Shown one piece after another: positions 1-46,941 of a stretch of DNA of 46,941 bases. Each line of letters starts with the position of its first letter. The stretch's first letter is position 1. Under the pieces are notes generated by a model, which was given only the letters and a program-made list of their open reading frames with translations, was not told where the DNA came from and did no database searches. Made by a program: the position numbers and the translations under genes. The stretch spans positions 1 through 46,941 of the forward strand of contig VGSQ01000012.1 in NCBI GenBank assembly GCA_016874975.1, in the 5' to 3' direction. This DNA comes from Deltaproteobacteria bacterium (lineage in GTDB: Bacteria; Desulfobacterota; Desulfobaccia; Desulfobaccales; 0-14-0-80-60-11).

Positions 1-397
1 TGGTGTCCAGCCGCCACCGGCGCAACCCCCGCGGGGTCAAGCGCAAGATGAGCAATTTTCCCTTGCGGCGCCGCGGCTCTAAACCCATGCCCAAAATCGA
101 CCTCCAATTGGCTATTGACATAATTAAGTGAACAGTATTGGGGTTAGCAGTAATAAACCAAATCTCCGCGGCTCCTTGGATGGTAATCACAGGGATATAA
201 ACGCTGCAGCGGTATTTCTCTCCGATCTTTTGTCTCAAATCTTGCAGCTTCATCCAAGTAGGATCATATTTACGATTTCGCAACCATTGTTTAAATAATG
301 CATCAAATTCCTGTCCTAGCGGGTCACGAAGAATTAGTCCAGTTTTTCTGTCTGCTAGATGCACCGGCCACCTCTTCCCTCTCTCAAAAAGAACCAC
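1..397 (-). pseudogene. AT-rich unrecognised ORF remnant
   Basis: On the minus strand a frame stays open from a possible GTG at 397 to the window edge. Its translation, including KYDPTWMKLQDLRQKIGEKY and YIPVITIQGAAEIWF, reads like real protein rather than GC-shadow sequence. I recognise no family. An in-frame TGA lies just upstream (about 418), and the last part runs antisense to the transposase tail, so it is probably a truncated gene within mobile DNA. The base composition is clearly more AT-rich than the rest of the window, which suggests foreign origin. Confidence 0.25.
3..131 (+). CDS. Transposase C-terminal fragment (IS4-like, tentative)
   Basis: A reading frame already open at the left edge runs to a TGA at 129-131, about 42 residues. 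It is strongly basic and contains PRGVKRKMSNFPLRR, a tail of the kind I associate with C-termini of IS4-type DDE transposases. The catalytic part lies outside the window, so the family is a guess from composition and one motif. It sits at the end of an integrated element marked by the tRNA fragment at 575-633, which fits mobile DNA. No inverted repeat of an insertion sequence could be confirmed in the bases that follow. Confidence 0.45.
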   Translation: MSSRHRRNPRGVKRKMSNFPLRRRGSKPMPKIDLQLAIDIIK

Positions 398-550
398 AAG
401 CCCGTGGGGGAGGTCATGTCAGGGAACCCTCAAGGATTAGGTCAACACATAGGTCAACAGCTTCCACACAACTTGGCGCATTTTCAGACTTTTCAGGACA
501 ATATCACAAAGGCTAACTATCTGCATCAACTAATTAAAAACAAATAAAAA

Positions 551-576
551 TACCCCCAGCTAAAACGCTGGGGGTA
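551..576 (-). terminator. Perfect 10-bp hairpin, probable leftward terminator
   Basis: TACCCCCAGC pairs perfectly with GCTGGGGGTA around a six-base loop. Read on the minus strand, the stem is followed by a T-rich tract (complement of the A-rich bases 533-550), as in an intrinsic terminator. Its right arm touches the tRNA fragment, so it may instead be part of the recombination site of the integrated element. Confidence 0.5.
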
Positions 577-633
577 GATTCAGGGTCTAGTGGGCGATGG
601 CCTGTCGGGGTTCGAGTCCCCGCTTCGGCACCA
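575..633 (+). other. 3' half of tRNA-Leu(CAG); attachment-site remnant
   Basis: The sequence reads as a leucine tRNA from the anticodon arm onward: a four-pair TAGA/TCTA stem, a seven-base loop TTCAGGG with anticodon CAG at 581-583, a class II variable arm, a T arm CGGGG-TTCGAGT-CCCCG, the acceptor strand CTTCGGC, discriminator A and encoded CCA (631-633). The 5' half (acceptor 5' strand and D arm) is missing; upstream bases are unrelated. tRNA genes are common targets of tyrosine-recombinase elements, which leave a displaced 3' copy at the far end. The element would then lie to the left and resident chromosome to the right. The fragment cannot fold as a working tRNA. Confidence 0.8.
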
Positions 634-643
634 GTTGATTTGA

Positions 644-680
644 AAGAGGCGTAATCTTAAAAAATTGCGCCTCTTCCTTT
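644..680 (+). terminator. Terminator of the original tRNA-Leu locus
   Basis: AAGAGGCG (644-651) pairs with CGCCTCTT (668-675), followed by CCTTT. It lies 10 bases after the encoded CCA of the tRNA fragment, where a tRNA terminator belongs. This supports reading 634 onward as resident chromosomal DNA. Confidence 0.6.
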
Positions 681-751
681 GGGCAGGTGGCGGCTGATTG
701 CCGGTCCCCTCGGTTCACGCCCGCCCCCGGGGTCCCTGTCTAACAATTTGC

Positions 752-780
752 TTGACGGTCTACCAGGGTTGTGTTTCAAT
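752..780 (+). promoter_or_regulatory. Candidate sigma-70 promoter of the RiPP operon
   Basis: TTGACG (752-757) and TTCAAT (775-780) are separated by 17 bases and lie about 30 bases before the first start codon of the operon. The -35 box matches well and the -10 box weakly. No other candidate was seen between the tRNA terminator and the gene at 812. Confidence 0.35.
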
Positions 781-811
781 GACAGCAGACCATATTTATA
801 AGGAGGACAAA

Positions 812-1261
812 ATGAAAGGTAAGCGCATGATCAAGCTGGCGGTGCTTTCCACCATCTTGAGCTTCCTGCTGGTAATCCCCGCCCTGGGTCAGGTGACTGA
901 GGATTTGGGGAAAAAGCTCTGTGAGTTTAAAGCGAAGACCTTCAAAGAGTTGAAGATCTCTTCGGACAACGAAAAGAAGCTCACAGAGATGGAAGAAAAG
1001 TGTATGACGGCGCGTCAAGAAATCCTTGCCAGGTTAAAGAAAAATAAAGAAGACTTGCAGGCCGCGTTGGCCGCACCCAACCCTGACGAGGCAAAAGTCA
1101 AGGCTCTGATCAAAGCCTTCAATGCCGCGCAGGTTGATTTGTTTAATTCATATAAGAGTGAACTGGACGCGGAGTTGGCCTTAATGAATCCGATTCAGCA
1201 AGGCAAATATCTGATGGCCTTGGAGCGCTGGCGCTTAGATGTTTGTCTGCCGACGCACTGA
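812..1261 (+). CDS. Spy/CpxP-like periplasmic protein
   Basis: A 149-residue secreted protein. The start at 812 is set by AGGAGG at 801-806; longer upstream reading would spoil the signal peptide. Residues 1-26 form a signal peptide (MKGKRMIKLA, a hydrophobic core, then PALGQ). The mature part is helical and charged, with AAPNPDEAKVKALI and a late NPIQQGKYLMAL segment, as in Spy/CpxP-type periplasmic proteins (Spy is a chaperone, CpxP a stress-response modulator, ZraP a zinc binder). The stop codon overlaps the ribosome-binding site of the next gene, a Trp-rich peptide, so the two are almost certainly co-transcribed. A role in holding that peptide after export is inference. Two Cys lie in the mature part (CEFK, EEKC) and one near the C-terminus. 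Confidence 0.7.
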   Translation: MKGKRMIKLAVLSTILSFLLVIPALGQVTEDLGKKLCEFKAKTFKELKISSDNEKKLTEMEEKCMTARQEILARLKKNKEDLQAALAAPNPDEAKVKALIKAFNAAQVDLFNSYKSELDAELALMNPIQQGKYLMALERWRLDVCLPTH

Positions 1262-1271
1262 GGAGGACACC

Positions 1272-1457
1272 ATGGCTGTGGAAAAACAAGAGGCCCGGGT
1301 TAAGAATAGGGTCCTCCAGGAACTCCTGGAGGAAATCCGCCAGGAAGAAGAGACGCGGGTGGCATTCCCGTACTGGGGCAACTGGTGGAACTGGTGGAAC
1401 TGGCGCAACTGGCGCAACTGGCGCAACTGGCTCAACTGGTTTAACTGGTGGACTTGA
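1272..1457 (+). CDS. Putative RiPP precursor with (Asn-Trp-X)8 core
   Basis: A 61-residue peptide starting at an ATG five bases after a strong AGGAGG (1261-1266). Residues 1-33 are a charged, helix-prone leader (VLQELLEEIRQEEETRV). After YWG come eight exact Asn-Trp-X triplets (residues 37-60) with X = W, W, R, R, R, L, F, W, then a final Thr. Twelve of 61 residues are Trp. Two radical SAM/SPASM enzymes and an ABC exporter follow, the usual setting of radical-SAM RiPP precursors. Radical SAM maturases of the three-residue cyclophane (triceptide) group join an aromatic residue to a residue two positions on; here every Trp-X-Asn step would fit such a pattern, and Trp-Asn-Trp also occurs in darobactin. 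Which bonds form here is unknown. I know of no named family with this core. Confidence 0.75.
   Translation: MAVEKQEARVKNRVLQELLEEIRQEEETRVAFPYWGNWWNWWNWRNWRNWRNWLNWFNWWT
1380..1451 (+). repeat. Eight tandem 9-bp units coding Asn-Trp-X
   Basis: Eight in-frame 9-base units of AACTGG plus one variable codon (TGG, TGG, CGC, CGC, CGC, CTC, TTT, TGG). The six leading bases are identical in all eight, so the array is young or under strong purification. Copy number could change by slippage without breaking the frame. Confidence 0.9.
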
Positions 1458-1529
1458 AATACTACTACCTCATTCTTTGAAAGGCCGGGATGCGAAAATC
1501 TAATGCAACCCTTTCCTAAAGGAGGAGTC

Positions 1530-1560
1530 AGGGGGATTGGCCAGATCGTCCAATCCCCCT
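1530..1560 (+). promoter_or_regulatory. Hairpin between precursor and maturase genes
   Basis: An 11-bp perfect stem (AGGGGGATTGG with its complement at 1550-1560) around a nine-base loop lies 73 bases after the precursor stop. There is no T tract after it, so it may be a partial terminator or an RNA-stabilising stem that gives more precursor than enzyme message. The same G/C palindrome style occurs as dispersed repeats elsewhere in the window, so it may simply be one of those. Confidence 0.45.
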
Positions 1561-1639
1561 AATTCCGCCCTCCGGCAAAGGGGGTAATTATCGGCAGACT
1601 TAACCCCTCCTGGACGATTCCAGATTTCTCTTTTCCGTC

Positions 1640-2902
1640 ATGGACGATCTCTTTCTCACACCACCCTACGTTCCCCAGGGGGACCAGCATCTCCCGGTGG
1701 TGCCTCAGATCCAGGTAACCCGGAACTGCAACCTGGCGTGCGGGTATTGCTTCCAGGACCATTCCGGGGGTATCATCGGCCTCTCCACGGTGGAGACGAT
1801 TCTCCGCCGCGTCATCGCCCATAATCTGGCCGTTGATCCTTTCAATAAGACAATCCAGGTCTACTGGCACGGCGGTGAGCCGCTGCTGGCGGGCCTCGAT
1901 TTTTATCGCGCCGTCATCCGCCTGGAGGCTCAGTATCCCGAGCTGTCTTTTCAGAACCGCATTCAGACCAACGGCACCCTCATGACCGAGGAGATGGCTC
2001 GCTTCCTCGCCGACCATCATTTTCAGGTGGGCTTCAGCATCGATGGGCCCCAGGACATCCACGATCTCTACCGGCGCTTCCGCGGGTCCCGGGCCGCAAC
2101 CTACGAGGCTGCCCGGCGGGGCCTGGAATGCTACCGGGGGCATGCCGGGGTTGACCGCGTGGCCGTGATTGCCGTGGTTACCCGGGCGTCCATCCACCGC
2201 GCCGCCGAGCTGTTTGAATTTTTCAAGCAATTGCGGGCGGTCGTCCAACTGGATATCTACGATGTGCGCTGGCTGGACCTGCTCCAGGAAGGCGGCCGGG
2301 TGGCCGGGTGGTCGGACTTCGCCCCTCGGCCGGACGAAGTGGGACGATTCCTCATCGAATTGTTTGATCTCTGGTTCTGGGATCAGGACGGTCTGGTGGA
2401 TTTCAACGAATTGCGGCAGGAAGTCAAATTGGCCCTGCAACCGGAAATCAATCTGGGCGACCCCTACGACAAGAAGCGGTGCGACTTCCGGCGCCTGATT
2501 TTCGCCCCCGACGGCCTGGTGTTCAGTTGCGACCAGTGGGTGAACGATGCCCAGACGGCCCTGGGGGAGATCCACCGGGATTCCCTGGAGACCATTCTGA
2601 CGAACAAAGAAGTCCTGTGGGAAAAGATGAAGCAGCGTCTGCGGCGCTCGGGGAAACATATGGCCTGCGGCGGCTGTGAATGGGGCCGGCAGTGCGGCGG
2701 CGGCTGTTTCTCCTGCATGAAATACAACGCCATGCTGCTGCGCGCCCGGGCCGCGGGGCTGCCCGACGACCGCTGGGTGGACGCCGTCCTCCCCCCCGTC
2801 TGGGAGGAGATCCGCGGGGAGACCTACTTCTGTGAGGGGCTGAGAGCTTTCCGCCGCCACCTGCAGGAAGCCGTCCGGCGGGAGCTTGCCGATGTCGGTT
2901 GA
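1640..2902 (+). CDS. Radical SAM/SPASM peptide maturase 1
   Basis: A 420-residue radical SAM enzyme, expected to modify the Trp-rich peptide encoded upstream. The [4Fe-4S]/SAM motif is C30-x3-C34-x2-C37 (CNLACGYC). WHGGEPLL (76-83) and the SIDGPQDIHD segment (133-142) are typical of the anaerobic sulfatase-maturase-like branch that includes RiPP cyclophane-forming enzymes. The C-terminal SPASM region carries Cys 281, 297, 343, 346, 352, 356, 359 and 398, enough for auxiliary clusters. The start ATG has no clear ribosome-binding site, unlike the precursor, which suggests lower expression; an in-frame stop at 1601 limits extension. It overlaps the start of the second maturase. The family is secure; the substrate is inferred from context. 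Confidence 0.85.
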   Translation: MDDLFLTPPYVPQGDQHLPVVPQIQVTRNCNLACGYCFQDHSGGIIGLSTVETILRRVIAHNLAVDPFNKTIQVYWHGGEPLLAGLDFYRAVIRLEAQYPELSFQNRIQTNGTLMTEEMARFLADHHFQVGFSIDGPQDIHDLYRRFRGSRAATYEAARRGLECYRGHAGVDRVAVIAVVTRASIHRAAELFEFFKQLRAVVQLDIYDVRWLDLLQEGGRVAGWSDFAPRPDEVGRFLIELFDLWFWDQDGLVDFNELRQEVKLALQPEINLGDPYDKKRCDFRRLIFAPDGLVFSCDQWVNDAQTALGEIHRDSLETILTNKEVLWEKMKQRLRRSGKHMACGGCEWGRQCGGGCFSCMKYNAMLLRARAAGLPDDRWVDAVLPPVWEEIRGETYFCEGLRAFRRHLQEAVRRELADVG

Positions 2903-4001
2903 GGCGGACGGCGCCTTTACCCTGATTCTGGAGCCGGTCAAGGGCTGCAATCTCTCCTGCCGCTACTGCTATGCGGACACCGCCGGGGACGGCGTCATGA
3001 GCCGGCGGACGTTGGAGACGGCCCTGGAGAAAACGGCCCGCCATGCCGAGGACCGGGGTTTCCGGGAAATCCATATCCTCTGGCACGGGGGCGAACCCCT
3101 CCTGGCGGGGCTCGGCTTTTTCCGGGCGGCGCTGCAGATGCTGGCCGGCCTGTCCTCGGGCCTGAGATTCCATCACTATCTCCAGACCAACGGCCTGCTC
3201 CTCGATCCTGATTTCTGCGCCTTTTTCCGGGAACACCGGTTCCAGATCGGCCTCAGCCTCGACGGCCCCCAAGACCTGCATGACTCCATGCGCGTCGGGG
3301 CAGACGGGCAGGGAAGCCACGCCCGGGTTCTGGAGAAAGTCCGCCTTTTGGAAGAGCAGGGCGTGTCGGCGGGGTTCAACGCGGTGGTCACCCGGCGCAG
3401 CCTGGGCCGGGAGCAGGCCCTCTACCGGTACTTTCAGGGCCTGGGGTATGGTTTCCGGGTAAACCCCCTGATTCCGGGGCGCCACCCCGAGGCCTCTGCC
3501 CCCTCTCTGCTGCAGCCGGGGGAATACGGCGCTTTCCTGTGCCGCTTGTTCGACGCCTGGACCGGCACTGCGGGCCGGCGGGTCATGGTGTCGCCTCTGG
3601 ACCTGTACCTCAGGGCCGTTCTTGCCGGCGCGCCTTACGAATGTCAGCAGCGGGAAACCTGTGTGGGCACGCACCTCGGCGTCAAACCCTCGGGGGATGC
3701 CGTGCTGTGCTGCCGGTTTGAGACCCATCCCCTGGGGAATATCCACGATCGGGAAATCCGGGACTTGTGGGCCTCCCCCTTTTGCGAAGAGGTGCGGCGG
3801 CGAGCCGAGACGCTTTCCGACTGTCACTCCTGTAAATACTGGTCAATCTGCCACGGCGGGTGTCCTCTCAACGCCTTGGTGTTTTCTCAGGACCATCTGG
3901 CCAAGGACCCTTTCTGCAAGGATTATCAGCAGATCTTTGGAAAAATCCAGCGGGCTCTGGCAGAGCTGCACAAAGCCTCCCACCCCCGACCGGAATCATG
4001 A
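2892..4001 (+). CDS. Radical SAM/SPASM peptide maturase 2
   Basis: A 369-residue second radical SAM enzyme, clearly different in sequence from its neighbour. The SAM motif is C19-x3-C23-x2-C26 (CNLSCRYC), with WHGGEPLL at 64-71 and SLDGPQDLHD at 122-131. The SPASM region has Cys 251, 257, 273, 274, 298, 311, 314, 320, 324 and 342, including CHSCKYWSICHGGC. The ATG at 2892 lies inside the end of the previous gene, with GGGAG upstream; a TTG six bases earlier is possible. Its stop overlaps the ABC transporter start as ATGA, so the three are translationally coupled. Two maturases for one peptide suggest two crosslink types or two substrate sites, which is inference. Confidence 0.85.
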   Translation: MSVEADGAFTLILEPVKGCNLSCRYCYADTAGDGVMSRRTLETALEKTARHAEDRGFREIHILWHGGEPLLAGLGFFRAALQMLAGLSSGLRFHHYLQTNGLLLDPDFCAFFREHRFQIGLSLDGPQDLHDSMRVGADGQGSHARVLEKVRLLEEQGVSAGFNAVVTRRSLGREQALYRYFQGLGYGFRVNPLIPGRHPEASAPSLLQPGEYGAFLCRLFDAWTGTAGRRVMVSPLDLYLRAVLAGAPYECQQRETCVGTHLGVKPSGDAVLCCRFETHPLGNIHDREIRDLWASPFCEEVRRRAETLSDCHSCKYWSICHGGCPLNALVFSQDHLAKDPFCKDYQQIFGKIQRALAELHKASHPRPES

Positions 4002-5677
4002 GAGCCTGGATTACCGGCATCATCTCCCGCTATCGTCTGCCGTTGACGGTCCTGGTGGTCATCCAGTTGGGCTGCGGGGTGCTCATCGCGCTGCAGCCGC
4101 GCTACTATCAACAGCTGATCAGCCTTGTCGTCGCCGGCCGATACGAGCATCTTTGGAGCTCAGGGCTGCCCCTGATCGCGCAGCTTGCCCTGATCTTCAT
4201 TGCCATCGCGGTGCTGCAGGGGATCAGCGGCTATACCGGCAGCGTCTTTTCTTTCAGTCTGCTCAAGCAACTGCAAACCGATTTTTTCGACAAGGCCAGC
4301 CGTCTGCCCCTGGGCTATTTCCAGAAGCAATCCGCGGGGGAATTTTTCACCAGATTCAACAGCGATATTGCCCAAGCCCAGCGGTTCTTCGCCGATTTCC
4401 TGCCCGGTGTCGGCCGCGAACTCATCACCGCGATCGTGGTGACGGTCATCCTGTTCTATTTCTGCCCGGCCTCGCTTACCATTGCGGCCCTGGTCATCGT
4501 GGTCCTCACCACGCTGCTGGTGTCCATGCTCCACCGGATTATGGGTTTTTATGCCCGGGCTCAGCGGGACACGTGGAGTCAGATACAGCGGGTCTTCGAT
4601 GAAACGGTCCAGGGGATCGACACCGTCAAGGTGCTGGCCGCCGAGGACCAGCAGGCCGCCCAATTCCAGCGGCACACCACCTGGCTGAAGAAGCTGTCCA
4701 TACGGGCCGGGACGGTGCTCGCGGTGTTTTCCCCCGGAATTGAGCTGCTCACCCAGTTCGGCGGCCTGGGATTGGTGGCCCTGGCTTATTACCTGATCGC
4801 CCGGGGCCAGTTGGGTCTCGAGCCCTTCTTGCTTTTTTTCTTTTATGCCACCCTCTTGCAGATGTCGGTCACCCAGCTCACCAGATTGCTGGCCACCGTG
4901 CAGCCGGAACTGACCGGGATGCGACATCTGTCCGGCTTTCTCGCCGAAGCCCCGGAGGCCGAAGAGAGCCACGCCACGGCCACCCTGCCGGGCCGGGCGG
5001 TGGCCATCGAGGTGTCCGGCCTGACCTTCGGCTACCCGGGAGGGCGGCCCCTCTACCACCGGGCGGACCTGTTTATTCCCGCCCATGCCGTCACCGTCAT
5101 CGGCGGCGAAAGCGGCAGCGGCAAATCCACCCTCATCAATCTGCTGCTCCGTCTGTATGCGCCCCAGGAAGGGGTCATCTCCATCGGCGGGATCGACATC
5201 CGTCGGATTCCCCGCACCGAACTGCGGCGCAAAGTGGGGGTTGTCACCCAGAATCATTTTATTTTCCAGGACACGCTGCGGGAAAACCTCCTCATCGCGC
5301 AGCCCGATGCCACGGACGCACAGATTATGCAGGCCCTGGAAGGCGCGCAGTTGAAGGACTTTGTGGCCCGTCTGCCTCAGGGCCTGGAAACCGTGATGGA
5401 CCCGCGCGGCGCGGGAACCAGCACCGGGGAGCGGCAGCGGCTCTGCATCGCCAGGCTGCTCTTGAGAGAGTCGCCCATCATGATCCTGGATGAACCCTGG
5501 TCCAACCTCGACGACCGGGCCCGCACCCTCCTGGCCGAAGTCGTCAACGCCTGCAAAAGCAGAGCCACCATTCTGATCCTCACCCATGAGCGCCATCCGG
5601 CACTCGCCATTGACAATCTGTACCATCTGGACGGAGCCCGGGGCATCTTCCGGGAAGAGGACCCTGCCGGGGGCTAG
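3998..5677 (+). CDS. ABC exporter (fused membrane and ATPase domains)
   Basis: A 559-residue half-transporter, probably a homodimer exporting the modified peptide. Residues 1-300 hold about six membrane segments of the type I exporter fold, and 335-559 the ATPase domain: Walker A GESGSGKST (370-378), Q-loop near 418, Walker B IMILDEP (494-500), H-loop LTHERH (528-533). The signature motif reads STGERQR instead of SGGQRQR, an unusual Gly-to-Thr change. There is no N-terminal C39 peptidase domain, so leader removal must be done by another protein. The start is the ATG overlapping the previous stop; an upstream in-frame extension to 3860 only runs through the maturase gene. Substrate is inferred from operon position. 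Confidence 0.85.
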   Translation: MRAWITGIISRYRLPLTVLVVIQLGCGVLIALQPRYYQQLISLVVAGRYEHLWSSGLPLIAQLALIFIAIAVLQGISGYTGSVFSFSLLKQLQTDFFDKASRLPLGYFQKQSAGEFFTRFNSDIAQAQRFFADFLPGVGRELITAIVVTVILFYFCPASLTIAALVIVVLTTLLVSMLHRIMGFYARAQRDTWSQIQRVFDETVQGIDTVKVLAAEDQQAAQFQRHTTWLKKLSIRAGTVLAVFSPGIELLTQFGGLGLVALAYYLIARGQLGLEPFLLFFFYATLLQMSVTQLTRLLATVQPELTGMRHLSGFLAEAPEAEESHATATLPGRAVAIEVSGLTFGYPGGRPLYHRADLFIPAHAVTVIGGESGSGKSTLINLLLRLYAPQEGVISIGGIDIRRIPRTELRRKVGVVTQNHFIFQDTLRENLLIAQPDATDAQIMQALEGAQLKDFVARLPQGLETVMDPRGAGTSTGERQRLCIARLLLRESPIMILDEPWSNLDDRARTLLAEVVNACKSRATILILTHERHPALAIDNLYHLDGARGIFREEDPAGG

Positions 5678-6029
5678 GGGGGCATTGGCGCTAACTTAAG
5701 AAAAAACCAGTTTACATCTGGGGGGTTGGGGGGAGGGGGATCAATAGGGCAACCGGTCTGTATTACTGACTTATTTCACCTCCACCCTAGCCCTCCCCCA
5801 TCAAGGGGGAGGGAACAAAACGACTTTCCGGATGAACACTGGATAGAATTCAGCACCGCTATCCCGGAACCCGGAACCCAAAACCCAAAATCCCCCGCCA
5901 AAACAACCTCGCCCCGGTCTCTTTATACCGCCCACCTCCGATTTATGATAGGGTAAAGCATGCCGCGCCTCGGCGGGGCGTCCCCGCGGTGGAGGAGGCG
6001 GCATCCATCATCAGCCTGGAGGTCCTTCC
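5678..6029. repeat. Gene-free stretch with G/C palindromes and AACCC repeats
   Basis: No gene seen. 5721-5740 is a G-rich run and 5791-5813 is a perfect CCCTCCCCC/GGGGGAGGG palindrome with five-base loop; the two together look like inverted copies of one dispersed element. 5862-5893 holds a short degenerate array of AACCC/AAACCC words like those at 31840 and 39677. A ribosome-binding site (GGAGG) for the next gene lies near 6018. Confidence 0.6.
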
Positions 6030-6794
6030 ATGAAAATCGCCATCAGCGGCAAAGGCGGGGTGGGCAAGACCACCCTGGCGGCGCTGCTCATTCAATATTT
6101 CCGCGAACAGGGCAAAAAGGTGCTGGCCGTGGACGCCGACCCGGACGCCAATCTGGCCCTGGCCCTGGGCGTCCCGGATCCTGATAGCATCGTTCCCATC
6201 AGCGAGATGAAGCAGTTCATCGCCGAACGCACCGAGTCCACCCCGGGGAAGATGGGCGGCTTCTTCAAGATGAACCCCAAGGTGGACGACATCCCCGAAA
6301 AATTCTCCCGGGAGTTAAACGGCGTCAAGCTCATCGTCATGGGGGGCGTGAAGAAGGGCGGGGCCGGCTGCATCTGCCCCGAAAGCGTGCTCCTCAAGAC
6401 CCTGGTGACCCACCTGGTGCTGCTGCGGGACGAGGTGGTGGTCATGGACATGGAGGCGGGCATCGAACACCTGGGCCGGGCCACCGCCACCGGCGTGGAC
6501 CGCCTCCTGGTGGTGGTGGAGCCCGGCCGCCGCAGCGTGGAGACGGCGCACCACGTGGAGAAGCTGGCCCAGGACCTGGGTCTCAAGAAGGTGGCCATCG
6601 TGGGCAACAAGGTGCGCTCCCCCAAGGATTTGGACTTCTTCAAGGAGCGCCTGCCCGACCTGCCGGTTTTGGGCTTTCTTCCCTTCGACGAGAAGGTGAT
6701 CGAGGCCGACCTCACCGGCAAGCCGCCCTATGAACTGAGCCCGGCCATGATGGAGGCCGCCCGGGGGATCGGCCGGCAACTCACGGAAGGGTGA
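6030..6794 (+). CDS. cooC: CooC/AcsF-type nickel-insertion ATPase
   Basis: A 254-residue P-loop ATPase of the MinD/CooC family that helps load nickel into CO dehydrogenase or acetyl-CoA synthase. The deviant Walker A GKGGVGKTT starts at residue 7, DADPDANLA follows at 35-43, and the CxC metal-binding pair of CooC is C114 and C116 (GGAGCICPES). The C-terminal GFLPFDEKVIEADLTGKP block is also typical. Length matches the family. No CODH/ACS subunit genes are in the window, so its client is encoded elsewhere. The transporter downstream on the same strand has its own start 74 bases later. Confidence 0.85.
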   Translation: MKIAISGKGGVGKTTLAALLIQYFREQGKKVLAVDADPDANLALALGVPDPDSIVPISEMKQFIAERTESTPGKMGGFFKMNPKVDDIPEKFSRELNGVKLIVMGGVKKGGAGCICPESVLLKTLVTHLVLLRDEVVVMDMEAGIEHLGRATATGVDRLLVVVEPGRRSVETAHHVEKLAQDLGLKKVAIVGNKVRSPKDLDFFKERLPDLPVLGFLPFDEKVIEADLTGKPPYELSPAMMEAARGIGRQLTEG

Positions 6795-6868
6795 GAAGGC
6801 GCCTTGGAGGGGCAAGGGTGTGTGACCCTTGGCCGCCTGCCCCACATAATTTCCATCATGATCACTCT

Positions 6869-8161
6869 ATGACCGCGCCGCCCCGTCCCGACCTCTCCCT
6901 TCGCCTGAAGCTCCTGGTGGTGGGGGTGCTCTATGTGGCCGAAGGCATCCCCTTCGGGCTCATTATCACCTCCATGAACGCCTACCTGGCCGGCCAGGGG
7001 GTGCCCCCGGAGCAGATCGGCGTCCTGAGCCTGCTGGGCCTGGCCTGGAGCCTGAAATTCTTCTGGAGCCCCCTGGTGGACCGCTTCGGCTCCCGGGCCG
7101 CCTGGATCGTGGGCGCCCAGGCGGTCATGAGCCTCTGTCTGCTGGGGCTGGCGCTCCAGGCCGACGGCCCCGTCAACCTGGTCTTCTGGGTCCTGCTGGG
7201 CATCCTGGTGGTGGCTTCGGCCACCCAGGACCTGGCCATCGACGCCTACACCATCGACTTCCTGGAAACGAGCGAACTGGGTCTGGCCAACGGGGTCAGG
7301 AGCGGCGCCTATCGCATCGGCTCTCTCGCCGCGGGCTCGGGTCTCCTCATCCTGGCCGACCAGGTGGGCTGGCGCCCCGCCCTGGTGGGGCTGACCATCA
7401 CGCTGGCCGCCCTGGCCCTGACCATCTGGGTCTTTCGACCCTTCCACCTGCCCCGACCGGTGGAGGGAGCCGCCGCCCGGCAAGACGGCCCTCTGGCCAC
7501 TTTTCGTTCCGCCCTGACGGGCCTGTGGAGCCACACCGCCATCGCCGTGATCATCGTTTTCACCCTGACCTACAAGGCGGGGGACGCCCTCATGGGCACC
7601 ATGGTCATCCCCTTCTGGAAAAGCCAGGGGTTCAGCAACACCGAGATCGGCGTGGTCTCCGGCATCCTGGGCTCGGTGGCCACCTCCCTGGGGGCGCTGT
7701 TGGGGGGCTGGTTCACCAGCCGGGCCGGCATCGGCACCTCGCTGTGGGTCCTGGGGCTCTTCCAGGCCGTCTCCAATCTGGGGTACTGGGCCGCGGCCCT
7801 GCCCGGCATGGGTCGCAAAGTGCTCTTCCACCTGTCCCTGCCCTTTCTGGACGCCTCCTGGCCCGTCTATCCCATCTACCTGGCCTCCCAGGGGGAGAGC
7901 CTCAGTTCCGGGCTGGGCTACGCCCCCTTCATGGCCTTCCTCATGAGCCTGTGCGACAAACGCTTCAGCGCCACCCAATACGCCTTCTTCGTCTTCCTGT
8001 CGGTGCTGAGCGGCCGGATTATGGGCTTTCTGGGCGGCTTCGGGGTCAAATACCTGGGGTACGCCCCTTTCTTCTTCGTCACCTTCCTGGCCGCCCTGCC
8101 CGCCTTTGCCCTGCTCCCCTGGATCCTGCCCGTGGCGCGCCAGGTGGAGGGGCGGGAATGA
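6869..8161 (+). CDS. AmpG/PAT-like major facilitator permease
   Basis: A 430-residue membrane protein with about 12 hydrophobic segments. VLYVAEGIPFGL near the N-terminus, LKFFWSPLVDRF and especially the SATQDLAIDAY motif are hallmarks of the PAT branch of the MFS, which contains AmpG muropeptide permeases and acetyl-CoA transporters. The ATG at 6869 was chosen because an upstream ATG at 6791 overlaps cooC and adds a non-membrane, non-conserved head. The substrate cannot be named from sequence: no peptidoglycan recycling gene is adjacent. Its stop overlaps the next start as ATGA. Confidence 0.75.
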   Translation: MTAPPRPDLSLRLKLLVVGVLYVAEGIPFGLIITSMNAYLAGQGVPPEQIGVLSLLGLAWSLKFFWSPLVDRFGSRAAWIVGAQAVMSLCLLGLALQADGPVNLVFWVLLGILVVASATQDLAIDAYTIDFLETSELGLANGVRSGAYRIGSLAAGSGLLILADQVGWRPALVGLTITLAALALTIWVFRPFHLPRPVEGAAARQDGPLATFRSALTGLWSHTAIAVIIVFTLTYKAGDALMGTMVIPFWKSQGFSNTEIGVVSGILGSVATSLGALLGGWFTSRAGIGTSLWVLGLFQAVSNLGYWAAALPGMGRKVLFHLSLPFLDASWPVYPIYLASQGESLSSGLGYAPFMAFLMSLCDKRFSATQYAFFVFLSVLSGRIMGFLGGFGVKYLGYAPFFFVTFLAALPAFALLPWILPVARQVEGRE

Positions 8162-8685
8162 TTTCTCAGAACCTCCCCCGCCTCCTCCTCACCGGCCCGC
8201 CGCAATGCGGCAAGACCACGGTGGTGCGCCGGGTGGTGGAGGCCTATCCGGGCCGGGCCGCGGGGTTTTATACCAGGGAGGTCCGAGAGGGGGGGCGGAG
8301 GGTGGGCTTCGAGATCGTCACCCTCACCGGGGAGGCGGCCTGGCTCAGCCACGTCGATTTTGCCGGGCCCCGGGTGGGGCGCTATGGGGTGGATGTTCCC
8401 GGTTTCGAGAGGCTGGCCCTGCCCGCCCTGGCCCCGGCCCCCGGCGTGGACCTTCTGGTGGTGGACGAAATCGGCAAAATGGAGTGCCTCTCCCCGGCCT
8501 TTGTGGCGGCGGTGGAGCGCCTCTGGACCGCCCCGGCGGCGCTGCTGGCCACGGTGGCGGCCAAGGGCGGCGGCCTTATCCGGGAGATCAAGGCCCGCCC
8601 CGGAGGCCGTCTCCTCCCCGTCACTCCACGCAACCGGGACAGGCTTCCGGAAGAGATTCTCGACCTCCTCCGCCCATATCAGTAA
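8158..8685 (+). CDS. THEP1-family nucleoside-triphosphatase
   Basis: A 175-residue P-loop enzyme of the NTPase_1/THEP1 family, which hydrolyses nucleoside triphosphates in vitro and whose cell role is poorly known. The P-loop is GPPQCGKTT (13-21), Walker B is LLVVDEIGKME, and GFYTREVREGGRRVGFEIV is the usual family block. Length is typical. It overlaps the permease stop by four bases and ends the plus-strand group; the next gene converges on it. Confidence 0.8.
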   Translation: MISQNLPRLLLTGPPQCGKTTVVRRVVEAYPGRAAGFYTREVREGGRRVGFEIVTLTGEAAWLSHVDFAGPRVGRYGVDVPGFERLALPALAPAPGVDLLVVDEIGKMECLSPAFVAAVERLWTAPAALLATVAAKGGGLIREIKARPGGRLLPVTPRNRDRLPEEILDLLRPYQ

Positions 8686-8757
8686 CCGGACATTCATTTC
8701 CGGTAGTGATTATTTTTCACGGGAAAGACCTTTGGAGGGGTGAACCGGTCGATTTGT

Positions 8758-8791
8758 AAAAAATATGGAGACCCTCCTCTTCAGGGGAGGG
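8758..8791 (-). terminator. Terminator after the YhcC-like gene
   Basis: On the minus strand a CCCTCC/GGAGGG stem spans the stop codon region of the gene at 8781-9725, and six T residues (complement of 8758-8763) follow after a short gap. It separates two converging transcription units. Confidence 0.45.
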
Positions 8792-9725
8792 CCATCCGTC
8801 CCTTGGCCCCGCCGCCATAAAACCTCCCCTGGCGGCTGCCGCGGCGGGCGAATTCCTCCCGGATGCGCCGGAGCACCCGGGCTTTGTCCCGGCACCAGGA
8901 CGGCCCCACCAGCTCCTCCGGGTGCGGGTCGCCGGTGAGGCGGTGGATCACCATCTCCGGCGGCAACAGTTCCACGAAATCCACCACCAGGGAGACGTAC
9001 GTTTCTTCGCTCAGGGGCTGGTAGGCGCCCCGCCGGTAGAGTTGCTCCAGGCCCGACCCTTGAATGACGTAGAGCAGGTGGATTTTCACCCCCTGGACGG
9101 GGAGGGCCGCCAGGTAGCGGGCGGTGGCGGCCATCTCCGCCGGACCTTCGCCGGGGAGACCCAAGATGACATGGGCCACCACCGGCAGGTCCCGGGCGGC
9201 CGCCCGCCGGGCCGCGTCCGTGAAGCAGGCCACGTCGTGCCCCCGGTTGAGACGTCGCAGGGTGGCATCGTGGGCCGACTGGAGGCCCAGCTCCAGCCAG
9301 AGCAGCCGCTGTGCGGCGAGCCTGGCCAGCAGGTCCAGCACCTCATCGGGCAGGCAATCCGGCCGGGTGCCGATGGCCAGTCCCACCACCTCCGGGAAAG
9401 CCAGGGCCTCCCGGTAGAGCGCCGCGAGGCGGGCCGCCGGGGCGTAGGTGTTGGAAAAACTTTGGAAATAGGCGATGAAACGGTGGGCCCCGTAGCGCCG
9501 CCCCAGACGCTCCATCCCTTCCCGTAGTTGCCGGGTCAACTCCAGTCCGCGCCCCCAGGCCCCGGTGCCGGAGCCCCGGGCGTTGCAATAGAGGCAGCCC
9601 CCCTCCCCCACCCGGCCGTCCCGGTTGGGGCAGGTCAGCCCGGCGTCCAGGGTCACCTTCTGGACCCGTTCCCCGAAGAGCCGCCGCAGGTGAGAATTGA
9701 GGTCATGGTAGGGCAAAGGGGGCAT
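8781..9725 (-). CDS. YhcC-like radical SAM protein (TIGR01212 type)
   Basis: A 314-residue radical SAM protein. The cluster motif has the long spacing C32-x11-C44-x2-C47 (CPNRDGRVGEGGCLYC) that defines the YhcC/TIGR01212 family, and HVILGLPGEG and LGLQSAHDATLRRLNRGHD are also family blocks. The function of the family is not firmly known; a role in RNA or cofactor modification is often guessed. The ATG at 9725 overlaps the rsmE stop, so the two are co-translated. Upstream in-frame sequence only runs through rsmE and was excluded. Confidence 0.85.
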   Translation of the reverse strand: MPPLPYHDLNSHLRRLFGERVQKVTLDAGLTCPNRDGRVGEGGCLYCNARGSGTGAWGRGLELTRQLREGMERLGRRYGAHRFIAYFQSFSNTYAPAARLAALYREALAFPEVVGLAIGTRPDCLPDEVLDLLARLAAQRLLWLELGLQSAHDATLRRLNRGHDVACFTDAARRAAARDLPVVAHVILGLPGEGPAEMAATARYLAALPVQGVKIHLLYVIQGSGLEQLYRRGAYQPLSEETYVSLVVDFVELLPPEMVIHRLTGDPHPEELVGPSWCRDKARVLRRIREEFARRGSRQGRFYGGGAKGRMALP

Positions 9726-10528
9726 CAGGCCAAATCCCCCCAGGCGTGTTGGATGAGGACGATGATGGTCAGGGCCGCAGTCTCCACTTTGAGGCGCCGG
9801 GGACCCAGGCTCACCAGTCGGAACCCCTGCTCTTGGGCCATGGCCGCTTCCTCCGGTGGGAAGCCGCCTTCTGGACCCACCACCACCCTGACGCCGTGAG
9901 GACGGGGGCCGCACAGGGAGAGGCTCAGGCCGCCGACCCGCTCCTCCTCCCAGCACAGGAGCTTGACCTCCTCGGGCCCCTCCAGAATCCGGGCGAAAGG
10001 GGCCGCAGGGGCGATCTCCGGCAAAAAGGCCCGCTGGCAGGACTTCAAGCTCTCCCGGGCCAGACGGCGCCACCGTTCCAGCCTTTGGGCCAGGCGAGGC
10101 GACGCGGGCCTGGCCGAAAAGGCCGAAAGGAAAGGCTCAATCCGCCGGACACCCATTTCCGTGGCCTGCCGGATCACCGTCTCCAGGGCCTCGGTCTTGG
10201 CCAGGCCCACGGCCAGGGTGAGGTAGAGGGGTGATTCGACGACGGGCTCCAGTTCCCGCTCCAGGGTCAGCACCACGCCCTCGGGGGCCACCCGCTCCAC
10301 CCGGGCTTCGACCACCCGGCCGCACCCGTCGCACACCTCCACCCGGTGGCCCTGGCCCAGACGCAGGACCCGGGTCAGGTGGCGGCTCTCCTCGGGGTCG
10401 AGCACGACGCCGCCGTCCCGAAAACATTCGGGGTCGGCAAAAAAGCGCCTGGCAGCCCCCCCGCCCGAGGGTGAGGCGGCGCCCGCGGCCCGGGCTGGGC
10501 CGGTCCCAGAAGGGTCATCTTTTTTCAT
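9725..10528 (-). CDS. rsmE: 16S rRNA m3U1498 methyltransferase
   Basis: A 267-residue SPOUT-fold enzyme that methylates N3 of U1498 in 16S rRNA with SAM. Family blocks are seen: HLTRVLRLGQGHRVEVCDG, KTEALETVIRQATEMGVRRI, RWRRLARESLKSCQR, and the SAM-binding knot VVVGPEGGFPPEEAAMAQEQGF followed by LGPRRLKVETAAL. The first 25 residues are a Gly/Ala/Pro-rich extension and a later start is possible. Upstream, a 101-base spacer with dispersed repeats separates it from hflX on the same strand. Confidence 0.9.
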   Translation of the reverse strand: MKKDDPSGTGPARAAGAASPSGGGAARRFFADPECFRDGGVVLDPEESRHLTRVLRLGQGHRVEVCDGCGRVVEARVERVAPEGVVLTLERELEPVVESPLYLTLAVGLAKTEALETVIRQATEMGVRRIEPFLSAFSARPASPRLAQRLERWRRLARESLKSCQRAFLPEIAPAAPFARILEGPEEVKLLCWEEERVGGLSLSLCGPRPHGVRVVVGPEGGFPPEEAAMAQEQGFRLVSLGPRRLKVETAALTIIVLIQHAWGDLA

Positions 10529-10555
10529 GGCGCAGGTGCTCCATAATGGAAAACT

Positions 10556-10623
10556 TCATGGCCCCAACGGGGCCACCTCAGAAGATAAAAACCCCGCCGC
10601 AGGGGGGGTGAAACCCGCCCCTC
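10556..10623. repeat. Composite dispersed repeat in rsmE-hflX spacer
   Basis: Two small palindromes: GGCCCC-AAC-GGGGCC with CATG at its left edge (10558-10575), then a GGGTGAAACCCGCCCCT block (10607-10623). The same pair recurs at 41188-41261, so it is a mobile or amplified intergenic element rather than a gene-specific site. Confidence 0.6.
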
Positions 10624-10629
10624 AGAGGC

Positions 10630-12297
<1,668 letters not shown>

Positions 12298-12384
12298 GGT
12301 TTAATCAATGCCCCGGTCGGTGTTAGGGTATGCCATGAGCAGTTTTTTCCTTAACCAACCGCTTAAAGGTGTGGTGACCCTCCG

Positions 12385-12437
12385 GCCAAGCGGGAGCTTG
12401 GCGGGCAAGTGGGTTCCCAAGCGGGAGCTTGGGAACC
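12385..12437. repeat. Two adjacent CAAGC-GGGA-GCTTG hairpins
   Basis: GCCAAGC/GCTTGGC (12385-12402) and the 11-bp perfect stem GGTTCCCAAGC/GGTTCCCAAGC-complement (12412-12437) stand side by side, both with GGGA loops. Related sequences occur near 31907 and 37866. They lie in the 250-base gap between the minus-strand hflX and MFS genes and could act as a bidirectional terminator as well as a repeat. Confidence 0.6.
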
Positions 12438-12547
12438 AGAGGTTTTCTTATCCTTTTTCCGGAGGAAAAATCCTCTGCCATAACTGTTTGAATTATAACA
12501 TATTCTTCATAAGAAAACCACAAGCCCGGGTCTGGGGCGGCCTGGCG

Positions 12548-13750
12548 TCAGCGGGATGGGTCGGCGCTCCTCATCATCCGGAAAGAGAAGGGGGCCAGAA
12601 TGATCAGACAGAGTCCGGCCAGGAGATAGCTCACCGGATATCCGGTGAGCTCAATGACATATCCCATCAAGGCCGAAGACAGCATCATGCCCAGGTAGAT
12701 GACGGTGTTGTAGCCGCCCATGGCCAGTCCCCGCAATTCGGGAGAGGCCACTTCGGCGATGAGGGCCCCCAGGGGCGTGAAAGTCAGCCCCATGCCGACT
12801 CCCAGGATAATGCCCAGGACCAGGAAGTGGAGGAAGTTATGGGCCAGGCCGAAGGCGCCCAGGAACGCTCCCATGCTCACCAGGCCGACGGTGGCCAGAG
12901 GGACGCGGCTGCCCGGCCGGTCGCACAGATGGCCCAGGGGGAGGCGGGACAGGGCGTTGGCCGCGGCCTGGAGCATGAACAACAGGCCGATCCTGGCCAG
13001 GCTGAGGCCCCGCTCGTGGGCCCACAGGGGCAGGAAGGTCATGAACATGCCCATGCCGAAGCAGCCTCCCAGGGTGGCCAGCCAGCAGCCCAACATCTGC
13101 CGGTTGGTGAGGAGGCGCTTCAGGTTTTCCCTCAGGTTCCAGGAGGGGTGGCGATGGGCCGGGGTCAGGCGAATATCGGGCAGGATCAGAAAGGAGAGGC
13201 CCGCGATCACAATGACGAACCCCCCGCTGATGACGAACAGGGAGCAGAATCCCAGCTTCTCCGCCAAGGCGCCGCCGATGGCCGGCCCCACGCTCATGGC
13301 GCTGTAAATGGCCATGGTGTACCAGCCGTAGGAACGACCCAGGTAGCCCGCGGGGGAGACGTCCGCCACATAGGACATGAGGGTGGGTCCCACGGCCGCC
13401 AGCCCAACGCCGAAAAGGAGATAGATGGCGATGAGGTGGGCGGGGGTCCGGCTTAAGCAGAGCAGGAAAGCCGAGACGGCCGACACCAGCAGGCCGGCGG
13501 TGACCAGGACTTTCCGGCCCCGGCGGTCCGAGAGCAGGCCGAAGGGAAAGGAGAGAAACCCGGTGGTGAGCAGGAAGGTGGCGTTGATGAGGCCCACCTG
13601 GGCGGCGTCGGCCCCCAGGGAGGCGGCATAGAGGGGCACTACGGGGATGCGCATGTAGATGCTCACATAACTGGCGAACCCGAAGCCGCAACACATGGCG
13701 ATCAGAAAGGCGGGCGAAGCGATGGGGCGGCGGTCAGCCGGTTCTGGCAT
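12548..13750 (-). CDS. Major facilitator superfamily transporter
   Basis: A 400-residue, 12-segment membrane protein. The MFS motif A appears as GLLSDRRGRKVLV between segments 2 and 3 and in degenerate form in the second half (GHLCDRPGSRVPL). ATG at 13750 has AAGAAGG before it; an upstream ATG at 13795 would add 15 polar residues. The drug-efflux-like first half suggests a small-molecule exporter, but no substrate can be assigned. It stands alone, with a repeat-rich gap upstream. Confidence 0.75.
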   Translation of the reverse strand: MPEPADRRPIASPAFLIAMCCGFGFASYVSIYMRIPVVPLYAASLGADAAQVGLINATFLLTTGFLSFPFGLLSDRRGRKVLVTAGLLVSAVSAFLLCLSRTPAHLIAIYLLFGVGLAAVGPTLMSYVADVSPAGYLGRSYGWYTMAIYSAMSVGPAIGGALAEKLGFCSLFVISGGFVIVIAGLSFLILPDIRLTPAHRHPSWNLRENLKRLLTNRQMLGCWLATLGGCFGMGMFMTFLPLWAHERGLSLARIGLLFMLQAAANALSRLPLGHLCDRPGSRVPLATVGLVSMGAFLGAFGLAHNFLHFLVLGIILGVGMGLTFTPLGALIAEVASPELRGLAMGGYNTVIYLGMMLSSALMGYVIELTGYPVSYLLAGLCLIILAPFSFRMMRSADPSR

Positions 13751-14445
13751 TGTGGCCTTCTTGAAGAGTCGTTCCGTAGGGTGCGTCTTACGCAACCATT
13801 GCCAACGGTGGGCGCCGGGCAGAGCCTGCCCTACCGCGCTCTTCCTCTGTTACGGGTGGGCCGAAGGCCCGTGCGCTCCTTGTGCTTCAGAGAACGGTGG
13901 TTCGGCCGGATGACATCGATTTTAATCAAAGAACCTCTTTAAATCCAACACTGTTCACTTTGGCCACAACCCTGGTTTTATGTGTAGCAGCCGAACGGCG
14001 GGATGCGCTTCGCTTTCCCGCCCTACGGCCCTGGCTCCGTTTCACCGGTTCAACCCGGGAATCGGAGGGGAAGCCTGCGCGGCCGGGCCATGTTATTCAT
14101 GGCCCCGCCATTTTTCCCCGGCATCGCTCGTGATAATGTGTCGATTAAGGCATTTTCGGGACCGGCAAACGGGTAAGAACCTCGCAATTGGGGCATTTTT
14201 ACTCATAGCGGGAAATTATTAATCATTTCACAATCATGTCCCTCCCAATCCGCCGATCTCGGTAAATATGCCCCCCGGGCGGGCCCCGGAGGCCGTCGCC
14301 GCAAAAGAATATATGTCTGATATTACTGCATATTAAAGATGGCGCATCATCGGGCACAAACCTTGCTGGAGATTTGCTCAGGGGAGGGAAAACCGCGTGC
14401 TCCCCACAGGGTGAGATGGTGTCTTCATTAAAGGGCGGTGAGGCC
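13751..14445. repeat. Repeat-rich gap; contains 32-bp duplicate at 13995-14026
   Basis: No gene is supported. Contents: a GGTGCGT/ACGCA palindrome near 13780; an inverted member of the GGGCC-nnn-GGCCC repeat family at 13852-13878; a 32-bp segment at 13995-14026 that is repeated exactly at 39589-39620; and an AT-richer part (14130-14370) that should hold the promoter of the following C1 operon, though no clear promoter boxes were found. Confidence 0.55.
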
Positions 14446-14826
14446 ATGGCGCAATGCAACAAGGTCATAATCGCCGAACCGGAGGCGGACCTGGCGTCCG
14501 GGCTCAGCCTCTGGTTGCGCGAGAACGGTCATCACCCGATTGCCGTGAATAATTTCACGAACCTTCTCATCAACCTGCAGCGGGAAAAGGTGCATGTCCT
14601 GGTCATGGATGTGCGTCTTTGCCAGGGGAGGGGGTACGAAGCCATCTCCATCATCAAGGGGTTGTGCCCCAAGCTGCCCATCATCATCACCGCGGCGGAA
14701 AACAACCCGGAACAGGAGGCCCTTATCCGGCAGCGAGGCATCTTTTACTATCATGTGACGTCATTCGGGCTCGAGGAATTGATGATGGCGATCTCCAACG
14801 CCATGGTGCGGTCGGCGCACCTTTAG
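14446..14826 (+). CDS. Degenerate receiver-domain protein
   Basis: A 126-residue single receiver fold. The phosphorylatable Asp is kept (D55 in VLVMDVRL) and so is T82, but the metal-binding acidic pair at the N-terminus is E11-P12-E13 rather than Asp-Asp, and the conserved Lys of the last loop is replaced (YYHVTSF, T105). Phospho-signalling is therefore doubtful; it may be a protein-protein adaptor. ATG at 14446 follows GGTGAGG; earlier in-frame ATGs at 14416 and 14374 are possible. The MetF-like gene starts 11 bases after its stop, so it leads the C1 operon. Confidence 0.7.
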   Translation: MAQCNKVIIAEPEADLASGLSLWLRENGHHPIAVNNFTNLLINLQREKVHVLVMDVRLCQGRGYEAISIIKGLCPKLPIIITAAENNPEQEALIRQRGIFYYHVTSFGLEELMMAISNAMVRSAHL

Positions 14827-14837
14827 AGGGAGAGTCG

Positions 14838-15707
14838 ATGCAACTGGAAAAGAAACTAGCCGAGGGAGCCTTTGTGGTACTGGCCGAGATGGAGCCGCCC
14901 AAGGGGGTGGAGGTGGCCGGTCTGGTTTCCCAGGCGATGGCGGTGAGAGGCAAGGTGGACGCCTTTGTGGTGCCGGAGATGAGCAGCGCGGTGATGCGCC
15001 TCAGTTCCCTGGGGGTGTCGCTGCTGCTGGCCAGCCGGGGGCTGGAGACGGTGATGCAGGTCTGTTGCCGGGACCGCAACCGCCTGGCCCTGCAGGCGGA
15101 CCTGCTGGCGGCCGGCGCCCTGGGCATCCCCAATGTCATGGGCGTAGCCGGGGACGACATCACCTTCGGGGACCATCACACGGCCAAGGCGGTGGACGAC
15201 CTCACCCTGGAGGAGCTCCTCCAGGGCATGAATACCCTCATGACCGGCCGGGATCTGGCCGGCATCGAACTGAAGGGCGCGCCCCGTTTCTTTGTGGGCT
15301 CCACCGTGAACCCGGGGGCGGCCCACCTGGAAGCGGAGCTGGCCGCCCTGGACCGCAAGCTGGCGGCCGGCGCCCGGTTCTTCATCACCCCGCCCATCTT
15401 CTCGGTGGAGGTGTTGGACGCCTTCCGCAAGCGTGCGGGGGGGCGGCCGATGTATCTGCTGACCACTGTGCTGCTGCTCAAGAGCGTGGGCATGGCCCGG
15501 TACATCCAGCGTCATCTGGGTCAGATTCAGGTTCCGGAGGCCCTGGTCTCCAGGATCCAGAAGGCCCCGGAGCGGGTGCGGGAATGCGTCCAGATCGCCG
15601 CAGAACTGGTGAAGGCCTTCAAGGACCGGGGCGTCAGCGGCGTGGTGATATCCACTCTGGGCTGGGAAGACAGACTGCCGGCGATTCTGTCCGCCGCCGG
15701 CATCTAG
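14838..15707 (+). CDS. MetF-like methylene-THF reductase paralogue
   Basis: A 289-residue TIM-barrel protein of the MTHFR family. AEMEPPKGVEV, VCCRDRNRLALQADLLAAGALGI, FFVGSTVNPG and FFITPPIFSVEVLDAF match MetF landmarks, including the CRDRN folate/flavin block. It is more divergent than the second copy at 20012 (which has the standard VTRDRNRIALQGD). The start follows AGAGGGAGAG. Being in the same operon as HdrA, MvhD, MetV and the other MetF, it may be a second catalytic or structural subunit of the complex; which of the two is the main reductase cannot be told from sequence. Confidence 0.8.
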   Translation: MQLEKKLAEGAFVVLAEMEPPKGVEVAGLVSQAMAVRGKVDAFVVPEMSSAVMRLSSLGVSLLLASRGLETVMQVCCRDRNRLALQADLLAAGALGIPNVMGVAGDDITFGDHHTAKAVDDLTLEELLQGMNTLMTGRDLAGIELKGAPRFFVGSTVNPGAAHLEAELAALDRKLAAGARFFITPPIFSVEVLDAFRKRAGGRPMYLLTTVLLLKSVGMARYIQRHLGQIQVPEALVSRIQKAPERVRECVQIAAELVKAFKDRGVSGVVISTLGWEDRLPAILSAAGI

Positions 15708-15818
15708 CGGATATTTCCCGGCTGTGTTCGGGCATTGCCGCAGAGAGCCGATCTCCGGAGGCAACGCCCTGAAACCTGAAAGCTGAAAGCTGAAACTTCA
15801 GCCTCAAAGGACCAAGTT

Positions 15819-18800
15819 ATGGCGCCAACAAAAGACCGACAGACAATAGGCGGCGGCAACGGCACCGTGGGCGCGGTGATGGTGGTGGGCGCCGGCATCG
15901 CCGGGGTCCAGGCGGCCCTGGACCTGGCCAATTCCGGATTTTTCGTCTATCTGGTGGAGAGGTCCCCGGCCATCGGCGGGGTCATGGCCCAGTTGGACAA
16001 GACCTTCCCCACCAATGACTGTTCCATGTGCATTCTCTCCCCCAAGCTGGTGGAATGTGGCCGGCACCTGAATATCCAGTTGCTCACCCTGGCGGAGGTG
16101 CAGGAGATCCACGGCGAAGTGGGCGACTTCACCATAACGGTGCAGGAATACCCCCGCTACATTGACATGGAAAAATGCATTGCCTGCGGCCTGTGCGCTG
16201 AGAAGTGCCCCCGCAGCGTGAACGACGAATTCAACCAGGCCCTGAACAAGCGCAAGGCCTCCTTTGTCAAGTACCCCCAGGCCGTGCCTCTGAAATACGT
16301 CATCGACCGAGACCACTGCATTTACTTTAAGCCGGACAAAAAAACCGGCAAGATCGGGCGCTGCCGGGCCTGCGAGAAATTCTGCCCGGCCGGCGCGGTG
16401 GACTTCAGCCAGGAAGGTAAAACCCATCATGTAAAGGTGGGTTCCGTCATCTTGGCCCCGGGCTTCAAGACCTTCGACCCAAGCCGCGCCGCCACCTACC
16501 ATTATCGGCAGCTTCCCAACGTGGTCACCAGCCTGGAATTTGAGCGCATCCTTTCGGCCAGCGGCCCCTTCGAAGGGCACCTGGTGCGGCCCGGCGACCG
16601 TGCGGAGCCGAAAAAGATCGCCTGGCTGCAGTGCGTCGGCTCCCGGGACGTGAAATATCACTCCTACTGCTCCTCGGTGTGCTGCATGTACGCCATCAAG
16701 GAGGCGGTCATCGCCAAGGAGCACGCCCCCTACGACCTGGACTGCGCCATCTTCTACATGGACATGCGCACCTACGGCAAGGACTTTGAGAGGTACTATC
16801 TCAGGGCCCAGGAACAGGGGGTGCGCTTCGTCCGGTCGCGGATCCACAGCATCGACCTCGGCCAGGACGGGGACCTGCTCCTCCGGTACATGGACGAAGA
16901 CGCCGGCCTGCACCAGGAGACCTTCAATATGGTGGTCCTGTCCGTGGGCATGGAGGTGCCGGGGGACGTCAAGTCCATGGCCGCCACCCTGGGATTGGAG
17001 CTGAACCCCCATGACTTTGCGGCCACCCATCCCCTCACGCCGGTGGCCACCTCCCGGCCGGGCATCTTTGTGTGCGGGGCCATGGCCGGCCCCAAGGACA
17101 TCCCCGAATCGGTGATGCAGGCCTCGGCTGCGGCCGCAGGCAGCGGCTCGCTGCTCAGCGAGGCCCGCTGGACCCGCACCCGCACCAAGGAGGTGCCCGA
17201 GCCCCGGGACGTCTCCGGAGAGCCGCCTCGGGTGGGGGTCTTCGTCTGCGACTGCGGCATCAACATCGCCAGCGTGGTGAGCGTCCCCGAGGTGGTGGAG
17301 TACGCCAAGACGCTGCCCCATGTAGTCTATGTCCAGGAGAACCTCTTCTCCTGTTCCCAGGACACCCAGGTGCAGATGCTCAAGGTTTTTGAGGAGCACC
17401 AGATCAACCGGGTGGTGGTGGCCGCCTGCACGCCTCTCACCCATGAGGCCCTCTTCCAGGAAACCATGCGGGACAGTGGCCTGAACAAGTATCTCTTTGA
17501 GATGGCCAATATCCGCAACCAGGACTCCTGGGTGCACACGCAGGAGAAGGAGGAGGCCACGGACAAGGCCAAGGACCTGGTGCGCATGGCGGTGGCCCGG
17601 GCCACCCTCCTCAAGCCCCTGGTGGAGGTGCCCCTGACCATCAACCAGCGGGCCCTGGTGCTGGGCGGCGGGGTGGCGGGCATGAACGCCGCCCTGAACC
17701 TGGCCGATCAGGGGTTTGAAACCATCCTGGTGGAAAAGGAGAAGGAACTGGGCGGCCTGGCCCGGCGGGTGCATCACACCATCGAGGGTTTGGACGTGCA
17801 AGCCTACCTGGACGACCTCATCGCCCGGGTCCGGGCGCACCATAATATCCAAATCCTGACCCAGGCCCTGCTGGTGAGCTTCATCGGCTACAAGGGCAAC
17901 TTCGTGACGGAAGTGCTGGTGGGGCCGGGCATGTACGAACGCAAGATCGAGCACGGGGTGACGGTGGTGGCCACCGGCGCCCAGGAGTACCGCCCCACCG
18001 AGTTCCTGTACGGCCAACATCCCGGCGTCCTTACCCAGTTGGACCTGGGGCGGGTTATGCATGAGTCGCCGGAAAAGGCCGCCGCCTGGCAACGGGTCTT
18101 TTTCGTCCAGTGCGTGGGCTCGCGCAATGCCGAGAATCCCAACTGCAGCCGCATCTGCTGCCAGGGGGCGGTGAAGCACGCCCTGGAGTTGAAAATGCTC
18201 AACCCGGAGATGGAAGTCGTCATCCTCTACCGGGATATGCGGACCTACGGCTTCCTGGAGGACTACTACCTGGAGGCCCGCAACCAGGGGGTGCTGTTCT
18301 CCCGCTTCGACCCGGAGCAAAGCCCCCGGGTGATGCAGGACAAAGAGGGCCTGGTGCTGGAGTTCCAGGACCACGTGCTGCAGTTGCCGGTGCGGCTGCC
18401 GGCGGACGCGGTGGTCTTGAGCGCCGCCACGGTGGCGGGGGAGCACGAGGAATTGGCCTCCCTGATGAAGATCCCCCGGACCTCCGAGGGCTTCTTCATC
18501 GAGGCCCACGCCAAGCTGCGGCCGGTGGACTTCTCCTCGGAGGGCATCTTCCTGTGCGGCAGCGCCCACAGTCCCAAGCTCATCAGCGAGAGCATCTCCC
18601 AGGCCCTGGCGGCGGCGGGTCGGGCTGGGGCCTTCCTGGCCGACACCACCCAGACCATCAGCGGCATCACCGCCTGCGTGGAGCCGGAGCGCTGCGCCGC
18701 CTGCCTCATCTGCGTCCGGGTCTGCCCCTTCAAGGTGCCGCAGATCAACCAGGAAAACGTTTCGGAAATCAACCGGGCACTCTGTCAGGGCTGCGGCATC

Positions 18801-18887
18801 TGCGCCTCGGAGTGTCCCGCCAAGACCATCCAGGTGTCCCATTATGAGGACGACCAGCTCACCGCTAAAATCAAGGCGCTTTTCTGA
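15819..18887 (+). CDS. hdrA: Double-length HdrA flavoprotein
   Basis: A 1022-residue iron-sulfur flavoprotein of the HdrA family, which takes part in flavin-based electron bifurcation. It is two HdrA units in one chain. Unit 1: FAD site VVGAGIAGVQAA (22-33), SPAIGGVMAQLDKTFPTNDC, ferredoxin-like clusters C120-x2-C123-x2-C126-x3-C130 and C167/C182/C185/C189. Unit 2 begins near 470 with the HdrA signature VFVCDCGINIASVV, then ACTPLTHEALFQ, a second FAD site LGGGVAGMNAAL (614-625), and a C-terminal 2[4Fe-4S] ferredoxin (CAACLICVRVCP, CQGCGICASECP). It is one uninterrupted frame. No HdrB or HdrC gene is present nearby, so electrons probably pass to MvhD and MetV/MetF instead. Confidence 0.88.
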   Translation: MAPTKDRQTIGGGNGTVGAVMVVGAGIAGVQAALDLANSGFFVYLVERSPAIGGVMAQLDKTFPTNDCSMCILSPKLVECGRHLNIQLLTLAEVQEIHGEVGDFTITVQEYPRYIDMEKCIACGLCAEKCPRSVNDEFNQALNKRKASFVKYPQAVPLKYVIDRDHCIYFKPDKKTGKIGRCRACEKFCPAGAVDFSQEGKTHHVKVGSVILAPGFKTFDPSRAATYHYRQLPNVVTSLEFERILSASGPFEGHLVRPGDRAEPKKIAWLQCVGSRDVKYHSYCSSVCCMYAIKEAVIAKEHAPYDLDCAIFYMDMRTYGKDFERYYLRAQEQGVRFVRSRIHSIDLGQDGDLLLRYMDEDAGLHQETFNMVVLSVGMEVPGDVKSMAATLGLELNPHDFAATHPLTPVATSRPGIFVCGAMAGPKDIPESVMQASAAAAGSGSLLSEARWTRTRTKEVPEPRDVSGEPPRVGVFVCDCGINIASVVSVPEVVEYAKTLPHVVYVQENLFSCSQDTQVQMLKVFEEHQINRVVVAACTPLTHEALFQETMRDSGLNKYLFEMANIRNQDSWVHTQEKEEATDKAKDLVRMAVARATLLKPLVEVPLTINQRALVLGGGVAGMNAALNLADQGFETILVEKEKELGGLARRVHHTIEGLDVQAYLDDLIARVRAHHNIQILTQALLVSFIGYKGNFVTEVLVGPGMYERKIEHGVTVVATGAQEYRPTEFLYGQHPGVLTQLDLGRVMHESPEKAAAWQRVFFVQCVGSRNAENPNCSRICCQGAVKHALELKMLNPEMEVVILYRDMRTYGFLEDYYLEARNQGVLFSRFDPEQSPRVMQDKEGLVLEFQDHVLQLPVRLPADAVVLSAATVAGEHEELASLMKIPRTSEGFFIEAHAKLRPVDFSSEGIFLCGSAHSPKLISESISQALAAAGRAGAFLADTTQTISGITACVEPERCAACLICVRVCPFKVPQINQENVSEINRALCQGCGICASECPAKTIQVSHYEDDQLTAKIKALF

Positions 18888-18897
18888 GGGGTGACCT

Positions 18898-19350
18898 ATG
18901 GACGCGTTCCGGCCGAAAATCATTGCCTTTTGCTGCATGTACTGAGCGTACTCAGCCGCGGACCTGGCAGGTTCGATGAGGCTGCAGTACCCCACCGACA
19001 TCCGCATCATTCAGGTGCCGTGCACCGGCAAGGTGGACATTATCCATCTGCTCACGGCCTTTGAAGAGGGGGCGGACGGGGTGTTCGTGGCAGGGTGTCT
19101 GGAGGGCGATTGCCACTTCCTGGAAGGCAACCTGCACGCCAAGAAGCGGGTCCAACGGGTCAAGGAAATCCTGGATAAGGTGGGCCTGGGTGTGGGGCGG
19201 CTGGAGATGTACAATCTGTCCGCCGGCATGGGCCCCCGCTTTGCCGAAATCGCCCGTGAAATGGACCAGAGAATCCGGGAGCTGGGGCCCAGCCCCATCA
19301 GGAAGGCCAAGGCCTCCCTCCCCAAAGCTGAGACGGAGATGAGAGTATGA
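18898..19350 (+). CDS. mvhD: Selenocysteine-containing MvhD (hydrogenase/Hdr delta subunit)
   Basis: A 150-residue [2Fe-2S] electron-transfer protein linking HdrA to an electron donor, read through an in-frame TGA at 18943-18945. ATG at 18898 directly follows hdrA. The start of the protein is IIAFCCMYUAYSAADLAG with U at residue 16; in ordinary MvhD this is CNWCSYAGADLAG, so the TGA falls exactly on a conserved Cys. Downstream, IRIIQVPCTGKVD, DGVFVAGCLEGDCHF and KKRVQRVKEIL are family blocks in the same frame. A hairpin just after the TGA fits a bacterial SECIS element. Gene callers would start at the ATG at 18976 and lose the first 26 residues including the redox motif. Its stop overlaps metV as ATGA. 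Confidence 0.87.
18953..18984 (+). promoter_or_regulatory. Probable bacterial SECIS element
   Basis: Starting seven bases after the in-frame TGA, CAGCC (18953-18957) pairs with GGCTG (18980-18984) and, inside, GGACCT (18960-18965) pairs with AGGTTC (18969-18974) around a GGC loop, with an internal loop on both sides. Position and a G-rich apical loop fit SelB-recognised SECIS hairpins, which lie just downstream of UGA inside the coding region. Confidence 0.65.
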
Positions 19351-20015
19351 TCAGGGCAGTGGGAAAACCCCTGGAAGAAGTGATCGGCATGGTGCAGGAT
19401 TACCCCCGGATCCTGGTGGCGGGCTGCGACGGCTGCGTTACCGTCTGCGAAGCGGGGGGCCTCAAGGAGGTGAAGGTGTTGGCCGCGGCGCTGCGCCTTT
19501 ACTTCACCCAGCAAGGCGAACCCAAGCAGATCGACGAAACGAGCCTCACCCGCCAGTGCGACAAGGAATATCTGGCCCAACTGGGGGACCGCATCGACGG
19601 CTACGACGCCGTGCTCTCCCTGGCCTGCGGCTGCGGCGTGCAGTTCCTGGCGGACATGTACACCACCAAACCCGTGTACCCCGGGGTGGACACCACCTTC
19701 CTGGGGGTCACCGAGGAGCGGGGCGTCTACACCGAGCGCTGCCAGGCCTGCGGCCGCTGCATCCTGGCGGACACCGGGGGCGTCTGCCCCATCGCCCGCT
19801 GCTCCAAGCGCATGCTCAACGGCCCCTGCGGCGGTTCGGACAAGGGCAAGTGCGAGGTCAACCCCGAGATGCCCTGCGGCTGGCAGCTCATTTACGAGCG
19901 CCTGAAGGCCCTGGGCCAGTTGGATCGCTTTGAACAGCCCATCACCCCCAAAGACTGGACCACCAGCCGCGACGGCGGGGTGCGCAAAATCGTCAGAGAG
20001 GACTTACGGGTATGA
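19347..20015 (+). CDS. metV: MetV, MTHFR-associated iron-sulfur/zinc subunit
   Basis: A 222-residue protein of the MetV (methylene-tetrahydrofolate reductase C-terminal) family, the partner of MetF in acetogens and related anaerobes. Cys-rich blocks: VAGCDGCVTVCEAGG near the N-terminus, LACGCGVQFLAD in the middle, and CQACGRCILADTGGVCPIARCSKRMLNGPCGG with CEVNPEMPCGW at the C-terminus, a layout compatible with [4Fe-4S] clusters and a zinc site. ATGA overlap at both ends couples it to mvhD and metF. It is expected to pass electrons between HdrA/MvhD and MetF. Confidence 0.88.
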   Translation: MIRAVGKPLEEVIGMVQDYPRILVAGCDGCVTVCEAGGLKEVKVLAAALRLYFTQQGEPKQIDETSLTRQCDKEYLAQLGDRIDGYDAVLSLACGCGVQFLADMYTTKPVYPGVDTTFLGVTEERGVYTERCQACGRCILADTGGVCPIARCSKRMLNGPCGGSDKGKCEVNPEMPCGWQLIYERLKALGQLDRFEQPITPKDWTTSRDGGVRKIVREDLRV

Positions 20016-20947
20016 GCGCCGAGACCCCCAGCAAACTGCAAAAGATCCTGAACGCCGGCCACTTCGCCGTCTGTTCCGAGGTGGGTCCACCCCGCAGCGC
20101 CGACGGCTCGGTGATTGAACACAAGGGAAGACTCATCGGCAACCACGTGGACGCCATCAACGTCACCGACCACCAGACCTCGGTGTGCCGCCTGTGCAGC
20201 CTGGCCTCGGTCATCCGCCTGAAACAGATGGGTCTGGAGCCCATCCTGCAGATGGTTACCCGGGACCGGAACCGCATCGCCCTGCAGGGCGACATTTTGG
20301 GCGCGGCCTCGTGGGGCGTCAACAACATCCTGTGCCTCACCGGCGACCACCAGGTCTTCGGGGACCACGCCAACGCCATCAACGTCTTCGACCTGGACTC
20401 CATCCAGCTCATCGCCACGGTGAAGATGATGCGGGACGAGGGCCGGCTCCTGGGCGGCCACCAGTTCCATGTCAAGCCCCAGATGTTCATCGGCGCCGCG
20501 GCCAACCCCTTCGCCGGCCCCAATGTGGAGATGCGGGTGGCCCGCCTGGCCAAGAAGTTGGCCGCAGGCGTGCAGTTCATCCAGACCCAGTGCATCTACA
20601 ACATGGACACCATGAAGACCTTCATGAAGCTGGTGGTGGACCGGGGCCTCCATGAAAAGGTGGCCATCATGGCGGGCATCACCCCCCTGAAGAACGTGGG
20701 CATGGCCCGCTACATGCAAAAGCGGGTGCCGGGCATGGACGTGCCCGAGTCGGTGGTCAAGCGCCTGGCCGGAGTCCCCAAGGAGAAGCAGCCCGAAGAG
20801 GGCATCAACTTCGCCATCGAGCAGATTGAGGAGCTGAAAGAAGTTCCGGGGATTCGCGGCTTCCACATCATGGCCATCGAGTGGGAAGAGAAGGTTCCGG
20901 AAATCGTGGAGCGGGCGGGTCTCTATCCCCGGCCCGTGGTGGACTGA
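20012..20947 (+). CDS. metF: Methylene-tetrahydrofolate reductase
   Basis: A 311-residue flavoprotein interconverting 5,10-methylene-THF and 5-methyl-THF. Landmarks: FAVCSEVGPPRSADG, INVTDHQTSVCRLCSLA, MVTRDRNRIALQGDILGA, CLTGDHQVFGDH, IGAAANPFAGPN and FIQTQCIYNMDTMKTFM. It lacks the C-terminal NADPH-binding part of eukaryotic enzymes, as bacterial MetF does. Together with the upstream MetV, HdrA and MvhD it forms the set described in Moorella for a complexed, possibly bifurcating reductase. Last gene of the operon; 106 bases follow before the next gene. Confidence 0.92.
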   Translation: MSAETPSKLQKILNAGHFAVCSEVGPPRSADGSVIEHKGRLIGNHVDAINVTDHQTSVCRLCSLASVIRLKQMGLEPILQMVTRDRNRIALQGDILGAASWGVNNILCLTGDHQVFGDHANAINVFDLDSIQLIATVKMMRDEGRLLGGHQFHVKPQMFIGAAANPFAGPNVEMRVARLAKKLAAGVQFIQTQCIYNMDTMKTFMKLVVDRGLHEKVAIMAGITPLKNVGMARYMQKRVPGMDVPESVVKRLAGVPKEKQPEEGINFAIEQIEELKEVPGIRGFHIMAIEWEEKVPEIVERAGLYPRPVVD

Positions 20948-21053
20948 AATAATCGCCAGCGCGTCTCCGACTGCGCTTCCGGCTTGACGAACCGCCGGAA
21001 AATGCGCTACGCTTGGAGTACACGTTCCCGGAAGGAGGAAAAGGAGACCCCTC

Positions 21054-21434
21054 ATGGCGAAAAAGTATATCTTGATCGTGGATGACGACCCCGATCTGGT
21101 GGAAACCGTTTCCATGCTCCTGGAGAGCAAGGGCTATGAAGTGGGCAAAGCCTATGACGGCATTGAAGGCGAGGAGGCCATCAAGAAGCGCCGCCCCGAC
21201 GTGTTGGTGCTGGACGTCATGATGCCCCGCAAGAACGGCTACCAGCTTTGCAAGGAGCTCAAGTCCAACAAGTGGACCAGCGACATCCCCATCATCCTGC
21301 TGACGGCGGTGGGGGACGCGGTGCCCACCACCACCTACAGCCACGCGGAGGGGATGTCCATCGAGGCCGAGGACTTCCTCCCCAAGCCAGTGGAGGCCCA
21401 AACCCTCGTGGAGGCCGTGGAGCGGCTGCTGTAA
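21054..21434 (+). CDS. Single-domain response regulator
   Basis: A 126-residue CheY-type receiver with all key residues: acidic D10-D12, phosphoacceptor D54 (VLVLDVMMP), T84 and K111 (FLPKPV). AAGGAGGAAAAGGAG precedes the ATG. It has no output domain, so it must act through a partner. It follows the metF operon and precedes a tandem ACT protein; its kinase could be one of the two encoded from 23191, which is inference. It contrasts with the degenerate receiver at 14446. Confidence 0.85.
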   Translation: MAKKYILIVDDDPDLVETVSMLLESKGYEVGKAYDGIEGEEAIKKRRPDVLVLDVMMPRKNGYQLCKELKSNKWTSDIPIILLTAVGDAVPTTTYSHAEGMSIEAEDFLPKPVEAQTLVEAVERLL

Positions 21435-21549
21435 GGCGGAACTGAACTGAAAGCTTGCTTCCGGGGGAGGAGCTTGGGGCGGCCGCCCCCTCCCCCCCTT
21501 TTCGGGTCGTCCCACGCGGCAGGTCGCCAACCCAGGGCCCCAACATGCC

Positions 21550-22581
21550 ATGAACCGATCGGTCGGGAAACTCCGGGCGGGGGGGTTGAAGGTGCAGGAA
21601 GGCGGCGCCGCGGTGGTTTCCCTTTTCCCCGCCGGGTCGCCAGGATTGGGTCCCACGGTGTGCGGCCCCCTGGCCCGGCAGCAGTTGAATCTCTCTCTGT
21701 TGGCGCACCTGGGCGGCGCCGAAGACCGGGGGCATGCCTCCATTTTCTGCACCAGCCGGGAGGACGGCCCCCAGAGCTATGCGCTGTTGAGCACCCTGCA
21801 CCAGGGCGCCGCCGCCTTCCGACTCCTGGCCGGCACCTGCATCATCTCTCTTTTCCCCCACGACCGGCGGCCCGACCTCATGGGCGCCTTTTGCCTGAGC
21901 CTCAGCCGGGCGGGGGTGATGCTGCGGGGACTGGCCAGTTCGCCCGCGGCCATCGCCGCGGTGATCTCCCTGCGGGCCAAGCAGAAGGCCATCGCCGCCC
22001 TCTTCGAGGATTTTGAATTCCGGGCCTACCGGTCCCCCGAAGAATTCGCGGTGGTGTTGCACCCGCCCGAGGCGGCGGTGCGGGAGGTGGTGGCCTCCTA
22101 CCAGGAGAAAGCCCCCCGGATCTACACCCTGGTGCAACAGGATGACCTGGACCTCTGGGAGGTGGCCGTTTCCTCCCGGGCCGCCCTCAGGGAAGTGGGG
22201 GACTGGCTGCGCCGGCTGGGTGAGGACGGCGGGCGCCTGCCGTTTCTGGTGGCGGTGCCCCAGCCGCCTGACCGGCTCCGGCTGGTCTTCTGCCTGTCCG
22301 ACGAGGGTTCACGGACCCTGCTCCGCCTCGGCGGAGGCAGGGAGGCGGGCCTCAACCCCAGGCGCCGGGGCCCCGTCGCCGCCTTCTTCACCCACGGCCC
22401 CCACTTCGGGGACCGCTACGGCATCGCCCAGGTGTTGGCCGCGGCCCTGGAGGAGGCCGGGGCGCCTCTCCTGGCCCTGAGCTGCGCCGTTTCCTCCCTG
22501 TCCGTCGTCGTCCCCCAATCCCTGGCCGCCGCCGCCCGGAGGGCGCTGCAGGGGGCGTTCGGGGCGCCGCACGGGGACTGA
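21550..22581 (+). CDS. Tandem ACT-domain protein
   Basis: A 343-residue protein with no catalytic domain that I can see. The C-terminal segment (about 280-340: HFGDRYGIAQVLAAALEEAG, then LSVVVPQS) and the N-terminal segment (GLKVQEGGAAVVSLFP) have the ACT fold pattern of aspartokinase regulatory regions; the middle probably holds more ACT-like units. ACT domains bind small ligands, often amino acids. The ATG at 21550 has only a weak ribosome-binding site. Ligand and partner are unknown. It lies between a lone receiver and a sensor kinase, which suggests a regulatory role. Confidence 0.6.
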   Translation: MNRSVGKLRAGGLKVQEGGAAVVSLFPAGSPGLGPTVCGPLARQQLNLSLLAHLGGAEDRGHASIFCTSREDGPQSYALLSTLHQGAAAFRLLAGTCIISLFPHDRRPDLMGAFCLSLSRAGVMLRGLASSPAAIAAVISLRAKQKAIAALFEDFEFRAYRSPEEFAVVLHPPEAAVREVVASYQEKAPRIYTLVQQDDLDLWEVAVSSRAALREVGDWLRRLGEDGGRLPFLVAVPQPPDRLRLVFCLSDEGSRTLLRLGGGREAGLNPRRRGPVAAFFTHGPHFGDRYGIAQVLAAALEEAGAPLLALSCAVSSLSVVVPQSLAAAARRALQGAFGAPHGD

Positions 22582-23190
22582 TCAGCAGACTTTCGGAGGC
22601 TGCGGAATTTTGGTAAAATATTCAAAAACGTGCGCCTGTGCGGACGATCGCCGACGCCGTTTTCTCTTCGAGGTGCAACGAGCCTAATTATCGGCTGGCC
22701 ATCCGGGGGCGGTTGGCGCACCGCCCCAGCCAAACAATTGTGGCGCATGAGGCTCTTGCAAAATTCTCCCTTTGTCCTGGGAATGGGCGGCAGTTTTGAA
22801 AACGCTCTGCAAGATGTGAACCTCTTTCATGGTGCGCAGCGCGCACCCTAGAGGGGGCGGAACATCAGAGGATCTGTGGGGTGCGCCCCGCGCACCATGA
22901 TATTTGATGGAATCGTAAAAAGTAAAAAAGGCCGTACTATCTCCAAAAGGTGGCTCTCGCTGCCATTGATAACTGATTGATTTGCCCCATTAACCCCCTC
23001 TCCCCCTTGGGGGAGAGGGCTGGGGTGAGGGGGTGAATGGACTTTTTACGAGGCCATCATATTTCGATATTTCGGAAACCCTGACGTTGGGGCGGAAGTT
23101 ATGCAAGAAGGTCACATGAAATGAAAAACGATGTCAGTCCCCGAAGATGATCGGGGGATTCCTGCAGACCCGTGCGGAGGGAGGTCTTCC
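22582..23190. repeat. Repeat-rich gap before the sensor kinase
   Basis: No gene is supported. Two GGTGCGC/GCGCACC palindromes lie at 22831-22847 and 22880-22896, the same family as 46892-46908. A perfect 11-bp palindrome CCCTCTCCCCC/GGGGGAGAGGG with a two-base loop lies at 22996-23019. The promoter of the sensor operon should lie in the last 150 bases but no clear boxes were identified. Confidence 0.6.
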
Positions 23191-25491
23191 ATGACCCCAA
23201 GGCCGAGCCGGGGCGGCGGAGACGCCCTCCCGGGCCCCCAAGACTCCGGCATGGCCGGGGCCGAGGCTTGGTGCGACTCGTTGCTGTATGATTTTCCCGA
23301 TGCGGCGCTCCTCACCGGCGCCGACCATCGGGTAATGTTTTTGAACCGGGCGGCCCGACACCTCTTCGACGACCTGGTGGCATGGGGTGATCCTTGTCCT
23401 CTGTGCGCTCCGGGGGCTCCGCTGCACGAGCTGAAGCAGACAGATGACGGCAAGGCCGTCTGTCCCCAGAAACACCTGCCTTACCGCGGCCTTTTGACCC
23501 TGGACGGCTTTTCCCACCCCCTGGCCGTCAGCGCCGCCCCCTGGAGCGATGCCCAGGGCCGGGTTCTCGGCTGTCTCATCACCCTGAAGGACCTGCAGGA
23601 AGAGATCGACTCCCATCCCCAACTACAGCTCCAGCGGTCCATCCTCTCCAGCATCCTGGAGAATTTCCCCACTCCCTTTTTCATGGTGGACCCCGACCTG
23701 GTGATAACCCACATCAACCGCTCCATGGAGCGGCTAACCGGGTACAGCCGGGAAGAGGTGGTGGGCCGGAAAACCTGCGGGGCCATCCTCAAGACCGACC
23801 AGTGCGACACCGAGGACTGTCCCCTCCGGCAGGTGATGCAAACCCAAACCCCCCTGAGCGGGCTCCACCGGGTAATCAGGGATTGTCAGGGCCGGCAGAT
23901 CGACGTGGTGGTCTCCGCTTCGGTCATCACCGACAGCCATGGTGAGGTGCTGGGCGGCTTCGAGGCCTTTCGGGACGTCACCTCGCTGGTGGAGGCCCAG
24001 AAGCAGATCGCCCTGCTCACCGAGCTCACCCGGGAGGGCATGATGATGGTGGATGAGGACCTCCACGTCCTCTTCGCCAACACCGAGATGGCCTCCATCG
24101 CCAACCGGTCCAAGGAAGAACTTATCGGCGCCGATCTGGGCGAGGTTCTCAGCCCCCAACACCGGCGAGTGGCCCTGGACCTCCTCCGGGGCCTGGAGCG
24201 GAACGGACAGCCCGAGGCCCACTTCACCAGCACTCTGGAACCGTTGGCCCGTTCGCTCCTGGAACGCCGGGTGTTTGAAACCTGGATGACCGCTTCCCGG
24301 ATAGGTCAGAAGACCCTGATTTACCTCTACCTCCGGGACCTCACCAACCGGATCAGGATGGGACGGGAGCTGCACCGGGCCAACACCTTCCTCACCCGCA
24401 TCATCCAGTGCTCGGTGGACGGCATCGTGGTGCTGGACAACAAGGGCGCGCCCCTCATCTTCAACGAGGGTGCGGAGCGGATTCTGGGCTACCGGGCGGA
24501 GGAGGTGGTGGGCCACCCCGAGGTCCTCTTCCGGTTTTACCCGCCGGAAAGGGCCAGGGAGATCATGCGGCGCATGCGCAGTCCGGAATACGGCCCCCCG
24601 GACAAGCTCAACACCACCCAGATTACTTTCATCAATAAAGACGGAACGGAAGTCCCGGTCAGTTTTTCCGCGGCCATCATCCGAGAGGCCGGCAAGGAAG
24701 TGGGCAGCGTGGGCATCTTCACGGATCTGCGCGACACCCTCAGGATGCGCCGCGAATTGGAGCAGAGCCAGAGACAGCTCATGCAGGCCCAAAAGATCGC
24801 CTCCCTGGGCCGGTTGTCGGCGGGGGTGGCCCACGAGATCAACAACCCCCTGGCCGGCATCCTGATTTACGCCGAACTGCTGCAGCGGGCCATGAACGCC
24901 GACGACAACGGCCGGGAATTCGTGGACGAAATCATCACCCAGACCCTGCGCTGCCAGCAGATCGTCACCCGCCTCCTGGAATTCAGTCGCCAGTCCCTGG
25001 GGGAGCGCACCCCGGTGAACGTCAATCAGATCTTCAACCGCTGCGTGGATCTGCTGCGGCACCAGGTCTCTTTTCACAACATCAGCATCACCCAGGACCT
25101 GGACCCGCACCTCCCCCAGGTGCCGGGCGACGCGGGCGAACTCCAGCAGGTCTTCACCAACCTTCTCATCAACGCCGCGGACGCCATGGAGGGGGAAGGG
25201 CAGATTGTGGTCGCCACCCGTCTTCATCTCGACGGCCGCGGCATTCTGATCACCGTTACCGATACGGGCTGCGGCATCCCGCCGGAGGTTCGGGACCAGA
25301 TTTTTGAGCCCTTTTTCACCACCAAGACCCCCGGCAAGGGCACCGGTATGGGCCTCCCCATCGTTTACGGCGTGATTCGGCGGCATGGCGGCAGCATCGA
25401 GGTGGATTGTCCGCCCGGCGGGGGCACCACCTTCACCATCAGGCTGCCCCTGGAGCCTCCCGAGGCGGCGGTCCCGCAGGTCTGGGTGTGA
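23191..25491 (+). CDS. Multi-PAS sensor histidine kinase, Cys-rich
   Basis: A 766-residue soluble kinase without membrane segments. Order: PAS-like domain (25-135), PAS (150-265), PAS (270-385), PAS (395-515), HisKA with phospho-site H548 in [11 protein letters not shown], and an HATPase domain ([25 protein letters not shown]). The first two PAS units carry Cys clusters: C69/C72/C91 and C196/C205/C210 ([17 protein letters not shown]), which suggests redox or metal sensing. ATG at 23191 follows a strong GGAGGGAGG; an upstream ATG at 23131 is less likely. It heads a three-gene signalling cluster ending in a sigma-54 activator, its likely target. Confidence 0.85.
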
Positions 25492-25569
25492 CCACCACTC
25501 CTCCCAGGCGCCGGCAGGAGGGTGACAACCACCTCGTTTCCGGGCTCCCGCCGGTGGACGCCGTTGCCC

Positions 25570-25587
25570 CCGAAGCTCCTGCTTCGG
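25570..25587. repeat. Short hairpin in gap between the two kinases
   Basis: CCGAAGC-TCCT-GCTTCGG forms a perfect 7-bp stem inside the 164-base gap, flanked by CCCC and GGGGG that can extend it loosely. It resembles the AAGC/GCTT repeat type at 12385 and may be a repeat or a weak attenuator. Confidence 0.35.
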
Positions 25588-25655
25588 ACCTTGGGGGCAG
25601 GCGGGACGTCCTCAGAGCAAGGAGATGACGCAACGGACTGCTAAGGTGCATACCC

Positions 25656-27147
25656 ATGGCGGAAGATGAAACCATTCTGGTGGTGGACGACGAGAAGGTG
25701 ATCCGGGACGGCTGCAGCCTCATCCTCAAGCCCCACGGATACCGGGTGGTCACCGCCGCCAACGGCCAGGAGGCCCTGGAGGTGCTGGCCTCGCAGCCGG
25801 TCAACGTAGTCCTGTGCGACCTGAAGATGCCGGTGATGGGCGCCTTGGAGGTCCTGGAGGAGGCGGGCCGCCGTTTTCCCGACATTCCCATCATCATCAT
25901 CACCGGCCACGGCACCGTGGACGATGCGGTGGAGTGCATGAAGAAGGGCGCCTATGACTTCGTCACCAAGCCCTTCCGCATCGACCACCTGACCCTGTGC
26001 GTCAATCGGGCTTTGGAAAAGCAGCGTCTGGAGCGGGAGACCCGGCGCCTCCAGGAGGAGCAGGCCCGCAATCTTTACAGCCTGGCCCTGGAGCAGAGCC
26101 GCCTGCACACCATTGTCAACCACATGGGCGACGGCCTGCTGGTGACCAACCGGGACCTGGAAGTGGTGCTGCTGAACCGCGCCTTTCGCCAGTTCCTGGA
26201 CCTGTCCGCCCCTCCTCCTCTCCCCGGCCCGTTGTCGGCTTTTTTCCCCGACGTCGGCCTCCAGGAGACCCTGGAGAGCCTCCTGTCGAACCCCCAGAGA
26301 GACCCGGAGGCCTGCCTGGTTCAGGACTTCTGCCAGGGACGTCTCCACCTCCGGGCCCTGTCCGCTCCCTTTTTCGGTCCGGAGCAGGAACTGCTGGGCA
26401 CGGTGACCGTGTTCCACGACGTCACCAGCTTCAAAGAGCTGGACCGCTTGAAGACCGACTTCGTCAACATGGTGTCCCATGAGCTGCGCTCCCCCCTGTC
26501 GGCCATCAAGATGCAGCACGCCGTGCTCCTGGAGGGCCTGGCCGGGGAGTTGACCGGCAAGCAGCAGGAACTGCTCCACCGGGCCCAGGCCCGGATCCAG
26601 GGTCTCATCGACCTCATTACCGACCTGCTGGACGTGGCCAAGATTGAGTCGGGCCACCGCACCCTGGAGCAGGTGCCCCTGTCTTTGGGCCCTGTGCTGG
26701 TCGAAGTGACGGACCTGCTGAGCGCCAAAGCCCTGGGGCAGGGGGTGGACCTGCGCCTGGTGACGCCTCCGGACCTGCCCCCCATCCTGGGCGACCGTCG
26801 CAGCATGGAGGAGGTCTTCACCAACCTGGTCACCAACGCCATCAACTATTCCCCCGACGGCGGCGAGGTCAAAGTGTCCGCCGCCTTCAACGGCAATTTC
26901 GTGGAGGTCCGGGTCGCGGACACCGGCATCGGCATTGAGGCCGAGGAGATCCCCAAAATCTTCGACAAGTTCTACCGCATCAAGAGTCCCAAGACCCGGC
27001 AGATCATCGGCTCCGGTCTCGGTCTGGCCATCGTCAAGACCATCGTGGAGATGCACCGGGGCCGCATCGAGGTGGAAAGCCAGGTGGGTCGGGGCACCAC
27101 CTTCCAGGTCTCGCTGCCGGTGGCGCCGCCGGCAAGGAATGGGGAAC

Positions 27148-27161
<14 letters not shown>
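25656..27161 (+). CDS. Receiver-PAS-histidine kinase hybrid
   Basis: A 501-residue soluble protein. An N-terminal receiver (D11, D12, phosphoacceptor D55 in VVLCDLKMP, K105 in VTKPF) is joined by a coiled coil (115-148) to a PAS-like domain (150-255), a HisKA domain with H275 (VSHELRSPLSA) and an HATPase (VADTGIGIEAEEIPKIFDKFYR, GSGLGLAIVKTIVE). A receiver at the front suggests it acts as a relay: phosphorylated by the kinase upstream, then controlling its own kinase output. The next gene starts inside its last 14 bases. Confidence 0.85.
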
Positions 27162-28518
<1,357 letters not shown>

Positions 28519-28563
28519 GGCGCAGAGCCCGCCTGAGGCCGGGCCCCAGGTGAACGGCAGCGG

Positions 28564-30681
28564 CTAACCCTGCGCTTCGGGGCTCTCCTGGTGGTCGCAG
28601 CCCTCCCGGGGGCAGAGCAGCTTCTTCCCCTTTTTCAGCAGCCAGGGGAAGCCGCAGGCCGGGCAGCCCCGGCTCACCGGCGCCGGGTTCTGGGCATATT
28701 TGCACTGGGGATAGCGGTTGCAGCCGTAAAAGACGCCGCGGCGGGAGCGCCGGGGCACCAGGGCGCCGCGGCAGTCGGGTCGGGGGCAGGGAAAGTCCGA
28801 GGTTTCGGGCTTTTTTTCTTCCAGGACCAGGCGGCCGTCCGCCTCCCGGGTGAAATTGCTGGTGAATTTGCAGCGCGGATAGGCCGAACAGCCCACGAAC
28901 TCGCCGTTGCGGCCGAAGCGCACCAGGAGATCCGCCTGGCACAGGGGACAGGTAAGGCTGGAAGAAACGCTCTTCACCCGGCGCATGCCTTCCCGGGCGG
29001 ACGTCAGATCCCGTTGAAAAGGCTCATAAAAATCCCGGAGCACCTGCTGCCAGGGGGTTTCACCTTCGGCGATGCGGTCCAGGTCACCCTCCAGGCGGGC
29101 AGTGAACTGGGGATCCAGGATGTCGGGGAAACTCTCCACCAGCAGGTCGTTCACAACCAGCCCCAATTCTGTGGGGCGCAGCCCCACCCTTTCCTTGAGC
29201 ACGTAGCGACGCTCCTGCAGATTGGTGAGGATGGTGGCGTAGGTGCTGGGCCGGCCGATGCCCTGAGCCTCCAGCTCCTTGATGAGGCTCGCCTCGGTGA
29301 AGCGGGGTGGGGGCTTGGTGAAGTGCTGCTGCGGATCGAAGTCTCTGAGGGTGAGTATCTCCCCCACCGTGAGAGGCGGCAGCCGGTCCCCTTCCTCTTT
29401 CTCCTCCACCTCTCCGGACTCCTGATAGAGGACGGTGAAGCCGGGGAAATCCAACACCGAGGCCGTGGCCCGGAAGGTGTAGTCCCCGGCCTCGATGTCC
29501 ACGGCGGTCTGCTGGTAGATCGCCGGGGACATTTGGGAGGCCACGAAGCGACGCCAGATCAGGTCGTAGAGGGCCAGGTCCTCCTTGCCCAGGAAGGCCT
29601 TGAGATCCCCGGGCCGCCGGTTGACGTCCGTTGGACGGATGCCTTCGTGGGCTTCCTGGGCCCCTTTGGGGCTCTTGTAAAACGGCGGGCGGGCGGGAAG
29701 ATAAGCCTCCCCGAACTCCTTGGCAATAAAACTGCGCACCATGTTCACGGCCTCTCCCGAGACCCGGGGGGAATCGGTGCGCATGTAGGTGATGAGCCCC
29801 ACGGGGCCCTCGTCTCCCAGATCCACCCCCTCGTAGAGCTGCTGGGCCAGACGCATGGTGCGCTTGGGCGTGAAGCGCAAGCGCCGGCTGGACTCCATCT
29901 GCAGGGTACTGGTGATGAAAGGGGGGGCGGGAGCCCGTTTCAGGGGCTTCTTTTCCACCTTGGTCACCCGGAAGCTTTGCTCTTCCAGGGCGTCCAGAAT
30001 GGCCTCCACTTCCATAATGTTTTCGGGCTTGAGGGCCTTTTTCCCCCGGCGGGCCAACCGGGCCCGGAAGACGGGCGGACATGAGCCCTCCAGGCAGGCG
30101 TCCAGGGTCCAGTATTCCTGGGGCACGAAGGCCAGGATGGCCTTCTCCCGGTCGCACACCAGGCGCAGGGCCACGGACTGCACCCGCCCGGCGCTGAGGC
30201 CCGACTTCACCTTCTGCCACAACAGCGGGCTGATCTGGTAGCCCACCAGGCGGTCCAGGATGCGCCGGGCCTGCTGGGATTCATAGCGGGGCCGGTCCAG
30301 GGGCGCCGGCGCCTTGAGGGCCTCGAGGATGGCCTTCTTGGTGAGTTCGTTGAAAAGCACCCGGTGAAAGCGGTGGTTCTTCTCCCCCAGGGCCTGGGCG
30401 ATGTGCCAGGCGATGGCCTCACCCTCCCGGTCCGGGTCCGGCCCGAGATAGATGTCGGCCACGCCGGCCGCAGCCTTTTTCAATTCCTGGATGACCTTGT
30501 TCCGCCCCACGATGGTGACGTACTTGGGCGCAAAATCCTTGGCCACGTCCACGCCCAGCTCGTTTTTGGGAAGATCGATGATGTGACCCTTGGTGGAGCG
30601 CACCTCAAAGTCCGCGCCCAGATATTTTTGCAGGGTGCGGGCCTTGGTGGGGGACTCTACGATAAGCAGCGCTTTGGGCAT
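28564..30681 (-). CDS. topA: DNA topoisomerase I
   Basis: A 705-residue type IA topoisomerase that relaxes negative supercoils. TOPRIM: ALLIVESPTKA (E9) and DPDREGEA (82-89). Active-site Tyr299 is in GLITYMRTDSPR. Three C-terminal zinc-ribbon repeats are visible: CPLCQADL...CSAYPRC, CPRPDCRG...CNRYPQC and CPACGFPW...CPREGC. ATG 30681 begins the conserved MPKALLIVESP; upstream in-frame sequence is unconserved. It converges on the sigma-54 activator gene with 45 bases between. Confidence 0.95.
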   Translation of the reverse strand: MPKALLIVESPTKARTLQKYLGADFEVRSTKGHIIDLPKNELGVDVAKDFAPKYVTIVGRNKVIQELKKAAAGVADIYLGPDPDREGEAIAWHIAQALGEKNHRFHRVLFNELTKKAILEALKAPAPLDRPRYESQQARRILDRLVGYQISPLLWQKVKSGLSAGRVQSVALRLVCDREKAILAFVPQEYWTLDACLEGSCPPVFRARLARRGKKALKPENIMEVEAILDALEEQSFRVTKVEKKPLKRAPAPPFITSTLQMESSRRLRFTPKRTMRLAQQLYEGVDLGDEGPVGLITYMRTDSPRVSGEAVNMVRSFIAKEFGEAYLPARPPFYKSPKGAQEAHEGIRPTDVNRRPGDLKAFLGKEDLALYDLIWRRFVASQMSPAIYQQTAVDIEAGDYTFRATASVLDFPGFTVLYQESGEVEEKEEGDRLPPLTVGEILTLRDFDPQQHFTKPPPRFTEASLIKELEAQGIGRPSTYATILTNLQERRYVLKERVGLRPTELGLVVNDLLVESFPDILDPQFTARLEGDLDRIAEGETPWQQVLRDFYEPFQRDLTSAREGMRRVKSVSSSLTCPLCQADLLVRFGRNGEFVGCSAYPRCKFTSNFTREADGRLVLEEKKPETSDFPCPRPDCRGALVPRRSRRGVFYGCNRYPQCKYAQNPAPVSRGCPACGFPWLLKKGKKLLCPREGCDHQESPEAQG

Positions 30682-31037
30682 AATCCTCAGGAGATTTGTC
30701 GGCAGTGAGGGACCGGGGGCCCAGGGCGCCCCCCTCACCTGCGCAGTGTGCATTTTTCATAACCGGAATGACAGCCGCTTAGCCGGTAAGTTTCCCTGAT
30801 TGAGCGCCTCTTGGCAAGAGCCCCGGCGATTTCTCCATGCAGAAGGCCCTCAGGCCTTGCCATCTCTCGGGCAGCTTGAGACCGGATTCCGTTTGCAAGG
30901 AAACAAACCCTTCGGATAACACGTGTAGGGGCGGGGTTGAAACCTGCCCCTGCCAAGCGAAATCCGCATGAGACCGCCGGGCGCAATTTCCCCGATGTCG
31001 GTCTGGAGCGGTGGCGGCGTTGAGCCGGCAGTCCTCT
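30682..31037. repeat. Gap between surE and topA; one dispersed palindrome
   Basis: No gene seen. 30925-30951 is a GGGGCGGGGTTGAAACCTGCCCC palindromic element (written here as its arms GGGGC and GCCCC around TTGAA), related to 10601-10623 and 41231-41260. The topA promoter should lie near 30690-30760 but no clear boxes were found. Confidence 0.45.
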
Positions 31038-31796
31038 TCAGTCCCAGGGGCAGGTGAGGAGATTGGCCAGACTGGGATAATGGGTCAGGTCCGGGTGGAT
31101 GGGGGTGATGGTGACGAAGCCGTCCTCCAGGGCGCCGGAGTCAGTTTCGGGGTCGGGCCGGCGGCGCTGGTTGATGCCCGCCAGCCAGTAGTAGACGTGC
31201 TCCCGGGGGTCCACCCGGCGTTCGAAGCGTTCCACCAGGGTATGCGTGTCCTGGCGCGCCACCTTGACGCCCCGGACCGCCTGGCGGGGCAGGGCGGGCA
31301 GGTTGACGTTGAGGCAGACGCTGGGCGGCCAGGCGGACCAGCTTTGCAGCCGGGGCAGGATCTCGACAAAGAGGCGGGCGGCGCTGACAAAGTCGGCGTT
31401 CTTATAGGTATTGAGAGACACGGCCACCCCCCGCACGCCCATGATGGCGGCCTCGGTGGCCGCGGAGACGGTGCCGGAATAGAGCACGTTGATGCCCACG
31501 TTGGGACCCAGGTTGATGCCGGAGACCACCAGGTCCGGGGTGTGGGGCAGGATTTCGGCCAGGGCGATCTTGACGCAATCCGCGGGGGTGCCGTTCACGG
31601 CCCAGCCGTGCAGACCCCCGTCCAGGGACACTTCTTTGACGCGCAGGGGATGACTCAGGCTGATGGCGTGCCCTACGGCGCTCTGTTCGCTCTCGGGCGC
31701 GATGACGGCCACCTCACCCAGCAGGCGCAGCTCCCGGTGGAGCGCGACCAGACCGGGGGCATAAATGCCGTCGTCATTGGTGAGCAAAATGCGCAT
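31038..31796 (-). CDS. surE: 5'-nucleotidase SurE
   Basis: A 252-residue metal-dependent phosphatase acting on nucleoside monophosphates. MRILLTNDDGIYAPG carries the metal-binding Asp pair (N7, D8, D9); APESEQSAVGHAISL, VNGTPADCV, PDLVVSGINLGPNVG and YSGTVSAATEA are all family blocks. Length is normal. The start ATG opens directly on the conserved N-terminus. It precedes topA on the minus strand, 356 bases away, so it is probably a separate unit. Confidence 0.95.
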   Translation of the reverse strand: MRILLTNDDGIYAPGLVALHRELRLLGEVAVIAPESEQSAVGHAISLSHPLRVKEVSLDGGLHGWAVNGTPADCVKIALAEILPHTPDLVVSGINLGPNVGINVLYSGTVSAATEAAIMGVRGVAVSLNTYKNADFVSAARLFVEILPRLQSWSAWPPSVCLNVNLPALPRQAVRGVKVARQDTHTLVERFERRVDPREHVYYWLAGINQRRRPDPETDSGALEDGFVTITPIHPDLTHYPSLANLLTCPWD

Positions 31797-32256
31797 GTTG
31801 CAACCTCGGTGACGGGAAATTACTGGTCAGTCAGGGGCCAGGTGTCAGGTGTCAGGTTTTAGGTTTTAGGTTTTAGGTTCTGGGTTCTGGGAATATTGTT
31901 ACAGCAGGGCGCCCAAGCGAGAGCTTAATCCTACTACGTGGAATTATTGATTAACCCTCAACAAATACTGACAAATCCCCCCTGACCCCCCTTTACCAAA
32001 GGGGGGAAAATGAAAGGGCTTTTGGACTACTGAACGCAGTAGCATTAAGAACCTGAAGAATTCGGGGCCTCCTCCGTTCGTGTCGGTTTTTTGGGGTGTC
32101 ACCGGCGGGACGCCGGCGCCACCAGCGTGCTTCCGGCTCCCGGCGCAGCCTCAGAATCCCAAACCCACATTCCCGACCCCAAATCCCCAGACCTCAAACC
32201 TAACCCCTAACCCCTAAAACCTAAAACCTAAAATCTAATCCTCCGCCCTCCCTCCT
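31797..32256. repeat. Inverted AGGTTTT/AAAACCT arrays around palindromes
   Basis: No gene seen. 31840-31890 is a degenerate array of AGGTTTT/AGGTTCT words; 32151-32239 holds the complementary words CCTAAAA and CCTAACCC. The two arrays face each other across about 260 bases that contain a CCAAGC relative (31907) and a perfect CCCCCCTTT/AAAGGGGGG palindrome (31986-32006). The arrangement looks like a compound element with inverted ends. Confidence 0.6.
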
Positions 32257-33621
32257 CTATGGCCGCCTTCCCGGTCCGGCCTTGCCGGCCTGGGGCGGAG
32301 CGGTGAGTTGCTTCAGGATGGTCTGGGCCTGCTCGTAGGCGCCCTGGGGGATGACGGCCCGCTCCGTCTTGCCGCCCACAGTGACGCGCACCTCCACCTT
32401 GCCCCGTTCCGGGCGGGCGGCTTCTTCCAGACGAAAGAGTGGCTTGCCGGCCGCGTCGGCCAGTTCCAGGAGATAGGCGGCCTTCTCCGGGGCGGCCCCG
32501 GCGGGGAGGAGCTTCTCGTACTCCAGCCGCTGCACGGTGAGGAGCGCGGCCTCCAGCCTGACTGCGGGATGTTTGAAGGTTTCCTGCGCCGGGCCGGTGA
32601 AGTTCCAGAAATCTTTCTCTTTCCGGGTCTTCCACAGCTTGTCCGGGGAACCAAAGGAGACCTGCCCCACCTGGGCCAACTCGCCGCTCCACAAGCGCCG
32701 GTCCTCCAAGGTCCCGACGCTCTGCTGCAGCTTTTCCGGGAGAGTCTTCTCCACCAACACCACGGGCCCGGCGGCCCCCCGGCGGGCATAGACGTCGCCG
32801 TTCTTGCGGCCGCCCAGGAGCAGCGCTTCCCGGCTTTTTTCCAGGATGACCGCCACCTCCCCGGCACTTTTGGGGTCCAGGCCATAAGGCTTCAGGTCCT
32901 TGGGCGCGTCCTCCACAAAATCTTTGGCCCTGGACAGGTGCAGGGTGCGGATCAGGGCCTCCACCCGGTCGGCGCGGATCTTCACCTTTTCCTTCCCCAC
33001 CCAGGTCCAGGTGGCGGGGCCGGTCTTTTTCAACTCCACCGCCGCCGCGCCCACCTTAAACTTCAGCCCTTTCACCTGGTCCAGGGAGAAGGCCAGCAGG
33101 GTCTTTTCCCGGAGGTCCTTCAGGGGACGGTCCAGGGTCTGCTGGGAGGCGGCGCTGATGATGAGCACCTGGGCGTCCTGGTCCTTGAGGGCATAGTAGC
33201 CCTGGTCGCCGGGGGTGCGGGAGCCGAACGCCACCCGGTGCTTGGCGCCCTTGGCGGTGAACTCCACGATAAAGGCGGGCTTGTCCAGACCGTAGGCGGC
33301 CAGGTTTTTCTCTTCGCCCAACTCCCGCTCCCGGGACAGTCCGGCCAGGAGGGACACCATGGAGTTGAGGGTGACGGGGTCGGCCCGGTCCGCCAGGGGC
33401 TTGGTGAGGCGCCAGTCGTTCCCTTCCTTCACCAGGTGTATGGCCTCGGGGCCTTTCTGGAGGACCACCTCGGTGATATCCGTTTCCTGAAAATGGAAGA
33501 GCTTCCGGGATTCCTGCTGTTCCCGGTCCTTGAGGTCCAGGCGCCAGCTCGTCACAAAGTAGGCCCCGGCCAGGACCGCCAGCACCAGAAGGAGGGGGAG
33601 GAGGCGCCGGGGGCTCATCAT
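32257..33621 (-). CDS. DUF4340-type membrane-anchored periplasmic protein
   Basis: A 454-residue protein with one N-terminal membrane anchor (LLPLLLVLAVLAGAYFVTSW) and a large outside part built of repeated beta-rich units (e.g. DWRLTKPLADRADPVTLNSM, LAAYGLDKPAFIVEF), the pattern of DUF4340. Such proteins sit in operons with GldG-type ABC systems, as here, where it overlaps the GldG gene by four bases. Function is unknown; a role in assembling or sensing the envelope complex is a guess. Confidence 0.75.
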   Translation of the reverse strand: MMSPRRLLPLLLVLAVLAGAYFVTSWRLDLKDREQQESRKLFHFQETDITEVVLQKGPEAIHLVKEGNDWRLTKPLADRADPVTLNSMVSLLAGLSRERELGEEKNLAAYGLDKPAFIVEFTAKGAKHRVAFGSRTPGDQGYYALKDQDAQVLIISAASQQTLDRPLKDLREKTLLAFSLDQVKGLKFKVGAAAVELKKTGPATWTWVGKEKVKIRADRVEALIRTLHLSRAKDFVEDAPKDLKPYGLDPKSAGEVAVILEKSREALLLGGRKNGDVYARRGAAGPVVLVEKTLPEKLQQSVGTLEDRRLWSGELAQVGQVSFGSPDKLWKTRKEKDFWNFTGPAQETFKHPAVRLEAALLTVQRLEYEKLLPAGAAPEKAAYLLELADAAGKPLFRLEEAARPERGKVEVRVTVGGKTERAVIPQGAYEQAQTILKQLTAPPQAGKAGPGRRP

Positions 33622-35048
33622 CGCCGCGCCCTCCGCCGCACGTAGGCCCGGATGCCGGCCGCCAGCATGGCCAGGGGCATGAGGACGAGGCAGACCAGAA
33701 CCAGAGCCCAGGCCTGGGCCCGGCCCAACAGCAGGGGCTGGGGCTTCCGGTCGTCCTTGCGGATGACGATCTGCTTCTCTTCTTCGGCCAGGAAGTTGAT
33801 GGTGTTGAGGAAAAAGTCGCCGTTCATGGAGAGGTTGAAGTAGGCGTTGGCCGCGAAGTCCACGTCCCCGAAGACCGCCAGAACGCCTTTCCGGTCATCT
33901 TTCCCGGCGCCCTGGGGCTTATCCTTTCCCGCCGGCTCCTGGGGCCCCGGCCGGCCGCCCTTGATTTCCACCAGCAGGGCCAGGTGGAAGGGGCCCTTCT
34001 TGTCGGTGTCGGGGTCGAAGGCGGCCTTTCTTTCCTTGTGCCAGTCCTTGCCCGATTTCACCCAGGAGGTGGGGGTGGTGGTGGCCAGGGGGAGGGGGGC
34101 CAGGCCCTGGACATCCTTCTTGATGAACAGGGGACGGGCCAGGGGATAGAGGGTGACCACGTTGGTGAAGTCCCGGGTGATGGGATGGGCGCCGTACTGC
34201 ACCACCAGGGGCATGACCGCGCTGGCGCCCAGGGACTGGCTGACGCGGTTCTGGTCCAGGATCATGCCGTCGTCCAACTCCACCCCGTAGGCGGCCAGGA
34301 ACTCCTTCAGGCCCCCGTCCTGATAGGGCTCCAGCATCACCAGCAGCCGCCCGCCCTGCTGCAGGTAGGTCCGGAGCGCGGTGATTTCCTGGGGGAAAAG
34401 AGCCTTCAGGGGCGCGGCGATGACCAGGACGGAGGCGTCCTGGGGGACGTCGCCCTTCTCCAACAGACTTAAGGGGGCCACCTCAAAGCCCTCGTTGGCC
34501 AGGGCCCGGCGGGCCGTCTGCAGGCCGGGGCCGCGGCCCTCGTCCAGGGAGCGCTCGCCGTGCCCGGTGAGGAAATAGACCTTCTTCCGCTCGGTCTTCA
34601 GGACCTTGCGCAGGGCCTCGCTCAGGGCCTCCTCCTCGGTCCGGTCGGCCATCTGCCGGCGGCCCTCGTATTCCAGCAGCACGTTGCCGGGAAAGCGGTA
34701 GCCGGCGCTCCGGGCCTTGTCCGGCCGGCGGTCCGGGTCCACGATGGTGAAGGTGATGTTTTTGTTGAACCGGGCGTAAAGCTGGAGGAGGTCGCGCCCT
34801 TTGCGGCGGGCTTCCTCCGCGGGCGGGAAAAAGGCGGTGAGGACCAGGGGTTTTTCCACCTGCCGCAGCAAGGCCTGGGTGATTGCGGTGAGGGACTGGC
34901 TCCGGTCCCCGGTGAGGTCCCAGCGCAGGGAGAACTGCTGGGACAGGAGACCGATGAAGACCAGGATGCCCAGCACCAGGACGATGGCCGCCAGGGAGCT
35001 GGCGCTCCAGACCCATTTGCGTTTTTTGACGGTGTCTGCCGGGTTCAC
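33618..35048 (-). CDS. GldG-like auxiliary protein of ABC system
   Basis: A 476-residue protein with one membrane segment near the N-terminus (SLAAIVLVLGILVFIGLL) and another at the C-terminus (AWALVLVCLVLMPLAMLAAG), between them a large periplasmic domain with VYFLTGHGERSL and LVIAAPLKALFPQEITALRTYLQQGGRLLVMLEP (shown in part: LVIAAPLKALFPQEI). This is the GldG/ABC-associated family named from gliding bacteria but widespread in non-gliders. It follows the permease by one base. Confidence 0.8.
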   Translation of the reverse strand: MNPADTVKKRKWVWSASSLAAIVLVLGILVFIGLLSQQFSLRWDLTGDRSQSLTAITQALLRQVEKPLVLTAFFPPAEEARRKGRDLLQLYARFNKNITFTIVDPDRRPDKARSAGYRFPGNVLLEYEGRRQMADRTEEEALSEALRKVLKTERKKVYFLTGHGERSLDEGRGPGLQTARRALANEGFEVAPLSLLEKGDVPQDASVLVIAAPLKALFPQEITALRTYLQQGGRLLVMLEPYQDGGLKEFLAAYGVELDDGMILDQNRVSQSLGASAVMPLVVQYGAHPITRDFTNVVTLYPLARPLFIKKDVQGLAPLPLATTTPTSWVKSGKDWHKERKAAFDPDTDKKGPFHLALLVEIKGGRPGPQEPAGKDKPQGAGKDDRKGVLAVFGDVDFAANAYFNLSMNGDFFLNTINFLAEEEKQIVIRKDDRKPQPLLLGRAQAWALVLVCLVLMPLAMLAAGIRAYVRRRARR

Positions 35049-35049
35049 G

Positions 35050-35817
35050 TCAGGCTCTCCAGCGGCGGGATTCCAACTGCCTCTTGGTCAAGAAGAGGAA
35101 GAAGAAGATGAAGCTCAGGAAATAGACCAGGTCCCGGGTGTCGATGACGCCCTTGAGCAGGTTTTCGAAATGGTCCAGCAGGGAGATGGCCCCGAAGAAG
35201 CCGGCGCCCGGCGAACCCACCTCCTGCTGCCAGCCGATGAGCCAGAAGAGCAGCAGCATGGCGAAGGCGGCCACCGCGGCGATGATCTGGTTTTCCGTGA
35301 GGCTGGAAGCGAAGAGCCCCAGGGCCAGGCAGGCCCCCCCCAGCAAAATGAGCCCCAGGTAGCCCGATAACACCGGTCCCCAGTCCAGTTTGCCCAGGAA
35401 GCTGAAAAACACCGGATAGACCAGGGTGCAGGCCAGGAAAATGAGGTACACGATGAGGCTGGCCAGATATTTGCCGATGATCACCGCCCAGTCGGACAGG
35501 GGGTAGGTGAACAGCAGCTCCGCGGTGCCGGAGCGCTTCTCCTCGGCCAACAGGCGCATGGTGAGCAGGGGCACCATCATAATGAAGATGATGGCCAGGG
35601 TGCTGAACAGGGGCCGGAAAATCATCTGCACCGCGTTGAGCATGGCCGCATATTGGGGCTGCTGCGCCGCGGTGAGACTCACCATGCTGTAATAGGCCGC
35701 GCTGGTGTAAAAGAAAAAGCCCCCCAGGGCCAGGAAAAAGAACCCGGTGAGATAGAAGATGGGGGTGGTGAAATAGACGATGAGTTCCTTGCGGAGCATG
35801 GCCAGGGCGCCGGTCAT
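35050..35817 (-). CDS. ABC transporter permease (GldF/NosY-like)
   Basis: A 255-residue integral membrane protein with about six segments. MVPLLTMRLLAEEKRSGTAE is the typical block of ABC-2 permeases of the GldF/NosY group, followed by LLFTYPLSDWAVIIGKYLA. It overlaps the ATPase stop by four bases. Together with the ATPase, GldG and DUF4340 proteins it would form one envelope complex. The substrate is unknown. Confidence 0.85.
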   Translation of the reverse strand: MTGALAMLRKELIVYFTTPIFYLTGFFFLALGGFFFYTSAAYYSMVSLTAAQQPQYAAMLNAVQMIFRPLFSTLAIIFIMMVPLLTMRLLAEEKRSGTAELLFTYPLSDWAVIIGKYLASLIVYLIFLACTLVYPVFFSFLGKLDWGPVLSGYLGLILLGGACLALGLFASSLTENQIIAAVAAFAMLLLFWLIGWQQEVGSPGAGFFGAISLLDHFENLLKGVIDTRDLVYFLSFIFFFLFLTKRQLESRRWRA

Positions 35818-36764
35818 GGTGCGTCCGCCTCCTCTTCGGTGACCAGGTTGAGGAAGACGTCTTCCAGGGTGAACTCCTGGGCCTTCAACTCCAGGAGGTC
35901 CCAGCCTTTTTCCACCACCAGGCGGGCCAGCAGGGGGCGGAGCTCCAGGTCGCCGGCCTCCACCAGGTAGCGCCCGTCACCCTGGGCCGCCACCGTGCGG
36001 ACGCCGGAGACCCCCTGCAGCGCCGCGGCCACCTCCGGCTCCGGCCCCCTGACCCCCAGGGCGATGCGGCTGCCCCGGCTCATCTGCCGGGAGAGGTTCT
36101 GGGGGGTGTCGCTGGCCACGATGCGGCCGTGGTTGATGATGATGACCCGCTCACAGAGCATGCTCACCTCCGGCAGGATGTGGCTGCTCAGGATGACGGT
36201 GTGGGCTCCGGCCAACTCCTTGATGAGCTGGCGGATCTCCACGATCTGGGAGGGGTCCAGGCCGATGGTGGGCTCGTCCAAAATCAGCAGGGGCGGGCTG
36301 CCCAGCAGGGCCTGGGCCAACCCCAGCCGCTGGCGGAACCCCTTGGAAAGGGAGGCGTTGAGGGTGTGGCGCACCTCGGTCAGGCCGCAGTCCTCGATGA
36401 TTCGGTCAATTTCCCCGGACTCGGCCTTGGGGTCCACCCCCTTGGCCCGGGCCGCAAAGCGCAGGAACTGGGTAACGGTGAGGTCCGGGTAGAGGGGGGC
36501 GGTCTCCGGGAGGTAACCCAGCGAAGCCCTGGCCTGCAGGGAAGCGGTGAGACAATCGTGGCCGTTCACCGCCGCGGACCCGGAGGTGGGAGCCAGAAAA
36601 CCGGCTAAAATCTTTAAGGTGGTGGTTTTGCCCGCGGCGTTGGGCCCGAGAAAACCGACGATCTCGCCGGGCTCCACCGCGAAGGTGAGCCGGTCGATGG
36701 CCAGCGTGGGGCCGTAAAATTTGGTGAGGTCCTGAACCTCAATCATGGGCTGCTCTGCTGCCAC
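35814..36764 (-). CDS. ABC transporter ATP-binding protein (GldA-like)
   Basis: A 316-residue ATPase. Walker A GPNAAGKTTT (about 39-48), signature LSKGFRQRLGLAQ in place of LSGGQ, Walker B LLILDEPTIGLDP and H-loop SSHIL are seen, plus a C-terminal extension of about 100 residues common in GldA/CcmA-type ATPases. GTG at 36764 has GAGGGG before it; an ATG six codons later is the alternative. First gene of the four-gene operon running to 32257. Confidence 0.88.
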   Translation of the reverse strand: MAAEQPMIEVQDLTKFYGPTLAIDRLTFAVEPGEIVGFLGPNAAGKTTTLKILAGFLAPTSGSAAVNGHDCLTASLQARASLGYLPETAPLYPDLTVTQFLRFAARAKGVDPKAESGEIDRIIEDCGLTEVRHTLNASLSKGFRQRLGLAQALLGSPPLLILDEPTIGLDPSQIVEIRQLIKELAGAHTVILSSHILPEVSMLCERVIIINHGRIVASDTPQNLSRQMSRGSRIALGVRGPEPEVAAALQGVSGVRTVAAQGDGRYLVEAGDLELRPLLARLVVEKGWDLLELKAQEFTLEDVFLNLVTEEEADAP

Positions 36765-36870
36765 TGCCGTCCCCTCGGATGGTGTGGTGGAGGTTGAATA
36801 TCAACATATAATATAACCCTCGATAAACAGGGGGATAAAGTCAAAAGTGAGCTTTATCAGGCTGTTCTCT

Positions 36871-37794
36871 TCAAATTCCGGCCTGAAAGGCGGCCAGAGT
36901 CCGGGCCAGGCCGTCCTCCAGGGAGACCCGGGGGCGCCAGCCCAGCCGGTCCCGGGCCAGGGTGGCGTCCAGGGAGCTGCGCCGCTGCTCGCCGGGCTTG
37001 GCAGGGCCGTACACCGGCCCCCGGGGGGAGCCGCAGCACCGCTGCAGCAGGCGGTAGATGGTGAGGATGTCCGTTTCCCGGCCGGTGCCGATATTGAAGA
37101 CGCCCGGGGCGGGATAGTCCAGGGCCAGCAGGTTGGCCGCCACAATGTCCTCCACGAAGACGAAGTCCCGGGTCTGGAGGCCGTCGCCGTTGATGACGCC
37201 CTGCTGGTCGGCCAGGAATTTCTCGATGAAAATGGCCACCACCCCGGCCTCGCCCTGGCCGTTCTGCCGGGGGCCGTAAACGTTGGCGTAGCGCAGGGAG
37301 ATGGGGATGATGCCGTGCTCCCGGTGGTAGAAGTGGAGATAGTGCTCCACCGCCAGCTTGGCGATACCGTAGGGGCATTCCGGCTGGGGTATGGTCGTTT
37401 CCCGGGCCGGCAGCGGCGCCTCATCACCGTAGATGGCCCCGCCGGTGGAGGCGAAGATGATTTTGGCCACCCCGGCCCGAGCCGCGGCCTCGAAAAGATT
37501 GAGGGAACCCAGGATGTTCTCCCGGGCGTCCAGTTCGGGATGAGCCACGGACACCTGCACGCTCATCTGGGCGGCATGGTGGATGATGACCTGGGGCCGC
37601 CACTCCCGGATGAGGTGGGCGGCGGCTTCTTCCTTGATGTCCAGCGGGAAGAAGGGCGCAGCAGCCGGCACGAATTCCCGGCGCCCGGTGCTGAGATTGT
37701 CCAGCACGGCCACTTCGTGGCCCCGGGCCACCAGGGCGTCGGCGACGTGGGAGCCGATAAAACCGGCTCCGCCGGTAACCAGAATGCGCTGCAT
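36871..37794 (-). CDS. NAD-dependent sugar-nucleotide epimerase (GalE-like)
   Basis: A 307-residue extended short-chain dehydrogenase. The NAD site is TGGAGFIGSHVADAL near the N-terminus; the catalytic triad appears as S/T in ASTGGAIYG and Y-x3-K in PYGIAKLAVEHY. RYANVYGPRQ and FVFVEDIVAAN are typical of UDP-glucose 4-epimerase-like enzymes. The exact sugar is not certain. No glycosyltransferase is adjacent; 106 bases separate it from the ABC operon downstream. Confidence 0.85.
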   Translation of the reverse strand: MQRILVTGGAGFIGSHVADALVARGHEVAVLDNLSTGRREFVPAAAPFFPLDIKEEAAAHLIREWRPQVIIHHAAQMSVQVSVAHPELDARENILGSLNLFEAAARAGVAKIIFASTGGAIYGDEAPLPARETTIPQPECPYGIAKLAVEHYLHFYHREHGIIPISLRYANVYGPRQNGQGEAGVVAIFIEKFLADQQGVINGDGLQTRDFVFVEDIVAANLLALDYPAPGVFNIGTGRETDILTIYRLLQRCCGSPRGPVYGPAKPGEQRRSSLDATLARDRLGWRPRVSLEDGLARTLAAFQAGI

Positions 37795-38173
37795 GAAAAC
37801 CTCGCTATTCGGAGAAGTGTTCGGGAGGGGAGGGGGCCAGGGGGCTGGTGATAGTTTTGTTTACCGTTCCCAAGCTCTGTTTGGGGATCTTACGGCCTCT
37901 CCGCCGCCTCCGACCTCATGGATCAGTTCTTTAGCCGACCGGCAACACCTCGTCACACCCGGCGCTCAGGTTAATATTCGGCAATTGATGGAGATATATA
38001 TAACCCGAATCCGGCGCTGCGGGCCAGGGATTTCCGCCCGGGGAAGCAGCCGTCGTTCCGGGAAAAAGGATGGACATCTCAGGGAGCCTTGCTAAAATGA
38101 ACCCATGGGGATTACGGCCGGGGCCGGGGGGGCCCTCCCCGCTTGCGCTCCGGCGGCAGGAAAGGAGAAAGTG
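37795..38173. promoter_or_regulatory. Divergent gap between epimerase and TolC-like genes
   Basis: No gene seen. The region must hold two divergent promoters. 37866-37890 is a diverged member of the TTCCCAAGC/GCTTGGGGA repeat. The stretch 37965-38000 is AT-richer and may hold the rightward promoter, but no boxes could be fixed. A clear AAAGGAG before 38174 sets the start of the next gene. Confidence 0.35.
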
Positions 38174-39583
38174 ATGGTGCGGCACAAGGGATTCTGGGGA
38201 ATGCTCGTCATCGCCGCCGTGCTGGGGGGAGCCGGGACGGCTGTGGCCAAGACGCCGGTCCTTACCCTGGAGCAGCTCACTGCCATGGCCCTCAAGTTCA
38301 GCCCCGAGGTCAAGGCCGGACAGAGCGACGTCACCCTGGCCAGGGAACAGCAGGCCGAGGTGCAGGGCTATTATTACCCGCAGATGGAAACCGCGGCCAC
38401 CTTCGGCGTGGTGCCCAACGCCAAACGGCCCATCATCCGGCAGAACCAGATCGTCTATCCCTACCCCAGCAACCGCCTGCACGGTCTCAACGTCTTCGGG
38501 CGCCTGGATTTCGGCGTCTATCAGCCCCTTTACACCTTCGGCAAGATCCAGCTGCGGGAGCAGGCCGCGGGCAAGAACGTGCTGGTGCAGGAAGCCGGCG
38601 TGGAAGCCAAGCGGGGGGAGGTCATACTCCGGGTGGCCGAAGCCTACTATGGCCTGGTGCTGGCGCAGCAGGGCCGGGAGGCGGTGAAGGAGGCCCGCAC
38701 CTATCTGAGCGACACCCGCGGCCGCATCGACAAGCTCCTGCGCATCGGCTCCGCCAGCGTTAAAGAAACCGACCGACATCGGCTGTCGTTCTACGAAGGC
38801 AATCTGGAAAAATTCGCCGCCGAAACCGAAGAAGGGGCCAAGGTGGCCTATGCCGCCTTGAAGGCCCTTATCGGCTATGGCCCCGGGCAGGATTTCAGCG
38901 TGCCTCCGGAGCTGCCCAAGCCGGAGGGCGCCCCCTACAAGCTGGACCATTACGTGCGCCTGGCCCTGGAGCTGCGGCCCGAGTTCACCCAGCTCAAGGA
39001 AGGCCTGGTGGCCCGCCAACTGCTGGTGGACGCCGCCCGGGCCGACCAGTATCCCTCCTTCTTCCTGGCGGTGATCGGGGCCGTGGCCGGTGCCCCGGGG
39101 CGGGAAACCACCCGGGACCCCTATATCAACGACGTCTTCAACCAGGCGTACGGCCTGCCCGTATTGGGGATGAAGTGGGGCTTCGACTTCGGCATCACCA
39201 AGGCCAGGATCCGCCAGGCCCAGGCCGAACTGGACAAGCTGAGACACAACGAAAAAACGGCCCTCATGGGCATCCCCGTGGAGGTGGCCCAGGCTTACGG
39301 CAAGGTGCAGGAGACCTCCCGAAGCTGTCAGGGCCTGGAAAAGGCCTACGTCAGCGCCCGCCGCTGGCTGGTGACGGCCTTCAGCAACTTCGACATGGGC
39401 CTGGGGGCCATGGAGGACATTTTCCAGGCCTTCGAGAAATACGGCGCCGCCCGGGGGGACTTCCTGCTGACCCTTTACAACTACAACGTGGCCACCGCCA
39501 AATTGAGCAAGGCCACCGGCGCCTACCGCCGCCACCTGCCCAAAGAGGAGGCGCCCCCGCAGAACCGGGGGAAAAAGAAGTAA
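38174..39583 (+). CDS. TolC-like outer-membrane efflux protein
   Basis: A 469-residue protein with a signal peptide (residues 1-25, ending GTAVAK) and two long helical halves typical of the OEP/TolC fold: LTLEQLTAMALKFSPEVKAG at the start and LRVAEAYYGLVLAQQGREAV mid-protein, with a matching second half. The C-terminus is a Lys-rich tail (NRGKKK). ATG at 38174 follows AAAGGAG. No inner-membrane pump or membrane-fusion gene is adjacent, so its partner is elsewhere; the RiPP exporter at 3998 is too far to claim. Confidence 0.8.
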   Translation: MVRHKGFWGMLVIAAVLGGAGTAVAKTPVLTLEQLTAMALKFSPEVKAGQSDVTLAREQQAEVQGYYYPQMETAATFGVVPNAKRPIIRQNQIVYPYPSNRLHGLNVFGRLDFGVYQPLYTFGKIQLREQAAGKNVLVQEAGVEAKRGEVILRVAEAYYGLVLAQQGREAVKEARTYLSDTRGRIDKLLRIGSASVKETDRHRLSFYEGNLEKFAAETEEGAKVAYAALKALIGYGPGQDFSVPPELPKPEGAPYKLDHYVRLALELRPEFTQLKEGLVARQLLVDAARADQYPSFFLAVIGAVAGAPGRETTRDPYINDVFNQAYGLPVLGMKWGFDFGITKARIRQAQAELDKLRHNEKTALMGIPVEVAQAYGKVQETSRSCQGLEKAYVSARRWLVTAFSNFDMGLGAMEDIFQAFEKYGAARGDFLLTLYNYNVATAKLSKATGAYRRHLPKEEAPPQNRGKKK

Positions 39584-39588
39584 GGGCA

Positions 39589-39620
39589 ACGGCGGGATGC
39601 GCTTCGCTTTCCCGCCCTAC
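39589..39620. repeat. 32-bp exact duplicate of 13995-14026
   Basis: Immediately after the TolC-like stop lies a 32-base segment identical to 13995-14026. It contains a CGGCGGG/CCCGCC palindrome with GATGCGCTTCGCTTT in the loop. At 39677-39705 follows another degenerate CCCAAAA array. Confidence 0.85.
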
Positions 39621-39770
39621 AGGTTGTCTCGGAAATATAGGACACCCGCCCCCGGGTGTCCTCCGTCGCACAGCAGTAATCCCAAAACCCAAAACCCAGA
39701 ACCTGGCGCCTGGCGCCTTCTTCCGGAGGCGGGGCCATAAAGACACCAACTTTGTAATAAAGGAAGAACC

Positions 39771-40220
39771 ATGGACGCAGAATTGAGAGCCCTGATCGAA
39801 CAGGCCATCCAGCAGGAGCAGTTGAGCCACGACTTCTATCAGCGCATGGCCGACCTGGTAAAGCACCCGGAGACCAAGGAGACCTTCCAGTTCCTGGCCA
39901 AGGAGGAATTGGAGCACAAAGACTTTCTCCGCCAATGTCTGACGCCGGGCGGCTGTCCCCTGGTGGGCCAGGCCCAGGACGTGCATCTGGCCGAAATCAT
40001 GCAGACTCCGGCCATTACCGACGACCTCTCCCCCAAGGAGGCGCTGGTGGTGGCCATGAAGCGGGAGGAGGGCAGCTATCGCTTCTATCAGCGTCTGGCC
40101 AGCCTGCAGCCGCCGGGAGAAGCCAAGGCCTTCCTGGAGAAAATGGCCAACATGGAGTTGGGACACAAGGAGAAGATGGAGTACCTGTACGACAACGCGG
40201 CCTTCCCGGAAGTCTGGTAG
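39771..40220 (+). CDS. Ferritin-like (rubrerythrin-type) diiron protein
   Basis: A 149-residue four-helix protein. Iron ligands of the ferritin-like fold are visible as EQLSHDFY, EELEHKDF, REEGSYRFY and MELGHKEKMEYL (two E-x2-H pairs). There is no rubredoxin-like Cys4 tail, so it is an erythrin-type domain alone. A role in peroxide or iron handling is typical for the family. tmk starts nine bases after its stop. Confidence 0.8.
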   Translation: MDAELRALIEQAIQQEQLSHDFYQRMADLVKHPETKETFQFLAKEELEHKDFLRQCLTPGGCPLVGQAQDVHLAEIMQTPAITDDLSPKEALVVAMKREEGSYRFYQRLASLQPPGEAKAFLEKMANMELGHKEKMEYLYDNAAFPEVW

Positions 40221-40229
40221 CGGCCGCCC

Positions 40230-40877
40230 GTGGGACGGGGGTTTTTCGTCGTCATCGAAGGCATCGACGGGGCCGGCAAGACCACCCAGGCCCGTCTGTT
40301 GGCCGAGGCCCTGGAGTCCCGAAGCTACCGGGTGGTTCTGACCCGGGAGCCCTCGGACGGTCCCACCGGCCGGATTTTGCGGGACTACCTGGCCGGGCCC
40401 GAGCGTCGCCTGAGCCCGTCCGCGGAGCTCGACCTGTTTATGGCCGACCGCCGGGAGCATACGGCCCGGGTGATTATCCCGGCCCTCGAACAGGGGCGGG
40501 TGGTTATCGCCGACCGCTACTATCACTCTTCTGCGGCCTACCAGGGGGCACTGGGGCTGGACCCCGGAGCCATCCTGGCGGCCCACCGAAATTTAGCCCC
40601 GGAGCCGGACCTGGTCGTCATCCTCACCCTGCCCCCGGAGGAGGCCCGCCGCCGGCGCACCCAGGCCCGGGGGGAGGCGCGCCAGGTGAGCGAGGCCCCC
40701 GACTACCTGGAGCGGGTGGCGGCGCACTACCACAGCTTCCGGGGTCCGCAGCTCAGACATTTAGAGGCCTCAGGTGCGGCCGCGGAGGTTCATGCCCGCC
40801 TCCTGCACCTGACCCTGGAAGCCCTGGCCGCGGCTGAAGCCGGCCATTCCCAAGAGAAAAAGGAGAACACACCATGA
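40230..40877 (+). CDS. tmk: Thymidylate kinase
   Basis: A 215-residue kinase converting dTMP to dTDP. P-loop GIDGAGKTTQA (10-20), TREPSDGPTG, the DRYYHSSAAYQG motif and an Arg-rich lid (EEARRRRTQARGEARQVSE) are seen. Start is GTG at 40230. The last bases overlap the start of the small gene at 40874 (ATGA). Confidence 0.93.
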   Translation: MGRGFFVVIEGIDGAGKTTQARLLAEALESRSYRVVLTREPSDGPTGRILRDYLAGPERRLSPSAELDLFMADRREHTARVIIPALEQGRVVIADRYYHSSAAYQGALGLDPGAILAAHRNLAPEPDLVVILTLPPEEARRRRTQARGEARQVSEAPDYLERVAAHYHSFRGPQLRHLEASGAAAEVHARLLHLTLEALAAAEAGHSQEKKENTP

Positions 40878-41143
40878 GCATGTGGTTCTATGATGAAGCC
40901 GGGGAAATGGCGGAATATCGACTGGTGAAGCAGAAGGTGCAGGCCGTGGAGCGGGAATACCTGGAACTGCGGGTGGTGCACCGGGAGGCGAGCCAGGCCC
41001 TCACGGAAAATCCGGAGGATCCGAACCTGCAGGCCAAGGTGCGCTACCTGGAAAAGCGCCTCCGCCACCTGGAAGAGCACAATCCCTGGCTCACCTGGGA
41101 GACGCCCGTGGAGGTGGCGCTCTTTTCACCGCCCCATGGCTGA
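40874..41143 (+). CDS. Small coiled-coil protein of unknown function
   Basis: An 89-residue protein not recognised. Residues 14-70 are charged and helical (VKQKVQAVEREYLELRVVHR, VRYLEKRLRHLEEHNPW) and probably form a coiled coil; both ends are aromatic (MSMWFYDE, NPWLTW). The AAAAGGAG before the ATG and the four-base overlap with tmk support translation. Confidence 0.6.
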   Translation: MSMWFYDEAGEMAEYRLVKQKVQAVEREYLELRVVHREASQALTENPEDPNLQAKVRYLEKRLRHLEEHNPWLTWETPVEVALFSPPHG

Positions 41144-41547
41144 AGGCCCCGGCGGGCGGGATACCCTCCCTTGTTGTTATGAAATGCTCATGGCCCCAAC
41201 GGGGCCACCCCCGAGCATGAAAAACCTTTTGCAGGGGCGCGTTTCAACCCCCCCCCTACAGAACCGGGATTTTCACGGTAAAAGTTCCTTTATTCCGCCT
41301 CCCCTCGTGGGAGGGGGCTAGGGGGAGGGGGAATTTTTAATGCTTTGCGGGTGGGCCGCAGGACCATGAGCAACTGTCCTGACAAGTTTGCTGTGGAGGA
41401 GGGAATCACAGGCGAGACCCCTGTGCCACGGGAGCCGCCGCTCCCCCGGCCCTCACCCCACTAACATCTTTGCTCCTCCCGGGAAATCTGCCGCTCTCGG
41501 CAACCCCAGGCCGGACCCCGGGGGACGGCGGTCCCCCAGGGAACAGC
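41144..41547. repeat. Composite dispersed repeat, inverted copy of 46591-46684
   Basis: No gene. 41188-41223 holds GGCCCC-AAC-GGGGCC followed by ACCC and ATGAAAA; 41230-41261 holds the GGGGCGCGTTTCAACCCC palindrome. 41280-41381 is a roughly 100-base segment matching the reverse complement of 46591-46684 through most of its length, including a GCCTCCC/GGGAGG palindrome and the GCTTTGCGGGTG block. Confidence 0.75.
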
Positions 41548-41847
41548 TTATTTCTTCTTTTTCCCTTCTTTTTTGGGCTCTTCTTTCTTCTTGGCGTCCT
41601 TCACTTCCACTTCAGTGGCGATCATCCGGTACTGAATGGTGACCTTGGCGCCCACCTTAAGGTCGCCGGTGACCTTGGTGTCCTGGTTCCGGGCCAGTTC
41701 CCAGCGGTCCTTGCCCTTCTGGACGGCGATCTTGTCGTCCGTCAGTTCCAGCACCGGCCCCGTCACCTGGTAGGTCTTGACCGCCGCGGCAAAGGCCGCC
41801 GAAGCCAGGAAGAGCAACCCACAGCATATTGCCAGCACACGTTTCAT
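41548..41847 (-). CDS. Small secreted protein, Lys-rich tail
   Basis: A 99-residue protein with signal peptide (1-20, LAICCGLLFLASAAFAAA) and a compact beta-rich body (YQVTGPVLELTDDKIAVQKG, LKVGAKVTIQYRMIATEVEV) that resembles small OB-like periplasmic folds, then a low-complexity Lys/Glu tail (KKKEEPKKEGKKKK). AGGAGGTG lies five bases before the ATG. Function unknown. Confidence 0.65.
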   Translation of the reverse strand: MKRVLAICCGLLFLASAAFAAAVKTYQVTGPVLELTDDKIAVQKGKDRWELARNQDTKVTGDLKVGAKVTIQYRMIATEVEVKDAKKKEEPKKEGKKKK

Positions 41848-41932
41848 AACCGCACCTCCTGTTGGGGGATTCGCCTGGTCGAGACAATAAGTCGGGTGCG
41901 GGGAAAACGGCCCCCCGGCCCGGTGGGACGGC

Positions 41933-43078
41933 TTAATCCACAGTGATATGGTCCTTGATGATATTGAAAATCCCTTCCTTGATGCCCTTCACCTTCATGA
42001 CGTCTTCAATCTTCTGATACGGCCGCCCCTCGATGATGGCCTGGGCTCTCACGGGCCCGATTTCCGGGAGGGCCTCCAGCTTCTCCTGGGTGGCGGTGTT
42101 GAGGTTGACCTTCTCCCCGGGAGCCAGCTTGGGGGTTTTGGCTTCCGGCTTCTTTTCCACCTGGGGCTCTTCCTTGGCGGCGGGCTCAGGAGCTTTTTTG
42201 GGCTCTTCCGCCGGGGGGGCTTCCTTTTTCGGTTTTGCCGCCACTGCCGGTGGGGCCTTGGGGGCTGGGCCTACGGTGACCAGGGGCTTAAGCTGTTCCA
42301 CGGTTTTGGCGGGGATGCCGGCCTTGGCCAGGTCATCCACCGATTTGTACGGCCGGGCGGCGATGATTTTCTTGGCGGTGGCCGGACCCACCCCTTTGAG
42401 GGCCTCCAGTTCAGCCTGGGTGGCGGAGTTCAGGTCCACGGGCTTGACCGGGGCTTCAGGCTTTTTGGCGGTTTCGGGTTTGGCGGCGGGTTTCTCCGGC
42501 GCCTTGGGGGCGGGGCCTACGGTGACCAGGGGCTTAAGCTGCTCCACGGTTTTGGCGGGGATGCCGGCCTTGGCCAGGTCATCCACCGATTTGTACGGCC
42601 GGGCGGCGATGATTTTCTGGGCGGTGGCCGGCCCCACCCCTTTGAGGGCCTCCAGCTCGGCCTGGGTGGCGGTGTTCAGGTCCACGGGCTTGGCCGGGGC
42701 TTCAGGTTTCTTGGCGGCCTCGGGTTTCTTGGCCGCATCCGGCTTTTTGGCGGCTTCGGGCTTGGCCGCCTTCTCCGCCGGCTTGGCCTCCTTCTTGGCG
42801 GGCTCCTTGGGAGCGGCGCTCACCGTCACCAGGGGCTTGATCTCCTTGACGGTCTTGGCGGGGATGCCGGCCTTGCCCAGGTCATCCACCGATTTGTACG
42901 GCCGGGCGGCGATGATTTTCTGTGCGGTGGCCGGCCCCACCCCTTTGAGGGCCTCCAGCTCCGCCTGGGTGGCGGTGTTCAGGTCCACCTTTTTGGCCTT
43001 GGCGGCCAGCGCCGGGGCCACCAGCACCAAAGCCGCCAGGCAGACCAGACAGAGCCGGATGCGCGATTTGTCAATCAT
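41933..43078 (-). CDS. Secreted protein with four ComEA-like helix-hairpin-helix units
   Basis: A 381-residue protein with a signal peptide (1-26) and four helix-hairpin-helix units at about 31-83, 132-185, 214-267 and 324-379, each with the LNTATQAELEALKGVGPATA pattern of ComEA DNA-binding domains. They are joined by Pro/Ala/Lys/Glu linkers (AAKKPEAAKKPEAPAK). Units 1-3 are nearly identical, unit 4 diverged. GGAGGGAAACGA before the ATG at 43078 sets the start. ComEA binds incoming DNA in the periplasm; a tetravalent form is unusual. No other competence gene is near. Confidence 0.8.
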   Translation of the reverse strand: MIDKSRIRLCLVCLAALVLVAPALAAKAKKVDLNTATQAELEALKGVGPATAQKIIAARPYKSVDDLGKAGIPAKTVKEIKPLVTVSAAPKEPAKKEAKPAEKAAKPEAAKKPDAAKKPEAAKKPEAPAKPVDLNTATQAELEALKGVGPATAQKIIAARPYKSVDDLAKAGIPAKTVEQLKPLVTVGPAPKAPEKPAAKPETAKKPEAPVKPVDLNSATQAELEALKGVGPATAKKIIAARPYKSVDDLAKAGIPAKTVEQLKPLVTVGPAPKAPPAVAAKPKKEAPPAEEPKKAPEPAAKEEPQVEKKPEAKTPKLAPGEKVNLNTATQEKLEALPEIGPVRAQAIIEGRPYQKIEDVMKVKGIKEGIFNIIKDHITVD

Positions 43079-43223
43079 TCGTTTCCCTCCGTTCATGGCA
43101 ACCGCGACCCCCTTGTTGAGATGGTGATAAGATGGGTACATGGTAATCCGTCTGGAAACGGGAATCAATCAGGAAATATTCAGAGCGCCGAAGTAGTTGC
43201 CGGCGGCAAAGCAGCGGCTCAGG

Positions 43224-43985
43224 TCACTGCTCCATGGCGGCGGCGCGGCGTACATCCCTGATTCCCTGCCAGGTGAGGATCACCGCAAAGATGATCCGGA
43301 GCGCCCCTTCGGACAGGAGGTGGGCCAGGATGCCCCCCAGACAGGTGCCCACGATGATGCCGGGGATGAGGCCGGGGAGCAGCGGGGTCACCACGTTGCC
43401 CAGACGGGCGTGGGTGACGGCCCCCACCGCGCCGGCGGGCACCATGGCCAACAGGGAGGTGCCCTGGGCGCCGTGCTGGCCGAAGCCCGCCAGGAGCACC
43501 ATGGCCGGCACCATGATCGAACCGCCGCCGACGCCCATCATGCCCGAGAGAAACCCGGCCCCCAGGCCGCTGGCCAACAGGATGAGGACGCGGCTCCAGC
43601 CGGCGGTGGGGGTGGCGAACAGGGCAAAATATGGTTTGGCCAACAGAATCCAGGCCACTACGATGATGAAGACGCCGAAGCAGCCTTTCAGTCGTTTCTC
43701 TGAGAGGCGGTTGGCGAAAAGCGCCCCCAGGGGCGCGGTGAGCATGGCGGTGGCGGCCAGGCAGGCGGCGGCCGCCGCGTCCACGGAGCCTTCCAGGTAA
43801 TAGGTGGCGGCCCCCGCAGCCCCCGTGAAGACCAGGGCCATGAGGCTGGTGCCGTGGGCCTGATGTTGATGCAAAGCCGCAAAGCGCATCATCAGCGGGA
43901 TCATCACCACGCCGCCGCCCAGGCCCACCAGGCCGCCGAAGCCGCCGGCGCCCAGCCCCACCAAGAGCGTGGTCAGGAAAAGCAT
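43224..43985 (-). CDS. TauE/SafE-family sulfite exporter-like permease
   Basis: A 253-residue membrane protein with about eight segments. The two duplicated family motifs are GGFGGLVGLGGGVVMIPLM near the N-terminus and GFLSGMMGVGGGSIMVPAMV in the second half. Members move sulfite, sulfonates or related organic anions; substrate not assignable here. It stands between the helix-hairpin-helix gene and the acyl-CoA synthetase with about 100-base gaps. Confidence 0.88.
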   Translation of the reverse strand: MLFLTTLLVGLGAGGFGGLVGLGGGVVMIPLMMRFAALHQHQAHGTSLMALVFTGAAGAATYYLEGSVDAAAAACLAATAMLTAPLGALFANRLSEKRLKGCFGVFIIVVAWILLAKPYFALFATPTAGWSRVLILLASGLGAGFLSGMMGVGGGSIMVPAMVLLAGFGQHGAQGTSLLAMVPAGAVGAVTHARLGNVVTPLLPGLIPGIIVGTCLGGILAHLLSEGALRIIFAVILTWQGIRDVRRAAAMEQ

Positions 43986-44087
43986 GAGTTGTTACAGCCT
44001 GTTATAAAAGTAACGGTCACCCTGGCAGCACCAGGCGTGGCGCCATAAATTATCGGGCACGCCGCGGCCCTTCCTCCCCCGGCGCAC

Positions 44088-46214
44088 TTATTCCGTCTGG
44101 TCCTCGTGGGGACTTGACCCCCGCCCCATCTTCACCGGGGCCACCTTGACCCGGGCGTCCAGGGCCAGGATGCCCCGGCTGCCCAGGAAGGCCCGCACCG
44201 GGTTGAGATCCACTTCCTGGACCTGGGGGAAGGCCATCATCAGTTGGGAGAGGGCGGTGAGGACCCGGCTCAGGGCGTCCAGGTCGGCGGGGGGTTTGCC
44301 CCGGACACCCCGGAGGATCTGGCCGATTTTGGTTTCCAGAATCTGGCGGCGGGCTTCTTCGGCGCTGATGGGCGCCACCCGTAAAGCCACGTCCTCAACG
44401 ACCTCCGTCCAGATGCCGCCGGCGCCGAAGGCCACCACCGGCCCGAAGGCGTGATCCCGGCGGGCCCCCAGGATGACCTCCTCCCCTTCCTGGACCTGGG
44501 ACATGACCAGCACTTCCCAGGGCTCGCCCAGGGGCAGGACGTTTTGGGCGAGGGCCTCCAGGTGAGCGTAAGCCGCGGTAAGGTCCTTGGGATTCAGGAG
44601 GTTGAGCTGGACCCCGCCGGCTTCGGTCTTGTGGATCAGGGAGGCGGCACAGAGTTTGAGACAGACGGGATAGCCCAGGTCCCGGGCCGCCGCCAGGCAC
44701 TCCTCCAGGGAGGCGGCGGTCTGCCAGCCCGGCACCGGCACGCCCAGCAGGGGCAGCAGCGACAGGGCGTCGGGCAGGGAGAGAAAACCGGTGGGCGTGT
44801 GGGCCAACAGCGCGGCCACCCGTTCCAGGTGGAAGCGGGGCGATTTGCGGCCCAGCATGACCTCCGGCCGCGCCGCCCAGGTCCGGCTGTAGGCCAGGGC
44901 CCGCACCGCCTCGCCGGGAAAGCGGAAAACCGGCAGCCCCAGTTCGTCCCGGAAGTAGGACTCCTCCTCCAGGCTGGCGCAGATGCTGATGGCCAGCGGC
45001 TTGTGCGCCTCTTCGGCCAGGTCGATCAAGACCTTGGCCATCTTGCGGGCCTCTTCCCGCTCCGGTTCATACACCGGGCCGTAGTTGAGGACCACCGCGT
45101 CCACCTCCGGGTCCCGACACAGGGCTTCCATGACCTCGCAGTACACGGTGAAGTCGAAGATATCGCCCAGGTCCACGGGATTGGTGGGTTTGATGATGCC
45201 CGAGCGGGAGCGCTCATGGATGAGGGCGGCCAGGCCCTGGGGCAGGGGGGGCAGCTTGAAGCCCCACTGCCGGCAGGCATAGGCGCCGATCACCGCCTCG
45301 CCGCCGCTGCGGGAGAGGATGACGACCCGGTTGCCCCGGACCGGCGGCCGGCCCACCATCTTGGCGGCCACCAAAAACTCGGCCTGGCTTTTTAGGCGCA
45401 CCATGCCGGCCTGCTTGCAGGCGGCGTCGATGACCCGTTCGTCCGAGGCCAGGGAGGCGGTGTGGGACCAGGCGATGGCCGAAGTCTCCGGCCCCACGTT
45501 GGGAAGCTGAATAAAGACGGGCTTCTGGGATTGCTGGGCCAGGGCCATCAACTCCCGGCCCTCCTCCAGACCCTCCAGGTAGAGGTACACGGCCTGGGTG
45601 CCCGGGTCCTGGAGCAGATAGGCCAGGGTTTCGTTCTCGGCCACGTCCATTTTGTTCCCGAGGCTCAAGAATTTGTTCAGCCCCAGCCCCTCCCGGGTCA
45701 TCCAGGCGATGAGGTGCATGCCCACGCCGCCGCTCTGGGAGACGACCGAAAGGCCTCCCGGGCGCGGAAAGGCGGGGATCTGGGAGAACGGCAGGGCCAG
45801 GCCGATCTCCAGGTTCATGGTCCCCAACCCGTTGGGGCCCACCAGCCTGATGCCGTATTCCTGGATGAGGGCCCGAACCTCGTCCTCCAGGGCCCGGCCC
45901 TGCTCACCCAACTCGGAGAAGCCCCCCGACTCCACCACCACCCGGGTGATGCCCAGCTCGCCGCAATCGGCCACCACCTGGGGCACGAAGCGGGCCGGGG
46001 TGAGGACCACCGCCAGATCGACGGGTTGCGGCAACTCCCGCAGGTGGGGGAGAATGGAGAAGCCGTGGGTGGAGCCTCCCCGGGGCCCCACCGGAAAGAT
46101 GTCGCCCTGGTAGCCGGCCCGGACCAGATTGTCCACGATGCCCCGGGCCAGGTTGTAGGGGTTTTCGGAGACGCCCACCACGGCTAAACTTTGCGGATAA
46201 AAAAATTTTTCCAT
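44088..46214 (-). CDS. ADP-forming acyl-CoA synthetase (alpha-beta fusion)
   Basis: A 708-residue enzyme interconverting acyl-CoA, ADP and phosphate with acid, ATP and CoA. The alpha part (1-450) has the CoA-binding SLAVVGVSENPYNLARGIV, VGPNGLGTMN, SVVSQSGGVG and the phospho-His segment AWSHTASLAS; the beta part (480-690) is an ATP-grasp domain with CLKLCAASLIHKTEAGGV, EEVILGARRDHAFGPVVAFG and VDLNPVRAF. It probably makes ATP from acetyl- or other acyl-CoA, or activates the acid. Some protein acetyltransferases share this fold but carry an extra GNAT domain, which is absent here. Confidence 0.85.
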   Translation of the reverse strand: MEKFFYPQSLAVVGVSENPYNLARGIVDNLVRAGYQGDIFPVGPRGGSTHGFSILPHLRELPQPVDLAVVLTPARFVPQVVADCGELGITRVVVESGGFSELGEQGRALEDEVRALIQEYGIRLVGPNGLGTMNLEIGLALPFSQIPAFPRPGGLSVVSQSGGVGMHLIAWMTREGLGLNKFLSLGNKMDVAENETLAYLLQDPGTQAVYLYLEGLEEGRELMALAQQSQKPVFIQLPNVGPETSAIAWSHTASLASDERVIDAACKQAGMVRLKSQAEFLVAAKMVGRPPVRGNRVVILSRSGGEAVIGAYACRQWGFKLPPLPQGLAALIHERSRSGIIKPTNPVDLGDIFDFTVYCEVMEALCRDPEVDAVVLNYGPVYEPEREEARKMAKVLIDLAEEAHKPLAISICASLEEESYFRDELGLPVFRFPGEAVRALAYSRTWAARPEVMLGRKSPRFHLERVAALLAHTPTGFLSLPDALSLLPLLGVPVPGWQTAASLEECLAAARDLGYPVCLKLCAASLIHKTEAGGVQLNLLNPKDLTAAYAHLEALAQNVLPLGEPWEVLVMSQVQEGEEVILGARRDHAFGPVVAFGAGGIWTEVVEDVALRVAPISAEEARRQILETKIGQILRGVRGKPPADLDALSRVLTALSQLMMAFPQVQEVDLNPVRAFLGSRGILALDARVKVAPVKMGRGSSPHEDQTE

Positions 46215-46284
46215 AGAATAAGTGAACTCCCCGGATGAGGCGCCGGCGGCCCCGGCGCTGCTCCCGCCTGAGGAAGGTTCAGGG

Positions 46285-46470
46285 ATGCCGCGGGAGAATG
46301 ATGATTGTGAAGTCTGCCTGAATTATGCCACAATATGCGGGGGGATGAGCGCCCCGTCAGTCTGCGCCGCAGAGGGCCCTTCCCTGGGGCGGCGCCTCCC
46401 GGCGACGGGCGGGCAGGGGCCCCGGGGAAGAAGAAGCCGCCCGCGGCTCCCAGTTGGAAAACCGGATTAA
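46285..46470 (+). CDS. Doubtful Cys-rich small ORF, possibly frameshifted
   Basis: GAGGAAGG seven bases before ATG 46285 starts a 61-residue frame, MPRENDDCEVCLNYATICGG, followed by low-quality Gly/Arg-rich sequence. Right after the Cys block is a run of six G (46338-46343). One added base there would join it to another frame that carries TGLKCKGNCGKVQPV and runs to about 46634. It could be a small metal-binding protein with a slip site, a decayed gene, or chance. Not recognised. Confidence 0.3.
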   Translation: MPRENDDCEVCLNYATICGGMSAPSVCAAEGPSLGRRLPATGGQGPRGRRSRPRLPVGKPD

Positions 46471-46941
46471 AGTGTAAAGGCAATTGTGGGAAAGTTCAAC
46501 CGGTTGCTCAAAAATCTTGGGCGCCCCGGGAAATCGTGAAAGGATCGGGGCAGGGGAGGGGCGGCTTCCCCGCCCCCGCTACAGAATTTTCCAGACAGTT
46601 ACTCATGAGCCTAGGGCTCACCCGCAAAGCATGAAAAATTCCCCCGCCCCCTCCCATGAGGGGAGGGGGAATAAAGGAACTTTTCATAGAAGTCCCTCAT
46701 GGGCCGTTGGCCCACCCGTAACACATGAAAAGGCCGGTGGGGCGGGCGTCTCTGCCCGCCGCCTTTGGTGGCATAGGCTTCCAGCCTGTGCGCTGCACCG
46801 GCAAGATGCCGGCGCCACCAAGAACTTTTCAAGGCAGTTCCTCATGAGCCTTTGGCCCACCCATAAATTATGAAAAGTTAAGCATCCTTACGGTGCGCAG
46901 TGCGCACCCTACAAAAAACTTTTCGAAGCAGTTACTCATGG
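46471..46941. repeat. Array of dispersed repeat units at right edge
   Basis: No gene. From 46591 the DNA is built of repeat units: 46591-46684 (inverted copy of 41280-41381); two 51-bp units at 46681-46731 and 46826-46876, each starting TTTTCA, ending TGAAAA and carrying a GGCC/GGCCC centre; and the start of a third at 46920. Between them sit GC palindromes (46892-46908, GGTGCGC/GCGCACC). Copy number continues past the window. Confidence 0.75.

Follow-up and report, generated by a model that had tools for sequence, protein, structure and literature searches.

A candidate exported poly-cyclophane RiPP operon with a tandem Trp-X-Asn precursor and paired radical SAM/SPASM maturases

Introduction

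The products of the dynobactin and darobactin pathways carry Trp crosslinks, and the linkages of the published DynA product are not of the Trp-X-Asn type. In the triceptides, OscB joins Trp C7 to the C-beta of Asn or Asp between residues i and i+2, while XncB joins Trp C6 to the C-beta of Arg or Asn (reviewed in PMC11002830), and Aro-Xaa-Asn is a named cyclophane motif (PMC9062424). SPASM-modified FxSxx peptides coupled to TIR and AP-ATPase-TPR proteins have been described in actinobacteria by Kaur et al., who proposed that the Fxs peptide is a toxin or a signal amplifying the core system (PMC7159879). The locus analysed here lies in a stretch of 46,941 nucleotides, hereafter the window, and belongs to a cassette present in eight genomes. 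An aromatic-X-Asn core next to a SPASM enzyme, by which triceptide substrates are recognized, is found with all eight of its precursors.

Results

Layout of the locus

Five genes form a unit on the + strand at 812–5677, encoding a Spy/CnrX-like protein, the precursor, two radical SAM/SPASM enzymes (rSAM1 and rSAM2) and an ABC exporter. The features of this region are as follows.

580–633, + strand: duplicated 3′ part of tRNA-Leu(CAG), from the anticodon loop to CCA; an att-like scar
812–1261, + strand: secreted Spy/CpxP/CnrX-like helical protein, 149 aa; heads the operon in the window's family
1261–1266, + strand: precursor ribosome-binding site AGGAGG, read from the sequence, overlapping the preceding gene's stop codon
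1272–1373, + strand: precursor leader, residues 1–34, from the alignment of eight precursors
1374–1457, + strand: precursor core, eight W-X-N triplets, W-G-N first and W-W-T-stop at the end
1509–1581, + strand: imperfect long hairpin in the gap between the precursor and rSAM1, folding z −2.65
1640–2902, + strand: rSAM1, radical SAM/SPASM maturase, 420 aa (Pfam Radical_SAM and SPASM)
2892–4001, + strand: rSAM2, radical SAM/SPASM maturase, 369 aa (Pfam Radical_SAM and SPASM)
3998–5677, + strand: ABC exporter (Pfam ABC_membrane and ABC_tran)

The precursor ORF (1272–1457) comprises 61 codons for amino acids, MAVEKQEARVKNRVLQELLEEIRQEEETRVAFPYWG(NWX)8..T, and is preceded by a strong Shine–Dalgarno sequence, AGGAGG, 5 nt ahead of the ATG. 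The small gene, its ribosome-binding site and its eight Asn-Trp-X triplets are thus present as a preliminary description of this DNA had reported them. The same description placed two SPASM genes and an ABC exporter behind the precursor on the same strand, which is correct; the overlap is, however, limited to these last three genes because 182 bp separate the precursor from rSAM1. Stable hairpins also occur in the precursor–enzyme gap of four related cassettes, with differing sequences and z values of −4.2 to −1.6. Within the operon, no Rfam element reached the gathering threshold and a promoter scan found no promoter. The Spy/CnrX-like gene heading the operon was absent from the preliminary description.

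Distribution and mobility

Eight loci share the order precursor–rSAM1–rSAM2–ABC, the cassette of genome G017 being split over two contigs. Within the window's family, rSAM1 recurs at 76–79% identity in four further genomes, and in each of them a matching precursor precedes it. In Desulfospira joergensenii DSM 10085, which was located through the NWX scan described below, and in two genomes of its family found by protein search, rSAM1 is 50–56% identical. Altogether the cassette is present in 5 of 22 genomes of the window's family and in 3 of 86 genomes of the family of Desulfospira. No new cassette was detected in samples of 390 genomes of the order of Desulfospira and 395 of the window's phylum, nor in two sampled draws of 390–400 genomes from two other phyla. 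The distribution is sporadic, and additional homologues may exist beyond the sampled genomes.

The preliminary description had made its proposal depend on whether homologous precursors lie near homologous enzymes elsewhere. They do so in eight genomes, and in the same frame; hence the observation stands. A conserved leader, a variable core and linked maturases, the combination that characterizes RiPP radical SAM/SPASM operons, occur together at all eight loci, and this recurrence bears out the proposed RiPP operon and its pair of SPASM enzymes.

The window operon starts ~180 bp after the duplicated 3′ part of tRNA-Leu(CAG). Such an att-like scar fits a mobile past of the window copy, although it is not proof of one. 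A search for plasmid carriage of the cassette gave no match, and the candidate orthologue on viral contigs was rejected, the proteins in question being just distant relatives (23–27% identical) next to which no obvious NWX precursor was seen.

The precursor is a gene and not a DNA repeat

Alignment of the eight precursors gives the leader consensus ..KN..L.E[IL]..EI..E......FP[YFH], with K11, L15, E21, I22, E25, F32, P33 and W35 invariant throughout and about 50% identity of the leader across the two families. Each precursor carries 7–9 Asn-Trp units. Over the 62 units of the eight genomes Asn and Trp are fixed and X is variable, being any of twelve residues (R, G, W, H, M, F, L, N, V, S, I, Q); Asn is encoded by both of its codons (53 AAC, 9 AAT). 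Differences in the leader region fall on codon positions 1, 2 and 3 in the numbers 44, 52 and 88, a third-position excess in the precursor frame.

Taken alone, the repeat would be weak evidence, because NWX runs are common and for the most part look like plain 9-bp DNA repeats. A genome-wide pattern scan of public genomes for four or more NWX returned at least 117 stretches and, among the matches listed, most were apparent 9-bp DNA repeats, open in one frame and without a radical SAM neighbour. A second frame is also open over the window precursor (86 aa, with TGX repeats). One might then suppose that the tandem repetition belongs to the DNA alone and that no maturase acts on the product of the small ORF. 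This supposition is, however, difficult to reconcile with a leader conserved across two families, with synonymous variation of the Asn codons alongside a freely varying X and the third-position excess, or with the constant linkage of the precursor to both enzymes. Since the leader is conserved, the enzymes are linked, N and W are invariant with X variable, the codons are mixed and third positions are in excess, chance is excluded; leader conservation and codon evidence together rule out a chance or DNA-repeat origin of the core, and we attach a negligible probability to that explanation. As judged from these substitution patterns, the precursor frame is translated and under selection.

Core register

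All eight precursors have Trp-X-Asn at the start of the run (FP[YFH]W-[GNR]-N), so that the likely unit is (W-X-N)n. Read in this way, the core is tiled into contiguous three-residue blocks in which each Trp and each Asn is used once. The C-terminal unit may be incomplete, the precursors ending in NWWT, NWWN or NW. By analogy with the triceptides, W-X-N is likely the crosslink unit, that is, the substrate motif of three-residue cyclophanes. Trp-X-Asn had been among the linkages initially suggested, and it agrees with the published chemistry of the triceptide enzyme OscB (PMC11002830); a crosslink of this kind would be formed in the window peptide as well. Because the window peptide has eight W-X-N triplets, a mass shift of up to −16.1 Da is predicted. 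The rigid rod with a programmed side-chain face that was initially suggested would be hypothetical; the low conservation of X from one genome to another speaks against any fixed programme of side chains.

The two maturases and the exporter

The CxxxCxxC motif is intact in both enzymes (positions 30–37 in rSAM1). The SPASM domain of rSAM1 is divergent, with one Cys replaced by His in 2 of 8 sequences, and rSAM2 has the full anSME-type set of SPASM cysteines, all of them invariant. None of the named NCBIfam maturase models reaches its cut-off for rSAM1 or rSAM2; the best-scoring models are anSME followed by DynA for rSAM1, and DynA followed by anSME for rSAM2. Scores are in bits.

DynA: cut-off 450; rSAM1 176, rSAM2 252
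anSME (TIGR03942): cut-off 349; rSAM1 178, rSAM2 229
GrrM/OscB (TIGR04261): cut-off 310; rSAM1 120.7, rSAM2 124.7
FxsB (TIGR04269): cut-off 370; rSAM1 79.9, rSAM2 119.2
HxsB: cut-off 370; rSAM1 84.1, rSAM2 69.8
DarE: cut-off 650; rSAM1 93, rSAM2 85

In the tree both enzymes fall outside the GrrM clade (100/100 support) and are separate from true anSMEs. The nearest solved structures for both are anSMEs (4k36–4k39); the structure model of rSAM1 has a pLDDT of 58, too poor for fold comparison. Orthologues of the ABC exporter are present in all loci. The exporter has transmembrane and ATPase domains, no C39 leader-peptidase domain being found in it, and a search for a leader-removing protease found none.

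Different partners in the two families

The Spy/CnrX-like protein has an N-terminal signal-like segment and matches Metal_resist with 29.1 bits (cut-off 29.2) and LTXXQ with 17.5 bits. Its AF2 model (pLDDT 77.5) is all helical, and the best PDB folds are the periplasmic metal sensors NccX/CnrX, then CpxP, ZraP and Spy, all with E>0.001. An orthologue that is 48–71% identical immediately precedes the precursor gene in the four other genomes, that is, in 5/5 cassettes of the window's family, and the similarity of the outer flanks of these cassettes is short or local only. The gene is absent from all three Desulfobacteraceae-type loci.

At these three loci an nSTAND1(-TPR) gene is situated immediately upstream of the precursor on the same strand, with spacings of 45 bp, 29 bp and an ATGA overlap, and it is the sole nSTAND1 in each of the three 6–7 Mb genomes. 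It is accompanied by TIR in Desulfospira and G487, and by EAD11-TIR and SIR2-EAD11 in G426. Between the three loci the maturases are 48–52% identical, compared with ~28% for the STAND proteins, and the TIR proteins are not detectably similar; the association has thus persisted even though the module diverged strongly or was replaced. On the basis of these identities, the divergence of the STAND and TIR proteins resembles that of diversifying conflict modules. In the window's family, none of the five loci, the window locus included, was seen to have a STAND or TIR gene nearby.

Discussion

We consider it probable that this is a two-maturase, exported poly-cyclophane RiPP operon whose product acts in microbial conflict, as a toxin or a signal. 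The precursor would be made with a helical leader, and one or both SPASM enzymes, perhaps with some division of labour, would join each Trp oxidatively to the Asn at position i+2. The W-X-N run would in this manner become a chain of three-residue cyclophanes, up to eight in direct succession, in which X is free. The ABC exporter would then carry the peptide from the cytoplasm. Once exported, the peptide of the window's family is probably bound or chaperoned by the secreted Spy/CnrX-like protein. A role in conflict appears most likely because Desulfobacteraceae relatives of the operon are joined to a STAND NTPase and to TIR/SIR2 proteins. That the peptide would be a toxin or a signal is what the Fxs precedent predicts (PMC7159879), and for the window locus we infer the same. 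Several points count against this cyclophane and conflict reading, namely that neither enzyme belongs to the GrrM/OscB clade or reaches the cut-off of a named maturase model, that rSAM2 scores best with DynA and its differently linked product, that STAND and TIR genes are missing at the window locus and that no leader protease was found. A more specific version is possible but doubtful: in sulfate reducers the W-X-N poly-cyclophane would be exported as an integral part of a STAND-TIR/SIR2 conflict system, in which it serves as toxin or alarm signal, and in the window lineage the peptide would have passed to a secreted Spy/CnrX-like partner.

The two SPASM enzymes might make a different product altogether, such as darobactin/dynobactin-like linkages (Trp-O-Trp or Trp(i)-Asn(i+3)), epimers of Asn or Trp, or changes other than crosslinks. 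DynA is indeed the top model for rSAM2, and with anSME it leads for rSAM1; the presence of two maturases also suggests more than one modification. However, the residue at i+3 from each Trp is Trp and not Asn, the tiling by W-X-N is perfect and neither the DynA nor the DarE cut-off is reached, and we regard another product as unlikely. Equally improbable in our estimation is a secreted peptide that, instead of being a conflict toxin or signal, serves metal or stress responses together with the Spy/CnrX-like protein, in which case the STAND link in Desulfobacteraceae would be a separate recruitment. The partner in the window's family does have a Spy/CnrX fold, with no STAND or TIR nearby, and Spy/CnrX-like paralogues are common in that family (cassette copies score at least 260 bits, paralogues at most 168). 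Against this stand the position of the sole nSTAND1 of three ~6–7 Mb genomes exactly at the precursor, and the eight paralogue loci examined, in none of which a radical SAM neighbour was found.

Read as a poly-cyclophane, the peptide adds a compact family of substrates, tandem by nature, for radical enzymes that form cyclophanes, with N and W fixed and X free, which would be useful for studying iterative crosslinking and the reason for keeping two maturases. The unexpected link of the cassette to the sole nSTAND1/TIR(SIR2) module of a genome would also place a modified peptide within an immune-like NTPase system outside actinobacteria. Since Desulfospira joergensenii DSM 10085, a type strain available in culture, has the STAND-linked cassette, the role of such peptides, a question of long standing, is directly testable.

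Comparison with known systems

The preliminary description knew of no named class with such a core, which is half right. Precursors of the (NWX)n type were found beside radical SAM enzymes in Leptolyngbya sp. PCC 7375, in alphaproteobacteria including Roseobacter and in a Bacteroidota MAG (among the matches listed), and because four such enzymes score 363–543 bits with the GrrM/OscB model, above its cut-off, a named class does carry this core. GrrA-OscA/GrrM-OscB systems therefore share with the window a (W-X-N)n or (NWX)n core beside a SPASM radical SAM enzyme. What remains distinct are the leader, the enzymes and their pairing: the window leader is unrelated to that of GrrA/OscA and lacks a Sec-like hydrophobic N-terminus, and there are two maturases instead of one, outside the GrrM clade, with a dedicated ABC exporter. 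Membership was rejected since the GrrA/OscA model TIGR04260 does not match the window precursor at E values up to 10, the enzymes score far below the TIGR04261 cut-off and they form a separate clade. By its motif and these model comparisons, the window peptide is triceptide-like but not a member of the Grr family.

In the HxsA/HxsB/HxsC system, too, two radical SAM enzymes accompany a precursor built of tripeptide repeats, but the window repeat is Asn-Trp-Xaa and not His-Xaa-Ser; this and the low HxsB scores led us to reject an Hxs assignment. Dynobactin and darobactin enzymes (DynA, DarE) are of the same superclade, DynA being the named model closest to rSAM2; the window operon differs in core sequence, repeat number and two-maturase layout, and membership was dismissed, both enzymes being under both cut-offs. 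The anSMEs provide the nearest solved structures, yet the tree sets the window enzymes apart and the TIGR03942 scores did not permit this assignment either.

The Fxs systems of actinobacteria (FxsA/FxsB/FxsC/FxsT) couple a SPASM-modified peptide to TIR and STAND-type/AP-ATPase-TPR proteins, as is the case in the Desulfobacteraceae relatives of the window operon. However, the core is (W-X-N)n and not a C-terminal FxSxx, the nSTAND1 protein is not the Fxs ATPase, there are two maturases and an exporter, and the TIR/STAND coupling is missing at the window locus. With the FxsB model below its cut-off and no FxSxx C-terminus, the operon was not assigned to this class. The link of the cassette to nSTAND1 and TIR/SIR2 proteins appears to be new, and by analogy it parallels the actinobacterial Fxs peptide-TIR/ATPase systems.

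Sequences flanking and within the operon

Window 580-633: partial, duplicated tRNA-Leu(CAG) copy (3′ part, anticodon loop to CCA)
Window 1509-1581: stable hairpin in the gap between the precursor and rSAM1 genes

The tRNA-Leu(CAG) remnant is an att-like scar, with the operon beginning ~180 bp further on. The intact gene for this tRNA lies on contig C60 of genome G000 (L150, 667-753). The att-like duplication of the 3′ part suggests that an integrative element once ended here.

Each of the family's five cassettes (the one in the window and those of L015, L016, L017 and L018) has stable hairpins in its precursor-rSAM1 gap, but the hairpin sequences are unrelated and of at least two repeat types. 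These hairpins may set the stoichiometry of precursor to enzyme, or else may be independent REP-like insertions.

Related genes at other loci

L166:3290-3709 and 4292-4714 (genome G007): Spy/CnrX-like genes
L141:13463-13999 (-) and L144:1813-2280 (+): 156-179 aa protein, first gene of the STAND/TIR operon
L155:137-1213: distant, full-length rSAM1 relative (27% identity) on an IMG/VR contig

The Spy/CnrX-like family is expanded, sometimes as tandem copies, in the bacterial family of the window (L166-L169), with no radical SAM genes near these copies. The proteins heading the STAND/TIR operons of L141 and L144 match no Pfam or PADLOC family; they share 63% identity and are better conserved between the two loci than either the maturases or the STAND protein. 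No obvious repeat precursor accompanies the rSAM1 relative on the IMG/VR contig.

Pure (NWX)n cores also occur in GrrA/OscA-like precursors adjoining GrrM-type enzymes (L028, L030, L036, L037, L060 and L099) in alphaproteobacteria, Bacteroidota and cyanobacteria; several of these precursors are missed by the TIGR04260 model.
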